This document shows, one piece after another, positions 1 through 64,000 of a stretch of 64,000 nt of DNA (the first letter of the stretch is position 1; each line of letters opens with the position of its first letter). The position numbers were made by a program, and so were the translations under genes. The DNA comes from Frankiaceae bacterium (GTDB lineage: Bacteria; Actinomycetota; Actinomycetes; BP-191), in NCBI GenBank assembly GCA_030840645.1, contig JAVEEC010000051.1:33326-97325 (forward strand), written 5' to 3'. Below the pieces are notes generated by a model. The model was not told the DNA's origin. It made no database searches and saw only the letters and a list, made by a program, of their open reading frames with translations.

Positions 1-245
1 CCGAGGCGTACCCGGACCTCAAGGCGAACCAGAACTTCATGCAGCTCTCCGAGCAGCTGACCACGACCGAGAACCAGATCGGCTTCGCCCGCCAGCACTA
101 CAACGACAGCGTGCGGCAGCTCAACACCGCCGTCGAGACGATCCCGACGTCGTTCGTCGCAGGCATCGCGCGCGCAAGCAAGCGCGACTACTTCGAGCTC
201 GACCCGACCGACCCGTCCCGCAACCCCGTGCAGGTCCAGTTCTAG
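1..245 (+). CDS. LemA family protein, C-terminal part
   Basis: The reading frame is open from the window edge and ends at a TAG; only about 80 C-terminal residues are present. The segment with EAYPDLKANQNF and 'QLTTTENQIGFARQHYND' matches the conserved C-terminal helices of LemA proteins, followed by the usual 'YF' and a short tail. The ATG at 39 proposed by the ORF track is internal. LemA proteins are membrane-anchored helical proteins of unclear function. The M48 protease gene starts 31 bp downstream, which is the classic LemA/HtpX pairing and supports both calls. Confidence 0.9.
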   Translation, partial: EAYPDLKANQNFMQLSEQLTTTENQIGFARQHYNDSVRQLNTAVETIPTSFVAGIARASKRDYFELDPTDPSRNPVQVQF

Positions 246-276
246 CGCACGGCGCGGACCGGGCGGGGGGTGGCTC

Positions 277-1188
277 GTGTACGACGAGATAGCGCGTAAC
301 CGCCGCCGCTCGTGGCTGCTGGTCGCGGCGGCGTTCGCGCTGCTGATGGTCGTCGGCGAGGCGTTCAACCTCTACATCGGCGGCGGGCCCTTCGGCCTCG
401 TCATCGCGCTCGCGATCGCGGGCACGGGAACGCTGTCGTCGTACTACTTCGCGGACCGGCTCGCGCTCGGCATCGCGGGCGCCCGGGAGGTGACCGAGGC
501 GCAGGCGCCGCAGCTCGTCAACGTCGTCCACGAGATGGCGCTCGCGGCCGGCCTGCCGATGCCGCGCGTGATGATCGTGCGCGACGACGCGCCGAACGCG
601 TTCGCGACCGGCCGCGACCCGGAGCACGCCGTCGTCGCGGTGACGACCGGGCTGCTGGACCGGATGGACCGCGAGGAGCTGCAGGGCGTCGTCGGGCACG
701 AGATGAGCCACGTCCTCAACCGCGACACCCGCGTCACGACGATGGTCGTCGCGGTGTGCGGCGCGATCGTCGTGCTCTGCGATCTGGCCTGGCGGTTCTC
801 GCTCTTCGGCGGCCGGTCACGTCGCCGCAGCGACTCCGACGGCGGCGGCCTCCAGCTGATCCTGATGGCGGTCGGGATCCTCGCGCTGATCCTCGCGCCG
901 CTCGGCGCCGCGCTGATCCAGTCGGCGGTGTCGCGGCGGCGGGAGACGCTGGCGGACAGCACCGCGGTGTCGTTGACGCGCAACCCGGCCGGGCTGCGTT
1001 CCGCATTGGAGAAGCTGCTCGCGGACAGCACCGTCGTGTCCCACACGTCGCGCGCGATGGCGCACCTCTGGATCGAGAGCCCGCTCGACCGGGAGCACGA
1101 CGGGTCGTGGCTGAACAAGATGTTCGACACCCACCCGCCGCTGACCGAACGCATCGCCGCCCTGGCGAAGCTCGAGGGCCTGGGCTGA
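277..1188 (+). CDS. M48 family membrane metalloprotease (HtpX-like)
   Basis: A 303-aa zinc metallopeptidase with a GTG start. Hydrophobic segments lie near residues 12-32 and 35-60, the zinc motif HEMSH sits near residue 147, and a further pair of membrane segments follows (about 160-180 and 195-220). The third zinc ligand is probably the Glu of RRRETLAD, although the more usual form is REYxAD. A C-terminal DTHPPLTERI block is typical of HtpX. The family cleaves damaged or misfolded membrane proteins. It lies directly after lemA and 4 bp before an MBL-fold gene. Confidence 0.92.
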   Translation: MYDEIARNRRRSWLLVAAAFALLMVVGEAFNLYIGGGPFGLVIALAIAGTGTLSSYYFADRLALGIAGAREVTEAQAPQLVNVVHEMALAAGLPMPRVMIVRDDAPNAFATGRDPEHAVVAVTTGLLDRMDREELQGVVGHEMSHVLNRDTRVTTMVVAVCGAIVVLCDLAWRFSLFGGRSRRRSDSDGGGLQLILMAVGILALILAPLGAALIQSAVSRRRETLADSTAVSLTRNPAGLRSALEKLLADSTVVSHTSRAMAHLWIESPLDREHDGSWLNKMFDTHPPLTERIAALAKLEGLG

Positions 1189-1192
1189 CGCG

Positions 1193-2209
1193 TTGGCACT
1201 GAAGGTCCCGCCGGTCGAGCCGGTGCGCGACGGGCTGTGGAGTGTTCCCGTCGTCATCCCGGACAACCCCCTCGGGTACACGCTCGTCTACCTGTTCGAG
1301 ACGCCGTCCGGGCCGGTCCTCGTCGACAACGGCTGGGACGACCCGCGGTCGATGGCGGCGTTGCGCAACGGTGTCGCGGAGACCGGCCACTCCCTGGACG
1401 ACGTGTACGGCGTCCTGCTCACCCACGTACACCCCGACCACCACGGCCTCTCCGGCAAGGTCCGCGACGTCTCGGGAGCGTGGATCGCGATGCACCCCGA
1501 GGACGCGTGGATCGTCTCCATGCGGCGCAACACCGACGACGGATGGCTGCTGCAGACCGCGGCGGTCATGCTGTCGGCCGGTGCGGGTGAGTCCGACCTG
1601 GCCGACCTCCCCGACCTGTCGGTCCTGCACGCGCACCGACCCGACCCGCCGGCGCTGCCGACGCGGCTGTTCGCCGACGGCGACATCGTCGACGTTCCCG
1701 GGTGGACCGTCCGCGCCATCTGGACGCCGGGTCACTCGCCCGGCCACACCTGCTTCGCCGTCGACGGGCTGCTGCTGTCCGGCGACCACGTGCTGCCGCG
1801 GATCAGCCCGCACATCGGCCTCTACGACGAGGCGTCCGACGCGGACCCGCTCGGCGACTACCTCGCGTCGCTGGACAAGCTGCGGTCCGAGTCCGTGACC
1901 GAGGTGCTGCCCGCGCACGTCTCGCGCTTCGCGCCGTTGGAGCCGCGGTTGTCGTCGCTGGCCGCCCACCACGAGGAACGGCTCGCGGCCATCGTGGCGT
2001 CGTTGGCCGGCGGAGCGTTGACGACGTGGGAGATCACCGCCGCCATGCCGTGGAACCGGCGGTGGGAGGACATCGTGCCGTTCATGAAGCGGGCGGCACT
2101 CGGCGAGGCCGTCGCGCACCTGCGGCACCTGGAGCGGCGCGGCCTGGTGGAGCGCGTCCCGGGGGCGTGGCCGACGGCGTACCGGCTGGTGCCTACGCCT
2201 GCTGGCTGA
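1193..2209 (+). CDS. MBL-fold metallohydrolase with C-terminal winged helix
   Basis: A 338-aa protein of the glyoxalase II/metallo-beta-lactamase superfamily. The metal-binding motif THVHPDHHG is near residue 80, with GHSPGHT near 180 and SGDH near 195. The C-terminus (about 255-335) looks like the BLACT winged-helix extension found in LACTB2-type hydrolases. The TTG start is 4 bp after htpX, and I see no strong Shine-Dalgarno sequence, so translational coupling is likely. The substrate cannot be told from the sequence. Confidence 0.85.
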   Translation: MALKVPPVEPVRDGLWSVPVVIPDNPLGYTLVYLFETPSGPVLVDNGWDDPRSMAALRNGVAETGHSLDDVYGVLLTHVHPDHHGLSGKVRDVSGAWIAMHPEDAWIVSMRRNTDDGWLLQTAAVMLSAGAGESDLADLPDLSVLHAHRPDPPALPTRLFADGDIVDVPGWTVRAIWTPGHSPGHTCFAVDGLLLSGDHVLPRISPHIGLYDEASDADPLGDYLASLDKLRSESVTEVLPAHVSRFAPLEPRLSSLAAHHEERLAAIVASLAGGALTTWEITAAMPWNRRWEDIVPFMKRAALGEAVAHLRHLERRGLVERVPGAWPTAYRLVPTPAG

Positions 2210-2351
2210 GCCGGTGGGCCAGGTCCTGGTGCGCCTTCACGTACTTCCGCCGGCGCGCCAGCAGCCGGTCCCGCCAAGCCCCCGCCGCGGCCCGCTGCTC
2301 CAGCAGCTCGGCGCGGCGGCGGCGCCGTTCGGTCTGATCGTCCGCGGTCAT
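2193..2351 (-). CDS. Small basic hypothetical protein (52 aa)
   Basis: This ORF is too short for the supplied track. It begins ATG ACC GCG GAC and encodes an Arg-rich helical peptide (TERRRRRAELLEQR ... LLARRRKYVKAHQDLA). Its 3' end overlaps the 3' end of the convergent MBL gene by 17 bp. The charge and Ala/Leu/Arg content suggest one amphipathic helix or short coiled coil. I do not recognise a family. Confidence 0.45.
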   Translation of the reverse strand: MTADDQTERRRRRAELLEQRAAAGAWRDRLLARRRKYVKAHQDLAHRLSQQA

Positions 2352-2398
2352 GGCCTGTCCCTCCCCCGCACGAATGGCACCTATGTGTGACAGATGCC

Positions 2399-2698
2399 TT
2401 ACGCGGCGTGTGGGGCGGTGAGCGCGGCGACGGCGGTGGCGCGTTCGAACGCGAGCCGGCCGAGGTCCGAGTTCGCGACCGCGTCGACGAGCTCCATGGC
2501 GGCGGCGTCGCCGAGCTCGTCCAGGAGCGGCGAGAGGTAGTCGGCGGCCTTGATGGCGAGCAGCAGGGAGGAGTCGCCCGACTTGCGGGTGCGCGCGACC
2601 TCGGAGAGGCGGTCGTGCAGCAGGTGCTCGAGCGCGAGCGCCTCGTGCGGCGTCAGTGCCGCGAGCTCGTCGTCGCGCAGCACGATGGCGGTGAGCAT
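2399..2698 (-). CDS. Hypothetical protein (99 aa), helical
   Basis: The start at 2698 (MLTAIVLRDDELAAL) is preferred over the longer ORF because AGGGA lies just upstream and the extension crosses a palindrome shared with an insertion-sequence end. The protein is acidic, all-helical and without cysteines or membrane segments (EALALEHLLHDRLSEVA ... MELVDAVANSDLGRLAF). No function is recognised. It is followed 47 bp later by the 52-aa ORF on the same strand. Confidence 0.6.
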   Translation of the reverse strand: MLTAIVLRDDELAALTPHEALALEHLLHDRLSEVARTRKSGDSSLLLAIKAADYLSPLLDELGDAAAMELVDAVANSDLGRLAFERATAVAALTAPHAA

Positions 2699-2784
2699 CG
2701 GAGTCCCTTCCCTGGTCGCCGTGCGTAACGACCGGCGGCCCGGGGAGTCACGCGCGCTCCGGTCTCGCTCCGCCGCCGCCCCCA

Positions 2785-2841
2785 CTCGTTCTGTGAAGAT
2801 CACCACGCTCAAGAGGGGGCGGGTGGCCTGCACAGAACGCG
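2785..2841. repeat. Imperfect palindrome matching an IS30-family terminal repeat
   Basis: The left arm CTCGTTCTGTGAAGATCACC begins a 24-bp exact match to the insertion-sequence end at 63874-63897. About 17 bp further on, the sequence from 2822 to 2841 is an imperfect inverted copy (16 of 20 positions by eye), giving two end-like arms facing each other. It lies in the divergent promoter region between the 99-aa gene and the DUF6338 gene. It may be a remnant of a deleted IS or an IS target-like site. No transposase remnant is visible beside it. Confidence 0.6.
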
Positions 2842-2979
2842 ACGGAGGCCGGGGTTTCGCAGAACCCAGCGCGGCGTTCTCCACAGCCGGGTTCCGGTTT
2901 CCACAGATCCGGCGGCGTCCTTTCCAGGGGTCCCTCGCGGCCTAGCGTTCGGTCTCGCCGACCTGGAAGGAGGTTGCCG

Positions 2980-3672
2980 ATGCCGCCGACGAGCGCCGCC
3001 GCGCTGCTCGTACTGCTCGTCTCCGTGCTGCCGGGGTCGCTATACATGTGGGCGTTCGAACGGCAGGCGAGCGCGTACGGCGTGACGCTCGCGGACCGGG
3101 TACTCCGGTTCATCGGCGTCTCGGTGGCGTTCGACCTGCTGCTGGCGTGGCCGGCGTACGCGACCTGGCGGGCCGCGTTCGCGGGGCGGCCGTTCGGCGG
3201 CGGGCAGTTCGCGCTGGCGTGGGTCTCCGTCGCGGTGGGCTTCGCGCTGCCCGCTTCGGCAGGCACCGTCATCGGCGGGCTCTACTCGTCACGAGCAGGA
3301 CCCGACGGGTGGCCGCGGGTGCGGCGACTGCTCGGTCGCACGGCCGAGCGGCGCCTGCTGCTGGTCGCCCACGGCCGGGGCCGCGAACCGCGCGCCTGGG
3401 ACGACCTGTTCACGAAGCACCCCACCTGCTTCGTCAAGATCAAGACCGTCGACGGCTGGTGGCAGGCGGGCTGGTTCGGCCGGCAGTCGTCCGTGGGCCG
3501 GTTCCCACACGACTCCGACATCTGGCTCGAACGCGCCTGGCCGATCAACGCCGACGGTCACATCGGCGACCGGCCGTATCCCTACGGTGTCTACGTGCCC
3601 GCGAACCGGATCGCGTGGATCGAGGTCCTCGAGGAAACAGCCGCCCAGGAGGCGCCATGCGCAAGCGCGTGA
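2980..3672 (+). CDS. DUF6338 family membrane protein
   Basis: The ATG at 2980 is 7 bp from a strong AAGGAGG; the track's TTG at 2974 is too close to it. The 230-aa protein has three hydrophobic segments (about residues 5-22, 42-60, 72-95) and a soluble C-terminal domain with WDDLFTKHPTCFVKIKT, DGWWQAGWFG and 'PHDSDIWLERAW'. That pattern fits the DUF6338 domain often found in actinobacteria. Its role is unknown. The next ORF overlaps its 3' end by 16 bp, so the two are probably cotranslated. Confidence 0.75.
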   Translation: MPPTSAAALLVLLVSVLPGSLYMWAFERQASAYGVTLADRVLRFIGVSVAFDLLLAWPAYATWRAAFAGRPFGGGQFALAWVSVAVGFALPASAGTVIGGLYSSRAGPDGWPRVRRLLGRTAERRLLLVAHGRGREPRAWDDLFTKHPTCFVKIKTVDGWWQAGWFGRQSSVGRFPHDSDIWLERAWPINADGHIGDRPYPYGVYVPANRIAWIEVLEETAAQEAPCASA

Positions 3673-3854
3673 CCGAGCCCGAGCCCGACTACATCCGGGA
3701 GTACCGCGAGTACATGTGGGACAAGGATCCGCAGGGACGGGGCGGCCCGATCGACCCGAACGCCATACCACCCAACGTACCGAGCGGCGCCGTGCGGGCC
3801 CGGGACTCCTGCTGCTGTCACTGCTGCTGCCACCGGCACCAGCACACCGGGTAG
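3657..3854 (+). CDS. Small protein with Cys/His-rich tail (65 aa)
   Basis: It starts with ATG CGC AAG CGC inside the end of the DUF6338 gene, 4-5 bp after AGGAGG. The N-terminal half is charged (EPEPDYIREYREYMWDKDPQ) and the C-terminus is SCCCHCCCHRHQHTG, six Cys and several His in 14 residues. Such a cluster could bind a metal ion or be a site of modification. It has no signal peptide. I do not recognise a family; the RBS and the coupling to the upstream gene are the evidence that it is real. Confidence 0.65.
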   Translation: MRKRVTEPEPDYIREYREYMWDKDPQGRGGPIDPNAIPPNVPSGAVRARDSCCCHCCCHRHQHTG

Positions 3855-3864
3855 CACGAGCGCG

Positions 3865-5523
3865 TCAGGGCGCGACGGGCTCGCCGGGGAGCGGGAACCA
3901 GCGGAGGTGCTCGAAGTCCGCGGAAAGCGGGGTCGGCGGCGTGCACGGCGGCTCCGCGGCGGCCGCGTCGAGGATGGCGCGCGCCTCGGCCAGGTAGCGG
4001 GCGAGCGCGGACTCCGGCTCGGTGCTGTGGCGGCGGGGGTACGCGAACCGGCCGGACGCGTACGACACGTCGTGCAGCGACATCGGCGCCTCGGCCGCGC
4101 CGCGCCGGTGCCGCCACTCGCCCGTCTGCGGCTCGAACGCGTAGTGCGGCAGCAGTTTCCACCCCTCGGCCGCGACCAGGTGGACAGCGTCGAGGACGTA
4201 GTCGAGGACGGTGTCGGTGATGAAGTAGTTGAAGTTCACCCGGACCCAGCCGGGCTTGATGCCCTCGCAGCCGCGGGTGATCTCGCGTTCGAACTCGTGC
4301 GACCGGTCCAGGTCGATGCCGAGCAGCCGGTGGCCGTACGGGCCGGCGCAGGAGCAGCCGCCGCGCGCCTGGATGCCGAACAGGTCGTTCAGCACCGCGA
4401 CGACGAAGTTGTGGTGCAGGTACCGCCCACCCTCGTGCCGGACGACGAACGACACGATGGACAGGCGTTCCGCGTCGAGGTTGCCGAGGATCTCGATCCG
4501 CGGGTTCGCGCGCCACGACTCCACCGCGCGGCGGATGAACGACTCCTCGCGCTCGCGGATGCACGCCACCCCGACCGCGTCCTTGAGCTGGAAGACGAGC
4601 CCCGCGCGGATCGACTCGACGATCGCCGGCGTGCCGCCCTCCTCCCGGCTCTCGACGTCGTCGAGGTACCGGTGCTCCAGCGGGTTGACGTACGACACCG
4701 TCCCGCCGCCGGGCACGGTCGGCACGCGGTTCGCGAACAGCGCCCGCCGCGCGACCAGCACGCCCGGCGTCCCCGGGCCGCCGATGAACTTGTGCGGGGA
4801 CAGGAAGATCGCGTCGAGGTCCCCGTCGGCCATGTCGACGTCGACGTACGGCCCGGCCGCCGCGAAGTCCCAGAACGACAGCGCCCCGTGCTCGTGCAGC
4901 AGCATCGCGACGGCGCGGGCGTCGGTGACGATGCCGGTGACGTTGCTCGCGGCCGAGAACGACCCGATCTTCAACGGCCGGTCCGCGTACTCCACCAGCC
5001 GCGCCTTGAGGTCGTCCAGGTCCACGTGCCCGTCGCGGTCCTCGTGGATGACGACCACGTCGGCGATCGACTCGCGCCACGGCAGCTCGTTCGAGTGATG
5101 CTCGAACGGCCCGATGAACACAACGGGCCGCTCGCCGGGCGGAATGCGCTCGCGCAGCGCGTAGGCGTCGTCGAGAGCGGCCGGGATCCGCAGCCCGAGC
5201 ACATGCACCATCTTGTCGATCGCGGCGGTGGACCCCGACCCGCAGAACAGCACCGCGTACGTCTCCCGGTCCGCACCGACGGCCGCCGCGACGATCCCCC
5301 GCGCCTCCTCGCGGAACCGCGTCGTCTGCCGCCCGGTCCCGCTGGTCTCGGTGTGCGTGTTGGCGTAGCGCGGCAGGACCTCGTCGCGGATGTAGTCCTC
5401 GATGAACGCCAGCGCCCGCCCGCTGGCGGTGTAGTCGGCGTAGGTGACCCGACGCGGACCGTAGGGACCGTCGAGCACCTCGTCATCACCGATGACGGCA
5501 GCCCGTATCTCGTCCAGCAGCAC
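3865..5523 (-). CDS. Class V aminotransferase-fold PLP enzyme (cysteine desulfurase-like)
   Basis: A 552-aa fold-type I PLP protein with a GTG start. FCGSGSTAAIDKMVH is the cofactor phosphate region, the Asp of SFWDFAAAGPYVDVD faces the ring nitrogen, and DAIFLSPHKFIGGPGTPG carries the Schiff-base Lys. It is longer than a typical SufS or IscS protein (about 400 aa) because of a C-terminal extension from residue 430 onward. The Cys in RGGCSCAGPYGH could be the catalytic thiol loop, but I cannot fix the substrate. It stands alone, with a large inverted repeat upstream. Confidence 0.82.
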   Translation of the reverse strand: MLLDEIRAAVIGDDEVLDGPYGPRRVTYADYTASGRALAFIEDYIRDEVLPRYANTHTETSGTGRQTTRFREEARGIVAAAVGADRETYAVLFCGSGSTAAIDKMVHVLGLRIPAALDDAYALRERIPPGERPVVFIGPFEHHSNELPWRESIADVVVIHEDRDGHVDLDDLKARLVEYADRPLKIGSFSAASNVTGIVTDARAVAMLLHEHGALSFWDFAAAGPYVDVDMADGDLDAIFLSPHKFIGGPGTPGVLVARRALFANRVPTVPGGGTVSYVNPLEHRYLDDVESREEGGTPAIVESIRAGLVFQLKDAVGVACIREREESFIRRAVESWRANPRIEILGNLDAERLSIVSFVVRHEGGRYLHHNFVVAVLNDLFGIQARGGCSCAGPYGHRLLGIDLDRSHEFEREITRGCEGIKPGWVRVNFNYFITDTVLDYVLDAVHLVAAEGWKLLPHYAFEPQTGEWRHRRGAAEAPMSLHDVSYASGRFAYPRRHSTEPESALARYLAEARAILDAAAAEPPCTPPTPLSADFEHLRWFPLPGEPVAP

Positions 5524-5563
5524 GGGGTGACGCTACCGCCCGAAGCCGAGCGAGGTTGCGTGG

Positions 5564-5634
5564 GGGGCGGGGGGCACCCGGCCCGCGACTAAAGGGAGCT
5601 GGCGGAATCTAGCGGGACGGGTGCCCCCCGCCCC
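5564..5634. terminator. 17-bp perfect inverted repeat, probable terminator
   Basis: GGGGCGGGGGGCACCCG at 5564-5580 is exactly complementary to 5618-5634, with a 37-nt spacer that can extend the stem (CCCGC opposite GCGGG). It lies 10 bp downstream of the dodecin stop codon and upstream of the PLP enzyme start. It is probably a transcription terminator for the leftward dodecin transcript; the spacer is longer than in a standard intrinsic terminator and there is no T-run. Confidence 0.5.
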
Positions 5635-5643
5635 GCCTTTCAA

Positions 5644-5856
5644 TCACTCGTCATCCAGGCGGAAGCCGACCTTCATGGTGACCTGGAAGTGGGCGGGCGC
5701 GCCGTCGACGACCTGACCGCGGATCTCGGCGACCTCGAACCAGTCGACGTTGCGCAGCGTGCGAGACGCGCGGGCGAGGCCGTTGCGGATTGCCTGGTCG
5801 ACCCCGTCGGGGGAGGTACCGACGATCTCGACCTTCTTGTACGTGCGATCCGTCAC
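5644..5856 (-). CDS. Dodecin family flavin-binding protein
   Basis: A 70-aa protein with the dodecin pattern throughout: YKKVEIVGTSPDGVDQAIRNGLARASRTL, then NVDWFEVAEIRGQV and HFQVTMKVGFRLDD. The Trp in VDWFEV is the residue that sandwiches flavin in characterised dodecins. The family forms dodecamers that store or buffer FMN, FAD or CoA. The 58-aa membrane peptide gene lies 9 bp upstream on the same strand. Confidence 0.93.
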   Translation of the reverse strand: MTDRTYKKVEIVGTSPDGVDQAIRNGLARASRTLRNVDWFEVAEIRGQVVDGAPAHFQVTMKVGFRLDDE

Positions 5857-5865
5857 GACGCCTCC

Positions 5866-6042
5866 CTACTTGCCGCTGCGGTACACGGCGCGCGCGGCGC
5901 CGTAGGCGAAGACCACCGCGAAGATCGGCAGGATGACCGTGGTCAACAACCACGTCGTCAACTTCCCCACCACGATCACCACCGTCGCCACGACGACGAA
6001 CGTCACGACGGCTGGCAGCAGCCGGCTCTTGGACTCAGCCAT
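5866..6042 (-). CDS. Small membrane protein (58 aa)
   Basis: The ATG overlaps the stop of the upstream aldo/keto reductase gene by 8 bp and follows GGGAGG. The peptide is MAESKSRLLP followed by two closely spaced hydrophobic stretches (about residues 11-26 and 31-50) and a basic tail AVYRSGK. It resembles the many short orphan actinobacterial membrane proteins; no specific family is recognised. It is probably cotranscribed with the reductase and dodecin. Confidence 0.65.
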   Translation of the reverse strand: MAESKSRLLPAVVTFVVVATVVIVVGKLTTWLLTTVILPIFAVVFAYGAARAVYRSGK

Positions 6043-7000
6043 GACGACCTCCCGGGGGAACGATGGCGTCGATCGCCGCCAGATCGTCGTCGGTCGGCTC
6101 CCAGACCCCGGCGGCGGCGTTGGCCAGGACCTGCTCGGCCCTGGTGGCGCCCGCGATGACGGACGCGACCGCGGGCTGGGCGGCGAGGCCGCCGATGGCG
6201 ACGTGCAGCAGGGTGACACCGCGCTCGGCGGCGAGCTTCTCCAGCGCCTCGACACGGTCGTACGTCTCGTCGGTGAGCAGGGTCTCGGCGCGGGCGGTGT
6301 TGCGGCCGAGGCGGGAGTCGGCCGGCGGGGCGGAGCCGCGGCGGTACTTGCCGGTGAGGACGCCGTTCGCGAGCGGGAAGTACGGCAGCTGGCCGACGCC
6401 GTAGTGCTCGCAGGCGGGGATCACCTCGGCCTCGGCGGCGCGGTTCAGTAGGCTGTACTCGTTCTGCGCCGAGACGAACCGCTCGCGCCCGTCGACGGAC
6501 GCGGCCCAGTCGGCGTCGGCGACCTGCCAGCCGGCGAAGTTGCTCGACCCGACGTAGCGGACCAGCCCTTCGCGAACGAGCTCGTCCAGCGCGGCGAGCG
6601 TCTCCTCGACCGGGGTCACGCCGTCCGGCTCGTGGTACTGGTACAGGTCGATCCAGTCGGTGCGCAGCCGCCGCAACGACGCCCGCACCGCGCTGCGGAC
6701 GTACCGCCGGGAGCCGCGTGCCTCGGGGCCCGCGCCGGGCATCGCCATGCCGAACTTCGTGGCGAGCACGACCTGGTCCCTGCGCGCGCCGAGCGTCTCG
6801 CCGAGCAGCTCCTCCGAGCCGCCGCCGTTGCCGTAGATGTCGGCGGTGTCGAACAGCGTGATGCCGCACCCGATGGCGGTGTCCACCACCGCACGGGCGT
6901 CGGCGTCGGTGGTGCGGGAGCGGAAGTTGTTGCAGCCGAGGCCGACGACGGAGACGGTGAGCCCCGAGTCGCCGAGCTGGCGGTAGCGCATCGCGTCCAT
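6035..7000 (-). CDS. Aldo/keto reductase
   Basis: A 321-aa (beta/alpha)8 NADPH-dependent oxidoreductase. The catalytic tetrad is visible: Asp and Tyr in DTADIYGNG, Lys in VLATKFG and His in LYQYHEPD. The family-typical start RYRQLGDSGLTVSVVGLG is present. The start may be the first Met or MRYRQLG three codons later. The sugar- or beta-subunit-like subclass is possible, but the substrate is unknown. The class II aldolase gene is 9 bp upstream, suggesting a small carbonyl/sugar metabolic operon. Confidence 0.92.
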   Translation of the reverse strand: MDAMRYRQLGDSGLTVSVVGLGCNNFRSRTTDADARAVVDTAIGCGITLFDTADIYGNGGGSEELLGETLGARRDQVVLATKFGMAMPGAGPEARGSRRYVRSAVRASLRRLRTDWIDLYQYHEPDGVTPVEETLAALDELVREGLVRYVGSSNFAGWQVADADWAASVDGRERFVSAQNEYSLLNRAAEAEVIPACEHYGVGQLPYFPLANGVLTGKYRRGSAPPADSRLGRNTARAETLLTDETYDRVEALEKLAAERGVTLLHVAIGGLAAQPAVASVIAGATRAEQVLANAAAGVWEPTDDDLAAIDAIVPPGGRHG

Positions 7001-7009
7001 GACGCGACC

Positions 7010-7621
7010 CTACGTCCGCAGCGACCTGCGGCGCCGGTACGCGGCGGCGAGGGCGGCGTTCGCCTCGGCCGGGACGGGTACGGCGCCACCGAGCGCGAGC
7101 GCGCCCCAGATCGACTGCGCGCCGCGTTCCACGACGCCTGCAACGTGCAGCGCGTCGGCGGGCGACGTACCGACGGCGACCAGGCCGTGCGACGCGAGGA
7201 GCACCGCGCCGACCTCGCGCAGCAACTCGGATGCGTTGCGCGCCAGCGCTTCCGAGCCGCTCGGCGCGTAGGCCGCGCAGGGGACCGCGCCGCCGACGTA
7301 GATCGCGAACTCGTCCACTGCGGCCGGGATGACGGATCGCGCGCAGGCGAACATCGTGGCGTACGGCGGGTGCGCGTGGACGACGCCGCCGATCTCCGGG
7401 TACGCCCGGTAGACCGCGAGATGCAGCGCCCGCTCGCTCGACGGCTCGCGGGCCCCGGCGACGACGTCACCGGCGAGGGAGAGGACGACCACGTCGTCGG
7501 CCTCGCCCGCGGCGGTGATCGTGACGAGGTCACCGGAACGCCCCGAGACGTTGCCCGCGGTGCCGGACGCGAGGCCGAGCGCGAGCATCGAACGGGCGGC
7601 GGCGAGGACCTCGTCGCGCAC
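7010..7621 (-). CDS. Class II aldolase/adducin family protein
   Basis: A 203-aa protein with zinc ligands HAHPPYA near residue 90 and SHGLVAVG near residue 150, plus the N-terminal GLASGTAGNVSGR phosphate-binding loop. These are hallmarks of the L-fuculose-phosphate aldolase/ribulose-5-phosphate epimerase family. The substrate is not determined. It is upstream of, and probably cotranscribed with, the aldo/keto reductase. Confidence 0.88.
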   Translation of the reverse strand: MRDEVLAAARSMLALGLASGTAGNVSGRSGDLVTITAAGEADDVVVLSLAGDVVAGAREPSSERALHLAVYRAYPEIGGVVHAHPPYATMFACARSVIPAAVDEFAIYVGGAVPCAAYAPSGSEALARNASELLREVGAVLLASHGLVAVGTSPADALHVAGVVERGAQSIWGALALGGAVPVPAEANAALAAAYRRRRSLRT

Positions 7622-7643
7622 GGCGCACCTCCCACGAACGCAG

Positions 7644-7678
7644 CGGAGGCCCCGGGGCGGGTTCGCCCGGGGCCTCCG
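7644..7678. terminator. Hairpin terminator after the HbhA-like gene
   Basis: CGGAGGCCCCGGG pairs perfectly with CCCGGGGCCTCCG across a 9-nt loop. It lies 16 bp after the stop codon of the leftward HbhA-like gene and before the aldolase start. A GC stem without a T-run is common for actinobacterial terminators. Confidence 0.65.
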
Positions 7679-7694
7679 TACGGTACTGAGGCTG

Positions 7695-8096
7695 CTAGCC
7701 GATCTTGCCGGCGGCGCTGTCGACGGCCTTCGCGGTCGCCTTGGCGGCCTTGGTAGCCGACGTGGTCGCGGCCTTCGCCTGCGACTTCGCGACCTTGACC
7801 TGCGCCTCGGCCTTCTTGGTCGACGGGCTGCGGCGGATGGCGCCGACCAGCTTCTCGCCGCGCTCGACGAGGTCGCCGTACGCGGTGAACGCCCGGCCGG
7901 TCAGCTGCGTCGCGAACATTTCGACGTCGCCGCGCAGGCCCTTGACCTTGGCGGGCAGCTCGGCGACGAGCGCCGTGGTCTTGGGCACGAACTGGCTGGC
8001 GACCTGCGTCGGCAGCTCCTTGATGTTCTCGACGGCGAGGTCGCCCGCGCCGACGAACGCGTACAGCGGCTTGCGGGCCTCGGTGGTGATGGCCAT
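7695..8096 (-). CDS. Heparin-binding hemagglutinin-like protein (HbhA family)
   Basis: A 133-aa protein beginning ARKPLYAFVGAGDLAVENIKELP, the conserved start of HbhA-like proteins, followed by a helical middle and a Lys/Ala-rich tail (KKAEAQVKVAKSQAKAATT). Mycobacterial HbhA (about 199 aa) is a surface adhesin whose Lys-rich tail binds heparan sulfate; this one is shorter. AGGAGG lies just before the ATG. An XRE regulator lies directly upstream, as with Rv0474-hbhA in M. tuberculosis. In an environmental organism the role may be chromosome, lipid-body or polyphosphate association rather than adhesion. Confidence 0.75.
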   Translation of the reverse strand: MAITTEARKPLYAFVGAGDLAVENIKELPTQVASQFVPKTTALVAELPAKVKGLRGDVEMFATQLTGRAFTAYGDLVERGEKLVGAIRRSPSTKKAEAQVKVAKSQAKAATTSATKAAKATAKAVDSAAGKIG

Positions 8097-8235
8097 GGGT
8101 GGTGCCTCCTGGTCTCGGTGGTTACGCGTCCCGGTCGGTCGGCGATCCGGGCGCGGCGTGCGGGTGGTACGGCGGGAGGAGCGAGGTGTAGCCGGGTGAG
8201 GGCTCGCGTGGTGCCGCGCTCCCTCCCCCCGCCGG

Positions 8236-8691
8236 CTATTGGGGTACGTCGGCCTCCACGGGCCGCGCGGTGGTGGCGGTCCGCTTGCGCGCGGGCTTCG
8301 GCTCGGGCTCCGGTGCCGGCTCGGCGACCGGTGGCGGGCTCTGGCGCTCGCCGTTGTTCTCCTTGCGGAACGAGTCGTAGATCTCGAGCAGCACCTGCTT
8401 CTGCCGCTCGGTGACCCACTCGTCGCGCAGGATCGCGCCGGGGACGTCGGTGTCGGCGTCGCGCTCCTCGAGGATGCCGGCCTGGACGTACAGCGCCTCG
8501 GCCGAGATGCGCAGCGCCTTCGCGATCTGCTGGAGGATCTCGGCGCTCGGCTTGCGGAGGCCGCGTTCGATCTGGCTGAGGTACGGGTTGCTGACGCCGG
8601 CCAGGCGGGCGAGCTGGCGCAGCGAGATCGACGACGACATCCGCTGCTCGCGGATGTAGTCCCCGAGGTCGCGCACCTTCAACGTCGCCAT
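8236..8691 (-). CDS. XRE-family transcriptional regulator
   Basis: A 151-aa protein with an N-terminal helix-turn-helix (residues 8-65; 'SLRQLARLAGVSNPYLSQIE', then RGLRKPSAEILQQIAKAL), a middle helix and a disordered Pro/Glu/Lys-rich tail. The start MATLKVRDLGDYI is preferred over the longer ORF because -35/-10 boxes sit so close to it that the mRNA would be leaderless. Paired repeats overlap that promoter, so autoregulation is likely. It is the counterpart of Rv0474, upstream of hbhA. Confidence 0.88.
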   Translation of the reverse strand: MATLKVRDLGDYIREQRMSSSISLRQLARLAGVSNPYLSQIERGLRKPSAEILQQIAKALRISAEALYVQAGILEERDADTDVPGAILRDEWVTERQKQVLLEIYDSFRKENNGERQSPPPVAEPAPEPEPKPARKRTATTARPVEADVPQ

Positions 8692-8698
8692 GCAACGG

Positions 8699-8741
8699 AC
8701 GCTAACCGATGGTGCTAGCAATTGCAAGCAGGCGTGCTAGC
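8699..8741 (-). promoter_or_regulatory. Promoter and operator of the XRE-hbhA unit; probable leaderless start
   Basis: On the minus strand a TTGCAA (8727-8722), a 17-bp spacer and a TAGCGT (8704-8699) make a near-ideal sigma-A promoter. The ATG begins 7 nt after the -10 box, so the transcript probably starts at or next to the ATG. Two copies of GTGCTAGC (8712-8719 and 8734-8741) are 22 bp apart, two helical turns, flanking the -35 box. They suggest an operator for the adjacent XRE protein. The upstream copy contains the stop codon of the asparaginase gene. Confidence 0.6.
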
Positions 8742-9699
8742 GCTGAGGTGAGACCTGCCTCACCGCGGGCAGCGGCACCGCCCGGACCTCGCCGACGCGG
8801 ACGCCGCCGCCGAGCACCGGGGGCGACGCCAGGTCGTCCAGAACGGTGTCGTCACCCGTCGCGCCGAGCGCGCGCAGCGCCGCGACGATCACCGGCGGGC
8901 GGGCGCGGGCGGCGCCGTCCTCGATCTTCAACGCCACCGCCGTGCCGTCGGCGAGGGCCGCCGCGTAGACACCCTCGGCGCCGTCCTTGGCGATCAGCCC
9001 GGGAACGGCGCCGATCAGCCTGGTCACGTCGTGCCCGGTGCCGCCGATCAGCTCGGGATGGGCTCGCATCGCGTGCGCCACAGCGCTTTCCGGCGTACCC
9101 GAGGTTGCGCACGCCACCCGGCCGAACGCCCGCGCGAGGCCGGTGAGCGAGAGCGCGAAGATCGGCGCGCCGCAGCCGTCCACGCCCGTCGCCGTGACGT
9201 CCTCGCCGGCGAACGCCGCCACGACGGAACGCAGGTGGACCTGCAACGGGTGGTCCGCGGCGAGGTACCCGTCGAGCGGCCAGCCCTGCGCGACGCAGGC
9301 CGCGAGCATCGCCGCGTGCTTGCCCGAGCAGTTGTGCAGAACCCGCAGCGGCTCGCCGCCGCCCCCGCCCGCCGGCCGGTCCTGCGGGCAGCGGAGCGCG
9401 GACTCGGGAACGCCCGCGCGACCGAGCAGGTCGCGGACCACCTCGACGTGGACCGGCTCGCCCCAGTGGCTCGCGGTCGAGATCGCGACGTGCCTGGAGT
9501 CGAGGCCGAACGCCTCGACGATCCCGAGCCGCAGCATCCCCACCGCCTGCATCGGCTTGTTGCAGGACCTCGGGAACGTGGGCGCGGCGACCGTTCCCAC
9601 GGAGAGGAGGACGTCGCCGGACGGCGACAGCGCGACGACGCTGCCGTGGTGCCGGCTCTCGACGAAGCCCGAGCGGACGACCTCCGCGACGACGGTCAC
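8737..9699 (-). CDS. L-asparaginase II family protein
   Basis: A 320-aa protein of the asparaginase II family (PF06089 type). Family blocks include VVRSGFVESRHHGSVVAL at the start, SCNKPMQAVGM, SASHWGEPVHV-like 'STASHWGEP', NCSGKHAAMLAAC and GVDGCGAPIFALSL. The GTG start overlaps the upstream HD-GYP stop as GTGA, so the ORF track's longer version is not used. Expected reaction: asparagine to aspartate plus ammonia. The linkage to signalling genes is probably operon convenience. Confidence 0.9.
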   Translation of the reverse strand: MTVVAEVVRSGFVESRHHGSVVALSPSGDVLLSVGTVAAPTFPRSCNKPMQAVGMLRLGIVEAFGLDSRHVAISTASHWGEPVHVEVVRDLLGRAGVPESALRCPQDRPAGGGGGEPLRVLHNCSGKHAAMLAACVAQGWPLDGYLAADHPLQVHLRSVVAAFAGEDVTATGVDGCGAPIFALSLTGLARAFGRVACATSGTPESAVAHAMRAHPELIGGTGHDVTRLIGAVPGLIAKDGAEGVYAAALADGTAVALKIEDGAARARPPVIVAALRALGATGDDTVLDDLASPPVLGGGVRVGEVRAVPLPAVRQVSPQR

Positions 9700-10430
9700 G
9701 AGCGCGGGCCGAACCCCACCGCCCGGCCGTTGTCGCCCCGCAGCTCGGCGCACATGGCGACGAACGCGGTGACGACGTCCGGGTCGAACTGCGTGCCGCC
9801 GCAGCGGTCGATCTCGGCCACGGCGTCGTCGAACGGCAGCGCCCGCCGGTACGGCCGGTCCGAGGTCATCGCGTCGAACGTGTCGCACACCGAGAAGATG
9901 CGCGCGCCCAGCGGGATGCCCTCCTCGGCCAGGCCGTCGGGGTACCCCTTGCCGTCCCAGCGTTCGTGGTGGCAGCGGATGATGTCGACGGAGTCGTTGA
10001 GGAACTGGATCGGGGCGACGATCTGCACGCCGATGATCGGGTGCGTCTTCATCACCTCGTACTCCTCCTCGGTCAGCGGCCCCGGCTTGCAGAGGATCGA
10101 CTCGGGGATGCCGACCTTGCCGACGTCGTGCAGGAGGAAGCCGTAGGACAGGGCCGGGCCGATCTCGACGCCGGGCATGACGACGCGGGCGAGGGCGCGG
10201 GCGTAGTCGTGGGTGCGGTCGAGGTGCTCGCGGGTCGAGGAGTCCTTCGCCTCGACGATGAACGCCAGCGTCCGCACGGTCGCGAGGTAGCTCTCCTGCA
10301 GTCGGGTCAGCGCGTCGGCCAGCTCCTCGGAGCGGGTGCGCTCCGCCTGGTACAGCGCGTTGACGTCGCGCGCGAAGACGACGAGCTGCTCCTTGGCCCT
10401 GGCGAGCTCGGCCGCGTCGTCAGGCTCCAC
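9696..10430 (-). CDS. HD-GYP domain protein (putative c-di-GMP phosphodiesterase)
   Basis: A 244-aa protein. Residues 1-50 form a coiled coil (ELARAKEQLVVFARDVNALYQ); an HD-GYP domain follows with HDVGKVGIP near residue 118 and HHERWDGKGYPDGL near 170, both motifs intact. The family hydrolyses cyclic-di-GMP. It overlaps the receiver-domain gene by 11 bp, so the two may work as a split version of the usual receiver/HD-GYP response regulator. An RsiG-like c-di-GMP-binding protein is two genes upstream. Confidence 0.9.
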   Translation of the reverse strand: MEPDDAAELARAKEQLVVFARDVNALYQAERTRSEELADALTRLQESYLATVRTLAFIVEAKDSSTREHLDRTHDYARALARVVMPGVEIGPALSYGFLLHDVGKVGIPESILCKPGPLTEEEYEVMKTHPIIGVQIVAPIQFLNDSVDIIRCHHERWDGKGYPDGLAEEGIPLGARIFSVCDTFDAMTSDRPYRRALPFDDAVAEIDRCGGTQFDPDVVTAFVAMCAELRGDNGRAVGFGPRS

Positions 10431-10800
10431 CGATCGGCTCCTCGTCGAGGAGGCGGAACAGGTCGAGCCCGCTGAACGGCTTCACGATGTAGCCCACGGC
10501 CCCCGCCGCCTCGGCCGCGTCGCGGGCGGCCGCGTCGGCGCGGGCGGTGAGCATCACGACGCGCGGGCCCTCGTCGCCGTAGGCGTCGCGCAGCGCGCGG
10601 CAGACCGCGAACCCGTCCATCCCCGGCATCATCGCGTCGAGCAGCACGACGTCGGGGCGGACCTTGTCCGCCAGCGCCAGCGCGGTGTCTCCGTCGGACG
10701 CGTGGTGCACCTCGACGTCGTCCAGCTCGAGCATCGTGACCACGACGTCGCGGGTGATCGCCTCGTCGTCGACCACCAGGACGACCCGCCGGGGCCGCAC
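10420..10800 (-). CDS. Stand-alone response regulator receiver protein
   Basis: A 126-aa CheY-like receiver: acidic pair in VVDDEAITRD, phospho-acceptor Asp in VVLLDAMMPGMDG, Thr in VMLTARAD and Lys in YIVKPFSG. It has no output domain; its 3' end overlaps the HD-GYP gene, which is likely its partner. No histidine kinase is nearby. The start codon is GTG. Confidence 0.92.
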   Translation of the reverse strand: MRPRRVVLVVDDEAITRDVVVTMLELDDVEVHHASDGDTALALADKVRPDVVLLDAMMPGMDGFAVCRALRDAYGDEGPRVVMLTARADAAARDAAEAAGAVGYIVKPFSGLDLFRLLDEEPIGGA

Positions 10801-10805
10801 GGCGC

Positions 10806-11369
10806 TCAGGCGCCCGCGGGCGGACCGGTCAGCAGGTCCGAGGGGTCGGCCTCGCCGTCCCGGTAGCGGCGGGTGATCTCCGCCGCGCAGATGTCGAGGA
10901 TGGCGAAGATGCGGCGGCGCCTGCTGGAGAGGCCGGCCTCCTCGCGTTCGAAGACGGCCAGCTCGGAACGCAGCTCGTCGTCGGTGCGCGCGCTGACGTC
11001 GCTGAGGTCCACGTCGGCGACGAGCGACTCGACGTAACGCCGGTGCTCGTCGGCGCGCGACGGCTCGATGGCCGTGTGCCGGCCGAGGCCGCGCGGCGCC
11101 CGCCTGGGACCCGAGTCGCCCAGGATCTTCGGCAGCTCCGCGAGCAGCGACCCGGAGCCGTCGTCCGCGCGGTGTGCCAGCTCGGCACGCAGGATGTCGA
11201 CGCGGCCCTGGACGAGCCGGCGCAGGTAGGAGACGTCGGTCTCCTCCTGCTCGGCCTCGTGGCGGTGCTCGCGGAGGTCGGCGAGCGACATCGTCTCGAG
11301 GCCGGCGAGGAAGTCGTCGTCGAGGACGCGGTCACTGCGGCGGCTGCCCCCGGTGCTGCCCTCGGTCAC
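10806..11369 (-). CDS. rsiG: RsiG-like c-di-GMP-binding anti-sigma factor candidate
   Basis: A 187-aa helical protein. Its first helical block contains ETDVSYLRRLVQGRVD, an exact match to the E(X)3S(X)2R(X)3Q(X)3D motif by which Streptomyces RsiG binds c-di-GMP. A second copy is EAGLSSRRRRIFAILD, with Phe in place of Gln. The family uses the two helices to clasp a c-di-GMP dimer and sequester the sigma factor WhiG. No whiG is in the window, so the partner is inferred. The GTG start overlaps the upstream gene as GTGA. The adjacent HD-GYP gene supports a c-di-GMP module. Confidence 0.75.
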   Translation of the reverse strand: MTEGSTGGSRRSDRVLDDDFLAGLETMSLADLREHRHEAEQEETDVSYLRRLVQGRVDILRAELAHRADDGSGSLLAELPKILGDSGPRRAPRGLGRHTAIEPSRADEHRRYVESLVADVDLSDVSARTDDELRSELAVFEREEAGLSSRRRRIFAILDICAAEITRRYRDGEADPSDLLTGPPAGA

Positions 11370-12214
11370 TGCTCTCGCCCCTCTCGTCCGGCGCTCATGC
11401 CCAGCAGGTCGCGCGCCTCGCGGGGAGAGAGCGGGGGGCGTTGGGCGAGCGTAGCCAGCGTAGCCGCTCGGTCGACAAGCTGGGCGTTGTCGCGTACGGG
11501 CTGTCGTGCCGCGAACGTCAGCGTGTCCTCCATGCCGACCCGCAGGTGCCCGCCGTGCGCCAGCGCCGCGAGCATGACCGGGATCGTCGTCCGGCCGACC
11601 CCCGTCGCCGAGAACGTCGCGCCGTCCGGCAGCGCGGCGACGCACGCGGCGAGCTGCGCGGGCGTGCCCGGCATCGCGCCGGGGACGCCCATGACCAGGT
11701 CGACGTGGACGTGGCCGCCCGGCGGCGGGCCGTAGGCGTCGACCAGCCGGGTGACGGTCGCGAGGTGGCCGGGCTCGAAGCACTCGAACTCGGGAACGAT
11801 GCCGCGCTCCTGCATCCGCGTGTAGAGCGCGGCGATGAACGCCGGGCGGTTCATGAACACGTCGTCGCCGAAGTTCACCGTGCCGCAGGTCAGGCTGGCC
11901 CCGTCGGGGCGCGCGTCCAGGACCGCGAGGCGGGCCTCCTCGGGGTCGTGCACGCCGCCGCCGGTCGAGAGCTGCACGATCAGGCCGGTGGTCTCGCGCA
12001 GCGCGGTGACGGTCTCGGTGAGCGCGCCGACGTCGAGCGACGACGCGTCGTCGGCGTCGCGCAAGTGGACGTGGATCAGCGCCGCGCCCGCGGCCTCGCA
12101 CTCCTTCGCCGTACGCAGCAGCTCGTCCAGCGTGGTCGGCAACGTGGGCGCGTCGGCCTTCGCGGTCTCCGCGCCCGTGGGCGCGACGGAGATCAGCGTT
12201 CCCGGCATGCCCAT
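11366..12214 (-). CDS. BKACE family (3-keto-5-aminohexanoate cleavage-type) enzyme
   Basis: A 282-aa TIM-barrel protein (DUF849/BKACE). Metal ligands are visible in IHVHLRDADD near residue 48 and HGGHLRVGMEDTL near 225, and the catalytic region QLSTGGG is present. The family condenses a beta-keto acid with acetyl-CoA to give acetoacetate and a new CoA ester; the kce enzyme of lysine fermentation is the prototype, but most members act on other beta-keto acids. The substrate is unknown here. It is the first gene of the overlapping signalling chain. Confidence 0.88.
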   Translation of the reverse strand: MGMPGTLISVAPTGAETAKADAPTLPTTLDELLRTAKECEAAGAALIHVHLRDADDASSLDVGALTETVTALRETTGLIVQLSTGGGVHDPEEARLAVLDARPDGASLTCGTVNFGDDVFMNRPAFIAALYTRMQERGIVPEFECFEPGHLATVTRLVDAYGPPPGGHVHVDLVMGVPGAMPGTPAQLAACVAALPDGATFSATGVGRTTIPVMLAALAHGGHLRVGMEDTLTFAARQPVRDNAQLVDRAATLATLAQRPPLSPREARDLLGMSAGREGREQ

Positions 12215-12240
12215 GATCGTCGCACGCCGCGCGGGGCTGG

Positions 12241-13233
12241 TCAGCCGCAGAAGCGCCGGACGTACGGGTACGGGTCGACCGGCGCGCCGCCGCCGGGGTG
12301 CACCTCGAAGTGCACGTGCGACGGGCCGCCGCGCGCGTTGCCGCTGTCACCGACGTACGCGATGACCTCGCCCGCGGCGACGCGCTGGCCGGCGTGCGAG
12401 GCGTACCGCGACATGTGCGCGTAGAAGTACTCGTTGCCGTCGTTGCCGCGCAGGTAGACCTGCAGGCCGCCGTTGCCGCTGGTCGAGGTCCGCGTGACGA
12501 CGCCGTCGGTGACGGCGTACGACGGCGACCCGTACGGCGCGAACACGTCCGTCCCCTTGTGCCGCCGCCCGCCGGACCGCTGCGCTCCCCAGGTGCTGCG
12601 GTACGCGCGCGTCGGCCCGACCAGGCAGGCGTACCGGCCGTTCAGGCGGGCCCGGCTGGCGCGCGGCTTGCCGGCCGCCCGGGTGCGACCCGACGCGGCC
12701 CGCTCGGCGGCGGCGTCCGCGGCGCCGAGGCGGGCGAGCAGCCCCTTGAGGGCGGCGGAGTCGGCGGCGAGTGCCCGGTGCACGGCCGACGCGTCGCGCC
12801 GGGCCAGGTCGAGGTCGCGGCGCTGGGCGCGCATCTGGCGCGTGAGCGCCGCGCCGCGGCGGAGCAGCAGGTCGTCGCGGCGGGAGGCGGCGTTGAGGAG
12901 GTCGAGGCGTTCGATGACAGTGCCGGGGTCGGCCGTGGACATCATCACGACGATCGGGTCGGCGCCGAGACCGTGCTGGTACGCGGCCCGCGCGCGAGCG
13001 GCGAACCGCGTGCGGATCGTCCTGAGCTCGCGCTCGGTCGCGGCGAGGCGGCGGTCGAGGCCCGCCATCCGGTCGGCAAGCACGCCCTCGCGCTCCTCCG
13101 CGTCCTGGACGCGCGCCGCGAGGACGGCGAGGCGGGCGCGGGCGCTGGCCCCCGGGTCGGCGGACGCCGTCACCGGGGCATGGGTGAGCGCCAGGACAGC
13201 GGTGAGCAGGACGGCGAGGCGGCGAACGAGCAC
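12241..13233 (-). CDS. Secreted M23 family metallopeptidase with coiled coil
   Basis: A 330-aa protein starting at the GTG before LVRRLAVLLTAVLALTHAPV, a signal peptide ending near ASA. Residues 35-200 form long Ala/Arg/Leu coiled coils; the C-terminal LytM domain has GGRRHKGTDVFAPYG and GPSHVHFEVHP, the zinc and catalytic His residues. Peptidases of this architecture cut peptidoglycan cross-bridges or, as in EnvC/NlpD, activate amidases. The region upstream of the GTG is a divergent promoter with the DUF4388 gene. Confidence 0.9.
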   Translation of the reverse strand: MLVRRLAVLLTAVLALTHAPVTASADPGASARARLAVLAARVQDAEEREGVLADRMAGLDRRLAATERELRTIRTRFAARARAAYQHGLGADPIVVMMSTADPGTVIERLDLLNAASRRDDLLLRRGAALTRQMRAQRRDLDLARRDASAVHRALAADSAALKGLLARLGAADAAAERAASGRTRAAGKPRASRARLNGRYACLVGPTRAYRSTWGAQRSGGRRHKGTDVFAPYGSPSYAVTDGVVTRTSTSGNGGLQVYLRGNDGNEYFYAHMSRYASHAGQRVAAGEVIAYVGDSGNARGGPSHVHFEVHPGGGAPVDPYPYVRRFCG

Positions 13234-13376
13234 GGGCGCGACCGTAGCAGGCGACGTGCGCAGCGGGCCAACGCGGGCTCCGCGGCCCGAGGGGATTCGT
13301 TGCGCCATCTGGCTCAATGATCGCGACCCCGCTGCCGATGCCATCAGAACACGATGAACGGTGCGGGAGGCGCGCG

Positions 13377-15437
13377 GTGCTGAAGGGCGACTTGAGCGCC
13401 ACGCCGCTGTCCGACGTGCTCACCGACCTCGCGGCGCAGGCCGCGACCGGCTGCCTCCACATCGACGACGAGTCCGGCGACGAGGCGCTCGTCCACCTCA
13501 AGAACGGCCTCGTCTACGCCGCCTACGTCCCCGGCCGGCGCCCCCAGCTCGGTGCCCGGCTGATCTCGTCCGGCGCGCTCGCGCCCGAGGCGCTCGCCGA
13601 GGCCCTCGAAGCGCAGGCGACCGAGCTGCAGGGCTGGCGGCTCGGCGAGCTGCTCGTCCACCTCGGGTACGTCGAGCGGTCCGTCGTCGAGGCGTTCGTC
13701 CTCGAACAGCTCCGCGAGTCGTGCTTCGACCTCTCCCGCTGGCCGTCCGGGCGTTACCGCTTCCGCAAGAACGAGAAGACCCGCGAGGACGTCGGCTCGC
13801 ACGCCACCGTCGCCGACCTGCTCGCCGAGGTCGCCCACCGGCGCGCCGAGTGGGAGGTCATCGAGGGCGTCGTCCACGGTCCTTCCGCCGTGCCGATCCT
13901 CTCCGCGAACGGTCCTGGCTCGGCCGAGATGACGCTCGACCAGGACCAGTGGGCGCTGCTCTGCAAGGTCGACGGCGAACGCACCGTCGCTCAGCTCGCC
14001 CGCGACTGCGGGTTCACGACGTTCGAGGCCGGCCGGATCGTGTACACGCTCGTGGGCGCCGGGCTGCTCGACGTCGAGGAGACGTTCGCGATCGAGGCCG
14101 AGCCGGCGGTGGATGCCGAGGACGCCGTCGCGACGCTGCAACGGATCACCAGCGCGCTGTTCGTGCCGTTGACACCCGTGGAGCCCGAGCCGGTCGAGGA
14201 GCTCGCGCTGCCGACCCACCTGCGTTCCGAGCTCGCGTCGCTGACCGCCGCGATCGCGGACCTGCCGTCGCTGGCGATGCCCGAGACGTTGGCGCCCCCG
14301 GCGCCCGCGGAGCCGGTGGTGGAACTGCCGCCGGACCCGTTCGGCGACTCGCTCGCGCGGGTGTCCGAGGCGTTGAACGCCCTGCTCGGCGACGCCCTGC
14401 CGCCCGTTCCGCGGCGCGAGCCCCCCAAGCCCGAGGAGCCCTCCGCCGAGGAGACCGAACGAGCCCGCGAGGAAGCCGAGCGGACCGACCGGAGCCGTGC
14501 CGCCGCTGCCGCCGAGCTGGCGGAGGCGCACGCGATGGCCGAGGCCGCGCGGGCGGGGCGTTCCGGGCCGCGGCTGGGGCGGCGTTCGCGGATCCAGGCC
14601 GAGGCGGCGGAGACCGCGCGGGCCGAGGCCGAACGCGCCGAGGCCGAACGCGTCGCGGCCGAGGAGGCAGCGGCCGAGGCCGCGCGCGTTGAAGCCGAGC
14701 GCGTTGAAGCCGAGCGCGTCGCGGAGCAGGCCGAGGCCGAGCGCCTCGAAGCGGAGCGGGTCGCTGCCGAGGAAGCCGCGCGCCTCGAAGCCGAGCGCGT
14801 CGCCGCCGAGCAGGCCGCGGCCGAGGAAGCAGCGCGCGTCGAAGCCGAGCGCGTCGCCGCCGAGGAAGCAGCGCGCGTCGAAGCCGAGCGCCTCGCCGCG
14901 GAACAGGCCGAGGCCGCGCGACTCGAAGCCGAGCGACTCGAGGCAGAGCGCGTTGCTGCCGAGGAAGCGGCGCGGCTCGAAGCCGAGCGCCTCGCCGCCG
15001 AGCAGGCCGAAGCGCTGCGACTCGAAGCGGAGCGCGTCGCCGCCGAGGAAGCCGCGCGCCTCGAAGCCGAGCGCGTCGCCGCCGAGCATGCTGCCCAGAC
15101 CCCGGAACCCCAGCCGGAGCCCGTCAGCGCGTTCGACGTGGCGTCGATGCTGCGCGACTTCAACGACGTTCCCGAGCAGCCCGCGGACACCGTCGAGTCG
15201 ATCGAGGAGTTCGTCCCGGCGGACCGGGCGACCGGGTCAGACCCGGCGCCAGCGTTCGCGAACGGCTCGCGCTCCGGCCTCTCCGAGACCGCCGCGCTAC
15301 TGCGCGAGCTCACCAGCCTCGGCCTGGACGACGACCCCGAGCCGCCCGCCAGGACGGCGAACGGCGCCGCCCCCGCCAAGCCCGCCCCACCCGCCAAGGA
15401 GCAGCCGAAGAAGCGGAAGGGCCTGTTCGGCCGCTGA
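13377..15437 (+). CDS. DUF4388 domain protein with long coiled coil
   Basis: The GTG at 13377 is 6 bp from GGGAGG and precedes LKGDLSATPLSDVLTDLAAQ, the start of a DUF4388 domain (about residues 1-150). A winged-helix-like segment follows ('LCKVDGERTVAQLARDCGF'), then a Pro-rich linker. From about residue 395 to 575 there is a repetitive Glu/Ala/Arg coiled coil of units such as EAERVAAEEAARL. The tail ends in a Lys-rich KKRKGLFGR. DUF4388 proteins occur in signalling and gliding contexts, but no activity is known. The coiled coil is probably a scaffold. Confidence 0.78.
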   Translation: MLKGDLSATPLSDVLTDLAAQAATGCLHIDDESGDEALVHLKNGLVYAAYVPGRRPQLGARLISSGALAPEALAEALEAQATELQGWRLGELLVHLGYVERSVVEAFVLEQLRESCFDLSRWPSGRYRFRKNEKTREDVGSHATVADLLAEVAHRRAEWEVIEGVVHGPSAVPILSANGPGSAEMTLDQDQWALLCKVDGERTVAQLARDCGFTTFEAGRIVYTLVGAGLLDVEETFAIEAEPAVDAEDAVATLQRITSALFVPLTPVEPEPVEELALPTHLRSELASLTAAIADLPSLAMPETLAPPAPAEPVVELPPDPFGDSLARVSEALNALLGDALPPVPRREPPKPEEPSAEETERAREEAERTDRSRAAAAAELAEAHAMAEAARAGRSGPRLGRRSRIQAEAAETARAEAERAEAERVAAEEAAAEAARVEAERVEAERVAEQAEAERLEAERVAAEEAARLEAERVAAEQAAAEEAARVEAERVAAEEAARVEAERLAAEQAEAARLEAERLEAERVAAEEAARLEAERLAAEQAEALRLEAERVAAEEAARLEAERVAAEHAAQTPEPQPEPVSAFDVASMLRDFNDVPEQPADTVESIEEFVPADRATGSDPAPAFANGSRSGLSETAALLRELTSLGLDDDPEPPARTANGAAPAKPAPPAKEQPKKRKGLFGR
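14596..15090 (+). repeat. Tandem coding repeats of the DUF4388 coiled coil
   Basis: Degenerate units such as GAAGCCGAGCGCGTCGCC recur many times with small synonymous and non-synonymous changes, encoding alternating EAERV/AAEEAAR blocks. The regular heptad-like spacing and near-identity at DNA level suggest expansion by slippage or unequal exchange. The reading frame is intact throughout. Confidence 0.8.
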
Positions 15438-15461
15438 GGTCGTCGAGGTCGTCGGGTGCGC

Positions 15462-15926
15462 TCAGACGCCGAGGTCCTTGCGGAGCTTCTCGACGTGGCC
15501 GGTCGCCTTGACTCCGTACATGGCGCGGTCGACGCGGCCCTGCTCGTCCAGCACGAACGTCGACCTGATGACGCCGACGACGTCCTTGCCGTACAGCTTC
15601 TTCGCGCCGTACGCGCCGTACGCCTCCAGCACCTCACGCGACGGGTCGGACAGCAGCGGGAACGTCAGCCCCTCGGCGTCGCGGAACTTCGCGAGCTTCT
15701 CCGGCTTGTCCGGCGAGATGCCGACGACGGCGTACCCGGCGGCTTCCCAGTCCGGCAGCGAGTCGCGGAACCCGCACGCCTGCTTGGTGCAGCCGGGCGT
15801 GGAGGCGGCCGGGTAGAAGTAGACGATCACCTTCCGGCCGCGCAGGTCGGCCAGGCTGACGGTCGACCCGTCCGCAGTCGGCAGCGTGAATGGCGGGGCA
15901 ATATCGCCAGGAACGAGTCGGGTCAC
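15462..15926 (-). CDS. bcp: Thioredoxin-dependent peroxiredoxin (Bcp/PrxQ type)
   Basis: A 154-aa protein with the PrxQ signature FYPAASTPGCTKQACGFRD: the peroxidatic Cys near residue 46 and a resolving Cys five residues later. It reduces hydrogen peroxide and organic peroxides using thioredoxin. The GTG start at 15926 is preferred; the longer ORF-track version extends into a neighbouring promoter region. It converges with the DUF4388 gene. Confidence 0.93.
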   Translation of the reverse strand: MTRLVPGDIAPPFTLPTADGSTVSLADLRGRKVIVYFYPAASTPGCTKQACGFRDSLPDWEAAGYAVVGISPDKPEKLAKFRDAEGLTFPLLSDPSREVLEAYGAYGAKKLYGKDVVGVIRSTFVLDEQGRVDRAMYGVKATGHVEKLRKDLGV

Positions 15927-15989
15927 GGCTGGAAAGACTAGCCTCGGAGCGTGTTCAGGGGCCTGCCCGGACGCGCCGATGGAGAACCC

Positions 15990-18413
15990 ATGAAGCCAGG
16001 TCGCCACGGGCGCCGGGCGGTCGCTGTCGCGGCCTGCTCCGGCGCGTTCGCGCTGCTCCCGTTCATCCCGCCCGCCGGGGCAGCGCCACCGGACGTGAGC
16101 GTGGTCGTCACGCTCCGCCCCGCCGACGCCCGGGCGCTCACCGCCGCGAGCAGGCTGCCGGCCGGCGCGACCCAGGCCCAGCGCCGCACCGCCATCGCCG
16201 CCGCGCGCCCCACGGCGAGCGCGGCCCGCCGGGTGACGGCGTACCTCGAACACCACGGCTTCACCGTCACGGACAACGACGGCTGGGTCGTCTCCGCGCG
16301 CGGCCCGCGCGCCACCGCGGCGACGTTGAGGAGCGCGCTGCCGAACGACGTCGACGGCGTCGTCGGCCTGGCCGGCAACGACGCGGTCTGGCGCCACCAT
16401 GCGATCCCCGGCAACGGCCACACCGGCCCGACGCTGAAGTCGGCGTACGACGTCGTCCGCCCGAACAGCACCGGCGCCGGGCTGACCATCGCGACCGTGC
16501 AGTTCTCCGGGTGGAACGACTCCGACCTGACGACATACGCCACCGCGGCCGGCATCCCGTCACCTACGCCGACCGAGATCTCCGTCGGCACCGGCAACCC
16601 GAACGTCATCGCGGGCGGCGGCGACTTCGAGGTCGCCCTCGACCAGGAGGTGATCCTCGCGACCGCGCCGTCGGCCGCGCAGCGCATCTACTTCGGCGAG
16701 AACTCCGGCGCGGGGTCTGTCGCCCTGTACAGCCGGATCGCGACCGACGCCGAGGGCGGCCTGATCGACGTCGTCAGCACGTCGTGGGGCATGTGTGAGC
16801 CGTCCGCGGACGTCGACCCGAACATGCGCCCCGGCATGGAGACGCAGCTCGCGCGGATCATCGCGGCCGGCGCGACGGTGTTCGCCGCGAGCGGTGACTT
16901 CGGCGCGTACGACTGTTCGAGCGACGAGGACGGCCAGGCGGACAACCAGCTCGCCGTCGACTTCCCGGCCGCCTCGGCCTCGGTGGTCGCCGTCGGCGGT
17001 ACGAGGCTGACCGGCTCGACCGGCTCCTGGACCGAGTCCGCGTGGAACGAGCCAACGGCCAGCGGCGCGTTCAAGGGGTACGGCGGTGGCGGCGGCGAGT
17101 CGAACCTCGTCGCCCGCCCGGCGTGGCAGTCCGGCATCTCGATCGCCGGAACCAAGCGGCTGGTGCCCGACATCGCGGCGATGGCCGACCCGAACCAAGG
17201 TGCCGGGCCGGGCGTCGGCTCCGGCTTCACCATGTACGTGGACTCGGCCGGCGGCTGGAACTCCGGCGGCGGCACCAGCGCGGCCGCGCCGATCGCCGCG
17301 GGGCACCTCGCGGCGGCGCTGTCATCGGCCAGCAGGACCACGGGCGTCGGTGACATCCATGACGAGCTCTACGACAACCCGACCGCGTTCCGCGACGTCA
17401 CCACCGGCAACAACCTGCTCTACAGCGCGGGCACCGGCTACGACCGCGCGACCGGTCTCGGCGCACCGCAGTGGACCGGGCTCGCGGCGGCGCTGCTCAA
17501 CGACCCCGTCGTCTCGACGCCCCCGTACACCAAGGTCCTGGCCATCCCACTGACCGTCACGCCGGTCACCGGCATGACGGTCACCGACTGGTTCGTCGGC
17601 GAGGGCGCCACCATCGCGTGCGGCAGCGCCGGCTCCGGCACGGCCTCGCCGCCGACCGGGTTCACGCTCACCGCGGGCGACCGCGCGACGCACGTCTCGG
17701 TCGCCGCGCTCGACGACTCCAGTGCCTGCCACGTCGGCACCGCACCCGTCCTCCTCGACACCCACGCGCCGACCGCGACCGGCACGATCAGGAGCCTGAC
17801 CGGCACCGACGCGCGCACCGTCGTCGCCTGGGGCGCAACGGATGCCGGTCCTTCGAGCGGCGTCCGGTCGTTCAACGTCTGCGTCTCCACCATCGGCTCC
17901 GGCTGCGCCTGGGTCGCCAGCGGTACGACGGCGAGGTCGATGTCCCTCACGCTCGCGCAGGGCCGGACCTACGTCCTCCGGGTCGCCGGGAAGGACGCCG
18001 CGGGCAACCTCGGGCCGACGTTCGTCACCCCGGTGTACGTCGTGCCGCTCGACGGGAAGTCGTTCCAGCACTCGAACGGCTGGTCGACGCACCTCTCGAC
18101 GAAGGACTGGTACGGCAGCCACACGGACGCCGCGGGTCGCGGGCTCTGGGCGCAGCGGTCGGTGACCGGACGGAAGTACGAGCTGCTCTACATCTCCCAC
18201 CCGAACGGCGGCCTGGTCGACGTCTTCGTCAACGGCACCCGCGTCAAGCGGATCAACACGTACTCGTCGACAGTGCTGTTCCGCCGCATCACCGCGTTCG
18301 CGACCTACAGCACCGTCGCCGCGCGGACCGTGAAGGTCGTCGTGGTCGGCGCCCACGACTCGCGGTCGCACGGCAACGGCGTCCTCTTCGACGCGGTGCG
18401 CGTCTCGTACTGA
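15990..18413 (+). CDS. Secreted S53 (sedolisin/kumamolisin) serine-carboxyl peptidase
   Basis: An 807-aa preproprotein. The ATG at 15990 gives a clear signal peptide (MKPGRHGRRAVAVAACSGAFA... ending AGAA). Residues 35-150 are a pro-kumamolisin activation domain. Catalytic residues appear in FEVALDQEV (Glu and Asp), ASGDFGAYD (oxyanion Asp) and GGGTSAAAP (Ser). After the catalytic domain (about 165-490) are an Ig-like region with THAPTATG and a C-terminal beta domain. The family cleaves proteins at low pH. Confidence 0.92.
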   Translation: MKPGRHGRRAVAVAACSGAFALLPFIPPAGAAPPDVSVVVTLRPADARALTAASRLPAGATQAQRRTAIAAARPTASAARRVTAYLEHHGFTVTDNDGWVVSARGPRATAATLRSALPNDVDGVVGLAGNDAVWRHHAIPGNGHTGPTLKSAYDVVRPNSTGAGLTIATVQFSGWNDSDLTTYATAAGIPSPTPTEISVGTGNPNVIAGGGDFEVALDQEVILATAPSAAQRIYFGENSGAGSVALYSRIATDAEGGLIDVVSTSWGMCEPSADVDPNMRPGMETQLARIIAAGATVFAASGDFGAYDCSSDEDGQADNQLAVDFPAASASVVAVGGTRLTGSTGSWTESAWNEPTASGAFKGYGGGGGESNLVARPAWQSGISIAGTKRLVPDIAAMADPNQGAGPGVGSGFTMYVDSAGGWNSGGGTSAAAPIAAGHLAAALSSASRTTGVGDIHDELYDNPTAFRDVTTGNNLLYSAGTGYDRATGLGAPQWTGLAAALLNDPVVSTPPYTKVLAIPLTVTPVTGMTVTDWFVGEGATIACGSAGSGTASPPTGFTLTAGDRATHVSVAALDDSSACHVGTAPVLLDTHAPTATGTIRSLTGTDARTVVAWGATDAGPSSGVRSFNVCVSTIGSGCAWVASGTTARSMSLTLAQGRTYVLRVAGKDAAGNLGPTFVTPVYVVPLDGKSFQHSNGWSTHLSTKDWYGSHTDAAGRGLWAQRSVTGRKYELLYISHPNGGLVDVFVNGTRVKRINTYSSTVLFRRITAFATYSTVAARTVKVVVVGAHDSRSHGNGVLFDAVRVSY

Positions 18414-18433
18414 CCCGCCGGGTACCGTCACCA

Positions 18434-19495
18434 ATGGTGAAGACAGCCGTCCCGCTCGCCGTCCTGCTCGCCGCGGCCTGCACGTCCCCGGCCGCGCCGC
18501 GCGCCGTTCCTTCGACGTCTCCACCGCCTTCGTCAGTGGCACCGACGAGCCCGCGCCCGACGCCGACGCCGTCGCTGCCGCAGTCGTTCGGCGGCGAGGA
18601 CGTGCGCTGGCCGCGGACGGCGGAGTCCACGACCGCGCCGCGCGCGCTCGGCGCGGTCGTCACCCTCCGCGTCGCGCGGACCGGCGACGGCGGCACCCTC
18701 GCCGCGGGCCTCACCCTCCCCCGCACCGGCGGATCGGCCGCCGCGCCCGTCGTCATGACGCCCTGCGGGCGTTCGGTCGCCCTGGCCGCGCGAGACCTGC
18801 GGGTGATCGCGCCGAGCGGCGACGACGTCCTCGTCGTGATCGACCCGAGCCACGGCGGCCCGCAGCTCGGGGCGGTGGCGCCGAACGGCGACAGGGAGAA
18901 GGACCGCGTCCTGCAGATCGCCCTCGAGGCCCGCACGGCGCTCGCCGGACGGGTCGGGCGGGTCGTCCTCACGAGGGAGCGCGACTACGAGGAGACGCTG
19001 GGGTTCCGGGCCGCGCTCGTCGACGCGCTGCGCGCCGACGCCGCCGTCTCCGTACACCTCAACGCCTCCCCCGACGGGCCGCGTACGACGCCGGGCACGG
19101 AGACGTTCGGGTCGACGGCGGACGGCGAGGGGCGGCGGTTCTCCGGCGTCGTCTACGAGCGGATCCGGCGCTACCTGCAGACGCTGCCGGGGCCCTGGGT
19201 CGGCGACCGCGACGCGGGCGCGAAGTACCGCGTCTCCGCGGCCGGACGCGACTACTACGGCCTGCTGCGGCTGGCGCACCGGCCGTTCGTCATCGCGGAG
19301 TCGCTGTACCTGTCGTCACCGCACGAGGCGGCACTCGTCGCCCGCCCGGACGTGCGACGGGCGCTGGGCACCGCGATCGCGGACGCGCTCGTGGCGTTCA
19401 CGACGACGGCGGCACCGGGGTCGGGCTGGGTGACGCCGTACGCGCGCCCGGCCGACCCGAACAGCCCCGACCGCCACGTCTGCGTCGACCCCTAG
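18434..19495 (+). CDS. Lipoprotein N-acetylmuramoyl-L-alanine amidase (Amidase_3)
   Basis: A 353-aa protein. MVKTAVPLAVLLAAACTSP is a lipoprotein signal with lipobox LAAAC, followed by a Ser/Thr/Pro linker. The Amidase_3 zinc site is given by VVIDPSHGG, the Glu in the following DREKDRVLQ region and VSVHLNAS; the catalytic Glu is in VIAESLYLS. It cleaves the bond between N-acetylmuramic acid and L-Ala in peptidoglycan. It starts 20 bp after the S53 gene and shares a CTAG stop overlap with convergent ygfZ. Confidence 0.9.
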   Translation: MVKTAVPLAVLLAAACTSPAAPRAVPSTSPPPSSVAPTSPRPTPTPSLPQSFGGEDVRWPRTAESTTAPRALGAVVTLRVARTGDGGTLAAGLTLPRTGGSAAAPVVMTPCGRSVALAARDLRVIAPSGDDVLVVIDPSHGGPQLGAVAPNGDREKDRVLQIALEARTALAGRVGRVVLTRERDYEETLGFRAALVDALRADAAVSVHLNASPDGPRTTPGTETFGSTADGEGRRFSGVVYERIRRYLQTLPGPWVGDRDAGAKYRVSAAGRDYYGLLRLAHRPFVIAESLYLSSPHEAALVARPDVRRALGTAIADALVAFTTTAAPGSGWVTPYARPADPNSPDRHVCVDP

Positions 19496-20394
19496 CCGAC
19501 CGGCTCCGCCACCGCCACGAGCGCGGGCACGCCGCCCGCCACCAGCGGGGCGTCGTCGGGAGTGTTCCGCTTGACCAGCGCGAGGGCGATGGGGCCGAGC
19601 TCGTAGTGGCGCGCGGCCGTACCGACGAAGCCGACCTGCGCCCCTTCCCACGTCATCGGCTCGCCCCGCGCGGGCAGGGTCAGCACCGAGCCGTCGAGGT
19701 GCAGCAGGACCAGGCGGCGGGGCGGGCGGCCGAGGTTGTGCACCCGGGCGACGGTCTCCTGGCCGCGGTAGCAGCCCTTGTCCAGGTGGACGGCGTTCGC
19801 GAGCCAGCCGACCTCGTGCGGGATGGTCCGGTGGTCGGTCTCGAAGCCGAGCCGGGGGCGGCGCGCGGCGACGCGGAGCGCGTCGTACCCCCACATCCCC
19901 AACGGCGTGGCGCCGTCCGCGACCAGCCGGTCCCACGCCTGCTCGACGTCCGGTACCAGCAGGTCCTCGGCGCCGTGCGTCAGCACCGCAAGATCCGTGG
20001 GCGACACCGTGACGCGGAGCATGAACCGCATCGAGTCGAGGAACGCGCGCAGCGCGTCGCCGGTGCCCGGCTCGACGTGGATCCAGGTCGTCGTGCCGTC
20101 GTCGGTGAGGACGAGGTGGTGCTCGACGTGACCGTGGGGAGACAGGACCAGCGCCTCGGTGGCGACGTTGGGGGGCAACGCGGCGAGGTGCTGCGAGGTG
20201 AGGCTGTGCAGCCAGGTGAGGCGGTCCGCGCCGTCGACGCGGATGACGTCGCGGTTGCTGCGGTCGGTGAGGCCACGGCCGGACCCGGCGGCGAGGCGCT
20301 GCTCGCGCAACGGGTCGCCGTAGTGCGCCGCGACGCCGTCGTCCGGCGCGCCGGCCGCGACGGCGCCGGGGCGCGAGAGCAACGGCGAGGCCAT
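19492..20394 (-). CDS. ygfZ: Folate-binding YgfZ/CAF17 family protein
   Basis: A 300-aa aminomethyltransferase-fold protein. The diagnostic DKGCYRGQETVAR (K-GC-Y-x-GQE) is near residue 205. N-terminal blocks SNRDVIRVDGADRLTWLHSL and FLDSMRFMLRV are typical. YgfZ uses tetrahydrofolate in maturation or repair of certain Fe-S enzymes. The ATG at 20394 is chosen over the long ORF. A fur-family gene is 17 bp upstream on the same strand, which fits an iron/Fe-S theme. Confidence 0.92.
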   Translation of the reverse strand: MASPLLSRPGAVAAGAPDDGVAAHYGDPLREQRLAAGSGRGLTDRSNRDVIRVDGADRLTWLHSLTSQHLAALPPNVATEALVLSPHGHVEHHLVLTDDGTTTWIHVEPGTGDALRAFLDSMRFMLRVTVSPTDLAVLTHGAEDLLVPDVEQAWDRLVADGATPLGMWGYDALRVAARRPRLGFETDHRTIPHEVGWLANAVHLDKGCYRGQETVARVHNLGRPPRRLVLLHLDGSVLTLPARGEPMTWEGAQVGFVGTAARHYELGPIALALVKRNTPDDAPLVAGGVPALVAVAEPVG

Positions 20395-20411
20395 GCGAGC
20401 AGCGTACGTCG

Positions 20412-20831
20412 CTACGCCCCCGCGCACTCCCTGCAGGTCCCGAAGATCGCCAGGTGCCCGACGTCGGCGCGGAAGCCGTCGGTCTCCAGCAGCCGCTGGA
20501 CGACGCCGTCCACGAGCCCCGGCGGGCTCTCCGACACCACCCCGCAGACGCGGCAGACGAGGTGGACGTGGTCGCCGTCGTCGGCGGCGTGGTAGGTCGG
20601 CGGGCCGTGGCCGAGGTGGGTGTGCGTGACCAGGCCGAGCTCTTCGAGCAGCTCGAGGGTGCGGTAGACGGTCGAGATGTTCACGCCGTGCGCGGTCCTG
20701 CGGACGGCGGTGGCGATGTCGTCCGGAGTCGCGTGCCCGAGCTCGGTGACAGCCTCGAGGACGAGCTGGCGCTGCGGGGTCAGCCGGTACCCTCGCGCGC
20801 GCAGGTCGGCCTGCCACTGCTCACCGGGCAA
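20412..20831 (-). CDS. Fur family metal-responsive repressor
   Basis: A 139-aa protein with the Fur winged helix (GYRLTPQRQLVLEAV, then VNISTVYRTLELLEELGLV) and metal-binding region HVHLVCRVCG plus a C-terminal CREC. Two CxxC pairs suggest a structural zinc site. A TTG start is used. Whether it senses Fe, Zn or peroxide cannot be decided, although placement before ygfZ favours iron. It diverges from the class IV PLP gene with only 38 bp between starts. Confidence 0.92.
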   Translation of the reverse strand: MPGEQWQADLRARGYRLTPQRQLVLEAVTELGHATPDDIATAVRRTAHGVNISTVYRTLELLEELGLVTHTHLGHGPPTYHAADDGDHVHLVCRVCGVVSESPPGLVDGVVQRLLETDGFRADVGHLAIFGTCRECAGA

Positions 20832-20869
20832 CGCCGCTCCCTCCGGGCCGGGGACGTGCGCCGAGTCTA

Positions 20870-21751
20870 GTGTCGGGCGGCGTGGAACCCGCCCTCGCCG
20901 TCCTCGGTCGCGGCGTCGTCGACGTGACCGCTCCGGCCCTGCGCGCCGACGACCTCGGCGTGCAGCGCGGCGACGGTGTCTTCGAGACGGCGCGCGTGCA
21001 CGACGGCCGGGTGTTCAAGCTCGGACTGCACCTGGAACGCCTGCGCCGCAGCGCATCCGCCCTCGGCCTCGCGTGTCCGGCGGACGACGAGTGGCGCGCC
21101 CTGACCGCCGACGTGGTGGCCGCAAGCGGCGACGGCGACGGCCTGGTCAAGCTGGTCTGCACGCGCGGCCCGGTCGCCGGCGGCCCCGTCACGGCGTTCG
21201 CCCTGGCGATGCCGATGCCGGCCGAGGCGGTCCGCGCGCGGGCCGAGGGCATCGACGTGGTGACGTTGACCCTCGGGGTCTCGGCCGCGGCCAGGGCGGA
21301 GTCGCCGTGGCTGCTCGGCGGCGCCAAGACGCTGTCGTACGCCGTCAACATGGCGACGCTGCGCGAGGCCGAGTCGCGCGGCGTCGACGACGCGATCTGG
21401 CTCGCGACCGGCGGCGAGGTGCTCGAAGGCCCGACGGCGACGGTCTGCTGGGTGGCCGGGGACCGGCTGCGTACCCCGCCCACGACGACGGGCATCCTCG
21501 CGGGAACGACGCTCGCGGTGATTGCCGCACTGGCCGACCCGCTCGCGTTCGAGGTCGCGGCAGGGACCGCGGCGGACCTCGCGGCGGCGGACGAGGTGTT
21601 CCTCGCGTCGTCGGTCCGCGGGGTCGCCGGCGTACGGCGCATCGACGGCGTTCCCGTCGGCGACGGCGGGGTCGGGCCGCACACGCGACGGCTGCGGGAC
21701 GCGTTCGAGGACGCGGTCGCCGGGCGGCGCGCCGTTGCGGGCGTGGACTAG
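20870..21751 (+). CDS. Class IV PLP enzyme (4-amino-4-deoxychorismate lyase/BCAT-like)
   Basis: A 293-aa fold-type IV PLP protein. The N-terminal half has RADDLGVQRGDGVFETARV; the PLP Lys is in LLGGAKTLSYAVNM; the phosphate-binding region EGPTATVCWV and TTTGILAGTT follow. The size and motifs fit PabC (aminodeoxychorismate lyase for folate) best. Proximity to folate-dependent ygfZ is supportive. A second GTG 12 bp downstream is an alternative start. It overlaps the convergent antiporter gene through CTAG. Confidence 0.82.
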   Translation: MSGGVEPALAVLGRGVVDVTAPALRADDLGVQRGDGVFETARVHDGRVFKLGLHLERLRRSASALGLACPADDEWRALTADVVAASGDGDGLVKLVCTRGPVAGGPVTAFALAMPMPAEAVRARAEGIDVVTLTLGVSAAARAESPWLLGGAKTLSYAVNMATLREAESRGVDDAIWLATGGEVLEGPTATVCWVAGDRLRTPPTTTGILAGTTLAVIAALADPLAFEVAAGTAADLAAADEVFLASSVRGVAGVRRIDGVPVGDGGVGPHTRRLRDAFEDAVAGRRAVAGVD

Positions 21752-22920
21752 TCGAGGACGCGGAGGCGCCGCGCGGCGGTCGACAGCGTCGGCCCCTGGA
21801 CCAGCGTGAACACCACCACCAGCACGAACACCACGTCGAACAGCTCGGTCGCGCCGGCCAGCCCGGTCGTCAGCGGGACGGTCGCCAGCACGATGGGTAC
21901 GGCGCCGCGCAGCCCCGCCCACGACACGAACGCGCGCTCCCGCCAGGACAGCGAGAACGGCAGCGTGACCAGCCCGACGGACAGCGGCCGCGCGACGAAC
22001 GTCAGGACCGCGCCGATCGCGAGCGCCGGCCAGATCGCGGCGCCGAGCCGCTGCGGGCTGGCGAGCAGCCCGAGCATCACGAACAGCCCGATCTGCGCGA
22101 GCCACGCCACGCCCTCGCTGAACGCGACCGCCGCGGCCCGCTGCGGGAACTCGGTGTTGCCGAGCATCAGCGACGTGACGTAGACCGCGATGAAGCCGCT
22201 GCCGCCGAGCAGCGTGCTGCCCGCGTACGACACCCCGACGAACGCGAGCAGCGCCAGCGGGTACAGCCCCGCGGCGGGCAGCGCGACGCGGCGCAGGTAC
22301 CAGCGCCCGGCCAGCCCCAGGGCCGCCCCGGCGGCCAGCCCGGCCGCGACCTCGCGGGCGAAGTCGACGACCAGGGCCGCGGGGTGGCCGTGCCCCTGCC
22401 CGGCCGCGAGCAGGATGACGAGGATCGCGGCGATGGGGTCGTTGAGCACCGACTCGGCTTCGAGCAGGCGGACTATCCGCGGGCGGATCGGCAGGCCCCG
22501 TAGCGTCGCGAACACCGCGGCCGTGTCCGTCGGGGCGAGCACGGCGGCGAGCAGCGTGGCGACCGCCCAGTCCCAGCCGAGGAACGCGTGCGCCGCCGCC
22601 GCCGTGACGGCGACGCTCACGCCGACGCCGACGGTCGCCAGCGACGCGGCGGGCACCAGCGTGCGCCGCAGGTCGTCCCAGCGGGTCGTCAGCCCGCCCT
22701 CGGTGAGGATCAGCGCCAACGCGACGAAGCCGAGCTCGCGCGACACGTGCGCGTCGTCGAACCGCACGCCGAGCCCCGACTCGCCGAGGACCAGGCCGAG
22801 GCCGAGGTAGGCCAGCAGCGTCGGCAGCCGCAGGCGGCTGGACAGCCGGACGGTGCTCACCGCCGCGAGCAGCACCAGCGCGCCGACGAGCAGCGCCACC
22901 GTCGCGCGTTCGCCGCCCAT
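21748..22920 (-). CDS. Cation:proton antiporter (CPA1/NhaP2 type)
   Basis: A 390-aa integral membrane protein with about 11-12 hydrophobic segments. The family pattern LAPTDTAAVFATLRG and the charged pair ESVLNDPIAAIL (ND motif) mark a CPA exchanger; SWAGLRGAVPIVLAT near the C-terminus is also typical. It probably exchanges K+ or Na+ for H+. There is no C-terminal TrkA domain. The start ATG overlaps the dehydrogenase stop as TGATG. The 951-aa ORF listed in the track is a false upstream extension. Confidence 0.9.
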   Translation of the reverse strand: MGGERATVALLVGALVLLAAVSTVRLSSRLRLPTLLAYLGLGLVLGESGLGVRFDDAHVSRELGFVALALILTEGGLTTRWDDLRRTLVPAASLATVGVGVSVAVTAAAAHAFLGWDWAVATLLAAVLAPTDTAAVFATLRGLPIRPRIVRLLEAESVLNDPIAAILVILLAAGQGHGHPAALVVDFAREVAAGLAAGAALGLAGRWYLRRVALPAAGLYPLALLAFVGVSYAGSTLLGGSGFIAVYVTSLMLGNTEFPQRAAAVAFSEGVAWLAQIGLFVMLGLLASPQRLGAAIWPALAIGAVLTFVARPLSVGLVTLPFSLSWRERAFVSWAGLRGAVPIVLATVPLTTGLAGATELFDVVFVLVVVFTLVQGPTLSTAARRLRVLD

Positions 22921-23825
22921 CAGCCGACGACGTTCGGCGGGATGGCGCCCGCGAGCACCGACGCGACACCGGAGACGGCCAGCGCGGTCATGGCGAGCCT
23001 GGTCGCCCGGGTGGCGCTGCCGACGTGCGGGAGGAGGACGGCGTACGGCGACGCGAGCAGCCCGGGGTGCACCGCCGGCTCGTCCTCGTACACGTCGAGC
23101 CCGGCCGCGAACAGCGTGCGCTCGTGCAGCGCCGCCGCGAGCGCGGGCTCGTCGACGACCGGCCCGCGGGAGGTGTTGACGAGAACGCCGTCCGGCCCGA
23201 GCAGAGCGAGCTCGCGCGCGCCGACCAGCCGCCGCGTCTCGCCGGTCAGAGGGACGTGCAACGACACGAAGTCGCTCGCGCGCAACAGGTCGTGGAGTGC
23301 GGAGGTCCAGCCAGGCGCGCCGGTGTCGTGGCGCGTGTGGTGCAGCACGGTCATGCCGAACCCGGTCGCGCGGGCGGCGACGGCGCGGCCGATCCGGCCG
23401 TACCCGACCAGCCCGAGCGTCGCGCCGTGGACATCGCGGCCGACGAACGCGTCCGGCGACCAGCCGGTCCAGAGGCCCTCGCGCAGCGCGGCGCCCGCCT
23501 CGGTGAACACCCGCGCCGCCGCGAGCAGCAACCCGAACGCCAGGTCGGCCGTCGGCTCGGTCAGGACGCCCGGCGTGTTCACGACGGCGACCCCGCGCGC
23601 GGCGCAGGCGGCGAGGTCGATGTGGTCGACGCCGGCGGAGACCGTGCCGAGGGCGCGCAGCCGGGGGCCGGCATCGAGCACGGACGCGTCGATCCGGTCG
23701 GTCAGCATGCAGAGCAGCGCGTCGGCGTCGGGGAGTGCCGCCCGCCAGTCCGCGGGGCCGAGAACGGTCCAGTCCGCGGGGGGTACGAGGCCCGGCAGGT
23801 CGGCGGTGACGACGACCGTGGGCAC
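22920..23825 (-). CDS. D-2-hydroxyacid dehydrogenase (glyoxylate reductase-like)
   Basis: A 301-aa NAD(P)-dependent enzyme. The Rossmann motif GLVGYGRIGRAVAARA is near residue 140; catalytic Arg (NTSRGPVVDEPAL), Glu (DVYEDEPAVH) and His (LPHVGSAT) are all present. Members reduce glyoxylate, hydroxypyruvate or other 2-ketoacids. The GTG start is at 23825. It is translationally coupled to the antiporter gene. Confidence 0.92.
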   Translation of the reverse strand: MPTVVVTADLPGLVPPADWTVLGPADWRAALPDADALLCMLTDRIDASVLDAGPRLRALGTVSAGVDHIDLAACAARGVAVVNTPGVLTEPTADLAFGLLLAAARVFTEAGAALREGLWTGWSPDAFVGRDVHGATLGLVGYGRIGRAVAARATGFGMTVLHHTRHDTGAPGWTSALHDLLRASDFVSLHVPLTGETRRLVGARELALLGPDGVLVNTSRGPVVDEPALAAALHERTLFAAGLDVYEDEPAVHPGLLASPYAVLLPHVGSATRATRLAMTALAVSGVASVLAGAIPPNVVG

Positions 23826-23848
23826 CCGGCGAGCCTAGCCGGGCGGGG

Positions 23849-23980
23849 CTAGAACGAATGACGCCCCTCGGACCGTGCGATGTCCTGCGAGTCGGGACCG
23901 TCCGGGGCCGCGAGGTCGAGCAGCAGCGACAGCGGCACGCCGCTGCGCAGGCAGTCGTACGCGGAGAGGGATCCCCCCAT
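23849..23980 (-). CDS. Small protein (43 aa) with strong RBS
   Basis: Not in the ORF track. ATG GGG GGA TCC follows GGAAGGA at good spacing. The peptide MGGSLSAYDCLRSGVPLSLL continues LLDLAAPDGPDS and ends with SEGRHSF. One Cys is present; there is no signal peptide. I have an impression that other actinobacterial short ORFs share a GVPLxLLLDL pattern, but cannot verify it. It lies between the dehydrogenase and the small Cys-rich genes. Confidence 0.5.
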   Translation of the reverse strand: MGGSLSAYDCLRSGVPLSLLLDLAAPDGPDSQDIARSEGRHSF

Positions 23981-24173
23981 GGTGGTCTTCCTTCCGTCGG
24001 GGCCGTGCCCTCAATGCTTCGGGTCCCGGCGCAGGCGGAATGACGCCCGTACGCGTGAACGGCCCCTAGGGCCGAACGGCCCTCTAGCGGCCGGGGGCTA
24101 CTCGGCGCCGCGCGGGCGGGGCATACTGCCACGAACCTGGCGCATCCCCTACAGATGACCCATGGAGTCCGAC

Positions 24174-24374
24174 ATGCCACGAATCCTCCTGGTGGCCGCG
24201 GCCTGTGCCGCTCTCGTCCTCGGCTCGGCCGGCGCCGCGTCCGCCCACCCCGGCGGGAGCTGCGAGGGCGTCGTCGACGTCTTCTGCCGCGGCCACGTCT
24301 GCCAGCCCGACGAGCTCGACTGCGGCCTGGTCCCGCCCTGCGTGCTCTGGGTCGCCGGCGTCTGCCTCTACTGA
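24174..24374 (+). CDS. Small secreted Cys-rich protein (66 aa)
   Basis: The ATG at 24174 is 6 bp from GGAG, so it is preferred over the ATG at 24162. The signal peptide is MPRILLVAAACAALVLGSAG with cleavage near ASA. The mature part is about 40 residues with six Cys (SCEGVVDVFCRGHVCQPDELDC...), suggesting three disulfides. No family is recognised. The RiPP-precursor-like gene follows 56 bp later on the same strand. Confidence 0.7.
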   Translation: MPRILLVAAACAALVLGSAGAASAHPGGSCEGVVDVFCRGHVCQPDELDCGLVPPCVLWVAGVCLY

Positions 24375-24430
24375 GCCGCGACCCGCGCACCCAGCCCACC
24401 GCCCAACCACCCCGACGAACGGAGCCCGTC

Positions 24431-24616
24431 ATGCGCAAGCTCACCCTCACCCGCGAGCACCTGACCGAGCTGACCAGCGGCGAGCTGACCGGCGTCGTCG
24501 CCGCCAGCGGCGTCACCTGCGTGCAGCTCGCCTGCGTGCGCGACCTCAGCGACCGGCTGGCGGCGTGTGACAGCCTGCTGCGGCCGTGCATCAGCGCGAC
24601 CACCTGTACCTGCTGA
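24431..24616 (+). CDS. RiPP-precursor-like peptide (61 aa)
   Basis: The start is ATG CGC AAG CTC after GGAG. The N-terminus MRKLTLTREHLTELTSGELT resembles RiPP leaders of the KLTLxREXLTELTxxEL type, and GVVAASG could be the leader end. The last 33 residues hold seven Cys counting TCVQLAC, CDS, RPC and TTCTC, plus several Ser/Thr. No lanthionine synthetase, YcaO, radical-SAM or transporter gene is nearby, so modification enzymes would have to be elsewhere. Alternatively it is a disulfide-rich cytosolic or exported peptide. Confidence 0.6.
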   Translation: MRKLTLTREHLTELTSGELTGVVAASGVTCVQLACVRDLSDRLAACDSLLRPCISATTCTC

Positions 24617-24619
24617 CGG

Positions 24620-26095
24620 TCAGTAGGCGCCGCGCCCGTGCAGCACGGCGCCGACGGTCTTCCAGAGGATCATGAAGTCGAGCGCGACCGACCAGTTCTC
24701 GACGTAGTGCAGGTCGAGGCGAACGGTCTCCTCCCACGTCAGGTCGGCGCGCCCGGACACCTGCCACAGGCCGGTGAGCCCCGGCTTGACCAGCAGGCGG
24801 CGGCGCGCGTCGGAGGCGTACGCCGCCACCTCGCTCGGTAACGGCGGCCGCGGGCCGACGAGCGACATGTCGCCGCGGACGACGTTCCAGAGCTGCGGCA
24901 GCTCGTCGATGCTGAACCGCCGCAGCAGCCGCCCGACCGGTGTCGCGCGCGGGTCGCGGCGGACCTTGAACAACGCGCCCTCGGACTCGTTGCGCGCCTC
25001 CAGGTCGGGACGGCGTTCCTCGGCGTCGGCAGTCATGCTGCGGAACTTCCAGATGCGGAACGTCCGGCCGTTCTGCCCGACCCGCTCCTGGCTGAAGAAC
25101 ACCGGCCCGCGCGACGTCAGCCCGACCGCGGCCGCGACGGCGAGCAGCAACGGCGACGCGACGACGAGGATCGCCAGCGCGAGCGCGCGGTCGTACACCG
25201 CCTTGAACACGCGCCGGAACCCGGTGAACTCCGGCTCGTCGACGTGCAGCAGCGACAGCCCCGCGACCGGGCGGATGGTGATGCGCGGGCCGGCGACGTT
25301 CGTGAGTGACGGCGAGACCAGCAGGTCGACGCCGCTGCCCTCGAGCTGCCACGCCAGCCGCCGTACGCCGTCCGCGCCCAGCGCGCCACCGCCCGCGACG
25401 GCGACGGTGTCCGCACCGGCGTCGGCGACGTGGCGCGCGGCGTCTCCGGGAGCGCCGAGGACCGGGTACTCGACGCCGTCGACGACGAGCGGCTCGCCGG
25501 TCTCCGGCAGGCAGGCGCCCACGACGCGCATCCCGGCGTGCCGCGTCCGCGCGGCCTGGCGCACGACGTCCGTCACTGCCTCCCGGGTACCTACGACGAC
25601 GACGCGGTGCGAGGCGCGACCGCGCTCGCGCAGGTGGTGCAGGACGCGGCGGGCGGCGTAGCGGCCGAGCAGCAGGAGGACCGTACCCAGGGGGAACGCG
25701 ATGCCGACGAAGCCGCGCGAGAGCGGCAGCTTGAACGTGAACGCCACCGTCGCGACCGCCGCGAGCAGCCGGACCGAGGCGTCGAACACCCGGCGGAACT
25801 CCTCCGAGCCAGCGCCGACGAACCTGCTCTCGTACGCCCGGCTCACCGCGAGCACCAGCACCCAGATCGGCGCGAGGAGGAGGGCGAGCAGGGTGTACGA
25901 GACACCCTTGAGGGCAGCGGCGTCGGTGCCGAAGCGCTGCCGCAGGGCGACGTAGCCGGCGACGGTGATCAGCGCGGCGTCGAGCACGGCGAGGCAGAGC
26001 GCGTACGTCGCCTCCCACGCCGGGCGCGGGCGCGCGGGGACGGCGGGGGCGGGGACGTCACCCTGCTCGCGCGTCGTCGCCAACGGGCTCCTCAA
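24620..26095 (-). CDS. Exopolysaccharide polyprenyl glycosylphosphotransferase
   Basis: A 491-aa membrane protein of the WcaJ/CpsE family. There are four N-terminal membrane segments (about residues 30-150), a CoA-binding-like domain (160-265) and a fifth membrane segment near 300. The catalytic bacterial sugar transferase domain has VFFSQERVGQNGRTFRIWKF, the 'RRFSIDELPQLWNVVRGDMS' block and VGPRPPLP. It transfers a sugar-1-phosphate to undecaprenyl phosphate to start polysaccharide assembly. A UDP-glucuronate decarboxylase-like gene lies within 3 kb. Confidence 0.93.
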   Translation of the reverse strand: MRSPLATTREQGDVPAPAVPARPRPAWEATYALCLAVLDAALITVAGYVALRQRFGTDAAALKGVSYTLLALLLAPIWVLVLAVSRAYESRFVGAGSEEFRRVFDASVRLLAAVATVAFTFKLPLSRGFVGIAFPLGTVLLLLGRYAARRVLHHLRERGRASHRVVVVGTREAVTDVVRQAARTRHAGMRVVGACLPETGEPLVVDGVEYPVLGAPGDAARHVADAGADTVAVAGGGALGADGVRRLAWQLEGSGVDLLVSPSLTNVAGPRITIRPVAGLSLLHVDEPEFTGFRRVFKAVYDRALALAILVVASPLLLAVAAAVGLTSRGPVFFSQERVGQNGRTFRIWKFRSMTADAEERRPDLEARNESEGALFKVRRDPRATPVGRLLRRFSIDELPQLWNVVRGDMSLVGPRPPLPSEVAAYASDARRRLLVKPGLTGLWQVSGRADLTWEETVRLDLHYVENWSVALDFMILWKTVGAVLHGRGAY

Positions 26096-26146
26096 GCTCT
26101 CGGGTGGCCCGATCCTCGCAGCACGCGACGTTCTGGGGGCGCGTGT

Positions 26147-26347
26147 CTAGCGCGCGGGCGTACGGCGGCGGTGCACGAGGACCGCGCCGGAGCCGGCGAC
26201 GACCAGGCCGAAGCCGCCGAGCAGCGCGGGCACCGGGGTGCCTGGGGCGGCGTGGACCGCGGCGGCCGGCTCCTGCGCGAGCGCGGGCGTGGCGCAGCCG
26301 AGCAGGACGGCGGCGACGGCACCGCCGAGCAACGCGATCCTGCGCAT
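26147..26347 (-). CDS. Small membrane-anchored exported protein (66 aa)
   Basis: The start ATG CGC AGG gives MRRIALLGGAVAAVLLGCAT, a signal peptide with cleavage near ALAQ. A Pro/Ala linker follows, then a hydrophobic segment ALLGGFGLVVAGSGAVLV ending in HRRRTPAR. The layout is like a cell-wall-sorted protein but no LPxTG or LAxTG motif is present. The track's longer versions are extensions. No function is known. Confidence 0.55.
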   Translation of the reverse strand: MRRIALLGGAVAAVLLGCATPALAQEPAAAVHAAPGTPVPALLGGFGLVVAGSGAVLVHRRRTPAR

Positions 26348-26490
26348 GCGTGGCACCGCCTTCCGTCGGGTCTCGTAGTCGTTTCGGCGCGTTCGGCGGC
26401 CACCTTGACCGGGGTGGCCGGGCCGACACACCCTGCTGGCCGCGCGCCCGGGTCACGCTCGAACGGCCCGCCGGCCGGTAGCCTCGCCTC

Positions 26491-27579
26491 GTGCCCCGCC
26501 GAACGTCGCGTGCCCTGGCCGCCGCCCTCGCCGCCGTCGCGGCGTTCACCGTCACGCCGCACGTCGCGCTCGCCGACCCGAGCCCGCGGACCGTCGAGGC
26601 GCGCAAGCAGCTCGACCGCCTCAACACCGAGGTCTCGCTGGCCGCCGAGCACTACGACCAGGCGCAGATCGCGCTCGACACGGCCCGCCGGGAGGCCGCC
26701 CGCGCGCAGGCCCGCGTCCAGGCCAAGGAGGCCGCGGTCCGGGCCGGGCAGCGGGGGCTGGGCGAGATGGTCGCCGCGGCGTACCGCTCCGGCGGCGGCG
26801 CCGACCCGGTCCTGCAGCTACTGACCAGCGCCACCCCACAGACGTTCCTCGACCGCGCGGGCACGATCGACGCCGTCAGCCGTCACCGGACCGCGCAGCT
26901 GCGCGGCCTGCGTGCCGCCCGCCGGGCGCTGCGGTCCGAGCAGGACCTCGCCGCGGAGAAGGTCAAGGCGGCCGACGCGATCGCCGCCGACATGGAGCGG
27001 ACCCGGGTCCGGATCGAGAAGGCCGTCGCCAAGCAGCAGGACCTCGTCCGGCGGCTGGAGACAGCGGACGCCAGGCGCGAACGCCTCGCCCGCGAGGCCG
27101 CGCAACGCCGCGCCGCGCAGCTCGCCGCCGCCCGCGAACGCGCCCGGCAGGCCGCCCGCGCCGAGGCCGCCCGCCGCGCCGCGCTGCGCGCGTCGCGCGG
27201 GAGCGCACGGTCGCTGTACGCGGGCCCCGCCTCGGGGCACGCGGCCGAGGCCGTCGCGGAGGCGTACCGGCAGCTCGGGAAGCCGTACCAGTGGGCCGCC
27301 GCGGGCCCCGACAGCTTCGACTGCTCGGGCCTGACGATGTGGGCCTGGGCGCGGGCCGGTGTCAGCCTGCCGCACTCGTCGCGGGCGCAATTCGACATGG
27401 GCAGCCACGTGTCGAGCAACGAGCTCCAGCCGGGTGACCTGGTGTTCTTCGGCAGCCCGATCCACCACGTCGGCATCTACGTCGGCAACGGCGACATGAT
27501 CAACGCCCCGCAGACCGGCGACGTCGTCCGCATCGCCCCCGCCATGCGCGACGACTACGTCGGCGCCGTCCGCCTCTAA
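26491..27579 (+). CDS. Secreted NlpC/P60 peptidoglycan endopeptidase (RipA-like)
   Basis: A 362-aa protein with a GTG start, signal peptide to about residue 28, a long coiled coil (30-235), then an NlpC/P60 domain: catalytic Cys in SFDCSGLTMWAW, His in HHVGIYVGNG and a third polar residue in the INAPQTGD region. It hydrolyses D-Glu-mDAP bonds; the coiled coil usually keeps such enzymes inactive until septation. It converges with the UXS gene. Confidence 0.93.
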   Translation: MPRRTSRALAAALAAVAAFTVTPHVALADPSPRTVEARKQLDRLNTEVSLAAEHYDQAQIALDTARREAARAQARVQAKEAAVRAGQRGLGEMVAAAYRSGGGADPVLQLLTSATPQTFLDRAGTIDAVSRHRTAQLRGLRAARRALRSEQDLAAEKVKAADAIAADMERTRVRIEKAVAKQQDLVRRLETADARRERLAREAAQRRAAQLAAARERARQAARAEAARRAALRASRGSARSLYAGPASGHAAEAVAEAYRQLGKPYQWAAAGPDSFDCSGLTMWAWARAGVSLPHSSRAQFDMGSHVSSNELQPGDLVFFGSPIHHVGIYVGNGDMINAPQTGDVVRIAPAMRDDYVGAVRL

Positions 27580-27609
27580 GCCTCCGCCACCCGCTCGGGG
27601 GCGGCCTCG

Positions 27610-28572
27610 CTAGCCGACGGCGGCGTCGATGGCGGCGAGGTGCGCGCGGAACCAGTCGATCGTTCGGGTGAGGCCGTCGTCCAACGGCACCTTCGGCTCC
27701 CAGCCGAGGGCGGTGCGGGCCAGCGTGATGTCCGGCTGGCGGACCGTCGGGTCGTCCTGCGGGCGCGGGATGTACACGATCTCGGACCCGCTCCCGGCCA
27801 GCGCGATGATGCGTTCGGCCAGCGCCTTCATGGTCAGCTCGTACGGGTTGCCGACGTTGACCGGGCCGGCCAGGTCGCTGAACAGCAGCCGGACCACGCC
27901 CTCGATCAGGTCGTCGACGTAGCAGACCGAACGCGTCTGCGAGCCGTCGCCCGCGACCGTCACCGGCTCGCCGTGCAGCGCCTGCCGGATGAACGTCGGG
28001 ATGGCCCGGCCGTCGTTCGGCCGCATGGTGGGGCCGAAAGTATTAAAAATACGAATTATGGTGGTATCGACGTCGTGGGTGCGGCGGTATGCCATCGTCA
28101 TCGCCTCGGCGAAGCGCTTCGCCTCGTCGTAGACCCCGCGCGGCCCGACCGGGTTGACGTGCCCCCAATACGACTCCGGCTGCGGGTGGATCTGCGGGTC
28201 GCCGTAGGTCTCCGAGGTCGACGCGAGGAAGTACCGCGCGCCCTTCTCGCGCGCCAGGCCGAGCGTGTGCAGCGTGCCGATCGAGCCGACCTTCAACGTC
28301 TCGATCGGCAGCTGCAGGTAGTCGATCGGCGAGGCCGGGGAGGCGAAGTGACAGACGTAGTCGACCGGGCCCGCGACGTGGACGTAGTCGGTGACGTCGG
28401 CGCGGATCAGGCGGAACGGCCCCCGCTCGCGCAGGTGCTCGACGTTGGCGGCGCCGCCGGTGACGAAGTTGTCGAGGCAGACGACCTCGAGGCCCTCGTC
28501 CAGCAGGCGCTCGCACAGGTGTGACCCGAGGAAGCCCGCGCCCCCGGTCACGACCGCGCGCTTGCGTGCCAT
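27610..28572 (-). CDS. UDP-glucuronate decarboxylase-like NAD-dependent epimerase/dehydratase
   Basis: A 320-aa extended short-chain dehydrogenase. NAD-binding [12 protein letters not shown], the Ser/Thr of STSETYGDP and the YDEAK catalytic pair are intact; [18 protein letters not shown] and [16 protein letters not shown] are hallmarks of UDP-xylose synthases, which convert UDP-glucuronate to UDP-xylose. ATG 28584 is an alternative start. A short stretch at 28036-28060 is strikingly AT-rich for this genome. The role fits polysaccharide synthesis with the sugar transferase nearby. Confidence 0.9.
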
Positions 28573-28661
28573 GACGCGAAGCATGCCAGGAGATTCCCGT
28601 TGCGGGCGCCGGTGACCCGCCGTACCGTTCTGCGTACACGAGGAAGGAGGTGGTCCGACGC

Positions 28662-28700
28662 ATGCATGATCAACGGACACGTGAGGTGGCTGTCCGCTAG
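28662..28700 (+). other. Orphan 12-codon ORF with strong RBS, possible leader peptide or small RNA
   Basis: AAGGAGGTGGTCCGACGC precedes ATG CAT GAT CAA CGG and TAG, encoding [15 protein letters not shown] hairpin region (CGCC-TCCC-GGCG) follows. An overlapping frame (ATG at 28666) would encode [14 protein letters not shown] and about 33 more residues. No rightward gene follows, so if it is a leader it has lost its target. The rest of the 28573-28866 spacer holds nothing else I can identify. Confidence 0.4.
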
Positions 28701-28866
28701 CCGCCGGTCGAGACAGAGCCCCTCCGGGCGCCTCCCGGCGCACGGCGGAGTATCCGACAGACACCGCGCCCCCGGGTGCCGGCCCTCGTCCAGCCGGCCC
28801 TCTCCGTAACGACCGCAGGTCGGCACGGCGAGGCAAGCCCGGGGGTCGTCTGCGTCCCGGGCCGGG

Positions 28867-30024
28867 TCAGCCGTCGCCGAGCAGCGCCCGGGAGATGATC
28901 ATCTTCTGGATCTCGGTGGTGCCGCCGCCGATCGAGGTCAGCTTCGCGTCGCGCAGCGACCGCTCCGCCGGGAAGTCGCGCAGGTAGCCGTACCCGCCGT
29001 GGATCTGGATCGCGTCCAGCGCGTTGCGCACCGACAGGTCGCCGACCAGCGTCTTGGCGATCGACGCCTCGACGGTGTGCGGCTCTCCCTGCTGCTTGAG
29101 GAACGCGGCCCGGTACACCGCGGTCCGGCAGACCTCGAGGTTGATCTTCATGTCGGCGAGCTTGTGCGCGATGGCCTGGAACGACGCGATCGGCTTGCCG
29201 AACTGCCTGCGCTCCTTCGCGTACGCGACCGACGCGTCCAGGGTCGCCGCCATGCCGCCGACCGAGCCCGCGATCATGACGGTCCGCTCCCAGTCGAAGC
29301 ACTCGAACGCGATCCGCCAGAGCGCCTCGCCCTCCGGGCCGAGCATCGCGTCGGCCGGCACCCGGCAGTCGGTCAGCACGACCTCCGCGGTCGGCGACGA
29401 GCGGCACCCCATCTTGTCCAGCTCGGGGCCCGCGGCGTACCCCGGGTTGGTCGTCTCGACGAGGAACGCGCTGACGCCGCGCCCGGGACCGGCCGCGGGG
29501 TCGGTCACCGCGAGCACCGTGCAGAGGTCGGCGATGGGGCCGTTGGTGATGAACATCTTGGTGCCGTTGATCACCCACGTGTCACCGTCGCGAACGGCCG
29601 TGGTGCGCAGCGCGCCCGCGTCGCTGCCGGCCTCCGGCTCGGTCGACGCCCACGCGCCGATCCACTCGCCCGAGCAGAGCCGCGGGAGGTACGCCGCCTG
29701 CTGCGCGGGCGTGCCGTGCAGCCAGATCGGGACGGTGCCGATGACCCAGTGGGCGCCGAGGGAGAGGTTCAGGCCGCCGTCGTGACCGCCCTCGCCGATG
29801 GCCTCGTTGGCGAGGCAGCAGTCGATGATCGAGCCGCCGGCGCCGCCGTGCCCGACCGGGATCGGCAGCCCGGCCAGCTCCTGGCGCGCGAGCGACTCCC
29901 ACACCGCCGGGTCCCAGCGGCCGGCCTTGTCGCGGTCCGCGGCGCCGGGCGCGACGACCTCGCGCGCCCACTCGAACACCGAGCGGCGGAACGCCGCCTG
30001 CTCCGCCGTGACCGAGAAGTCCAC
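28867..30024 (-). CDS. Acyl-CoA dehydrogenase
   Basis: A 385-aa FAD flavoenzyme. STEPEAGSDAG and the WVINGTKMFITNG block mark the FAD/substrate region. In the position where medium-chain enzymes have Glu (YEGT), this one has SIGGGTTEIQ; a Glu in FDWERTVMIAG matches the alternative catalytic base of isovaleryl- and long-chain acyl-CoA dehydrogenases. So it is probably of the isovaleryl/branched-chain type. The GTG start is 3 bp after the left attachment-like sequence. Confidence 0.92.
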   Translation of the reverse strand: MDFSVTAEQAAFRRSVFEWAREVVAPGAADRDKAGRWDPAVWESLARQELAGLPIPVGHGGAGGSIIDCCLANEAIGEGGHDGGLNLSLGAHWVIGTVPIWLHGTPAQQAAYLPRLCSGEWIGAWASTEPEAGSDAGALRTTAVRDGDTWVINGTKMFITNGPIADLCTVLAVTDPAAGPGRGVSAFLVETTNPGYAAGPELDKMGCRSSPTAEVVLTDCRVPADAMLGPEGEALWRIAFECFDWERTVMIAGSVGGMAATLDASVAYAKERRQFGKPIASFQAIAHKLADMKINLEVCRTAVYRAAFLKQQGEPHTVEASIAKTLVGDLSVRNALDAIQIHGGYGYLRDFPAERSLRDAKLTSIGGGTTEIQKMIISRALLGDG

Positions 30025-30027
30025 GCC

Positions 30028-30053
30028 CTACCGCTGGCCGTGGAACAGCTTGT
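30028..30053. repeat. Left attachment-like site of the integrative element
   Basis: This 26-bp stretch matches 36438-36463 at 22 positions by eye (CTACC.CTG.CCGTGG pattern followed by AGCTTGT). On the minus strand it encodes KLFHGQR and TAG, the same peptide end as the 34-codon gene at the right border (KLYHGQR), with synonymous differences. The central CCGTGG is identical in both. It is read here as the displaced 3' end of that gene. Confidence 0.65.
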
Positions 30054-30106
30054 CTGTCACGGAGAACCCTCTCTGACCTGCGGGAACGGCGTATCGGGAT
30101 GCCTCG

Positions 30107-30127
30107 GTGGCAACACCGTGGCAACAA
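30107..30127. repeat. Left arm-type repeats
   Basis: Two direct copies of GTGGCAACA lie 11 bp apart just inside the left border. The sequence CCTCGGTGGCAACAC resembles CCTCGTGGCAACAC at the right end (36303-36316). This fits the arm sites bound by the N-terminal domain of tyrosine integrases. Confidence 0.5.
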
Positions 30128-30194
30128 TCGTCGCCCGGCCGCCGGTACGTGGCCCGACCCACGCACCCCGGCCACCGTAGCAAGGAGCACGGCC

Positions 30195-30632
30195 GTGACC
30201 GTCAAGAAGTGGAACAGCGACCCGAAGGACGACCGCTACTACGTCCGGCTCTACAACCCGCAGGGCGGTCAGTACAAGAAGATCATCCGCGGGAAGCGCG
30301 CGGCAGAGCTGCACCACGCGGAGATGAAGGCGAAGCTCGCCCGAGGCTCAGTCGCGCCGTCGACCGCCCGCAACAAGACGGTGGACGAGCTGATGACAGC
30401 GATTCTCGACGCGAAGCCGAACCTGCGCGTCGGCACGCGCAGCGGGTACGACAACACGATCCGGTTGCACATCAAGCCGGAGCTCGGCGACCTGAGGGTC
30501 CGCGAGCTCGGCTACCTGACGCTGACCGGGTTCTTCGAGCGGGTCGAGAAGAAGGCGGGCCGCGAAGCGGAGCGTACCGCCGAGTCGCTCGCCCGCGGTC
30601 CTCGCCTTCTCGATGGTCTCGACCACGGTAGA
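30195..30632 (+). pseudogene. Tyrosine integrase, N-terminal remnant
   Basis: GTG at 30195 follows AAGGAG. The encoded MTVKKWNSDPKDDRYYVRLY has a beta-rich arm-binding domain and then a core-binding domain (TVDELMTAILDA, GTRSGYDNTIRLHIKPELG, LRVRELGYLTL). Similarity stops near residue 145 (EKKAGREAERTAESLARG). The catalytic R-K-H-R-Y domain is missing: downstream the frame stays open by chance but encodes Arg/Ser-rich antisense of a HEAT-repeat fragment. The element is therefore probably unable to excise on its own. Confidence 0.75.
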
Positions 30633-30648
30633 GGGGGTGTGACACAGG

Positions 30649-30990
30649 TCACGAGGGAGTTTCGGGGTTCGTCACGACCGCGCCGATCGCGCGCAGCGCC
30701 TTGGCGCGAACGAGGGCCGACGGGTGGCCGACCAGCGGGAACGCTACGAACAGCGCACTCGCTCGGCGCGTCCATCGTCGTCAGGTTGCTGACGATCGTG
30801 AACGGCGCACGGGCGCCGGGATCGGCGGCGGCGCGTTCGAGCGCAGCGTGGGCGATCAGGTCCTGTTCGCCGTCGGGACTGGCGACTCGGGCGAGGAGCG
30901 CGCTGGCGGCTGCGGACCGAACATCCGGGACGGGGTCCCGCAGCGAGTACGGCGACGTTCGTCGTGCGCGGCGTTTTACTCGCTCCGTGG
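30649..30990 (-). pseudogene. HEAT-repeat protein fragment with frameshift
   Basis: On the minus strand one frame gives SLRDPVPDVRSAAASALLAR, a HEAT-like repeat, running on to TIVSNLTTMDAP. A neighbouring frame continues with ALFVAFPLVGHPSALVRAKA and ends with VVTNPETPS and a TGA. Together they make a plausible C-terminus broken by one frameshift near 30770-30785. The N-terminal part is missing. Function unknown; it may be a decayed effector or a regulator subunit. Confidence 0.5.
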
Positions 30991-31025
30991 CAATGCGCAC
31001 CACGCGGCCGTGCCAAGGTGTTGGC

Positions 31026-33137
31026 GTGGAGCCGGAGCGGTTTAGCGGACCGGCCGCCGTCCGCGCGGCGGTCCTTCCGGCGCGCGCCGCGTACCTCGTA
31101 ACTGTCGGCAGCCGCGCGGGCGTGCGCCGCGCTGTCCAGGAGGCATCGACGCGCTGGGCGGGCGCGACCGAGCCGATCATCCCGGTCCGCAAGGGCGGCC
31201 GCATCGATTCGCTGTGGCACCAGGTGCTCCGCGCGGCGAAGGTCGACGGCCTAGTGAACGTCGACGCCGGTGACAGCGGCGACACCTTCGCCGCCGCGTC
31301 GGGCTACACCGTCGTCCCCATCGACCAGATCGATGAGTGGGGTCCGACCGCGGCGTCACCGCACCCAGGGCACGTCGACGGCTTCCAGCAGACGCAGGCA
31401 CCGGTGATCGCGAGCAGCGCCGACGCCCCGCTCTGGGAGGTCGTCGCCGCCGGCGACGTCACCGAGGAGCACCGCGCTTCGTTGTCCCGCGAGATCGACG
31501 TCGGCATGTACCGGCCTGGGCCGGACGGTGCTGCCCGCGCGCAGCTCCGTCGGGGCGACAGCCTCGTTGAGCGGACCGTCGTGCATTTCGAGGAGCACAG
31601 CGCGTTCAATCTCCCGCCGGCCGGACCGGCGGTGGTCTGGGTAACTACGCCTAACGGCGTCCGGGACTGCGTCGCGTTCTGGAACCTCCGCGCGCTGCGG
31701 TCGCTACGGTGGTCGTACGCGCCCATGCTTCTTCTCCCGGACCGCGACGTGGAGCACTGGATCCAGTTCCCCGAGCAGTTCCGCTCCCTCCTCGCCCGGC
31801 CGGCCGAGTTCGCTCCCGACGTCCTGGTCCTCAGCGCGACAGTCCCAGAGGAGAAACGGACCGCGTTGGCTGAACTGCTCGGCCTGACGCGGACATCGGA
31901 CCCGGTCCGTTCCGGCCGATCGGCCTCGCCAACGCTGCGTACGGCGCCGTTCACGTCCCGAGACAACGTCCGGCCGTGGGGCTTCGTCCTCAACGACCGC
32001 GAGTACGGCCGCGATGTCACGACCGAGATGTACGTCCACAACGGACGCGCCTCCGTGCGGATCGCCTCGCCGGTCGCGTTCACCCGCGGCGGTTACGTCC
32101 TGCTGCGCATCACCAGCGACGCGTTCAGCGGCTTGCCGCGACGGTCCGCTGTCGCCAATGCGATCCTCGGCAACGCCACCTGGGCCGGCGACGCGCTCCA
32201 GATCTCGACGCACGCCCGGGACGAGTACCCGCTGAGCCTGTCCCAACCGAGCCTGGCCCAGTGCGTGACGTTTGTGCTGCGCCAGCACACGACCGAGCAC
32301 GCCCTGTCGGACAAGGGGCAGATCGGCGCTGCTCTGCTCGCTGAGATCGACGTGACCCGGCTGCTGGAACCGGGCGTCACTGAGGCGATCACCGCCCTGA
32401 CGACGGAGCGCGCACCCGCGCTACAGCGCGAGCTTCGCCGCGCCCGTACTGCGGGACTGCCGGAAGACGAGATCACCGCGCTCGCCGCGAAGTGGGGAGG
32501 GCGCCATGACCGCCGGCACCGGTCCGCGGCCGAGGTTGGCGACAAGCACGCCGCAACCGCACTCGAAGCGCTCTGCCGCCTTCAGTGCGCGGAGCGCGGC
32601 GTGCTGACGCAGTGCGCACGATGCGGGCTACACCACTTCGTGCCGCTCGCCAACACGAGCGACCGGCCCACATGTCCTGGCTGCCGCGCTGAGGCGCCGT
32701 ACGCGACGACCGACGTTGGCGTCACGATCCGCTACCGGCTCAACTCGTTCATCGACCGCGCCAGCGACCAAGGCGTGATCCCGCACCTCCTCGCGATCGC
32801 GGCTCTGACCCGAAACCACGCGCACACGTACCTGCTCGCTGGCACCAACCTGGCCTTTCACGACGGCTATCGGCCTGAGATCGACCTGTTCGGCACCGTC
32901 GACGGCCGAATCGCGGCGGGAGAGGTCAAGACGAAGGCGTGCGACTTTAGCGACGAGCAGATCGAACGAAGCATCGACCTCGCCACCAGACTTGACGCCG
33001 ACCTCTGTGTCCTCGCTGCCGTCGACGAGGTTCCCGACAGCGTGCATACCCGAGCCGTGAAGGTAGCTGGGCGCGCGGGCGTGGAGCTGATCGTCCTCGA
33101 CCGGACTGATCTTCGGCCGGCGCCCACCAGCGGTTGA
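31026..33137 (+). CDS. Zinc-ribbon and PD-(D/E)XK nuclease-like protein (703 aa)
   Basis: The GTG at 31026 follows AAGGTG and starts where coding-like sequence begins; the 1012-aa track ORF fuses it to the integrase remnant. The N-terminal half is not recognised (RAAYLVTVGSRAGVRR, then TRWAGATEPIIPVRKGGRID). Near residues 530-560 is a two-CxxC zinc ribbon (QCARCGLHHF ... CPGC). The C-terminal domain has PEIDLFGTVDGRIAAGEVKT, an Asp followed by E-x-K, the signature of PD-(D/E)XK nucleases. A DNA-cleaving effector is likely but unproven. Confidence 0.65.
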   Translation: MEPERFSGPAAVRAAVLPARAAYLVTVGSRAGVRRAVQEASTRWAGATEPIIPVRKGGRIDSLWHQVLRAAKVDGLVNVDAGDSGDTFAAASGYTVVPIDQIDEWGPTAASPHPGHVDGFQQTQAPVIASSADAPLWEVVAAGDVTEEHRASLSREIDVGMYRPGPDGAARAQLRRGDSLVERTVVHFEEHSAFNLPPAGPAVVWVTTPNGVRDCVAFWNLRALRSLRWSYAPMLLLPDRDVEHWIQFPEQFRSLLARPAEFAPDVLVLSATVPEEKRTALAELLGLTRTSDPVRSGRSASPTLRTAPFTSRDNVRPWGFVLNDREYGRDVTTEMYVHNGRASVRIASPVAFTRGGYVLLRITSDAFSGLPRRSAVANAILGNATWAGDALQISTHARDEYPLSLSQPSLAQCVTFVLRQHTTEHALSDKGQIGAALLAEIDVTRLLEPGVTEAITALTTERAPALQRELRRARTAGLPEDEITALAAKWGGRHDRRHRSAAEVGDKHAATALEALCRLQCAERGVLTQCARCGLHHFVPLANTSDRPTCPGCRAEAPYATTDVGVTIRYRLNSFIDRASDQGVIPHLLAIAALTRNHAHTYLLAGTNLAFHDGYRPEIDLFGTVDGRIAAGEVKTKACDFSDEQIERSIDLATRLDADLCVLAAVDEVPDSVHTRAVKVAGRAGVELIVLDRTDLRPAPTSG

Positions 33138-33446
33138 CACACCCCAACTAGGTCGCGACATCGAAGACGCAAGGCTGCTGCGGATCTCGTACACGCGACG
33201 CAGAAATGCCGCACTGATGAGATCGTCAGCGAGTGCCGCTGCTGGACGGGGATGACCTGCCGACGTCACGTTGACCGTCCGGCTCACCGTGTGAAGCGGC
33301 GCACTCGCTAGTCAGGCCGTCGCCGTCGCCGCGTCAGGCCGGTCCTGTTCGGCGCGGACCCGCGCCGCCGGCACTGTCTCGTGCGCCGTTGTCTTCCTCG
33401 GTCCGTCGTGTCTGCGCGGGTGACGGCGGCGGAGCAAGATGGTGTC
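33138..33446. other. Intergenic region within the element
   Basis: About 309 bp between the nuclease-like gene and the lipoprotein gene. I see no RNA gene, strong hairpin or coding ORF with an RBS. The minus-strand frame here (ALADDLISAAFLRRVYEIRS) has mildly protein-like composition and could be remnant coding sequence, but nothing specific is recognised. Confidence 0.4.
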
Positions 33447-34157
33447 GTGACACGTCCACGGGCAATGGCCGTCGCTGTCGTCGCCGCCCTCGTCGCCGTC
33501 GGGTGCGGCGGCTCGACACGAACGGCGCAGCCCGAGGCGTCGAGCGCGACGCCTAGCCCCACGCCGGTGTCGCCTTCTGCCACGCCCTGGCCCGGCATGA
33601 CGGTGCGGGTATCCCCTTCCCCTACACCCTCGGCCACTTCACGAGCCCGAGCCCCCGTGTCGGATGTGCGGCGCCTGCCACGCATCGTTTTGAGCCTAGG
33701 GTCGGTGCCCAGCGGCTTCGCTTTGACCCTCGACCGGTCGTGGACGACGGACGAGCTCGTCGACCAGGGAACGTATAGCTCGTCCGAATTGCAGGGTTGG
33801 GGCTATCTGGGCGGCTACGAACGGGAGTTCGAGCGTGACAACGAGTCCGACCCCGTCAAGATCTCGTCCGACGCCGGCGCGTACGCCACGTCACAGGGAG
33901 TCGCACGCGCCTTTCAACGGAATGTGACGCTTTGCCAAAACGACGGATGGGATCTCATCGACGCCAACGTCGGGCTCGGCTCTGAGAGCATGCTGTGCGC
34001 TCGGGACGTGAGCTTCCGCGGCTACGAAGCGCGGGTGCACTTCGTGATCTGGTACCGCGGAAGGGTTAAGAACTCAATAGCGGTCACCGCCTTGCTCGGG
34101 AAGAGCACGCCCGATCTCGCGCTGAGGCTCGCCCGGCGGCAGGCCGCGAACTACTGA
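33447..34157 (+). CDS. Lipoprotein of unknown function (236 aa)
   Basis: The GTG at 33447 begins VTRPRAMAVAVVAALVAVGC, a lipoprotein signal with lipobox VAVGC. A Ser/Thr/Pro linker follows (residues 25-70). The folded part contains LSLGSVPSGFALTLDRSW, a DNESDPVKISSDAGAYATS region and two Cys likely to pair (VTLCQNDGW, MLCARDV). The layout resembles actinobacterial surface lipoproteins that sense or bind ligands. Its 3' end overlaps the end of the convergent TIR gene by 7 bp. Confidence 0.7.
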   Translation: MTRPRAMAVAVVAALVAVGCGGSTRTAQPEASSATPSPTPVSPSATPWPGMTVRVSPSPTPSATSRARAPVSDVRRLPRIVLSLGSVPSGFALTLDRSWTTDELVDQGTYSSSELQGWGYLGGYEREFERDNESDPVKISSDAGAYATSQGVARAFQRNVTLCQNDGWDLIDANVGLGSESMLCARDVSFRGYEARVHFVIWYRGRVKNSIAVTALLGKSTPDLALRLARRQAANY

Positions 34158-35581
34158 AGCTCCGTGAGAAGTTCCTTCAGGCGGCTGTTGTAGCCGCGGG
34201 CGTCGACGAGTCCCGGCCGCTTCATCGCGTATGCCCTGACATCCTTGCCGTTTCGATCTATGATCACGACCCAGTCAATGACCTGCACTTGGTCTAGTGT
34301 GTTAGCCGACCGCCCAGACGCCGCGTAGGCCGCCCGAAGGACGAGGCGAGCAGGGAAGTACGGCGTTGCCGGGTTCGGTTTTCCGGGCATCAGAATGAAA
34401 TCCTGTGTGGCGAATGTCTGAAGTACCTGGTGCGGCTTGCTTTCGTTGCGGATGGATATCGGACTCAAGTAAACGTGGTCGTACAGCCCGCGTGCGTAGT
34501 CGTGCGGCGCTCCAGCCGGTCTGGCGACCGTACCCTCCATCGTCGGAACCCTGGTGCTCTCTGGGCTGAGGAGGGCCTGGATGTCGTAGTTGTCGTCCTC
34601 CGAGTTCCACGCGACCACGAACGGGCGCGGGAAGAGGTTCCGGTCGAGTCCAACCTCAGTCAGCGCGCCGAGGATTTCGTCGCCGGCAATGGCGTTGACG
34701 TCGTGGTACTCGATGGAGTCGAAGGTGAAGCTCTCGGGATACGCGTTGTCCGGCACCGGGCCGGCGTTGGTCTTTTTAACCGCGATCGGATCGAACGTGA
34801 ACACGGGGACGAGACGACCCGATGTGTCCGGGTCATAGATGACTAACCGCCCGTGCGCTACGGGATCATGCCGGAGGACCGCGTCGATAGGCGTGGCGAT
34901 CACGACCGTCGACAGCCCGCCGTCGGGGCGCAGTTGAGCCGTCTCGACCTTGGCGCCGAGGTGGTCCAGAGCCAGAAGGCGAACGATGAGCTTGCGCTGC
35001 GCTTCAGCGGTTGGCACTCGTGGGGGAACGGCAACGGACAGAGCGATTGCGGCGACGAGCAAGGTCAGGGTGAGCCACCGGTGTTGCTGTCGGCGGACAA
35101 CGGGCCGCGAAGTGCGGGGTCGGTTGAGCAACCGCAGCACCAGGGTGACCAAGCGTCCGGTGGCCTCGTCAGCCCTCTTGCCGAATAGGTCGACGACGGT
35201 CAACGACAACAGCGTGCGTCCGCCGCCCAGCTCCAACGCGGGCAGCTCAACGTCTTCGAGCCGGATCGGGATCAGCCACGGCACATCAGGCCGACGCTGC
35301 CGCATCTCATCGAGCGCGAGGTTCAGTTCTTCCCAATGGTGTCCACCACTTCCCAGGCTGGCAGCAGAAAAGCAGGCCAAGAACACCAAGGTGTCCTCAG
35401 TGATGGCTTGACGGATCTTCAATCGCCAGTCCTCACCAGGCCACAGGTCCTTGGTGTTGCGCCAGACGCGGATGCCGGCGTCCTCCAGGGCTCGCTGAAG
35501 CTTGTCGACTGCCGCCGAGTCCGCGGATGCGTAGGACAGGAATGCGTGGCCAATGGGTGCCTGCGCGTCGACAGAGGTCAC
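34151..35581 (-). CDS. Membrane-anchored TIR domain protein (476 aa)
   Basis: The GTG at 35581 aligns its start with the second TIR gene. Residues 10-150 are a TIR domain: GHAFLSYASADSAAVDKLQ, VWRNTKDLWPGEDWR, FLACFSAASL and 'HHWEELNLALDEM', the last supplying the Glu used by NAD-cleaving TIRs. A membrane segment (WLTLTLLVAAIALSVAV) follows near residue 185, and then about 280 residues with a beta-rich, probably external domain (VFTFDPIAVKKTNAGPV, YLSPISIRNES). Bacterial TIR proteins commonly deplete NAD+ or make signalling nucleotides in anti-phage defence. The C-terminal domain is not recognised. Confidence 0.8.
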   Translation of the reverse strand: MTSVDAQAPIGHAFLSYASADSAAVDKLQRALEDAGIRVWRNTKDLWPGEDWRLKIRQAITEDTLVFLACFSAASLGSGGHHWEELNLALDEMRQRRPDVPWLIPIRLEDVELPALELGGGRTLLSLTVVDLFGKRADEATGRLVTLVLRLLNRPRTSRPVVRRQQHRWLTLTLLVAAIALSVAVPPRVPTAEAQRKLIVRLLALDHLGAKVETAQLRPDGGLSTVVIATPIDAVLRHDPVAHGRLVIYDPDTSGRLVPVFTFDPIAVKKTNAGPVPDNAYPESFTFDSIEYHDVNAIAGDEILGALTEVGLDRNLFPRPFVVAWNSEDDNYDIQALLSPESTRVPTMEGTVARPAGAPHDYARGLYDHVYLSPISIRNESKPHQVLQTFATQDFILMPGKPNPATPYFPARLVLRAAYAASGRSANTLDQVQVIDWVVIIDRNGKDVRAYAMKRPGLVDARGYNSRLKELLTELQ

Positions 35582-35651
35582 GGACCGAGGGTACCGATGC
35601 ATCGCGTCCCCCCGCGCCGGGGACCAGACGCATCTCGAAAGGAGCAACGGG

Positions 35652-36149
35652 CTACGCGCCGTTCCCCGGCCCACCGACCCCCCGATTGCCTAGCAGGCGA
35701 CGGACCGTCGCGACGAGTCGGGCAGTGTTCTTCTCGATGTGTTCGCCGAACAAGTCCAGCCGCTGCAACGAAGACAGCATCCGGCCGCCCCCGATATCTC
35801 GGTCGGGGATGTCGCACTCATCGAGTCTGACTGGAATCAGCCACGGCTCGTCGGGTCGGCGTAGTCGCAACTCGTCGGTCGCGAGAACCAGCTCCTCGTT
35901 CTGGTAGCTGCGGTGCCGCGCCACGCTGGCTTTGGAGAAGCAGGCAAGGAACACGAGCGCGTCAGCGCCGATCGCCTGGCGGATCTTTACTCGCCAGTCC
36001 TCACCGGGCCACAAGTCCTCGGTGTCGCGCCAGACCGGGATACCCGCGGCCGCGAGCGTCGCCTGCAGGCCGTCGATCGCGGCAGCATCCTCGCGGACGT
36101 AGGACAGGAACGCGTGCCCACGGGGCGTTGGCGTCGCGGCAGAAGTCAT
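35652..36149 (-). CDS. TIR domain protein (165 aa)
   Basis: The start MTSAATPTPRGHAFLSY at 36149 is preferred. The whole protein is one TIR domain, parallel to that of the downstream gene: GHAFLSYVREDAAAIDGLQ, VWRDTEDLWPGEDWRVKIRQ, FLACFSKASVARHRS and YQNEELVLATDEL with the probable catalytic Glu. It lacks the membrane segment and C-terminal domain. The two are paralogues in tandem, 70 bp apart, probably one operon. Confidence 0.8.
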   Translation of the reverse strand: MTSAATPTPRGHAFLSYVREDAAAIDGLQATLAAAGIPVWRDTEDLWPGEDWRVKIRQAIGADALVFLACFSKASVARHRSYQNEELVLATDELRLRRPDEPWLIPVRLDECDIPDRDIGGGRMLSSLQRLDLFGEHIEKNTARLVATVRRLLGNRGVGGPGNGA

Positions 36150-36302
36150 GTACGGAGTATTACGCCGACATCGTCGCGCTCCCACTCGTGTTCGGCGACG
36201 AACCAGTACGCCTGCTGCGACCGGTCGGCCCGACCGTTCAGGTCTGGCCTATCCCGACGTCGCGTCAGAAGCCGGACGCACGATGGTTCAAAGCACCCAC
36301 GG

Positions 36303-36354
36303 CCTCGTGGCAACACTCATGGCACGAACGGCTCGCGTGGCACGACCCGTGGCA
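36303..36354. repeat. Right arm-type repeats
   Basis: CCTCGTGGCAACAC followed by three further TGGCAC motifs within about 45 bp. The first copy matches the left-end repeat almost exactly. They lie 85-135 bp inside the right border, a normal position for integrase arm sites. The remaining sequence from 36150 to 36437 contains no gene I can support. Confidence 0.5.
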
Positions 36355-36437
36355 CGCTTTTTCCGTCGCCTGCCGTCGGCTACCATCGCCAGCCGACGCA
36401 TGTTTCCGCAGGTCAGAGCGGGTACACGCAGGTCAGG

Positions 36438-36463
36438 CTACCTCTGCCCGTGGTAGAGCTTGT
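36438..36463. repeat. Right attachment-like site of the integrative element
   Basis: The partner of 30028-30053. On the minus strand it is the last codons of the 34-aa gene (KLYHGQR and TAG). Integrases that use the 3' end of a gene usually carry a synonymous replacement of that end, which explains the four mismatches that keep the peptide nearly unchanged. Confidence 0.65.
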
Positions 36464-36542
36464 AGACGACGTAGACCGAGAACCAGCCGATGACCAGGAA
36501 CACCGTCACGAGCAGCACGGTGTAGACGACCTCGATGTCCAT
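36438..36542 (-). CDS. Small membrane protein (34 aa), integration target
   Basis: Not in the ORF track. The peptide MDIEVVYTVLLVTVFLVIGW continues FSVYVVYKLYHGQR: one long membrane helix and a short basic tail. Its 3' end is the attachment-like sequence; the displaced copy of that end is at 30028-30053, 3 bp before the acyl-CoA dehydrogenase, so the two genes were probably adjacent before insertion. It lies 13 bp after the DUF916-like gene on the same strand. Confidence 0.65.
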   Translation of the reverse strand: MDIEVVYTVLLVTVFLVIGWFSVYVVYKLYHGQR

Positions 36543-36555
36543 GCGGGTGAGGTTA

Positions 36556-37758
36556 CTAGCGGCCGGACTTCGCCACGCGTTCGCCGAGCTGCCGCGCGGT
36601 CTGGACGGGCAGCTCGGGCAGCACCGGCGACGCCAGGATCGCCTCCTTGCCGTACGACGCCGCCTGGGCGATCAGGTCCCTCCGGCGCGCGCCCTCGGCC
36701 GTGCGCAGCTCGGCGAGGACGTCGTTCAACGGCGCGGGTGCCGGCGCGGGCACGGAGCGCCGCCGGCGGTTGTAGGTGACGGCGCCGACGACAGCGAGCA
36801 GCAGCGCCGCGAGCAGCAGGCCGATCAGCAGGAGCGGCGACCCGCTCCCCGCCGCCTTCTTCGCGGGCGTCGTCACGGCGACCGGCGGCGCCGACGTGCC
36901 GCTGCCGGCGGGGAACGTGATCAGCCCGGTCGCGGTGCGTTCGGTGACGCCGGAACGCAGCGTGATGGTGCCCCGCCACGGCCCCGGCGGCAGCGCCGGG
37001 TCGAGCAGCACGGTGACCGGCTCGGTGGCACCGATGGCGAGCGTGGTGCCGACCTTGACCTCGAACGGACCGGCGCTCAACCCTCCGGGCCCCTCCGTCA
37101 GCCGCAGCTCGCCGGAGAGGTCGAGCGCGCGGGCACCGGTGTTGCGCACGGTCGCCTGGACCACCGGCCGCGCGCCGGGGTCGCGTTCGGCGGTGAGGCT
37201 CTCGATCGCGAAGTCGGTCGGCGGCTCGCTGCCTGAGCCGACCGAGAGGTACACCCGCAGGCCGACGCGGTTGACGACGGCGATGCCGCCGCCCGGCGGC
37301 CGGCTCGGCGGCAGCTCCGCCCAGACCACGGCGTACCGCTCGCCGGCCGCCGCGTCGTTCGGGACGGTGACGGTGAGGCGCGGCTGGACGGACTGCCCGG
37401 GGCCGAGGTCGGCGGTGCCGGTGTCGAGGGTGATCCAGCCGCTGACGTCGTTCTGCGTCCGGCCGTCCGCGGGCACGAACTCCCCGCCGACGACGTCCGC
37501 GGCGGCGGCGTAGACGGAGATCGCGCGGCGGCCGTCGGTGGTGTTCGAGACCTCGAACCGCCTGCTGAACGACGCCCCCGGCCTGACGTGGTCGACGATC
37601 GACCGCCGGGCGCGGGGGTCCTTCTCCCGCGCGGTCGGGGCCTCCAGCAGCCGGATGCCGACGCCGCCCCCGCTCGCCTGCCAGACGTCCGCGGACGCGT
37701 CGATGGCCGGGGCGAGCGCCCCGGCCATCAGCAGCAGTGTCGCGACCGTCCGGCGCAT
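36556..37758 (-). CDS. DUF916/WxL-interacting-type membrane protein
   Basis: A 400-aa protein. Signal peptide to about residue 23; then two Ig-like beta domains typical of DUF916 (FEVSNTTDGRRAISVYAA, GQSVQPRLTVTVPNDAAAGE, RVGLRVYLSVG and ATVRNTGARALDLSGELRL). A membrane helix at about 308-328 is followed by a basic cytoplasmic tail. In Firmicutes such proteins pair with WxL-domain proteins at the cell wall; the next upstream gene looks like such a partner. The 678-aa track ORF is a false extension. Confidence 0.78.
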   Translation of the reverse strand: MRRTVATLLLMAGALAPAIDASADVWQASGGGVGIRLLEAPTAREKDPRARRSIVDHVRPGASFSRRFEVSNTTDGRRAISVYAAAADVVGGEFVPADGRTQNDVSGWITLDTGTADLGPGQSVQPRLTVTVPNDAAAGERYAVVWAELPPSRPPGGGIAVVNRVGLRVYLSVGSGSEPPTDFAIESLTAERDPGARPVVQATVRNTGARALDLSGELRLTEGPGGLSAGPFEVKVGTTLAIGATEPVTVLLDPALPPGPWRGTITLRSGVTERTATGLITFPAGSGTSAPPVAVTTPAKKAAGSGSPLLLIGLLLAALLLAVVGAVTYNRRRRSVPAPAPAPLNDVLAELRTAEGARRRDLIAQAASYGKEAILASPVLPELPVQTARQLGERVAKSGR

Positions 37759-37799
37759 GAGGCTGTTGTACCTCAGCCGAGGGCGGCGGGTGACGGTTC

Positions 37800-38348
37800 T
37801 CAGGCGCCCGTCACCGAGTGGGTGATGGTGCCGGAGTACGTCCCGGCGACGGCCTGGGCGGGGATGTTGACGACGACGGTCGGGACCCAGGAGGCCTGGT
37901 TGACGCCGACGACGCCGGTCGCGGAGTACGCCGTGCGCGAGACCGAGAGCGCCTGCTTGTTCACGACGAGCGGCTGGCCGGGGACGAACACCGCGGTGCC
38001 GCTGGTCGAGGTCGCGAGGCCGGACCAGTAGTCGATGCTGTCCTTCAGGATCGTCTCCTCGGTCGAGGCGAGCCCGGTCGTGAAGTTGGTCGACGCGACT
38101 GTCGCGGTCCAGGTGCCGGCCAGCGCGCCGCGCCCGTCGGTGACGGTGACCGTGCCGAGGGTCGCGGAGAGGGTCGCCGTGCCGGCCGCGGCCGTACCGA
38201 GAGCCTTGTCCGCGGGCTGGCTGATCGTGAGGAGGCCCGCGGTGACGTCGAACGTCACCCCCTGGCCGGCGTCGGCGGGCGCCGCGGCGAGGACGAGGCT
38301 GCCCGTCGCCGCGGCGACGGAGAGGACGAGGGCCAGGCGCTTGCGCAT
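37800..38348 (-). CDS. Secreted WxL-like surface protein (182 aa)
   Basis: Signal peptide MRKRLALVLSVAAATGSLVL, cleaved near ADA. The mature protein is all-beta: LTISQPADKALGTAAAG, GALAGTWTATVASTNF and a C-terminal NIPAQAVAGTYSGTITHSV, the last typical of WxL surface proteins. AAGGGA precedes the ATG. It is 41 bp upstream of the DUF916-like gene and probably in one operon. The 246-bp spacer upstream has repeated CGGATCCG motifs but no ORF. Confidence 0.72.
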   Translation of the reverse strand: MRKRLALVLSVAAATGSLVLAAAPADAGQGVTFDVTAGLLTISQPADKALGTAAAGTATLSATLGTVTVTDGRGALAGTWTATVASTNFTTGLASTEETILKDSIDYWSGLATSTSGTAVFVPGQPLVVNKQALSVSRTAYSATGVVGVNQASWVPTVVVNIPAQAVAGTYSGTITHSVTGA

Positions 38349-38594
38349 TGGGGGTGGTCCCTTCGGCGGTTGGGCACCGGCGGGTCTCCCGGTGACTTCC
38401 GCCTCGTACATCGTCGGGACCAAAGGCCCGGCCGATAGCCCGGAGTGACTGTTTCCCGATCTGGTCCCGCCCGAACGGCCTAGTCCCTGCTGCCGGGGCC
38501 GAATGGCGCAACGCCGCCTGCACCGGCCGGGTACGTTCACGGGGAAACCGGGGCGGATCCGGACGGATCCGTTCGGCCATTCGGAGGGACACGC

Positions 38595-38957
38595 GTGGGC
38601 AGGACGCTGGTCGTGAAGGTGACCTGTGGCGAGGACGCTCCGGAACGCTGCGCCCAGGCCTTCACGGTCGCCGCGGTCGGCGTCGCCTCGGGCGTCGCCG
38701 TGTCGCTCTGGCTGACCGGCGAGTCCGCGTGGTTCGCGCTGCCCGGCCGGGCGGAGGGGTTCGCGCTGGCCGAGTCGGCGCCGTTGGCCGACCTGCTGTC
38801 TGCGGTGCTCGCGGGCGGGACGGTGACGCTGTGCACGCAGTGCGCGGCGCGGCGCTCGATCGGCCCCGAGGACGTGCTCCCCGGCATCCGCATCGCGGGC
38901 GCGCAGGCGTTCCTCGAAGAGGTCATGACCGACGGGGCGCAGGGGCTCGTGTACTAG
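38595..38957 (+). CDS. DsrE family protein
   Basis: A 120-aa protein with a GTG start after GGAGG. The fold signature VVKVTCGEDAPERCAQAF, VAVSLWLTGESAW and a conserved Cys in VTLCTQCAARR fit DsrE/DsrF-like sulfur-carrier proteins. It converges with a sulfurtransferase operon, consistent with a sulfur-relay function. Confidence 0.8.
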   Translation: MGRTLVVKVTCGEDAPERCAQAFTVAAVGVASGVAVSLWLTGESAWFALPGRAEGFALAESAPLADLLSAVLAGGTVTLCTQCAARRSIGPEDVLPGIRIAGAQAFLEEVMTDGAQGLVY

Positions 38958-38978
38958 GAAGCTCCGGGGCGGCGCCCC

Positions 38979-39272
38979 CTACAGCTCGATCCGCGCCTCG
39001 GACACCGTGCCCAGGTCCGCCGACACCTCGGTCTGCGCCGCGCCCGCCGGCGCCAGCGCGCGCACCGTCCACGACCCCGGCGCGGCGAAGAAGCGGAACG
39101 CCCCGGTCGCCGACGTGACGACCTCGGCGGTGAACTCGCCCGCGGAGTCGAGCAGGCGCACGAACGCGCCGGGCACCGGCCGGCCGGCGTTGTGGACGAC
39201 CCCCTGGATCACGGTCTCCTTGGCCACGTCGATCCCCTCCAGCGACAGACCCCCCACGGTCGATCCGCACAT
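38979..39272 (-). CDS. DUF1416 (SseC-like) protein
   Basis: A 97-aa protein containing CGSTVGGLSLEGIDVAKETV, GRPVPGAFVRLLDSAGEFT and SWTVRALAPAG, the DUF1416 pattern. In mycobacteria this gene (sseC) follows the thiosulfate sulfurtransferase cysA, as it does here (4 bp spacing). It is a carboxypeptidase-regulatory-like beta-sandwich with no known activity. Confidence 0.9.
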   Translation of the reverse strand: MCGSTVGGLSLEGIDVAKETVIQGVVHNAGRPVPGAFVRLLDSAGEFTAEVVTSATGAFRFFAAPGSWTVRALAPAGAAQTEVSADLGTVSEARIEL

Positions 39273-39276
39273 GTGG

Positions 39277-40110
39277 TTACACGTCCTTCGCGATCGGGAC
39301 GCCGACGAGGGAGCCGTACTCGGTCCACGAGCCGTCGTAGTTCTTGACGTCGTCGAAGCCGAGCAGCTCCTTCAGCGCGAACCACGAGTGCGACGAACGC
39401 TCGCCGATCCGGCAGTACGCGATGACCGGCGTGCCCTCGGTGACGCCCTTCGCGGCGTAGAGCGCGCGCAGCTCGTCGTCGGACTTGAACGTGCCGTCCT
39501 CGTTCGCCGCCTGCGACCACGGGATGTTCGCGGCGCCCGGGATGTGGCCCGCGCGCTGGCTCTGCTCCTGCGGCAGGTGCGCCGGCGCGAGCAGCTTGCC
39601 GGAGAACTCGTCGGGCGAGCGGACGTCGACCAGCGTCTTCTTACCGATGGCGTCGACTACCTCGTCGCGGAACGCGCGGATGGAGAGGTCCTGCTCCTTC
39701 GCCGTGTACTGCGTGGCGGGCCGCTCGGTGACCGCGTCGGTGAGCGGGCGCGAGTCGAGCTCCCACTTCTTCCGGCCGCCGTCGAGCAGCTTCACGTCGT
39801 CGTGGCCGTAGAGCGTGAAGTACCAGTACGCGTACGCGGCGAACCAGTTGTTGTTGCCGCCGTAGAGGATCACGGTGTCGTCGTTCGCGATGCCCTTGGC
39901 GGACAGCAGCTTCTCGAACTGCGCCTTGTCCACGAAGTCGCGCTTGACCTGGTCCTGCAGCTCGGTCTGCCAGTCGAGGCGGACCGCGCCCGCGAGGTGG
40001 CCCTTGTCGTACGCGGACACGTCCTCGTCGACCTCGACGAAGACGACGCCGGGCTGGCCGATCAGGCCCTCGGCCTGCTCGGCGTCGACCAGTACGTCGT
40101 TGCGGCTCAT
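39277..40110 (-). CDS. Thiosulfate sulfurtransferase (rhodanese, CysA/SseA type)
   Basis: A 277-aa protein with tandem rhodanese domains. The catalytic Cys is in VIAYCRIGERSSHSWF of the C-terminal domain; the N-terminal domain has VFVEVDEDVSAYDKGHLAGA and a non-catalytic site (ILYGGNNNWFA). The reaction moves the sulfane sulfur of thiosulfate to cyanide or another thiol. It overlaps the DUF4395 gene as ATGA. Confidence 0.93.
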   Translation of the reverse strand: MSRNDVLVDAEQAEGLIGQPGVVFVEVDEDVSAYDKGHLAGAVRLDWQTELQDQVKRDFVDKAQFEKLLSAKGIANDDTVILYGGNNNWFAAYAYWYFTLYGHDDVKLLDGGRKKWELDSRPLTDAVTERPATQYTAKEQDLSIRAFRDEVVDAIGKKTLVDVRSPDEFSGKLLAPAHLPQEQSQRAGHIPGAANIPWSQAANEDGTFKSDDELRALYAAKGVTEGTPVIAYCRIGERSSHSWFALKELLGFDDVKNYDGSWTEYGSLVGVPIAKDV

Positions 40111-40583
40111 GCGGATGCTCCCTTGGAGGTGGGTCGGGGTACGAAGCGGGTGATCTCGGCGCGGCCGAGGACGCGGCGGGCGAGCAGCAGCACCTCGCAG
40201 CCGAGGCAGAACGCGAACGCGGCGTTGAGGAACGCCGCCGCCAGCGCGAGCGCGGCGGCACCGAGGCCGACCGCGGTGCTACCGGCGAGGAGACCGAGGG
40301 TGGCGACGGCGCCGAACGCCGCGCCGACCGCCTGCGCGAACCGCGGCGGCAGCTCCGCCTCGAAGTCGCTCGGCGGGCCGAGGCGGGGGGCGACGAGTCG
40401 CCGGTAGAGGACGCCGTACGGCGCCTTCGACAGCCCGAACGCCGCGCCGGTCAGGAAGACGAGCGTCTGCGCGGCGGCGAGCCACGGGGAACGGGTCAGC
40501 AGGACGAGCGCGAGCACGACAGTCGTGACCCACGCGCCGAAGCGCGGGCCGCGCGGGTCGACGTAGCCGGGGGGTGGTGCCAT
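40107..40583 (-). CDS. DUF4395 membrane protein
   Basis: A 158-aa protein starting MAPPPGYVDPRGPRFGAWVT with four hydrophobic segments. DUF4395 landmarks are VDPRGPRF and the C-terminal FAFCLGCEVLLLARR, whose CxxC-like Cys pair may link it to sulfur or redox traffic. It is cotranslated with the sulfurtransferase and follows a Cys-containing leader peptide. Confidence 0.88.
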   Translation of the reverse strand: MAPPPGYVDPRGPRFGAWVTTVVLALVLLTRSPWLAAAQTLVFLTGAAFGLSKAPYGVLYRRLVAPRLGPPSDFEAELPPRFAQAVGAAFGAVATLGLLAGSTAVGLGAAALALAAAFLNAAFAFCLGCEVLLLARRVLGRAEITRFVPRPTSKGASA

Positions 40584-40620
40584 GGCGGGGCTCCTGACGA
40601 GGAGAGGAACGGGGAGTGCG

Positions 40621-40698
40621 TCAGGGCGCCGGACAGAGGCAGCTCGACGCGTGGCCGTAGTCGACGGCGCGCCGTTTGACGAGCTGCGGGTTGGTCAT
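40621..40698 (-). CDS. Putative cysteine-responsive leader peptide (25 aa)
   Basis: Not in the ORF track. MTNPQLVKRRAVDYGHASSC continues LCPAP and stops, with SSCLC near the end. The pattern KRRAVD..H.SS.C.C matches the actinobacterial leader peptides found before sulfur-assimilation operons, where Cys codons cause ribosome stalling and attenuation when cysteine is low. The ATG overlaps the thioredoxin stop as ATGA, and the DUF4395-sulfurtransferase-DUF1416 genes follow 38 bp later. Confidence 0.7.
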   Translation of the reverse strand: MTNPQLVKRRAVDYGHASSCLCPAP

Positions 40699-41141
40699 CG
40701 GGTCGACCCTACGGCATCCGCGACGCCGACCGCCCGGCCGACCGCGGCGAGCACGTCGGCCTTGCGCGGCTGGCCCGACGCGCGGACGACGACCCTGCGG
40801 TCGCGGTCCAGGACCAGCACCGTGGGCGTGCGGAGCACGTGGAAGCGGCGGACCGCGTCGAGGTGCGACTCGGCGTCGACCTCGGCGTACGCGACGCCGT
40901 CGACGAGGTCCGCGACCTCGGTGAGGATGCGGCGCGTGGCGCGGCACGGCGCGCAGAACGCGGACGAGAACTGCACCAGCGTCGCCCGCGGGCCGAGGTC
41001 GACGCCGAGCAGCGCGAGGTCCGCGTCGGCGATGGCGGCCGGGTCCGCGACGTCGTGCGTGCGGCCGTTGCGCCGGGTGTAGACCAGGCCGAACGCCACG
41101 CTCGCGGCGAGCGTGGCGACCAGCAGGACGTACGGACCCAT
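40695..41141 (-). CDS. Membrane-anchored thioredoxin family protein
   Basis: A 148-aa protein with an N-terminal membrane segment (GPYVLLVATLAASVAFGLV) and a thioredoxin fold with active site FCAPCRATRR, cis-Pro in LRTPTVLVLD. The active site should lie outside the cell or in the wall space. In M. tuberculosis the equivalent is Rv0816c (thiX), in the same gene order. Confidence 0.88.
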   Translation of the reverse strand: MGPYVLLVATLAASVAFGLVYTRRNGRTHDVADPAAIADADLALLGVDLGPRATLVQFSSAFCAPCRATRRILTEVADLVDGVAYAEVDAESHLDAVRRFHVLRTPTVLVLDRDRRVVVRASGQPRKADVLAAVGRAVGVADAVGSTR

Positions 41142-41182
41142 GATGCCGAGCGTAACCGGGTGGCGTTGCCGGAGATTCCCCG

Positions 41183-41896
41183 TCAGCCGGTGACGTCGAT
41201 GACGAACCCCTCGGCGGTCGCGGTGAGCACCAGTGCGTCGGCCGTGAGCCTGGCCGAGGCGGCCTTGATGCCGAACGGCAGCTTGCCGAGCGGGATGGTG
41301 AACGACGACCGCACCCCGGCCGCCGCGGCCTGCGCCGCCGACAGCCTGGTGGCACCGTTCGCGCGGATGTCGGTCACCGTGACCCGGACGCCGCTGCCGG
41401 CGACCTTCACCTGCGGGGTGCCCTCGACGACGACCTGGCCGAAGCCGGGCACGCCGAACGTCGAGCTGACCGTGACCTTGCCGCCGGCGGACTGGATGCG
41501 GATGTTGCCCGGCCGGGTCGCGAGGAACGACGACAGGTCGGCATAGCGCACGGTCACCGTCGCCTCCCCCTTGCCGACCGGGACCGCGCGGACGCGGCCC
41601 TTGAGCGCCTCGTTGAGGTGGACGCGGACGTTCTCGAGGTGGGCGTCGATGCGGCTGATGACGACGCCGTCGCGTTCGAGGTCGCGGACGGTGACGTCGA
41701 CGGCGGCGAACCGCCCGCGCAGCGCCTGCGTGACGAACGGGAAGCCGCGGAAGCGCACCGACGGGTCCTCGCGCAGCGACTCGTGCCGCTTGATCTCGGC
41801 GGCGGTGGCGTTGCCGGCGACGGTCGCGAGGGCGCGGTCGGCGAGGCAGAGGAGGCCCGCGAGGATCAGCAGGAAGATCACGAACCGCTTCAGCAT
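41183..41896 (-). CDS. lmeA: DUF2993 (LmeA-like) protein
   Basis: A 237-aa protein with an N-terminal signal/anchor (KRFVIFLLILAGLLCLADRA). DUF2993 features are RFRGFPFVTQALRGRFAAVD, DAHLENVRVHL and the C-terminal LPFGIKAASARLTADALVL. The M. tuberculosis counterpart Rv0817c (LmeA) supports lipomannan mannan elongation and binds phospholipids; here the same neighbours (thioredoxin and GlnR) are present, so I use the name provisionally. Confidence 0.78.
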   Translation of the reverse strand: MLKRFVIFLLILAGLLCLADRALATVAGNATAAEIKRHESLREDPSVRFRGFPFVTQALRGRFAAVDVTVRDLERDGVVISRIDAHLENVRVHLNEALKGRVRAVPVGKGEATVTVRYADLSSFLATRPGNIRIQSAGGKVTVSSTFGVPGFGQVVVEGTPQVKVAGSGVRVTVTDIRANGATRLSAAQAAAAGVRSSFTIPLGKLPFGIKAASARLTADALVLTATAEGFVIDVTG

Positions 41897-41900
41897 CAGG

Positions 41901-42731
41901 TCAGCCGATCAGGAGGCGAGCGGCGGCGTACGCCACGGGAGCGGCGACGACGAGCGGGAGCAACATGCCGAGCGGGCGGAGCGCGGCGGCCCTGCGGGCG
42001 TCGAACGCGTCCGCGGCGGCCAGGTCGACGGCGAGGTCGGCGACGGCGGCGGCGAGCCCGGTGACGACACCGAGCACCGCGCCGGAGGCCCCCGAGAGCG
42101 GCGCCCAGGCGACGCCGAGGACCGCGCCGAGCCCGGCCGCGGCCGCGACGCCGGCGAGCAGCCCGAGCCAGCCGCGACGGGCGTCGGCGACGAGCAGCGG
42201 CCTGATCGAGACGAGGTCGCCCGCGCGGCCCGCCGCGACCGCGGCCGCCGGGCAGAGCAGCGCGGCCGCCGCCAGGCCCGCGCTGGTCTTGGCGCCCGCG
42301 GCGAGCAGGTGCGCGGCGAACACCACGAGGACGACGGCGGTGATCGTCCCCGTGAGCGCGTCGGTCGTCCGGGCCCGGTGCCGCCGGAAGAGCTGGAGCG
42401 CGAGCGACGCGACGAAGGCCAGGGCCACGACGCCGGCCGCCGCCTTGATCCCCTCGCCGCCGTCGCGGAAGGCCAGCAAGTCGGCCCCGGCCGCGCTCGC
42501 GAGCACCACCGCCGCCGCGCCCTCTGCGCCGTCGACCTCGGTCAGCGCCAGCCAGGCGAGCGTCACGAGCGCCTGCGCGGCGAGCACCGCGAGCCCGAAC
42601 GCCGTGTGCCCGGACGCCGCGGCGGTCGCGAGCGCCCCGGCCGCGACGAGCGTGCCGGCCGCGGGGAGGAGGTCGCGCGGGCGGAGGCCGTCGGCGGGGG
42701 CGGCGTACGCGGTCTCGCCGGTCAGCGTCAC
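41901..42731 (-). CDS. Polytopic membrane protein (276 aa)
   Basis: The GTG at 42731 overlaps the alpha/beta hydrolase stop as GTGA. The protein has about eight Ala/Val/Leu-rich helices and no recognisable motif; its N-terminus is [20 protein letters not shown]. The track's 1471-aa ORF is an artefact. It is downstream of the hydrolase and upstream of the LmeA-like gene, probably in one operon. Confidence 0.75.
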   Translation of the reverse strand: MTLTGETAYAAPADGLRPRDLLPAAGTLVAAGALATAAASGHTAFGLAVLAAQALVTLAWLALTEVDGAEGAAAVVLASAAGADLLAFRDGGEGIKAAAGVVALAFVASLALQLFRRHRARTTDALTGTITAVVLVVFAAHLLAAGAKTSAGLAAAALLCPAAAVAAGRAGDLVSIRPLLVADARRGWLGLLAGVAAAAGLGAVLGVAWAPLSGASGAVLGVVTGLAAAVADLAVDLAAADAFDARRAAALRPLGMLLPLVVAAPVAYAAARLLIG

Positions 42732-43531
42732 GCCCCGAATCGTGCCATGCGCGCCGCCCGGCCCGGCGCGACGAGCGTGGGCAGGTAACGGCCGATGCGG
42801 TCGAGCAGCTCGGGCGTCGCGCCCGACTCGGCGTGCGCGAAGCCGGGGACCAGCCAGAGTGTCTTGGGCTCGTTCGCGGCGGCGTAGAGGGCGTTCGGGT
42901 GTTCGAGGGTGAAGTACGAGTCCCGGTCGCCGTGCACCACCAGCAACGGCGCCGGCGCGATCCGCCCCACCACGTCGAGCGGCGACTCCGGCTCGTCCGC
43001 CCAGTGCGTCGCGAGCCGCGTCTTGAGCAGGTGGCGGCCGACCGCGCGGCCGAGGCGGCGTTCGACGATCCAGTGCAGGCGGCGCATCGGCCGGGTGTCG
43101 CGCACCCGCCACCGGCTGGTCGCGCTGACGCTGATCACGGCGTCGACGCCGCCCATGAGCGCCGCGTGCCTGATCACCGACGAGCCGCCCATCGACCAGC
43201 CGCAGGTGACGACGTACGCGTAGCCGAGCTGCCGGGCCCACGCGACGGCGGCGGCGACGTCGAGGACCTCCAGGTCGCCGAGCGTCGAGACGCCGCCGCT
43301 CGCGCCGTGCCCCCGGAAGTCGAACGCCACGACCCCCGCGTGCTCGGCCAGGCCCTGCGCGACCTTGGCCTGCCACGGCTTGCGGTGGTGGCCGGAGAAG
43401 CCATGCGCGACGACCACGGCGACGTCGCTGCCGGGGTGCGGCAGGTGCGACGCGGCGAGCCGGACGCCGTCGGTGGTGGTCAGCGTCCGCGTCTGCGCGG
43501 TCGCGGCAAGCGGCGGGTACGGTCGCGGCAC
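42728..43531 (-). CDS. Alpha/beta hydrolase
   Basis: A 267-aa protein. Oxyanion region [15 protein letters not shown], nucleophile elbow CGWSMGGSS, Asp in [10 protein letters not shown] and His in GFAHAESG complete the catalytic triad. The substrate is unknown; lipase/esterase or cofactor-free hydrolase roles are possible. It diverges from glnR with a 79-bp spacer. Confidence 0.9.
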
Positions 43532-43610
43532 GGCTGCTATCGTGCCTCATGCGGGCCCACGGCGACGACGCCACCGGGGGTCCGTTCGTGTTTTCCCGGA
43601 GGTGATCCGA

Positions 43611-44312
43611 GTGAGCGTGATCCTCGTCCTGACGAGCGCGACCGACGCGGCGCTGCCCGCGTTGGGCCTGCTCGGCCACGCCGTGCGCCCGGTCCCCCCT
43701 GAGCCCGCCGCGCTGCTGGACGCGCCGTCCGCCGACCTGCTGCTGGTCGACGCGCGCCGCGACCTCGCGGGCGCCCGCGCGCTCTGCCGGCTGCTGCGCA
43801 CCACGGGGATCGCGACGCCGTTGCTCGCCGTCGTCACCGAGGGCGGGCTCGCCGCGGTCACCGCCGACTGGGGCGTCGACGACGTCGTCCTCACCGACGC
43901 GGGCCCGGCCGAGGTGGAGGCGCGGCTGCGGCTCGCGCTCGGCCGTGCCGCGCAGCCGGTCGCCGGTCCGCGCGACGAGGTGATCCGCGGCGGCGACCTC
44001 GCGGTCGACGAGGCGACATACCAGGCCCGGATCAAGGGCCGGCCGCTCGACCTGACGTTCAAGGAGTTCGAGCTGCTGAAGTACCTCGCGCAGCACCCGG
44101 GCCGGGTGTTCAGCCGCGCGCAGCTGCTCCAGGAGGTGTGGGGCTACGACTACTACGGCGGCACGCGGACCGTCGACGTGCACGTCCGCCGGCTCCGCGC
44201 CAAGCTCGGCCCCGAGCACGAGGCGCTGGTCGGTACCGTCCGCAACGTCGGCTACAAGTTCGTGACGCCGCCGCTCACCCCGCTGACCGAGGACGCGCCC
44301 GTCTCCGTCTAG
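43611..44312 (+). CDS. glnR: GlnR, OmpR-family nitrogen regulator
   Basis: The GTG at 43611 is 5 bp from GGAGGTGAT. The 233-aa protein closely follows Gln[41 protein letters not shown], then winged-helix output '[20 protein letters not shown]', [16 protein letters not shown] and [17 protein letters not shown]. GlnR controls glutamine synthetase, ammonium and nitrate uptake genes in actinobacteria; it acts without classical phosphorylation. It overlaps the end of the PhoX-like gene through CTAG. Confidence 0.93.
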
Positions 44313-45682
44313 TGGTCGCGGCGGTCGCGGCGCCGCCAAGGCCCGGTGACCGCGAACGTGATGCCCGGGTCCTGGATCGAGAAGAACATCGTCCGGCCGG
44401 TCCGGTCGAACGTCACCCCGGCGAACTCGCTGTCGTTGAACGCGTTGCGTGCGAACGGGTAGAGCCGCCCGTCGTCGGTCGCGCCGACGACGTGGTTGAC
44501 GCCGTCGCCGTCCTCGCAGAGGAACAGCCCGCCGTACGGCGACACGACGATGTTGTCCGGGCCGTCGAACGTCCCGCCCGGCGCGATCAGCACGACCAGC
44601 GTGAGCGTGCCGCGCTCCGGCTCGTACAGCCAGACCTGGCCCTCGTGCCGCCCGGCCGGCGGCGGGCTCATCGTCGGCTTGGCGAACGACGAGACGAAGA
44701 ACACCGCGCCGTCGCCCCAGTACGCACCCTCGCACTTCGGGACGTGGGTGGCGTTCGGGACCTGCGAGCGCACCTTGACCCGCGCGGCCGGATCGGTCGC
44801 GGCCGGGTCGAAGTCCGGGAACGGCACCCGCGCCCACCGCACGTCGCGGAACGTCGTGCCCACCGTCGTCACCGCCGACAGGTCGGCGGGGCCGTCCGCG
44901 ACGCGCATGACCTCGAGGACGCCGCCGGCCGCGAGGCTGCCCGGGCCGCCCAGCGGCTTCGCCGGGCGGAACCGGTAGAAGCAGCCGTGCGGCGCCGCGG
45001 CGTCCTCGGTCTCGTAGACGGTGCCGGTGCACGGGTCCACGGCGACCGCCTCGTGCGCGAACCGGCCCATCGCGCGCAACGGCACCGGGTGGCTGGTCCG
45101 CCGCTGCGGGTCGACCTCGAACACGTACCCGTGCGGCTTGCTGACGGCCGGTGTGGTCAGCGGGTGGGACTCGTTCTCCTCGCAGGTGAGCCAGGTGTTC
45201 CACGGCGTCGGCCCGCCGGCGCAGTTGCGGAACGTCCCGGCGAGATTGACGTAGTGCGTGACCAGCCGGCCGTCCTCGTCGACGACGACGTTCGCGGTGC
45301 CGCCCTTGCAGAGCGGGTCGTACGGCGTCATGCCGGGCGGCGCAACGATCGCGGTCGAGCTGTCCGGGGAGAGCTCGTGGTTGCGGACGAGGACGGTGGT
45401 GCCGCGGCGGCCGCCGAACGCCGCCATGCCGTCGTGCGCGGACGGCACCGGCGTCCCGTCGGCGAACGTCTCCCCCGCTTTCGACAGCGTGCGGTAGGAG
45501 AAGCCGCGCGGCAGGTCGAGGACACCGGCCGGGTCGGCGACCAGGTCGCCGTAGCCGGCCAGCCGCGGCTGCTTCGCGAACGCGAGCCGGGCGGGCAGCA
45601 GGTCGCCGGCCGCGCCGGCGAGGAGGACGCCGGCGCCGAGCGTTCCGGTGCGGGTCAGCAGGGCACGACGGGTGAGCGTCAC
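44309..45682 (-). CDS. PhoX/DUF839 family Tat-exported protein
   Basis: A 457-aa protein with a Tat signal ([19 protein letters not shown]) and GTG start. DUF839 (PhoX-like) beta-propeller features include [77 protein letters not shown] and a C-terminal [16 protein letters not shown]. PhoX proteins are Ca/Fe-dependent phosphatases; whether this member keeps the active site is uncertain. It sits next to an extracellular phosphoesterase gene. Confidence 0.85.
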
Positions 45683-45715
45683 CAGAGGGTTCCTTCCGGG
45701 TTCGTGCAGCGGGAG

Positions 45716-46720
45716 TCAGCGCGGGATGGGGGCGCAGCGGGCCTGGTGCACGGCGCCGATCATCGAGCGGACCTTGAGGCCCGCCGCGCCGCCGAGGTAG
45801 TCGAGGCAGAACACGTCCTCGATCGTCTTGAGCATCGAGTAGTGGTCGTAGGGGTCGGCGAGCTTCGCGCCGGGGGTGACGTTCGGCGAGACGAGCAGCG
45901 TGAACACCCGGCCGCCGAAGTCCGGCGCGCCGGAGTCGGCGGAGACCGGCCCGTCGTCGTCCGGGATGCCGCCCTCGTCGAACGTCAGCACGAGCAGGCC
46001 GCCGTTGCGGAACGACGGGTCGTTGAGGATCCGCGGCACGGTCCGCTTGGCGAACGAGTCGGCCTCCTTCACGCCGCCGCCCTCCTTGCACGGCGGGCCG
46101 GAGTCGTGCCCGTCGTGGCAGGTGTCGGGGGTGATGAAGTTGTAGTCGGGCACCTGCTTCTTCGCCATGTCGCGCCACAGGTCGGTCAGCGGGACGACGT
46201 GCTTGGCGCAGCGCGCGGGGTTGCCCATGATCGAGCGGTAGTAGACGAACGGGTTGTGCCGCGGCGAGTACCCGTTCTGGCTGGTCTCGACGGAGTTCTC
46301 GGCCGTGTGGGCGCACGGCTTCGGCATCGAGTCCATGTACCCCTTCCAGGTACGGCCCTTCGCCTCGAGCTGGTCGGCGATGTTGGGGACGTCCTGGATG
46401 CAGAGCGGGGAGCCGTAGAAGAAGCAGTCACTCGCGGTGGCGGGGTTCGGCGGCTGGCCGCTCGTCATCGCGAGGTAGTTGCCGAGGCTGGCGTGGCTGG
46501 TCGCGGTGTAGCTGGTCGCGAGCGCGTACTTCTTGACGAGGGAGTTCAGGTACGGCGCGTCGGGGCTGCCGATGACGTCGTTGAACGACGTGTTCTCCAT
46601 CACGTAGACGAACACCCGGCGGACGTTCCCCGGCTTGGTCGGCTTGGTGGCCGCGCCGGCAGCGAAGGGCGAGACGAGCGCGATCGCGGCGGCGGCGACG
46701 GCCAGGGTGCGGGTCCTCAT
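45716..46720 (-). CDS. Secreted phosphoesterase (acid phosphatase/phospholipase C superfamily)
   Basis: A 334-aa protein from ATG 46720 (GTG 46729 is possible). Signal peptide ends near AGA. Metal-site residues are in VYVMENTSFNDVIG, TSHASLGNYLAMTSG, VLTFDEGGIPDDD and DHYSMLKTIEDVF. The family includes AcpA and phospholipase C enzymes that release phosphate from lipids or other esters. It is paired with the PhoX-like gene, suggesting phosphate scavenging. Confidence 0.88.
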   Translation of the reverse strand: MRTRTLAVAAAAIALVSPFAAGAATKPTKPGNVRRVFVYVMENTSFNDVIGSPDAPYLNSLVKKYALATSYTATSHASLGNYLAMTSGQPPNPATASDCFFYGSPLCIQDVPNIADQLEAKGRTWKGYMDSMPKPCAHTAENSVETSQNGYSPRHNPFVYYRSIMGNPARCAKHVVPLTDLWRDMAKKQVPDYNFITPDTCHDGHDSGPPCKEGGGVKEADSFAKRTVPRILNDPSFRNGGLLVLTFDEGGIPDDDGPVSADSGAPDFGGRVFTLLVSPNVTPGAKLADPYDHYSMLKTIEDVFCLDYLGGAAGLKVRSMIGAVHQARCAPIPR

Positions 46721-46812
46721 GGCGGGCACGGTACGGCGTCTCCGTGACCCACCGACAGACGCCGGGTGAAGTCCCGGCGAACGTCTCGTGACGAGTCGCC
46801 CGCGCCCGTCGT

Positions 46813-46828
46813 ATCAATGTAGGTTGAT
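46813..46828. promoter_or_regulatory. ArsR operator
   Basis: ATCAATGTAGGTTGAT is the classical ArsR/SmtB-type dyad ATCAA-N6-TTGAT. It ends 3 bp before the arsR ATG, so binding would block transcription or initiation directly; the transcript may be nearly leaderless. Confidence 0.85.
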
Positions 46829-46831
46829 GCC

Positions 46832-47119
46832 ATGTCACCCGCCGTGCGTGCCGTCGCCGATCCCGTGCGGTGGCGGATCCTCGGCGCGCTCGCGGCCGAG
46901 GACCTCTGCGTCTGCCACCTCACCGCCGACCTCGGGCTGGCCCAGCCGCTCGTCAGCCACCACCTGCGCGTCCTGCGCGAGGCCGGTCTGGTCGAGGCCG
47001 AGCGGGCCGGGCGGTGGACGTACTACCGGCTGCGCCGGGCCGCGCTCGCGGCGGCCGCGCGCGAGGTCGCCGGACTCGGGCGCGGCACTGCGCGGGCCGG
47101 GCGGCGACCGTGCTGCTGA
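46832..47119 (+). CDS. arsR: ArsR family arsenic-responsive repressor
   Basis: A 95-aa winged helix protein. The metalloid-sensing site DLCVCHL (ELCVC type) is in helix 3, followed by the recognition helix QPLVSHHLRVLREAGLV and wing GRWTYYRL. A C-terminal RPCC adds a third Cys. Binding of As(III) releases it from the operator just upstream. The aquaporin and arsenate reductase genes follow in overlapping order. Confidence 0.93.
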   Translation: MSPAVRAVADPVRWRILGALAAEDLCVCHLTADLGLAQPLVSHHLRVLREAGLVEAERAGRWTYYRLRRAALAAAAREVAGLGRGTARAGRRPCC

Positions 47120-47787
47120 CCGAGGACCTCACGCAGGATCGGATGCGGCGGGCGTTCGCGGAGTACGTCGGCACGGCGTTCCTCGTCGCCGCCGTCGTCG
47201 GCTCCGGCATCGCCGCGCAGCGCCTCACCGGCGACGCCGGGGTCGCGCTGCTGATCAACGCGTTCGCCACGGCTGGCGCGCTCGCCGCCGTCATCCTCGC
47301 CGTCGGGCCGCTCTCCGGCGCGCACCTCAACCCGGTCGTCAGCGTCGTCGACGCGGCGTTCGGCGACCTCGCCTGGCGCGACGTCGCGGCGTACGTCCCC
47401 GCCCAGCTGCTCGGCGGCTGCTGCGGCGCCGTCCTGGCCAACCTGATGTACGGCCGCTCCGCGGTCTCCCTCTCGCGGCACGCGCGCGGCGGCGGCGGCA
47501 TGCTGCTGGCCGAGGTCGTCGCGACGGTCGGGCTGGTCGTCGTGGTGTTCGGCGTGGTGCGGTCAGGGCGGGCCGCGGCGGCGCCGTTCGCCGTCGCCGG
47601 GTACATCGCGGCGGCGTACTTCTTCACGTCGTCGACGTCGTTCGCCAACCCGGCCGTAACGGTTGCGCGGATGCTGAGCGACACGTTCGCCGGGATCGCG
47701 CCCGGCTCGGTGGCGGCGTTCGTCGGGATGCAGGTCGTGGGCGGAGGCGTGGGATGGCTGACGGTACGGACGCTGTACCCGGCGTGA
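47110..47787 (+). CDS. Aquaporin-family channel (arsenite efflux type)
   Basis: A 225-aa membrane protein with six hydrophobic segments and the two MIP half-helix motifs: HLNPVVSVVDA (NPV instead of NPA) and FANPAVTVARM. The GTG at 47110 overlaps arsR; ATG 47143 is an alternative. In ars operons such channels (AqpS-like) let arsenite made by ArsC leave the cell. It takes the place of an ArsB/Acr3 pump here. Confidence 0.88.
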   Translation: MLLTEDLTQDRMRRAFAEYVGTAFLVAAVVGSGIAAQRLTGDAGVALLINAFATAGALAAVILAVGPLSGAHLNPVVSVVDAAFGDLAWRDVAAYVPAQLLGGCCGAVLANLMYGRSAVSLSRHARGGGGMLLAEVVATVGLVVVVFGVVRSGRAAAAPFAVAGYIAAAYFFTSSTSFANPAVTVARMLSDTFAGIAPGSVAAFVGMQVVGGGVGWLTVRTLYPA

Positions 47788-48176
47788 GGCCGACGGTGCT
47801 GTTCGTCTGCGTGCACAACGCGGGCCGGTCGCAGATGGCGGCGGCGCTGCTGGAGAAGTACGGCGGCGACCGGGTCGACGTGCTCTCGGCGGGGAGCGCG
47901 CCTGCCGGCACGGTGAACCCGGCCGTCGTCGCGGTCATGAACGAGGTCGGCATCGACCTCGCGGCCCGCGTGCCGCGACTGCTGGACGTCGACTACGTGC
48001 GGGCCGCCGACGTCGTCGTGACGATGGGGTGCGGCGACGCCTGCCCGGTGTTCCCCGGCAAGCGGTACCTCGACTGGGTGCTGGACGACCCCGCCGGTCA
48101 GGACGTCGACGCGGTACGCGTGATCAGGGACGACATCGACGCGCGAGTCCGCGCCCTGCTGGCCGAGCTCGGCTGA
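47754..48176 (+). CDS. arsC: Arsenate reductase (ArsC, low-MW phosphatase type)
   Basis: A 140-aa protein with the catalytic loop VLFVCVHNAGRSQMAAALL (C-x5-R). The product end has CGDACPVFPGKRYLDWVLDD. It reduces As(V) to As(III) using thioredoxin or mycothiol/mycoredoxin. The ATG at 47754 has GGAGG at good spacing; GTG 47784, overlapping the channel stop as GTGA, would give MRPTVLFVCVHNAG and is a credible alternative. Confidence 0.9.
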   Translation: MADGTDAVPGVRPTVLFVCVHNAGRSQMAAALLEKYGGDRVDVLSAGSAPAGTVNPAVVAVMNEVGIDLAARVPRLLDVDYVRAADVVVTMGCGDACPVFPGKRYLDWVLDDPAGQDVDAVRVIRDDIDARVRALLAELG

Positions 48177-48190
48177 CGACGTACGCGAGG

Positions 48191-49126
48191 TCAGCGGCCG
48201 CCCGGTGCGGAGTCGGCAATTGCCGACTCCGCATTGGCCAGCCGACGGTGGAGCGCCTGCTTCGCGACGATGAACGTCCGCTGGCTCTCCTCGATCGCCG
48301 ACCTCTCGTACGCGGCATCGACGGTGAACCAGACGCCGACGACGTTCGTCCGCGCCTTGCAGCGCAGGTCCGCCCGCGCTGTCGCGATGGCGAGCGCCGA
48401 TGCGGGCCCGGGTCCGGTGAAACGCGGGTCGCCGGGGGTACCGAGCGGGTCGGCGTAGTGGTAGCCCGACTCCGCCATGCACGCGGACCAGGCGGCGAAC
48501 ACTTTGCGCACACGTGAGTCCGCCCTGGACCGGTCGAACGACGCGAACTGGAGGGACTGCGCCGCGGACGTGTCGACCCCGCTGGGGATCCCCGCGTCGA
48601 GCAGCCGGTCGGCCTCCCCCAGACAGCCGCCTTCCGGAACGGTGACCCCGCGAACGAGGGTCGGCCCCTGTCCGGTCAGTGCCGCCCGACCGTCGACCCC
48701 GAGGTCGGGTTGTGGCGGCTTGCGCCGCAGGGCCGGGTCCCGCGGTCCCAGACCGAACGCGTACTTCCCGGCCAGCGCCGCGTCGGTGATGCCGTACCGG
48801 CGATCCGTCAGGCTTCGCGGGCCGACGTCGCCGGACGCGTCACCATCGGGGAGGGACACCCGGACGCCGAAACGGGCCAGGCATCGTTCGACGAGGAGGA
48901 CCCGCGCGGTCGCGACCGTCCGCAGCTGGTCCTCGCTCAGCATGTAGTCCTCTACCGGCAGGCGCAGATCGACGCTGGCCAGCAGTCGCGGCGCGGTCGC
49001 CGCTTCCGGCTGTCGTTCCGATCCCCGAGCCGGTCCCGCAACGTCGGCCGCGCCACAGCCGCTCCCGACCACGACCGCGGCGCCGACGAGCAGGCACGAC
49101 GCAACGCGTACGAACAATGACCTCAT
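48191..49126 (-). CDS. Lipoprotein of unknown function (311 aa)
   Basis: ATG 49126 follows GGGGAG. MRSLFVRVASCLLVGAAVVV leads to lipobox GSGC. The mature part has LLVERCLARFGVRVSL and AAWSACMAESGYHYADPLGTP, a 'W..CM...G' pattern also seen in the lipoprotein of the nearby ABC operon, plus four further Cys. Members of this loose group are common in actinobacteria but uncharacterised. Confidence 0.7.
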   Translation of the reverse strand: MRSLFVRVASCLLVGAAVVVGSGCGAADVAGPARGSERQPEAATAPRLLASVDLRLPVEDYMLSEDQLRTVATARVLLVERCLARFGVRVSLPDGDASGDVGPRSLTDRRYGITDAALAGKYAFGLGPRDPALRRKPPQPDLGVDGRAALTGQGPTLVRGVTVPEGGCLGEADRLLDAGIPSGVDTSAAQSLQFASFDRSRADSRVRKVFAAWSACMAESGYHYADPLGTPGDPRFTGPGPASALAIATARADLRCKARTNVVGVWFTVDAAYERSAIEESQRTFIVAKQALHRRLANAESAIADSAPGGR

Positions 49127-49202
49127 GAGCTCCCCGCCTGACAGGTGGTCGAAGCGGCGCCGGGCTCGGTCGACCGGAGCCCGGCGCCGCGCGTTCGGAT
49201 CG

Positions 49203-49589
49203 TCAGCAGCCGAACGACTGGTACTCCGCTGACGTGATCGTGTTGTGGAACGCCGGGCTCGCGTTACCGACGTAGCCCGCCGCGAGACATCCGTGCGAAC
49301 CGGTGTAGCCGGCGCCCGTGTACACGTGCCACCAGAACGTGTCCCTGTTGCGGTACGACGCGGTGTTGTTGTTCGCACCGACGGTCGTCCCGGGGAAGTT
49401 GTCGTTGCTGAAGTCCGAGTCGTCGACCAACAGGTCGAGCACAGTGCCGGTGGAGCCTTGGGCGTAGTAGAGACCGAACTCTCCGACGTCGACGAAACCG
49501 TCCTTGGGCGCCGCACCCGCCGGCGTCATGCCGGTGAGTGCGGTCGCCAACGCGACGGCCGCCACCCCTGACCAGGTGATGAGATGCAC
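49203..49589 (-). CDS. Secreted peptidase-inhibitor I36-like protein
   Basis: The GTG at 49589 follows GGAGA. A signal peptide (HLITWSGVAAVALATALTGM) ends near AGA; the mature part PKDGFVDVGEFGLYYAQGST and VDDSDFSNDNFPGTTVGANNN fits the beta/gamma-crystallin-like I36 inhibitor pattern, with Asn/Gly-rich turns and two Cys near the C-terminus. It may inhibit secreted peptidases, perhaps the organism's own. Confidence 0.72.
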   Translation of the reverse strand: MHLITWSGVAAVALATALTGMTPAGAAPKDGFVDVGEFGLYYAQGSTGTVLDLLVDDSDFSNDNFPGTTVGANNNTASYRNRDTFWWHVYTGAGYTGSHGCLAAGYVGNASPAFHNTITSAEYQSFGC

Positions 49590-49899
49590 GGTATTTCTCC
49601 GATCGGCTGAAGATGGTCGCTCCCAAAGCACGCGGTACCACGCCCCCGTGGATTCGACCGCCCGGTGGCCCGGGCGCGCCGAATGTCATCCCATGGACGG
49701 GTTGCCGCGAGTCCCGAGTCTTCGTGACTCGACAGCCCTCGTGACGAGGGCTACGTTGCCGCGCCCCACATTCACTGTCGGCGGGCAACCCCGTAGACGA
49801 CACGTCGACCGTCCCGTAATGTCACCCGTCACGCGCCACTATCCTGGGTATGAAGGAATCAGCGGGCTGGGGCGGAAGATGCGACGCACGGGGGAATCG
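49590..49899. other. Divergent intergenic region with two adjacent hairpins
   Basis: The 310-bp region carries two perfect hairpins: CGAGTC-TTCGT-GACTCG (49715-49731) and GCCCTCG-TGA-CGAGGGC (49735-49751). They lie between divergent starts, so they could be regulatory or end a short transcript. No ORF with a good RBS or RNA gene is seen. Confidence 0.5.
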
Positions 49900-50412
49900 A
49901 TGAGAACGCTCGTCGCGACGGCGCTCGTCGCGGCCGCCCTGACCGCGTGCGCGACCGGAAAGTCCCCCGGCGTTGCGACAGCCAGGAGCGGCTCACCGAC
50001 GCCGAGCGCCGACTCGGCCGCAACGGCGCAGCGGTACATCGAGTGCATGCGCGGCGAGGGCGTCCCGATGCTCGACGAGCTGACGCCCGACGAAGGTCTC
50101 CCGCAGATCGACAAGGAGAAGGCTCCGTTCGAGCGGGTCGGCTCGGCGATGGAGCACTGCCGCGCACTGCTGCCCGCCGGCAAGCCCGCGCCAAGACCCG
50201 CCGCGGCGGACGTCGAGAAGCTGCGGCAGTACGCGAGCTGCCTGCGCGCGCACGGGCTGCCCGACTACCCCGACCCCGATCCCGACACCGGGGTGCCGAT
50301 GATGAGCGACGAGCTCAGGGTCCGTCTCAAGAACGACCCCAACCTTCCCGCGGCGATGAAGACCTGCTACGAGACCGGCCCGCACCCGACGGGCGGGGTC
50401 GTCGGCGGATGA
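49900..50412 (+). CDS. Lipoprotein of the ABC operon (170 aa)
   Basis: ATG 49900 gives MRTLVATALVAAALTACATG with lipobox LTAC; ATG 49879 is an alternative. Two similar cysteine motifs, RYIECMRGEGVPMLDE and YASCLRAHGLPDYPDP, and more Cys (MEHCRALL, MKTCYETG) suggest two disulfides. Such proteins often precede MacAB-like exporters in actinobacteria. Its stop overlaps the next start as ATGA. Confidence 0.78.
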   Translation: MRTLVATALVAAALTACATGKSPGVATARSGSPTPSADSAATAQRYIECMRGEGVPMLDELTPDEGLPQIDKEKAPFERVGSAMEHCRALLPAGKPAPRPAAADVEKLRQYASCLRAHGLPDYPDPDPDTGVPMMSDELRVRLKNDPNLPAAMKTCYETGPHPTGGVVGG

Positions 50413-51497
50413 GGATGCCCGGGCGCCGTGGCCGCGTGGCAGTCGCTTCGACCGTGGCCGTCGTCGTCGCGGTCGTTGCCGTCGTGGCCGGGACGGCGGC
50501 CGTTCGGAAGCGCCGTACCGTCGAGACCGACGCAGCGCCGGCCGCGACGGCAGCCATCGTGAGGCAGACGCTCGTGGAGTCCGCGACCGTCGTTGGTGAG
50601 GTGGGCTACGGCACCGCCGTCCCCGTCGACGTGCGCGCGACCGGAACTGTCACCTGGGTCCCCGAACAGGGCGCGACCCTCGCGCGCGGCTCGCAGGTCG
50701 CGCGCGTGGACGACGGCCCGGTCGTTCTCCTGTACGGCGCGCTCCCGATGTACCGGCCGCTCGGCGCCGGCGCCGAAGGACACGACGTAGGACAGCTGAC
50801 GCAGAACCTGAAGGCGCTCGGCTACACCGGGTTCGCCGCGAACACCCGGTTCACGGCCGCCACCGCGACGGCAGTACGGCGCTGGCAGCGCGACCTGGGG
50901 CTGCCAGAGAGCGGCGTCGTGGAGGTCGGCCGCGTCGTCTTCACGGCCGGACCGGTACGGGTCGCCACGGTCTCCGTCCGGCCGGGCGCGGCCGCGCCGG
51001 CCCAGGTGCTCGCCGTCACCGCCACGACGAGGATCGTGTCGGCGAACGCGCTCGCGGGCACGGCGGCATGGGCCGGGCGTGGGGCGCGGGTGACCGTCCG
51101 GCTGCAGGACGGGAGGGTCGTGCCGGGGGTCGTGACGGCCACCGCGACGGCGACCTCGGCCGGCGCTTCCGGACAGCCCGCCGAGGGTGGCGGCGCCGCC
51201 GAGGGGGCGCGCGGGAACGGCGTGCGGATCACCGTGGAGCTCACCGGCTCCGGGACGGCCGACGTGCCCGAACAGACGGGTGTCGAAGTGACGCACGTCC
51301 TCCGACGTCGGGTGGACGTCCTCACGGTCCCGGTCGCGGCTTTGCTCGCGCTCGCCGAGGGCGGGTACGGGGTCGAGGTCGTCGAGCCGGCCGGGACCAG
51401 GGTCGTCGCCGTCAAGACCGGCCTGTTCGCCGACGGCCGGGTCGAGATCAGCGGCGACGGGCTGCGCGAGGGCCAGCACGTCGGCATGCCGGCGTGA
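50409..51497 (+). CDS. Peptidoglycan-binding membrane-fusion protein
   Basis: A 362-aa protein with an N-terminal membrane segment ([20 protein letters not shown]). Residues 120-160 form a PGB domain ([17 protein letters not shown] ... [19 protein letters not shown]). The flanking regions resemble HlyD/MacA beta-barrel and lipoyl parts ('[19 protein letters not shown]', [15 protein letters not shown]). It likely links the ABC exporter to the cell wall. Confidence 0.85.
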
Positions 51498-52210
51498 CGC
51501 CGTTGGCCGTGGGCCTCGACGAGGTCGTGAAGGAGTACCCCGGCGGCGTTCGCGCGCTCGACGGGGTGACGTTGGGCATCGGGCAGGGAGAGATCACCGC
51601 GATAGTCGGGGCGTCCGGCTCGGGGAAGTCGACGCTGCTCCACGTCGTGGGCACGCTGGACCGCCCGAGCGCGGGTCGCGTCAGCGTCTACGGCACCGAC
51701 GTGTCGGCCCTCGACGACCGGGACCTCTCGGCGCTACGGGCGACGACGATCGGCTTCGTCTTCCAGCACTTCCACCTCGCGCCCGGTGTCTCCGCGGTCG
51801 ACAACGTCGCCGACGGGCTCCTCTACTGCGGCGTGCCGCGGGCGCGACGCCGCGGCCGGGCGCGAGCCGCTCTCGACCGCGTCGGTCTCGCGCACCGTAG
51901 CGAGCACCGCCCGCACGAGCTCTCCGGCGGCGAACGCCAGCGAGTGGCGATCGCGCGCGCCGTCGTCGGCGACCCGCCTCTCCTGCTGGCCGACGAGCCG
52001 ACCGGCAACCTCGACACCGCCTCCGGCGCGCGGGTCATGGAGGTGCTCCGCGAGCTGCATGCGAGTGGGACGACCGTCGTTCTCATCACTCATGACGCCG
52101 GCATCGCGGCGGGCCTGCCACGCCGGGTGACGATCACCGACGGCCGGATCACCGGCGACACGGGCGCCGGCGATCAGGCGTCCGGGCTGTTCGCCTCGGT
52201 CGAGTCATGA
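51494..52210 (+). CDS. ABC transporter ATPase (MacB/LolD type)
   Basis: A 238-aa ATPase: Walker [11 protein letters not shown]-loop [11 protein letters not shown], signature [14 protein letters not shown], Walker [13 protein letters not shown] and H-loop LITHD. The GTG start overlaps the upstream stop as GTGA, and the permease follows with ATGA. MacB-like systems work as mechanotransmitters to move peptides, lipids or antibiotics across the envelope. Confidence 0.93.
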
Positions 52211-53430
52211 CGGACGCGGAGAGCCCGGGCGGCCGTCGTGCCCGACCGGTGACGCCGCGCGGGTTGCGACCCGCGGACCTGCTGAGGGTGGGGGCCGTCG
52301 GCCTGGTCGCGCGACCGTTGCGCGTCGTCCTCTCGGCGCTGGGGATCGCCATCGGGATCGCCGCCGTCGTCGCCGTCGTCGGGGTGTCCGCGTCGAGCCG
52401 GGCCGAGGTCACCGCCGCTCTCGACCGCCTCGGCACGAACCTGCTCACGGCCTCCCCGGGCAGCACGCTGTTCGGCGAGGACGCGAAGCTGCCGGTCGAG
52501 TCGGTCGCGATGGTCGGCCGGATCGCGCCGGTGCGCTCGGCGACGGCTACCGGCAAGGTCGCGGCGAGCGTGTACCGCAACGACCACATCCCGACCGGTC
52601 GCACGAGCAGCATCGCGGTCGTCGCTGTCCGGCAGGACCTGCTCAGCACGCTCGGCGGGACGGTGGCGCGGGGGGCCTGGCTGAACGACGCGACCGCGCG
52701 CTACCCCGCCGTCGTCCTCGGTGACACGTCCGCCCGACGTCTCGGCATCAGGACGCCCGCGTCCCGCGTGTGGCTCGGCGGGCGATGGTACGGCGTCGCC
52801 GGCATCCTCGACCCCGTACCCCTCGCGCCGGAGATCGACAGCTCCGCGCTCATCGGGTGGGAGGCGGCGCAGACCTACGCCGGCTTCGACGGTCATCCGA
52901 CGACGCTCTACACGCGCAGTGACCCGGCACAGGTCGAAGCGGTTCGCAGCGTGCTCGCCGCGACCGTCAACCCGCCCGCGCCGTACGAGGTGAAGGTCTC
53001 CCGCCCGTCCGACGCTCTCGCCGCCGAGCGCGCCACCAAGTCGGCCCTCAACGGCCTCCTGCTCGGGCTCGGGCTGGTCGGGCTGGTCGTGGGTGGGGTG
53101 GGCATCGCGAACACGATGGTGATCTCGGTGATCGAGCGCCGCGCCGAGATCGGCCTGCGCCGATCCCTCGGCGCGACCCGTGCCCACATTCGCGCGCAGT
53201 TCCTGACCGAGTCGCTCCTCCTGTCCGCCCTCGGCGGGATCGCGGGCACCGTCGTCGGCGCCGCCGTCACCGCGGCGTACGCGACGTCGCGCGGGTGGCC
53301 GACGGCGCTCCCGGCCTGGGCGCTCGTCGGCGCCGTCCTCGTGACCGTGCCCATCGGCGTGATCGCCGGGGTGTACCCCGCCCTGCGCGCCTCGTCCGTT
53401 GCTCCGGCTCAGGCTCTCTCGATGCAATAG
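52207..53430 (+). CDS. ABC transporter permease (MacB/FtsX family)
   Basis: A 407-aa protein with four membrane segments: one near residues 35-55 and three at the C-terminus (about 285-310, 335-360, 375-395). An extracytoplasmic MacB_PCD domain lies between; the FtsX domain contains [21 protein letters not shown]. With the preceding genes it forms a complete MacA-MacB-type exporter. Confidence 0.92.
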
Positions 53431-53439
53431 GAGCGCTCG

Positions 53440-53703
53440 ATGAGCGAGTTCGACGTAGCGGCGTCGCCGCTGGGGGGTACGTACGCTCTCTCGCCCCGGG
53501 AGGTCGAGGTTCTGCGCCACTTCGCAGCCGGTCTGACGTACGACCAGGCCGCCAGGCGGATGGGAGTCACCCGGCACACGGTCGACACGTACCTGCGGCG
53601 TGTCCGCGGGAAGACCGGCGCCGGTAGCGGCGCGCACCTCACGCGCCTTGCCGTCGCGCTGGAGGACGAGCTGCAGCGCCGCGCCGGACCCGTCGCTGAG
53701 TGA
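53440..53703 (+). CDS. LuxR-type helix-turn-helix protein (87 aa)
   Basis: An isolated LuxR/GerE domain: YALSPREVEVLRHFAAGLTYDQAARRMGV, then TVDTYLRRVRGKTG. There is no receiver or sensor domain. AGGAG precedes the ATG 9 bp after the permease stop. It is probably a local regulator of the exporter operon. A 167-bp spacer without a recognisable gene follows. Confidence 0.85.
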   Translation: MSEFDVAASPLGGTYALSPREVEVLRHFAAGLTYDQAARRMGVTRHTVDTYLRRVRGKTGAGSGAHLTRLAVALEDELQRRAGPVAE

Positions 53704-53870
53704 CGCGGTGCTATACGCGAAGGCTCCGGCTCTTCCTGTAGGTCGTGTCTACGGGGTCAGCGCGGCGCCATAGCGACCGTCCCGGGGCGGTCAGGGGAAC
53801 GTTCGGTAAACACTTCGCGCCGTGCTACGCACCACTGGGGACAGACCGGTGGATGACGACCTGCCGACGG

Positions 53871-54800
53871 TCAGACCCCGGCGAGCCAGTCGAGGCGGCG
53901 GAGGATGACGCCCTCCCGCAGCGCCCACGGGCAGATCGCGAACGACGCGACGCCCAACGTCTCCATCACCTGCTCGGCGACGACGGCGCCCGCCAGGAGC
54001 TGCGGCGCGCGGGCGGGGGAGACGCCGGGGAGCGTGGCGCGTTCGGCGGCCGTGGTCGGCAGCAGGTGCGCGACGATCCCGCGAACGTCGTCCAGCGCGA
54101 GCCGCCGCCGGGCCCGCGCCCCCCGGGCGTACGGCGCCGCTCCCGCGATCCGCGCCAGCGAGCGGAACGTCTTGGACGTCGCCGCCGCGAGGTCCGGCGG
54201 TGGCGTGCCGCGCTCGGCCAGCGGCGCCAGGGAAGAACGCACGTGCGAACGCAGCGCGTCCACGTCGTCAGGCCGCGCGGGGTCGTGACCGGACAGGAAC
54301 TCGCGGTGCAGCCGCCCCGCCCCCAGCGGGAACGACACCGCGAGGTCCGGCTCCTCGTGGTCGCCCTCGGCGACCTCCAGCGAGCCCCCGCCGATGTCGG
54401 CGACGAGCAGCCGCCCGGCCGACCAGCCGTACCACCGCCGCACCGCGATGAACGTCAGGGCCGCCTCGTCCGCGCCCTCCAGCACGTTCAGGTCGACGCC
54501 GGTGGCGGCGCGGACGCGTTCGACGACGGCGGGGCCGTTCGGCGCGTCGCGGATCGCCGACGTGGCGAACGCGACCAGGTCCTCGACGCCGCGTTCCTCG
54601 GCCTCCCGCCGCGCCTCCGCGACCGCCGCGGTCAGGCGGCGCTCGCCGGACGGCGCCAGCGTGCCGTCCGGCGAGAGCAGCGCGGCGAGCTGGAGGTCGG
54701 TCTTGACCGACGCGGCCGGCGACGGCTGGCCGCCGCGGTGCGCGTCGACCACGAGCAGGTGCACGGTGTTCGACCCCACGTCGAGGACACCGAGCCGCAC
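53871..54800 (-). CDS. Exopolyphosphatase/pppGpp phosphohydrolase (Ppx/GppA)
   Basis: A 309-aa actin-fold phosphatase. [31 protein letters not shown] and [16 protein letters not shown] are the phosphate-loop motifs. It degrades polyphosphate or pppGpp. The neighbouring ppk makes polyphosphate, giving a synthesis/degradation pair. Confidence 0.92.
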
Positions 54801-54809
54801 CGGCCGCTC

Positions 54810-55667
54810 CTACGCAGCGTCGAGGTAGTCGGCCGCGACGAGCCGCCCGGCCGAGAACGACAGTACCCACGCGCTGCCCTTCGCATCGCGCACGTCGCCT
54901 GCCGGCAGGCCGTCCGCGGCGCGCAACGCCGCCACGATCGCCGGGATGACGACACCCTGGCTGCACGCGACGGCGACGCCGTACGACGCCAGCGACCGCA
55001 CGTACGCGACGGCGTCGGCCGGCGCCGCGTCCTCGCCGAGGCACGGCTCGATCGCGACGGTGCCCGCCCACGCGACCGTGTCGACGCAACGGCGCGGCGG
55101 CGCGGACACGACGTACGGCCGCTCCGACGGCAGCCAGAATGCCGGCAGCGCCGCCGCGAGGTACGCCACCTGCGCCCGCCCCGACGCATCCAGCGGGCGT
55201 TCGTCGTCGGGACCGGACCACGCCTCCCGCGAGCCCGCCCGCGCGTGCCGGACGAGCAGCACCGTCGCGGTCGCCACCGGCCGCAACGCGAACCGCGCGA
55301 GCACGCCACGGTCCGCGTCCCACGTCAGGCGTTCCGCGGCCGCGGCGGGCGCGAGCCAGGCGACCGCGTCGACCTCGCCGCCGGTACGGCCGACCTCGGT
55401 GCCGCACCGCGCGGACCAGTAGTCGACGACCTTCTCCTCGCCGCCCTCGACCCGGTGCGCCGTCCGCCCGAGCCAGCGGCCGAGCGCGGCCTCGTACCCG
55501 GTCTCCTCCGTCGCTTCGCGCCGCGCCCCGGCGACCAGTGGCTCCCCCGGCTCGATCCGGCCCTTCGGCAGCGACCAGTCGTCGTACCGGGGCCGGTGCA
55601 CCACGGCGACCTCGACCGAGCCCTCGACAGAACGCCACACCACCGCGCCTCCGGCGCGGACCGTCAA
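54810..55667 (-). CDS. mutT1: MutT1-type Nudix hydrolase fused to histidine phosphatase domain
   Basis: A 285-aa two-domain protein. The Nudix box [22 protein letters not shown] is complete (G-x5-E-x7-RE-x2-EE-x-G), and residues 155-280 form a phosphoglycerate mutase-like domain beginning [15 protein letters not shown]. tuberculosis MutT1, located next to ppk1, has the same architecture and degrades 8-oxo-GTP/dGTP and diadenosine polyphosphates. The TTG start overlaps the ppk stop as TTGA. The long ORF in the track is an artefact. Confidence 0.85.
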
Positions 55668-57694
55668 GCGGGGCCCGCCAGCGCCGCGAGCTCGGCCTGG
55701 ACGTCGACGTCGCCGGACGTACGCAGCCAGGTCCCGTCGGCGCCGAGCTCCCAGGCCAGCACGTCGGGCGCGGTGAGCCGGTCGAGGACCGACCCGAGCT
55801 GCGCCACGGCGGCCTCGTCGGTGACGCGGACCAGCGCCTCGACCCGGCGGTCGAGGTTGCGGTGCATGACGTCGGCGCTGCCGATCCAGAGCTCCTCGTC
55901 GCCGTCGGGTCCGAAGCCGAACACCCGCGAGTGCTCGAGGAACCGCCCGAGCACCGAGCGGACGGTGATGTTCTCCGACAACCCGGCGGCGCCGGGCCGC
56001 AGCGCGCACATGCCGCGCACCACGCACTGGACGAGGACACCTGCGTTGGACGCGTCGTACAGCGCGTCGATCACCTTCTCGTCGACGAGGCTGTTCAGCT
56101 TCAGCCGGATGCGCGAAGGCAGCCCGGCGCGGGCGCGGTCGGCCTGCGCGCCGATGCGTTCGATCAGGCCCTTCCTGATGCCGTCGGGCGCGACGAGCAG
56201 CGTGCGGTACTCGGTCTGCTGGCTGTAGCCGGTGAGCTCGTTGAACAGGTCGGTGAGGTCGGCGCCGACGTTCTCGTCGGCGGTGAGCAGGCCGAAGTCC
56301 TCGTACGTGCGCGCGGTGCGGCCGTTGTAGTTGCCGGTGCCGATGTGCGCGTACCGGCGCAGCCGGCCGCCCTCCTGGCGGACGACGAGCAGCACCTTGC
56401 AGTGCGTCTTGAGGCCGACGACGCCGTAGACGACGTGGCAGCCTGCGCGTTCCAGCTCGCGGGCCCAGCGGATGTTCGCCTGCTCGTCGAACCTCGCCTT
56501 GATCTCGACCAGCACCACGACCTGCTTGCCGGACTCGGCGGCGTCGACCAGCGCGTCCACGATCGGGGACTCACCTGACGTGCGGTACAGCGTCTGCTTG
56601 ATCGCGAGCACCTGCGGGTCGGCCGCGGCCGCCTCGACGAAGCGCTGCACCGAGGTCGCGAACGAGTCGTACGGGTGGTGCACGAGCAGGTCGCCCTCGC
56701 GCAGCGCCGCGAACACGTCCGCCTGCGGGTCGTCCGCCGCGAGCCGCGGCGGCGTCGCCGGGACGAACGGCTCGTCCTTCAGGTCCGGCCGGTCCAGGCC
56801 GGTGAGCGCGAACAACGCCGTCAGGTCGAGCAGCCCGGGCAGCCGGAGCACGTCGCGTTCGTCGATCTCCATCTCGCGGACGAGCAGCGACAGCACCTCG
56901 GCGCCGATGTCCTCCTGCACCTCCAGGCGGACGGCGGGGCCGAAGCGGCGGCGGGCCAGCTCGCGTTCCAGCGCCTGGAGCAGGTCGTCGGACTCGTCGT
57001 CGTCGAGCTCCAGGTCGGCGTTGCGGGTGACGCGGAACAGGTGGTGCTCCGCGACCTCCATGCCGGGGAACAGGTCGGGCAGGTGCGCCCCGATCAGCTC
57101 CTCGATCGGCACGAACCGCGCCTCCCCGACGGCCACCAGGCGGGGCAGCACCGGCGGCACCTTGACCCGGGCGAAGTGCTCGACGCGGGTCTTGGGGTCG
57201 CGCACGACCACCGCGAGGTTGAGGGACAGGCCGCTGATGTACGGGAACGGGTGCGCGGGGTCGACGGCGAGCGGCGTGAGGACGGGGAACACGCGTTCGG
57301 CGACGTACTCCGACATCTCCTTGCGCTCGGTCTCGGTGAGGTCCGCCCAGTGCACGATGGTGATGCCGGTCGCCGCGAGCGCGGGACAGACCTCGTCCAG
57401 GAAGAGCCGCGCGTGCCGTCGCGACAGGCGGCCCGCCACGTCGTTGATGGCTTCGAGCTGCTCGCGGCTGGTCAGCCCGTCGGCGCTGCGTACGCCGATG
57501 CCCGCGGCCTGGCGACGGCGCAGGCTCGCGACGCGGACCATGAAGAACTCGTCCAGGTTGTTGGCGAAGATCGCGAGGAACTTGGCGCGTTCGAGCAACG
57601 GCGTCCGCGGGTCCTCGGCCAGCTCCAGGACGCGGGCGTTGAACTCCAGCCACGACAGCTCGCGGTTGAGGAACCTGTCGTCCTGCTCGGCCAC
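55664..57694 (-). CDS. ppk: Polyphosphate kinase 1
   Basis: A 676-aa protein from the GTG at 57694 ([23 protein letters not shown]). The phospho-accepting His is in AHIGTGNYN, and the second active-site His is in [15 protein letters not shown]. The N-domain [16 protein letters not shown]-like '[16 protein letters not shown]' is also intact. It makes long-chain polyphosphate from ATP, important for stress and stationary phase. An in-frame upstream extension to 57826 exists but would leave almost no promoter region before the divergent sigma gene. Confidence 0.92.
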
Positions 57695-57827
57695 CCGCCG
57701 AGTGTCCCACCAGCGGATGAACGCCCGGTGAACGCCTCCCGCCGCCCGCCACCATCTGCCGAAAGTTCCCCGCCGCGTCACCGGGGCGCCATCGCGGCGT
57801 CGCCCCGGCCGCCTACGGTCTGCCACC

Positions 57828-58328
57828 GTGACCGAGCCGCGTTCGACGGATCAGGACCGCTGGGACCTCGTCTGGCCCCACTACGACGACCTGCTGCGGG
57901 TGGCGCGCCGCCGCACGCCGTGCGCGGCCGACGCGGAGGACTGCGTGTCCGAGGCGATGCTGCGCACGGTGCTCCACCCGGGCCTCGACGTCGCCCGGGT
58001 GGGCGCGTTCCTGACCGCCGTGACGGTCCGGGTCTGCGCCGACCTGCACCGCGACCGGGCCAGGTCCGCGCGCGCGGCCGCTGTGCGCAGCGGCGACGAC
58101 CGGCTGGTGCCCACCCCGGAGGCGGTCGTGTGCGACCGGGCCGAGGCGACGTGGCTGGCCGGGCTGCTCTGCCGTTCGCTGTCGGCCCGCGAGGAGGCGG
58201 CGCTGCGGGCCCGGGCGGCGGGCGTCCCGCCGCGCGAAGCGGGGGCCGCGCTCGGCGTCTCGGTGAAGGCCGCGGACGCCGCACTGACCCGCGCGCGGAG
58301 CAAGGCCAGGCCGGTCCTGACCGGCTGA
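57828..58328 (+). CDS. ECF-like sigma factor
   Basis: A 166-aa protein with region 2 ([29 protein letters not shown], then [17 protein letters not shown]) and region 4 ([40 protein letters not shown]). The short length is normal for ECF factors. No anti-sigma gene is adjacent. It diverges from ppk and runs up to the convergent BNR gene. Confidence 0.85.
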
Positions 58329-58332
58329 GCCC

Positions 58333-61212
58333 TCACCGGGCACGGACGACCCGGGTCCGCCGCTGCCAGACCGCCGCGCCGGCCGCCATCGCGGTCAGCA
58401 TCGACGCGGCGAGCAGCTCCTCGCCGGCCTGCGGCTGGTGCTCCTGCTCGTCCTGCGCGACGGTCGCGAGCTGGCTCTGCTGCTCCTGCTCGTCGGAGAG
58501 TCCGCCGACCGGCGCCTGCGCGCCGGGGACGGGCAGCACGAGGGGTACGGCGGGCGCGACGCCGGGCGCGGGGGGCGCGGGCGGAGCCGGTGGCACCTGG
58601 CCCGGCGGGGCGGGCACGTGCGGCAGCGGCGGCGGGGGCACGCGCGGGACCGGTGGCCGCTTCGGTGGCACGACGAACGGCACGAACGACCGCCACCCGG
58701 CGCTGCCGAGATATGGCGCCGCCCCGGGGAACGACGCCGCCACCACGTGCTCGCGCCCGGCGGCCGGCCGATCGCCGGCGCAGGCAACGCCGTCGGGTCC
58801 TGTCCTCGCCTCCCGCGGCGCGGCGCCGTCGACAGCGATGGCGAGCCGCTGCCCCGCGACCGGTGCGGCCGGGCCGGTCACGGTGAGCCGCGCGCAGGCC
58901 CGCGTCCCCGCAACGACGGTCGTGGTTGTCGGGACGTCGCACGACACGTCGTTGCCCGGGACGACGTACGGCGTCAGCGTCGCGCCCGCGCGGTGCCAGA
59001 CCGCGACCGACGGCGCGAACGTCACCGGGTCGCACGCGAGCTGGGCCATCCCGCCGGAGGCCTTCGCGGCGCCGACCGCGGCGGCGCCGTACGTCCCCGC
59101 GACCGTGCAGGACGCGAGGTCGTAGTCGACGAGGCTCGCCCCGGTGCCGGTGTCCGCGTCGACGAGGAGCAGCGCGCGGCCGCCGTCGACGTCGGTCCAC
59201 GACGTGACCGGCCAGCCGTACCCGTAGCCGCGGAACGGCGCCAGCAGCGCGCACGGCCCGGCGTCCGCGTCGGGCACGCCGTCCGGCGTCATCACCACGG
59301 GCCGCGCCTGCTGGCAGGCGGCGATCCGGTCGTTCTCCGGGTCCCAAGCGAGCAGCTCCATGCCCGCGCCGAGGTTGCGGTGCGGGAGGCACCGCCCGGT
59401 CGCGAACGCGAGCCTGGCCGTCGGCCGCGCCGCGTGCAGCGCGACCGAGAACACGGCGGCCGGGTTGCCCTCGGCGACGACCGCGCCCGTCACGTCGGCG
59501 AGCGAGAACCACAGGACGTCCCTCGCGGCGTCGTACGTCGCCGCGTCGATCCGCACCCGCGCGGGGTCGAGCGTCGGCGTCCCGCGCGGCCGCATGCCGG
59601 GGTCCGCGGTGTGTGTCCGCGCCGTCAGCACGGCGGCCCGGCGCAGGTCGTCGCCGTCGAACGCGATGGCGACCGAGCCGAGGTTGCGGCAGGTGCGCGG
59701 GTCGACCCGGTGCAGGACGCCGCCGTCCACGCCGCCGTAGAGCAGCGCCGCGCCGTCGAACGCCACCCCCGCGCCCGCCGGCGCGCCGGCCAGGGCACAG
59801 GGCGCGCGCGGCACCAGGTCGCACCTGCCCGCCGGCAGGCAGGCGGCGGGCCGCCCGCCCGGGTCCGCCGTCGGTGCCAGGTCCGCGCCGCGCGCAGGCG
59901 GCCGGTAGCGGACGGTCCGCCAGACGTAGCGGTGCTCGCCGGACCCGCCACCGCAACGGTCCACCGGGCCCTGCCAGGTGAACGCGTCGACGCAGTGGAC
60001 CGCGTACGACACGTAGACGTCGCCGTTCGCCGTCGCCTGCGCCTCGCCGACGACGTACCCGTAGTCGGGCGGCAGCCCGGGCGCGACGGTGCGCGACGAC
60101 CGGAGCGTGCGGAACGCGTCGTCGGAGAAGAACGCGCGCATCTCGTTGCCCTCGAACGACCCGCCGAAGCCGACCGCGCCGAGCGTCACGAGCCGACCGG
60201 ACGGCAGCGCCGTGAGGGCCGAGCGCTCGGTCTTCCAGTACCGGCCCGCGTCGGCCCACGCGGTCGTCCCCCCGTCGGCGCTGACGCGGTCGCCGCCGGT
60301 GATGTTGTCCCGCTCGTAGAGGAGGGCTCCGCCGCGGGGACCCGCCGTGATGCCGACCTGGTCGAACAGCGTCGGCGGCGCGGACCCGGTCTTGCTGAAC
60401 GTCGCGCCGCCGTCGGACGTCGTGAGGACGTCGCCCTCCTGCGCGTGCAGTGCGCCGAGGTTGACGGCGTCGTAGACGAACGGCTGCTCCGGGTGCCCGG
60501 CGCGCAGCAGCACCTTGAACACGCTGCGCGCCATGGTCTCCTGGGGGATCGCGCAACGCCGCCACGTCGCGCCGCCGTCGGCGCTGCGCCACAGCGCGAC
60601 CAGGCCGACGAAGTCCTCGCCGTTGTTGACGTTGTGGTTGTCGCACGCGGGCGAGGCCGAGGCGAGGGTCCGGCAGGGCAGCGTCACGACGTAGAGGTGC
60701 CGCGCGTCCCCTGGCGCGTAGCCGATCGAGTGCGCGTGCTCGTTCTCGATGCCGCCCGTCGCGGCGCGCCAGGTCGCGCCCGCGTCGTCGCTGCGCAGGA
60801 CGCCCGCGCCGACGCCGTCCTCGGTGAGCAGCACCACACCCGGCGCGGGGACGTAGAGCCGCAGCGCCGTGAACGCCGCCTCGCGGCGCAGCACCGTCGC
60901 CCACGACCGGCCGCCGTCGAGGCTGCGCTGCACGACGTTGCGGTCGGTGAAGTGCGCGGCCGGCGTGCCGATGCGGAACACCCGGCACGGCTGGTACGGG
61001 TCGACGACGAGCGCGTAGTGCGGGTGGCCGTGCAGCAGCCACGCCTCGTACGACTCCGGGTACGTCACGTCGTCGGTCGCGACGACGGTCCACGAGTCGG
61101 GCGCGGCGGCCGGCGTCACGCAGCCCGCGACGCGGGTGCCGCCGGACGCGACGGCGGACAGCAACAGCACGGCGGCGCAGGCGAGCAGCGCGGCGACCCG
61201 GCGAGACCTCAT
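58333..61212 (-). CDS. Secreted, membrane-anchored BNR-repeat protein (959 aa)
   Basis: ATG 61212 after GGGAGGG gives a signal peptide (MRSRRVAALLACAAVLLLSA). Asp-box motifs SLDGGRSW, SDDAGATW, SADGGATW and TSDGGATF mark a sialidase/exo-alpha-like beta-propeller in the first 350 residues. A second domain with several Cys follows, then a Pro-rich stalk (PPVPRVPPPPLPHVP) and a C-terminal membrane helix with Arg-rich end. Probably a surface adhesin or carbohydrate-interacting protein; no sialidase catalytic residues are confirmed. Confidence 0.8.
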   Translation of the reverse strand: MRSRRVAALLACAAVLLLSAVASGGTRVAGCVTPAAAPDSWTVVATDDVTYPESYEAWLLHGHPHYALVVDPYQPCRVFRIGTPAAHFTDRNVVQRSLDGGRSWATVLRREAAFTALRLYVPAPGVVLLTEDGVGAGVLRSDDAGATWRAATGGIENEHAHSIGYAPGDARHLYVVTLPCRTLASASPACDNHNVNNGEDFVGLVALWRSADGGATWRRCAIPQETMARSVFKVLLRAGHPEQPFVYDAVNLGALHAQEGDVLTTSDGGATFSKTGSAPPTLFDQVGITAGPRGGALLYERDNITGGDRVSADGGTTAWADAGRYWKTERSALTALPSGRLVTLGAVGFGGSFEGNEMRAFFSDDAFRTLRSSRTVAPGLPPDYGYVVGEAQATANGDVYVSYAVHCVDAFTWQGPVDRCGGGSGEHRYVWRTVRYRPPARGADLAPTADPGGRPAACLPAGRCDLVPRAPCALAGAPAGAGVAFDGAALLYGGVDGGVLHRVDPRTCRNLGSVAIAFDGDDLRRAAVLTARTHTADPGMRPRGTPTLDPARVRIDAATYDAARDVLWFSLADVTGAVVAEGNPAAVFSVALHAARPTARLAFATGRCLPHRNLGAGMELLAWDPENDRIAACQQARPVVMTPDGVPDADAGPCALLAPFRGYGYGWPVTSWTDVDGGRALLLVDADTGTGASLVDYDLASCTVAGTYGAAAVGAAKASGGMAQLACDPVTFAPSVAVWHRAGATLTPYVVPGNDVSCDVPTTTTVVAGTRACARLTVTGPAAPVAGQRLAIAVDGAAPREARTGPDGVACAGDRPAAGREHVVAASFPGAAPYLGSAGWRSFVPFVVPPKRPPVPRVPPPPLPHVPAPPGQVPPAPPAPPAPGVAPAVPLVLPVPGAQAPVGGLSDEQEQQSQLATVAQDEQEHQPQAGEELLAASMLTAMAAGAAVWQRRTRVVRAR

Positions 61213-61294
61213 CTGGGCGAACCCTCCCTGAACGTGCCTGTGCGGCACCGGCGGGGGAGGGCCGGTGCCGCACAGGGTGGAACGAGGAACGTCG

Positions 61295-61786
61295 TTACGG
61301 GATCAGCCCCAGGACGGCGTCGATCGCGTCCGCCACGTCCTCCTGGTCCGCGCGGCAACCGTCGCGCGAGGTGTTGTTCCACGGGCCGGTGCTGTCGCCG
61401 CAGGCGAGCGGGAGCGGCGCCGCGATCGGGTTGTTGTTGGTGCCGTAGCAGCCGCCCGAGTTGGTGCCGGTGCCGGCCTCGTTGCCGTCGGGGGTCGCCG
61501 GGCCGCAGGGGCTCTTGGTGCCGTTCTCGTAGTTGGAGACCGCGACGTAGCCGAACGCGTCGCTCGAGCCGACGGCGTAGACCTCGGTGCCGCTCGCGCC
61601 GACCTCGGTGTAGCCGAGGCCGCTCACGCAGACGCCCGCGACCGAGTCGGTGGTCCGGCCCTGGCCCGGGCCCTCGACGACGCCGTTGCAGGCGACCGGG
61701 GTCGTGGCGTTGGCCGCGGCCGGGACGACGAGCGCGAACGCCAGGCCGAGACCGGCGGTCGCCGCCAGCTTGCTGAGGGAGTACAT
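61295..61786 (-). CDS. Small secreted protein (163 aa)
   Basis: The ATG at 61786 follows GAGAGGAA. Signal peptide MYSLSKLAATAGLGLAFALV is cleaved near ANA. The mature part is Gly/Asn/Thr-rich with six Cys (VACNGVVEG, AGVCVSG, KSPCGPATP, GGCYGTNNN, LACGDST, DGCRADQ). Function unknown; the pattern suggests a disulfide-stabilised wall or surface protein. Confidence 0.75.
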   Translation of the reverse strand: MYSLSKLAATAGLGLAFALVVPAAANATTPVACNGVVEGPGQGRTTDSVAGVCVSGLGYTEVGASGTEVYAVGSSDAFGYVAVSNYENGTKSPCGPATPDGNEAGTGTNSGGCYGTNNNPIAAPLPLACGDSTGPWNNTSRDGCRADQEDVADAIDAVLGLIP

Positions 61787-61887
61787 GTGGTTCCTCTCGC
61801 GTAGGGATCCGGCGGGGTTCCCCGCCACCCGCTCTACGCGCGGGCAGGCGGCGCGACCGCGCCGCCCGGCGAGAATTGACCGGATGT

Positions 61888-62514
61888 TCACGCGCCCGCC
61901 ACGTCGCCGCCGACGCGAACGCACGACGGCCAGCCGACCTTGTACGTCGCGGTGCTCGTCGCCGTGTCGACGGCGTCGCCGACCACCTGACCCGTCGACG
62001 CCGCGCCCACCCAGCGCTTGGTCGTGACGGCGAAGCCGCTGACGACCGTGCCGGCCTTCAGCCCGGCGAGGCCCGCCTCCGCGAGCGGCACGGTGACGCG
62101 GATCTCGGCGGTCGCGGTGTCGACCGTGCCGGCGTCCGCGGCGGCGCCGCTGCCCCACGTGTTGCCGCGCGGGGTGAGCAGCACGGGGACCGTCGTCCTC
62201 TTCCCCGCGGCGGTGTACGCCAGGGCGAACCACCGGCCCGCCGGCGACAGCGGGTCGGTGTTGTTCAGCCCGGGCAGCCGGAACACGACGGTCGCCTGGG
62301 TCGCGTTCGTCGCGAGGTCGGCGCTGACCACGTCGAGGCCGGTGTCGCCTTGGGCGTTGGTCACCGCCCCGGCGACGCCCCTAGCGTCGCCCTGCGAGTC
62401 GGTGACCAGGCGGCAGGTCGGCTTCGGCTTCGGCGGCTTGCGGCCCGCGGCGTTCGCCACGGTGAACGGCGCCGCCGCGAGCAGCGCGGCGAGGACGAGC
62501 GGGAGGCGGCGCAT
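61888..62514 (-). CDS. Secreted hypothetical protein (208 aa)
   Basis: Signal peptide MRRLPLVLAALLAAAPFTVA, followed by a basic Pro/Lys segment and a beta-rich domain (ATQATVVFRLPGLNNTDP, RWFALAYTAAGKRTTVP and ATAEIRVTVPLAEAG). Two Cys bracket it (TCRLVTDSQGD and WPSCVRVGG). The layout is common in actinobacterial secreted proteins linked to extracellular enzymes. It overlaps the phosphoesterase stop as TGATG. Confidence 0.72.
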   Translation of the reverse strand: MRRLPLVLAALLAAAPFTVANAAGRKPPKPKPTCRLVTDSQGDARGVAGAVTNAQGDTGLDVVSADLATNATQATVVFRLPGLNNTDPLSPAGRWFALAYTAAGKRTTVPVLLTPRGNTWGSGAAADAGTVDTATAEIRVTVPLAEAGLAGLKAGTVVSGFAVTTKRWVGAASTGQVVGDAVDTATSTATYKVGWPSCVRVGGDVAGA

Positions 62515-63788
62515 CAGACCAGCGCCCCCCACCGGCGGACGAGCGGCGAGTCCGCCAGCTCGCGCCAGAACGGGTCCTCGGCCGCCATCCCCGTCGCGTC
62601 CGAGCAGAGGTGCGGCCCCGGGTCGAGGACGGCCGGCAGCCGCGGCGCGGAGCGCGGGTGCGCGAAGTCGAACGACTCGGCGAGGTTGCGCGCCGCCGCG
62701 TCGCGGGCGGTCAGCGGGTCGAGGCCGAACCGCCACTCGACCATCTTCAGGATCGACGTGTGGTCGTAGACCTCGTGGCCGACGTAGCCCCTGCGGGCGA
62801 ACGGCGACACCACGACCGCCGGCACCCGGAAGCCCGCCTGCGCGTGGTCCGGGTCGCCGTCCGGCAGCACCGGCGGCACGACGTGGTCGAAGAAGCCGCC
62901 CCACTCGTCGTACGTGATGACGAGGGCGGTGCTCGACCACTGCGGCGACGACGTCAGCGCGCGGACGACGTTGCTCATCAGCGCCTGGCCGCGGCGGATG
63001 TCGGCGTGCGGGTGGTCGTCGTTCGAGCCGCCCTGGTCCTCGCCGAGGAAGAACGGGTCGAGGTACGAGTACGCCGGCAGCGTCCCGCTCGCGGCCTGCG
63101 CGAAGAACTGGCCGAACGGCTTCGCGGCCGACGCGTACCGCTCGCCGTAGAGCGCCAGGACCGGCAGGTCGCTGAAGTAGTACGTCGCCGGCACGCCCTT
63201 GGCGGCGAGGCGGTCCCAGATCGTCGGCATCGCGCTGACGTCGGTGGTGTTGGTCAGCCGGTCGGTCGCCGCGGAGTGGGTGTAGAGGCGGTTCGGGTAG
63301 GTCGGCCCGAGGATCGAGCAGAAGTACCTGTCGAACGTCGTGAACTCCCGCACCAGTGGCCCGAGCAACGCGAGGTCCGCCTCCTCGTAGTAGCCGAGCG
63401 CGAAGTCGTCGTTGGCGCCCTTCCGGAAGCCGTCGCACGCGCCGCCGGCGAGCTGGAGCCGGCCGCCCTCTACCGAGTGGTCGGGGTCGGTGAACCCGCA
63501 GCCCTGCCAGTCGGTGAGGTGGTGCGTCGCGTGCGGCTGCCCGGCGTCGTCGAGGTACGTCAGCCCAGCCTGACGGCCGTCGGCGCCGGGCAGCCAGCCG
63601 AGGTAGTGGTCGAACGACCGGTTCTCCATGCAGAGCACGACGATGTTGTCGAGGCCGCAGGTGCGCGGGTCCGGCAGCCGGCGCAGGTGCTGGCGCGGCG
63701 GCCGCGACCCGGCGGCCGAGGCGCCGGAGGCGAGCAGCGCACCGGCGGCGAGGCCGGTGCCGAGGAACGTACGACGCGAGATCGGCAT
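62514..63788 (-). CDS. Tat-exported phospholipase C/phosphoesterase
   Basis: A 424-aa protein with a Tat signal (SRRTFLGTGLAAGALLASG). Catalytic and metal residues appear in VVLCMENRSFDHYLGWLPG, TLPAYSYLDPFF, ALVITYDEWGGFFDHV and YVGHEVYDHTSILKM. The family includes mycobacterial PlcA-D and acid phosphatase AcpA. The substrate may be phosphatidylcholine or another phosphoester. An IS30-type element lies 85 bp upstream and may affect its promoter. Confidence 0.9.
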   Translation of the reverse strand: MPISRRTFLGTGLAAGALLASGASAAGSRPPRQHLRRLPDPRTCGLDNIVVLCMENRSFDHYLGWLPGADGRQAGLTYLDDAGQPHATHHLTDWQGCGFTDPDHSVEGGRLQLAGGACDGFRKGANDDFALGYYEEADLALLGPLVREFTTFDRYFCSILGPTYPNRLYTHSAATDRLTNTTDVSAMPTIWDRLAAKGVPATYYFSDLPVLALYGERYASAAKPFGQFFAQAASGTLPAYSYLDPFFLGEDQGGSNDDHPHADIRRGQALMSNVVRALTSSPQWSSTALVITYDEWGGFFDHVVPPVLPDGDPDHAQAGFRVPAVVVSPFARRGYVGHEVYDHTSILKMVEWRFGLDPLTARDAAARNLAESFDFAHPRSAPRLPAVLDPGPHLCSDATGMAAEDPFWRELADSPLVRRWGALV

Positions 63789-63873
63789 GGCGGCGACGTT
63801 AGGGACCTGTGACGACGCGCACCCCAACCCCCGGTGAACTCCGGGGAAAGCCCCGGGGAACTCTCCGCACCAC

Positions 63874-63897
63874 CTCGTTCTGTGAAGATCACCACGC
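63874..63897. repeat. Terminal repeat of the IS30-family element
   Basis: Begins CTCGTTCTGTGAAGATCACC and is a 24-bp exact copy of 2785-2808. It lies 7 bp outside the transposase stop codon, where an IS30 inverted repeat is expected. The element continues beyond the window edge. Confidence 0.75.
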
Positions 63898-63904
63898 GGC
63901 GGTC

Positions 63905-64000
63905 TCAACCGGTCAGTGCAACGAGGACCTCGTTGAGCTTTTCGGATGGTGTCATTGATCCGAGGGTTTTGCGGGGTCTGCCGTTGAGGCTGTCGGCGGC
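63905..64000 (-). mobile_element. IS30-family transposase, C-terminal part
   Basis: The frame is open from the window edge and ends at TGA (63905-63907). The 31 visible residues (AADSLNGRPRKTLGSMTPSE, then KLNEVLVALTG) match the IS30 transposase C-terminus, where the final catalytic segment is followed by LNGRPRKTLGW-type residues and an AEAL/EKL helix. The rest of the gene is outside the window. Confidence 0.9.

What the first reader, a model, noticed from the sequence alone, without database searches (positions are those of the whole stretch)
23849..24616. Cluster of three tiny genes including a RiPP-precursor-like peptide
The 61-aa peptide has a leader-like MRKLTLTREHLTELTSGELT start and a core of Cys, Ser and Thr ending CISATTCTC. 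Beside it is a secreted six-Cys peptide and, on the opposite strand, a 43-aa ORF with one Cys and a strong RBS. No modification enzyme is within about 5 kb. It may be an orphan precursor modified by an enzyme elsewhere, or a new type of disulfide peptide.
Basis: partly seen in the sequence, partly recalled or inferred. Interest (0 to 1): 0.65.

Follow-up and report, generated by a model that had tools for sequence, protein, structure and literature searches.

The report
Scattered class I lanthipeptide precursor genes
The tiny Cys/Thr-rich gene is one of 27 sibling genes strewn over this actinobacterial genome (60 and 54 in two sister species), each apparently feeding a different core peptide on the same leader tag to one remote enzyme set that makes thioether-ringed lanthipeptides, a class I counterpart of the marine prochlorosins.

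Summary
All three ORFs are real. The 61-aa ORF (24431-24616 +) is not a lone orphan. A profile of its relatives finds 27 copies in this genome and 60 and 54 in two sister genomes (141 in all, 55 loci), with nothing convincing elsewhere in samples of about 395 genomes each from the class and the phylum. The copies share a leader (MxRxLxLxRETLxELTxxELxxVVGG/GA) and carry divergent cores (13% Cys, 21% Ser/Thr). Each genome has a LanC-LanB-(short membrane protein)-C39-transporter operon flanked by such precursors. LanC is the only lanthionine cyclase of the window's genome, so no LanM is present; there is no YcaO. In 93 non-redundant cores, Ser/Thr is enriched 4-6 residues upstream of Cys but not downstream, as lanthionine rings require. 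Best explanation: a class I lanthipeptide precursor modified in trans by one LanBC/LanT set. It works like the class II prochlorosins, but with class I enzymes and an L1a-like leader. Modification and cleavage are inferred, not shown. The six-Cys neighbour belongs to a genus-restricted secreted family that tends to sit beside precursor genes. The 43-aa neighbour is an unrelated small protein family spread across the class.

The parts
24431..24616 (+). 61-aa class I lanthipeptide precursor (LanA-like) gene
   Evidence: Member of a 141-gene family in three genomes; GGAG ribosome site 24421-24424
24431..24505 (+). Leader region MRKLTLTREHLTELTSGELTGVVAA; end placed by comparison with the GG/GA sites of paralogues
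   Evidence: Invariant L4, L6, L11, L14 and near-invariant E9, E13, L19, V22 in alignment A1
24506..24613 (+). Core region SGVTCVQLACVRDLSDRLAACDSLLRPCISATTCTC: 6 Cys, 8 Ser/Thr
   Evidence: LxxC[DE]SxLRPC[IV]S shared with three G001 cores
24174..24374 (+).
   Evidence: Alignment A4 with six invariant Cys; homologues only in the three genomes; often beside precursors
23849..23980 (-). 43-aa conserved small protein, judged not part of the lanthipeptide system
   Evidence: Family in 56 of 395 genomes of the class; stays on the dehydrogenase side in G001 and G002

Best explanation
The 61-aa gene encodes a class I lanthipeptide precursor. It is one of 27 such genes in this genome, most of them far from any modification enzyme. 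One LanB (Ser/Thr dehydratase) and LanC (cyclase) recognise the shared ~25-residue L1a-like leader and install (methyl)lanthionine rings in whatever core is attached. The C39-peptidase ABC transporter of the same operon then cuts after the GG/GA/AA site and exports the product. Shown here: the gene family, the enzyme operon, the shared leader, the absence of other lanthionine synthetases in G000 and G002, and lanthionine-type Ser/Thr-to-Cys spacing in the cores. Inferred: leader binding, modification in trans, cleavage, export, and the role of the products (probably secreted ringed peptides acting on neighbouring cells).
For: 27/60/54 paralogues with a clear E-value gap. Conserved leader, divergent Cys/Ser/Thr-rich core. 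LanB with PF04738+PF14028, LanC, and a C39 transporter in each genome, matching solved LanB and LanC structures by sequence. Family members flank the operon. One operon-side paralogue passes the NCBIfam lant_leader_L1a 'class I lanthipeptide' cut-off, another comes close. LANC_like occurs only once in G000 and once in G002, so LanM is excluded there; no YcaO. Ser/Thr enriched at -4 to -6 of Cys and not downstream in 93 non-redundant cores. Related LanBs in other phyla lie beside similar leaders.
Against: The window leader ends VVAA, rare among the 141 (most end GG or GA), so C39 cleavage is less certain for this copy. The window peptide itself gives no family hit. No expression or mass data. 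Most precursors are unlinked, so the enzyme-substrate pairing rests on leader similarity. G000 has two LanB copies (C97, and truncated C9; 87% identical) and 7% estimated contamination, so which enzyme acts is unclear. Radical-SAM maturases were not searched.
Confidence: 0.85

Rival explanations
1. The window copy is a displaced, decaying precursor: it keeps the leader but is no longer expressed or modified, and only operon-adjacent and array copies work.
For: It sits alone at a site that is variable between species; its cleavage site AA is atypical.
Against: Intact frame, ribosome site and invariant leader positions. Its core motif LRPC[IV]S is kept in three G001 genes at about 50-57% overall identity, which suggests selection.
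Confidence: 0.1
2. The 61-aa peptide is a disulfide peptide, not a lanthipeptide.
For: Six Cys; a six-Cys secreted peptide is encoded next to it.
Against: No signal peptide; a leader shared with operon-adjacent LanA-like genes; directional Ser/Thr spacing; leaders almost free of Cys.
Confidence: 0.04
3. Another RiPP enzyme (radical SAM, or in G001 the class III LanKC) modifies part of the family.
For: G001 has a LanKC and additional LanC genes; radical-SAM maturases were not searched.
Against: YcaO absent; LanM and LanKC excluded in G000 and G002 by the single LANC_like match. The precursors adjoin LanBC in all three genomes.
Confidence: 0.05
4. An addition to the best explanation: the six-Cys secreted peptide next door is a functional partner of the precursor, for example a co-acting peptide or a self-protection protein.
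For: 57-bp gap on the same strand. Four of seven strong loci of the genus-restricted six-Cys family lie within 5 kb of precursors, three within 560 bp. Three of the four LRPC-core precursors have a six-Cys gene nearby.
Against: Three six-Cys loci have no precursor on their contig and most precursors have no six-Cys gene. The single-sequence structure model was uninformative.
Confidence: 0.25

Closest known systems
Prochlorosins / synechococsins (ProcM/SyncM, class II lanthipeptides of marine picocyanobacteria; PMC10783134, PMC12328550, PMC9872173)
   Same: Tens of precursors per genome, isolated or in tandem, a conserved leader with a GG-type site, hypervariable Cys/Ser/Thr cores, and one enzyme set serving many unlinked substrates.
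   Different: Here LanB plus LanC (class I) instead of the single LanM enzyme ProcM; a ~25-residue L1a-like leader instead of a long Nif11 leader; an actinobacterial host; trans modification not yet demonstrated.
Class I lanthipeptides with L1a leaders (NCBIfam NF038153 lant_leader_L1a)
   Same: Leader motif LxLxKETLxxLxxxELxxVxGG beside LanB, LanC and often a C39 transporter; an operon-side paralogue passes the cut-off.
   Different: Other LanB-bearing genomes examined have a median of 1 leader-family peptide, at most 8 outside Kordia, whereas this genus has 27-60, mostly unlinked.
Leader-rich class I genomes of Kordia (Bacteroidota)
   Same: A related LanB, and 18-30 leader-family peptides per genome; named as RiPP-rich in PMC11118758.
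   Different: Distant lineage, different core sequences; whether their copies are unlinked from the enzymes was not examined here.
Nisin system (NisA/NisB/NisC/NisT)
   Same: LanB and LanC chemistry; sequence matches to solved NisB (4wd9) and NisC (2g02).
   Different: Nisin has an FNLD leader, its precursor beside the enzymes and a separate protease NisP (own knowledge); here a C39 transporter would cut the leader and most precursors are unlinked.

Membership tests
Class I lanthipeptide system | Full-length LanB dehydratase (PF04738 + PF14028) | tested here: met
   526 and 208 bits for G000 C97; one in G001 and one in G002
Class I lanthipeptide system | Stand-alone LanC cyclase encoded next to LanB | tested here: met
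   138 bits, 430 aa; CYG and CHG motifs seen in the sequence
Class I lanthipeptide system | Precursor with leader and a Cys plus Ser/Thr core near the enzymes | tested here: met
   Family members flank the operon in all three genomes
Class I lanthipeptide system | This window precursor encoded in the enzyme gene cluster | tested here: not met
   Contig C11 has no LanB or LanC match; the window peptide would be a trans substrate
Class I lanthipeptide system | (Methyl)lanthionine rings in the product | not testable with these tools
   Only indirect support from Ser/Thr-to-Cys spacing
NF038153 lant_leader_L1a | Score above the curated cut-off (22 bits) | tested here: inconclusive
   Operon-side paralogues 22.7 and 20.2 bits; window peptide no hit
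Double-glycine (C39/PCAT-processed) leader peptides | GG/GA/GS at the leader end and a C39-peptidase transporter | tested here: inconclusive
   C39 transporter present in all three genomes; most leaders end GG or GA, the window copy ends AA
Prochlorosins | Class II LanM (ProcM-like) enzyme | tested here: not met
   A single LANC_like protein, the stand-alone LanC, in G000 and in G002
Prochlorosins | Nif11-type leader | tested here: not met
   No Nif11 match for the window peptide or the two operon-side paralogues scanned; leader about 25 residues
Prochlorosins | Tens of precursors, many unlinked from the enzyme, with conserved leader and variable core | tested here: met
   27/60/54 precursors in 13/26/16 loci; 8/5/14 within 10 kb of LanB

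The most novel reading that the evidence does not exclude
A natural combinatorial class I lanthipeptide system of prochlorosin scale: one LanBC pair modifies tens of structurally unrelated, unlinked precursors in trans, in a lineage where secreted six-Cys proteins evolved beside some precursor genes as partners or self-protection factors.
Probability: 0.5. Interest if true: 0.75.

Novelty: new variant of a known kind. Interest (0 to 1): 0.62.

Why it matters
Large-scale natural substrate promiscuity is best documented for the class II ProcM-like enzymes. A class I system with 27-60 natural substrates would supply a LanB/LanC pair already selected for tolerance, plus about 140 natural cores from which to learn its rules. 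It would also allow a test of whether unlinked precursor radiation arose independently in two lanthipeptide classes. The 2020 RODEO survey (PMC7268733) looked only within seven genes of LanC, so scattered precursors like this one would be missed.

Tried and rejected
Family libraries gave no hit above cut-off for any of the three ORFs. YcaO as the enzyme: absent. LanM as the enzyme: excluded in G000 and G002. Class III LanKC: found only in G001, so it cannot explain the family in the other two. The structure model of the six-Cys peptide had mean pLDDT 49 and was not used. Merging C9 and C97 into one operon was rejected: their shared parts are only 85-87% identical.

Full report
Observation. The three ORFs exist as described. 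The 61-aa ORF at 24431-24616 (+) has a GGAG ribosome site and reads MRKLTLTREHLTELTSGELTGVVAA-SGVTCVQLACVRDLSDRLAACDSLLRPCISATTCTC. The six-Cys ORF more likely starts at 24174 than at 24162, judged by its relatives and the GGAG upstream. The 43-aa ORF on the minus strand has a strong ribosome site. None matches Pfam, NCBIfam or PHROGs above cut-off. Ten neighbouring ORFs between 19.5 and 35.7 kb were scanned: eight match ordinary families (aminomethyltransferase-like, aminotransferase, Na/H exchanger, 2-hydroxyacid dehydrogenase, sugar transferase, NlpC/P60, epimerase, acyl-CoA dehydrogenase), one is a TIR-domain protein and one has no match; none is a RiPP enzyme.

A family, not an orphan. 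A search of 98 related genomes with the peptide found seven matches in the window's own genome (G000) and nine and five in two sister genomes, G001 and G002. Reading 20-kb stretches around them revealed whole tandem runs. A profile of 84 members (A1) then gave 27 members in G000 (plus one chance match at E 0.09), 60 in G001 and 54 in G002, with no match between E 7e-8 and 0.09. All 141 were recovered from the fetched stretches. They form 13, 26 and 16 loci, from singletons to runs of 14 genes, and only 8, 5 and 14 lie within 10 kb of a LanB. Among 395 genomes of the class and 397 of the phylum, the profile finds nothing beyond the genus except three borderline matches at E 6e-4 to 9e-4 (those two searches scored only the best 16-17 candidates per genome).

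Leader and core. The leader is conserved (consensus MxRxLxLxRETLxELTxxELxxVVGG; L4, L6, L11 and L14 invariant) and the core is not. Random pairs are 53% identical in the leader and 25% in the core. In 67 adjacent same-strand pairs the figures are 64% and 37%, with leader above core in 66. Leaders hold 0.14% Cys; cores hold 12.6% Cys and 20.8% Ser/Thr. Most leaders end GG or GA; the window's VVAA is rare. Some cores recur between species. The window's core keeps LxxC[DE]SxLRPC[IV]S in three G001 genes (C27:40539, C42:128718, C17:80467), which argues that this particular core is under selection.

The enzymes. G001 and G002 each have a LanC gene followed by LanB, a ~145-155-aa protein with a likely membrane segment (no family match; a shortened HlyD-like partner is my guess), and a C39-peptidase ABC transporter; G000 shows the same order on contig C97, cut off inside the transporter. 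LanB carries both PF04738 and PF14028 and matches NisB and other solved dehydratases; LanC matches solved cyclases, NisC included. Precursors of this family flank the operon on both sides in G001 and G002, and in G000 on contigs C9 and C97. LANC_like occurs once in G000 and once in G002, so no LanM, LanKC or LanL was found there. G001 also has a class III LanKC and extra LanC-like genes. YcaO is absent from all three. Radical-SAM maturases were not searched.

Is it lanthionine chemistry? In 93 cores less than 50% identical to one another, Ser/Thr is enriched 4, 5 and 6 residues before Cys (z 5.0, 4.5, 3.0 against shuffles that keep Cys in place) and depleted 2 residues before it (z -5.9). Pooled over -3 to -6, none of 1000 shuffles reaches the observed value. 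Downstream at +3 to +6 there is no enrichment (595 of 1000 shuffles reach it), although +2 is enriched (z 6.3). (Methyl)lanthionine rings usually run from an upstream Ser/Thr to a downstream Cys with a few residues between (own knowledge), so this is indirect support; residual common descent of cores could inflate the z values. Separately, leader-like ORFs lie beside related LanB genes of other phyla in 34 of 80 loci, against none in reversed sequence (the profile was built partly from those loci, so this is a consistency check only).

How unusual? With a broader leader profile (A5), 50 other genomes that carry a related LanB hold a median of 1 leader-family peptide, at most 8, except three Kordia genomes with 18, 25 and 30. 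By the same measure this genus has 27, 60 and 53. Kordia is already described as RiPP-rich (PMC11118758). I found no paper in the held library describing a prochlorosin-like radiation for class I; most subscription papers are not held, so this is not proof of novelty.

Position of the window copy. G001 contig C20 is collinear with the window on both sides, but it has about 28 kb between the 43-aa gene and the sugar transferase, where the window has 640 bp holding the six-Cys gene and the precursor. G001 carries a precursor at C20:84280 instead, beside the acyl-CoA dehydrogenase gene, where the window has none. Scattered copies therefore seem to come and go at otherwise syntenic places.

The neighbours. 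The six-Cys peptide belongs to a genus-restricted family: eleven strong members in seven loci, six invariant Cys in the nine members aligned, and a signal-peptide-like start. Four of those loci lie 60 bp, 81 bp, 558 bp and 4.6 kb from precursors, more than random placement would be expected to give, but the role is unknown. The 43-aa protein belongs to a small-protein family (GVPLxLLLDLAxPxGPDS) found in 56 of 395 genomes of the class and is unrelated to the lanthipeptides.

Limits. The three genomes are fragmented drafts; G000 has 7% estimated contamination and two LanB-transporter copies about 87% identical, so the precise enzyme serving the window peptide is uncertain. Nothing here shows expression, modification, cleavage or activity.

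Noticed in passing
window 23849-23980 (-): 43-aa protein of an undescribed small-protein family (GVPLxLLLDLAxPxGPDS) found in 56 of 395 genomes of the class; no Pfam, NCBIfam or PHROGs match.
   Followed up: partly
window 24174-24374 (+); also L028, L157, L026, L159, L214, L215: Genus-restricted family of secreted six-Cys peptides with CxGxVDxxC...C...C...CxxW/YV...C, four copies in tandem at G001 C42:123.4-124.1 kb, often next to lanthipeptide precursors.
   Followed up: partly
window 34151-35674 (-): TIR-domain protein (PF13676, 7e-21), in a stretch between two genes that are close together in G001, where G001 has a lanthipeptide precursor; possible defence or NADase gene.
   Followed up: no
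L023 (G000 C9) and L040 (G000 C97): Two LanB-transporter copies about 87% identical in one assembly with 7% estimated contamination: either a recent second operon or a second strain.
   Followed up: partly
L041 about 6984-11596 (G001 C1:77-79.5 kb): Class III LanKC (804 bits, NF038151) beside a second LanC-like protein, found only in G001.
   Followed up: no
L030 18227-19791 (G001 C1:34.8-36.4 kb): A stand-alone second LanC directly beside one precursor gene, without LanB.
   Followed up: no
L095, L106, L107 (Kordia genomes): 18-30 leader-family peptides per genome with a related LanB: a possible second, independent class I precursor expansion.
   Followed up: no
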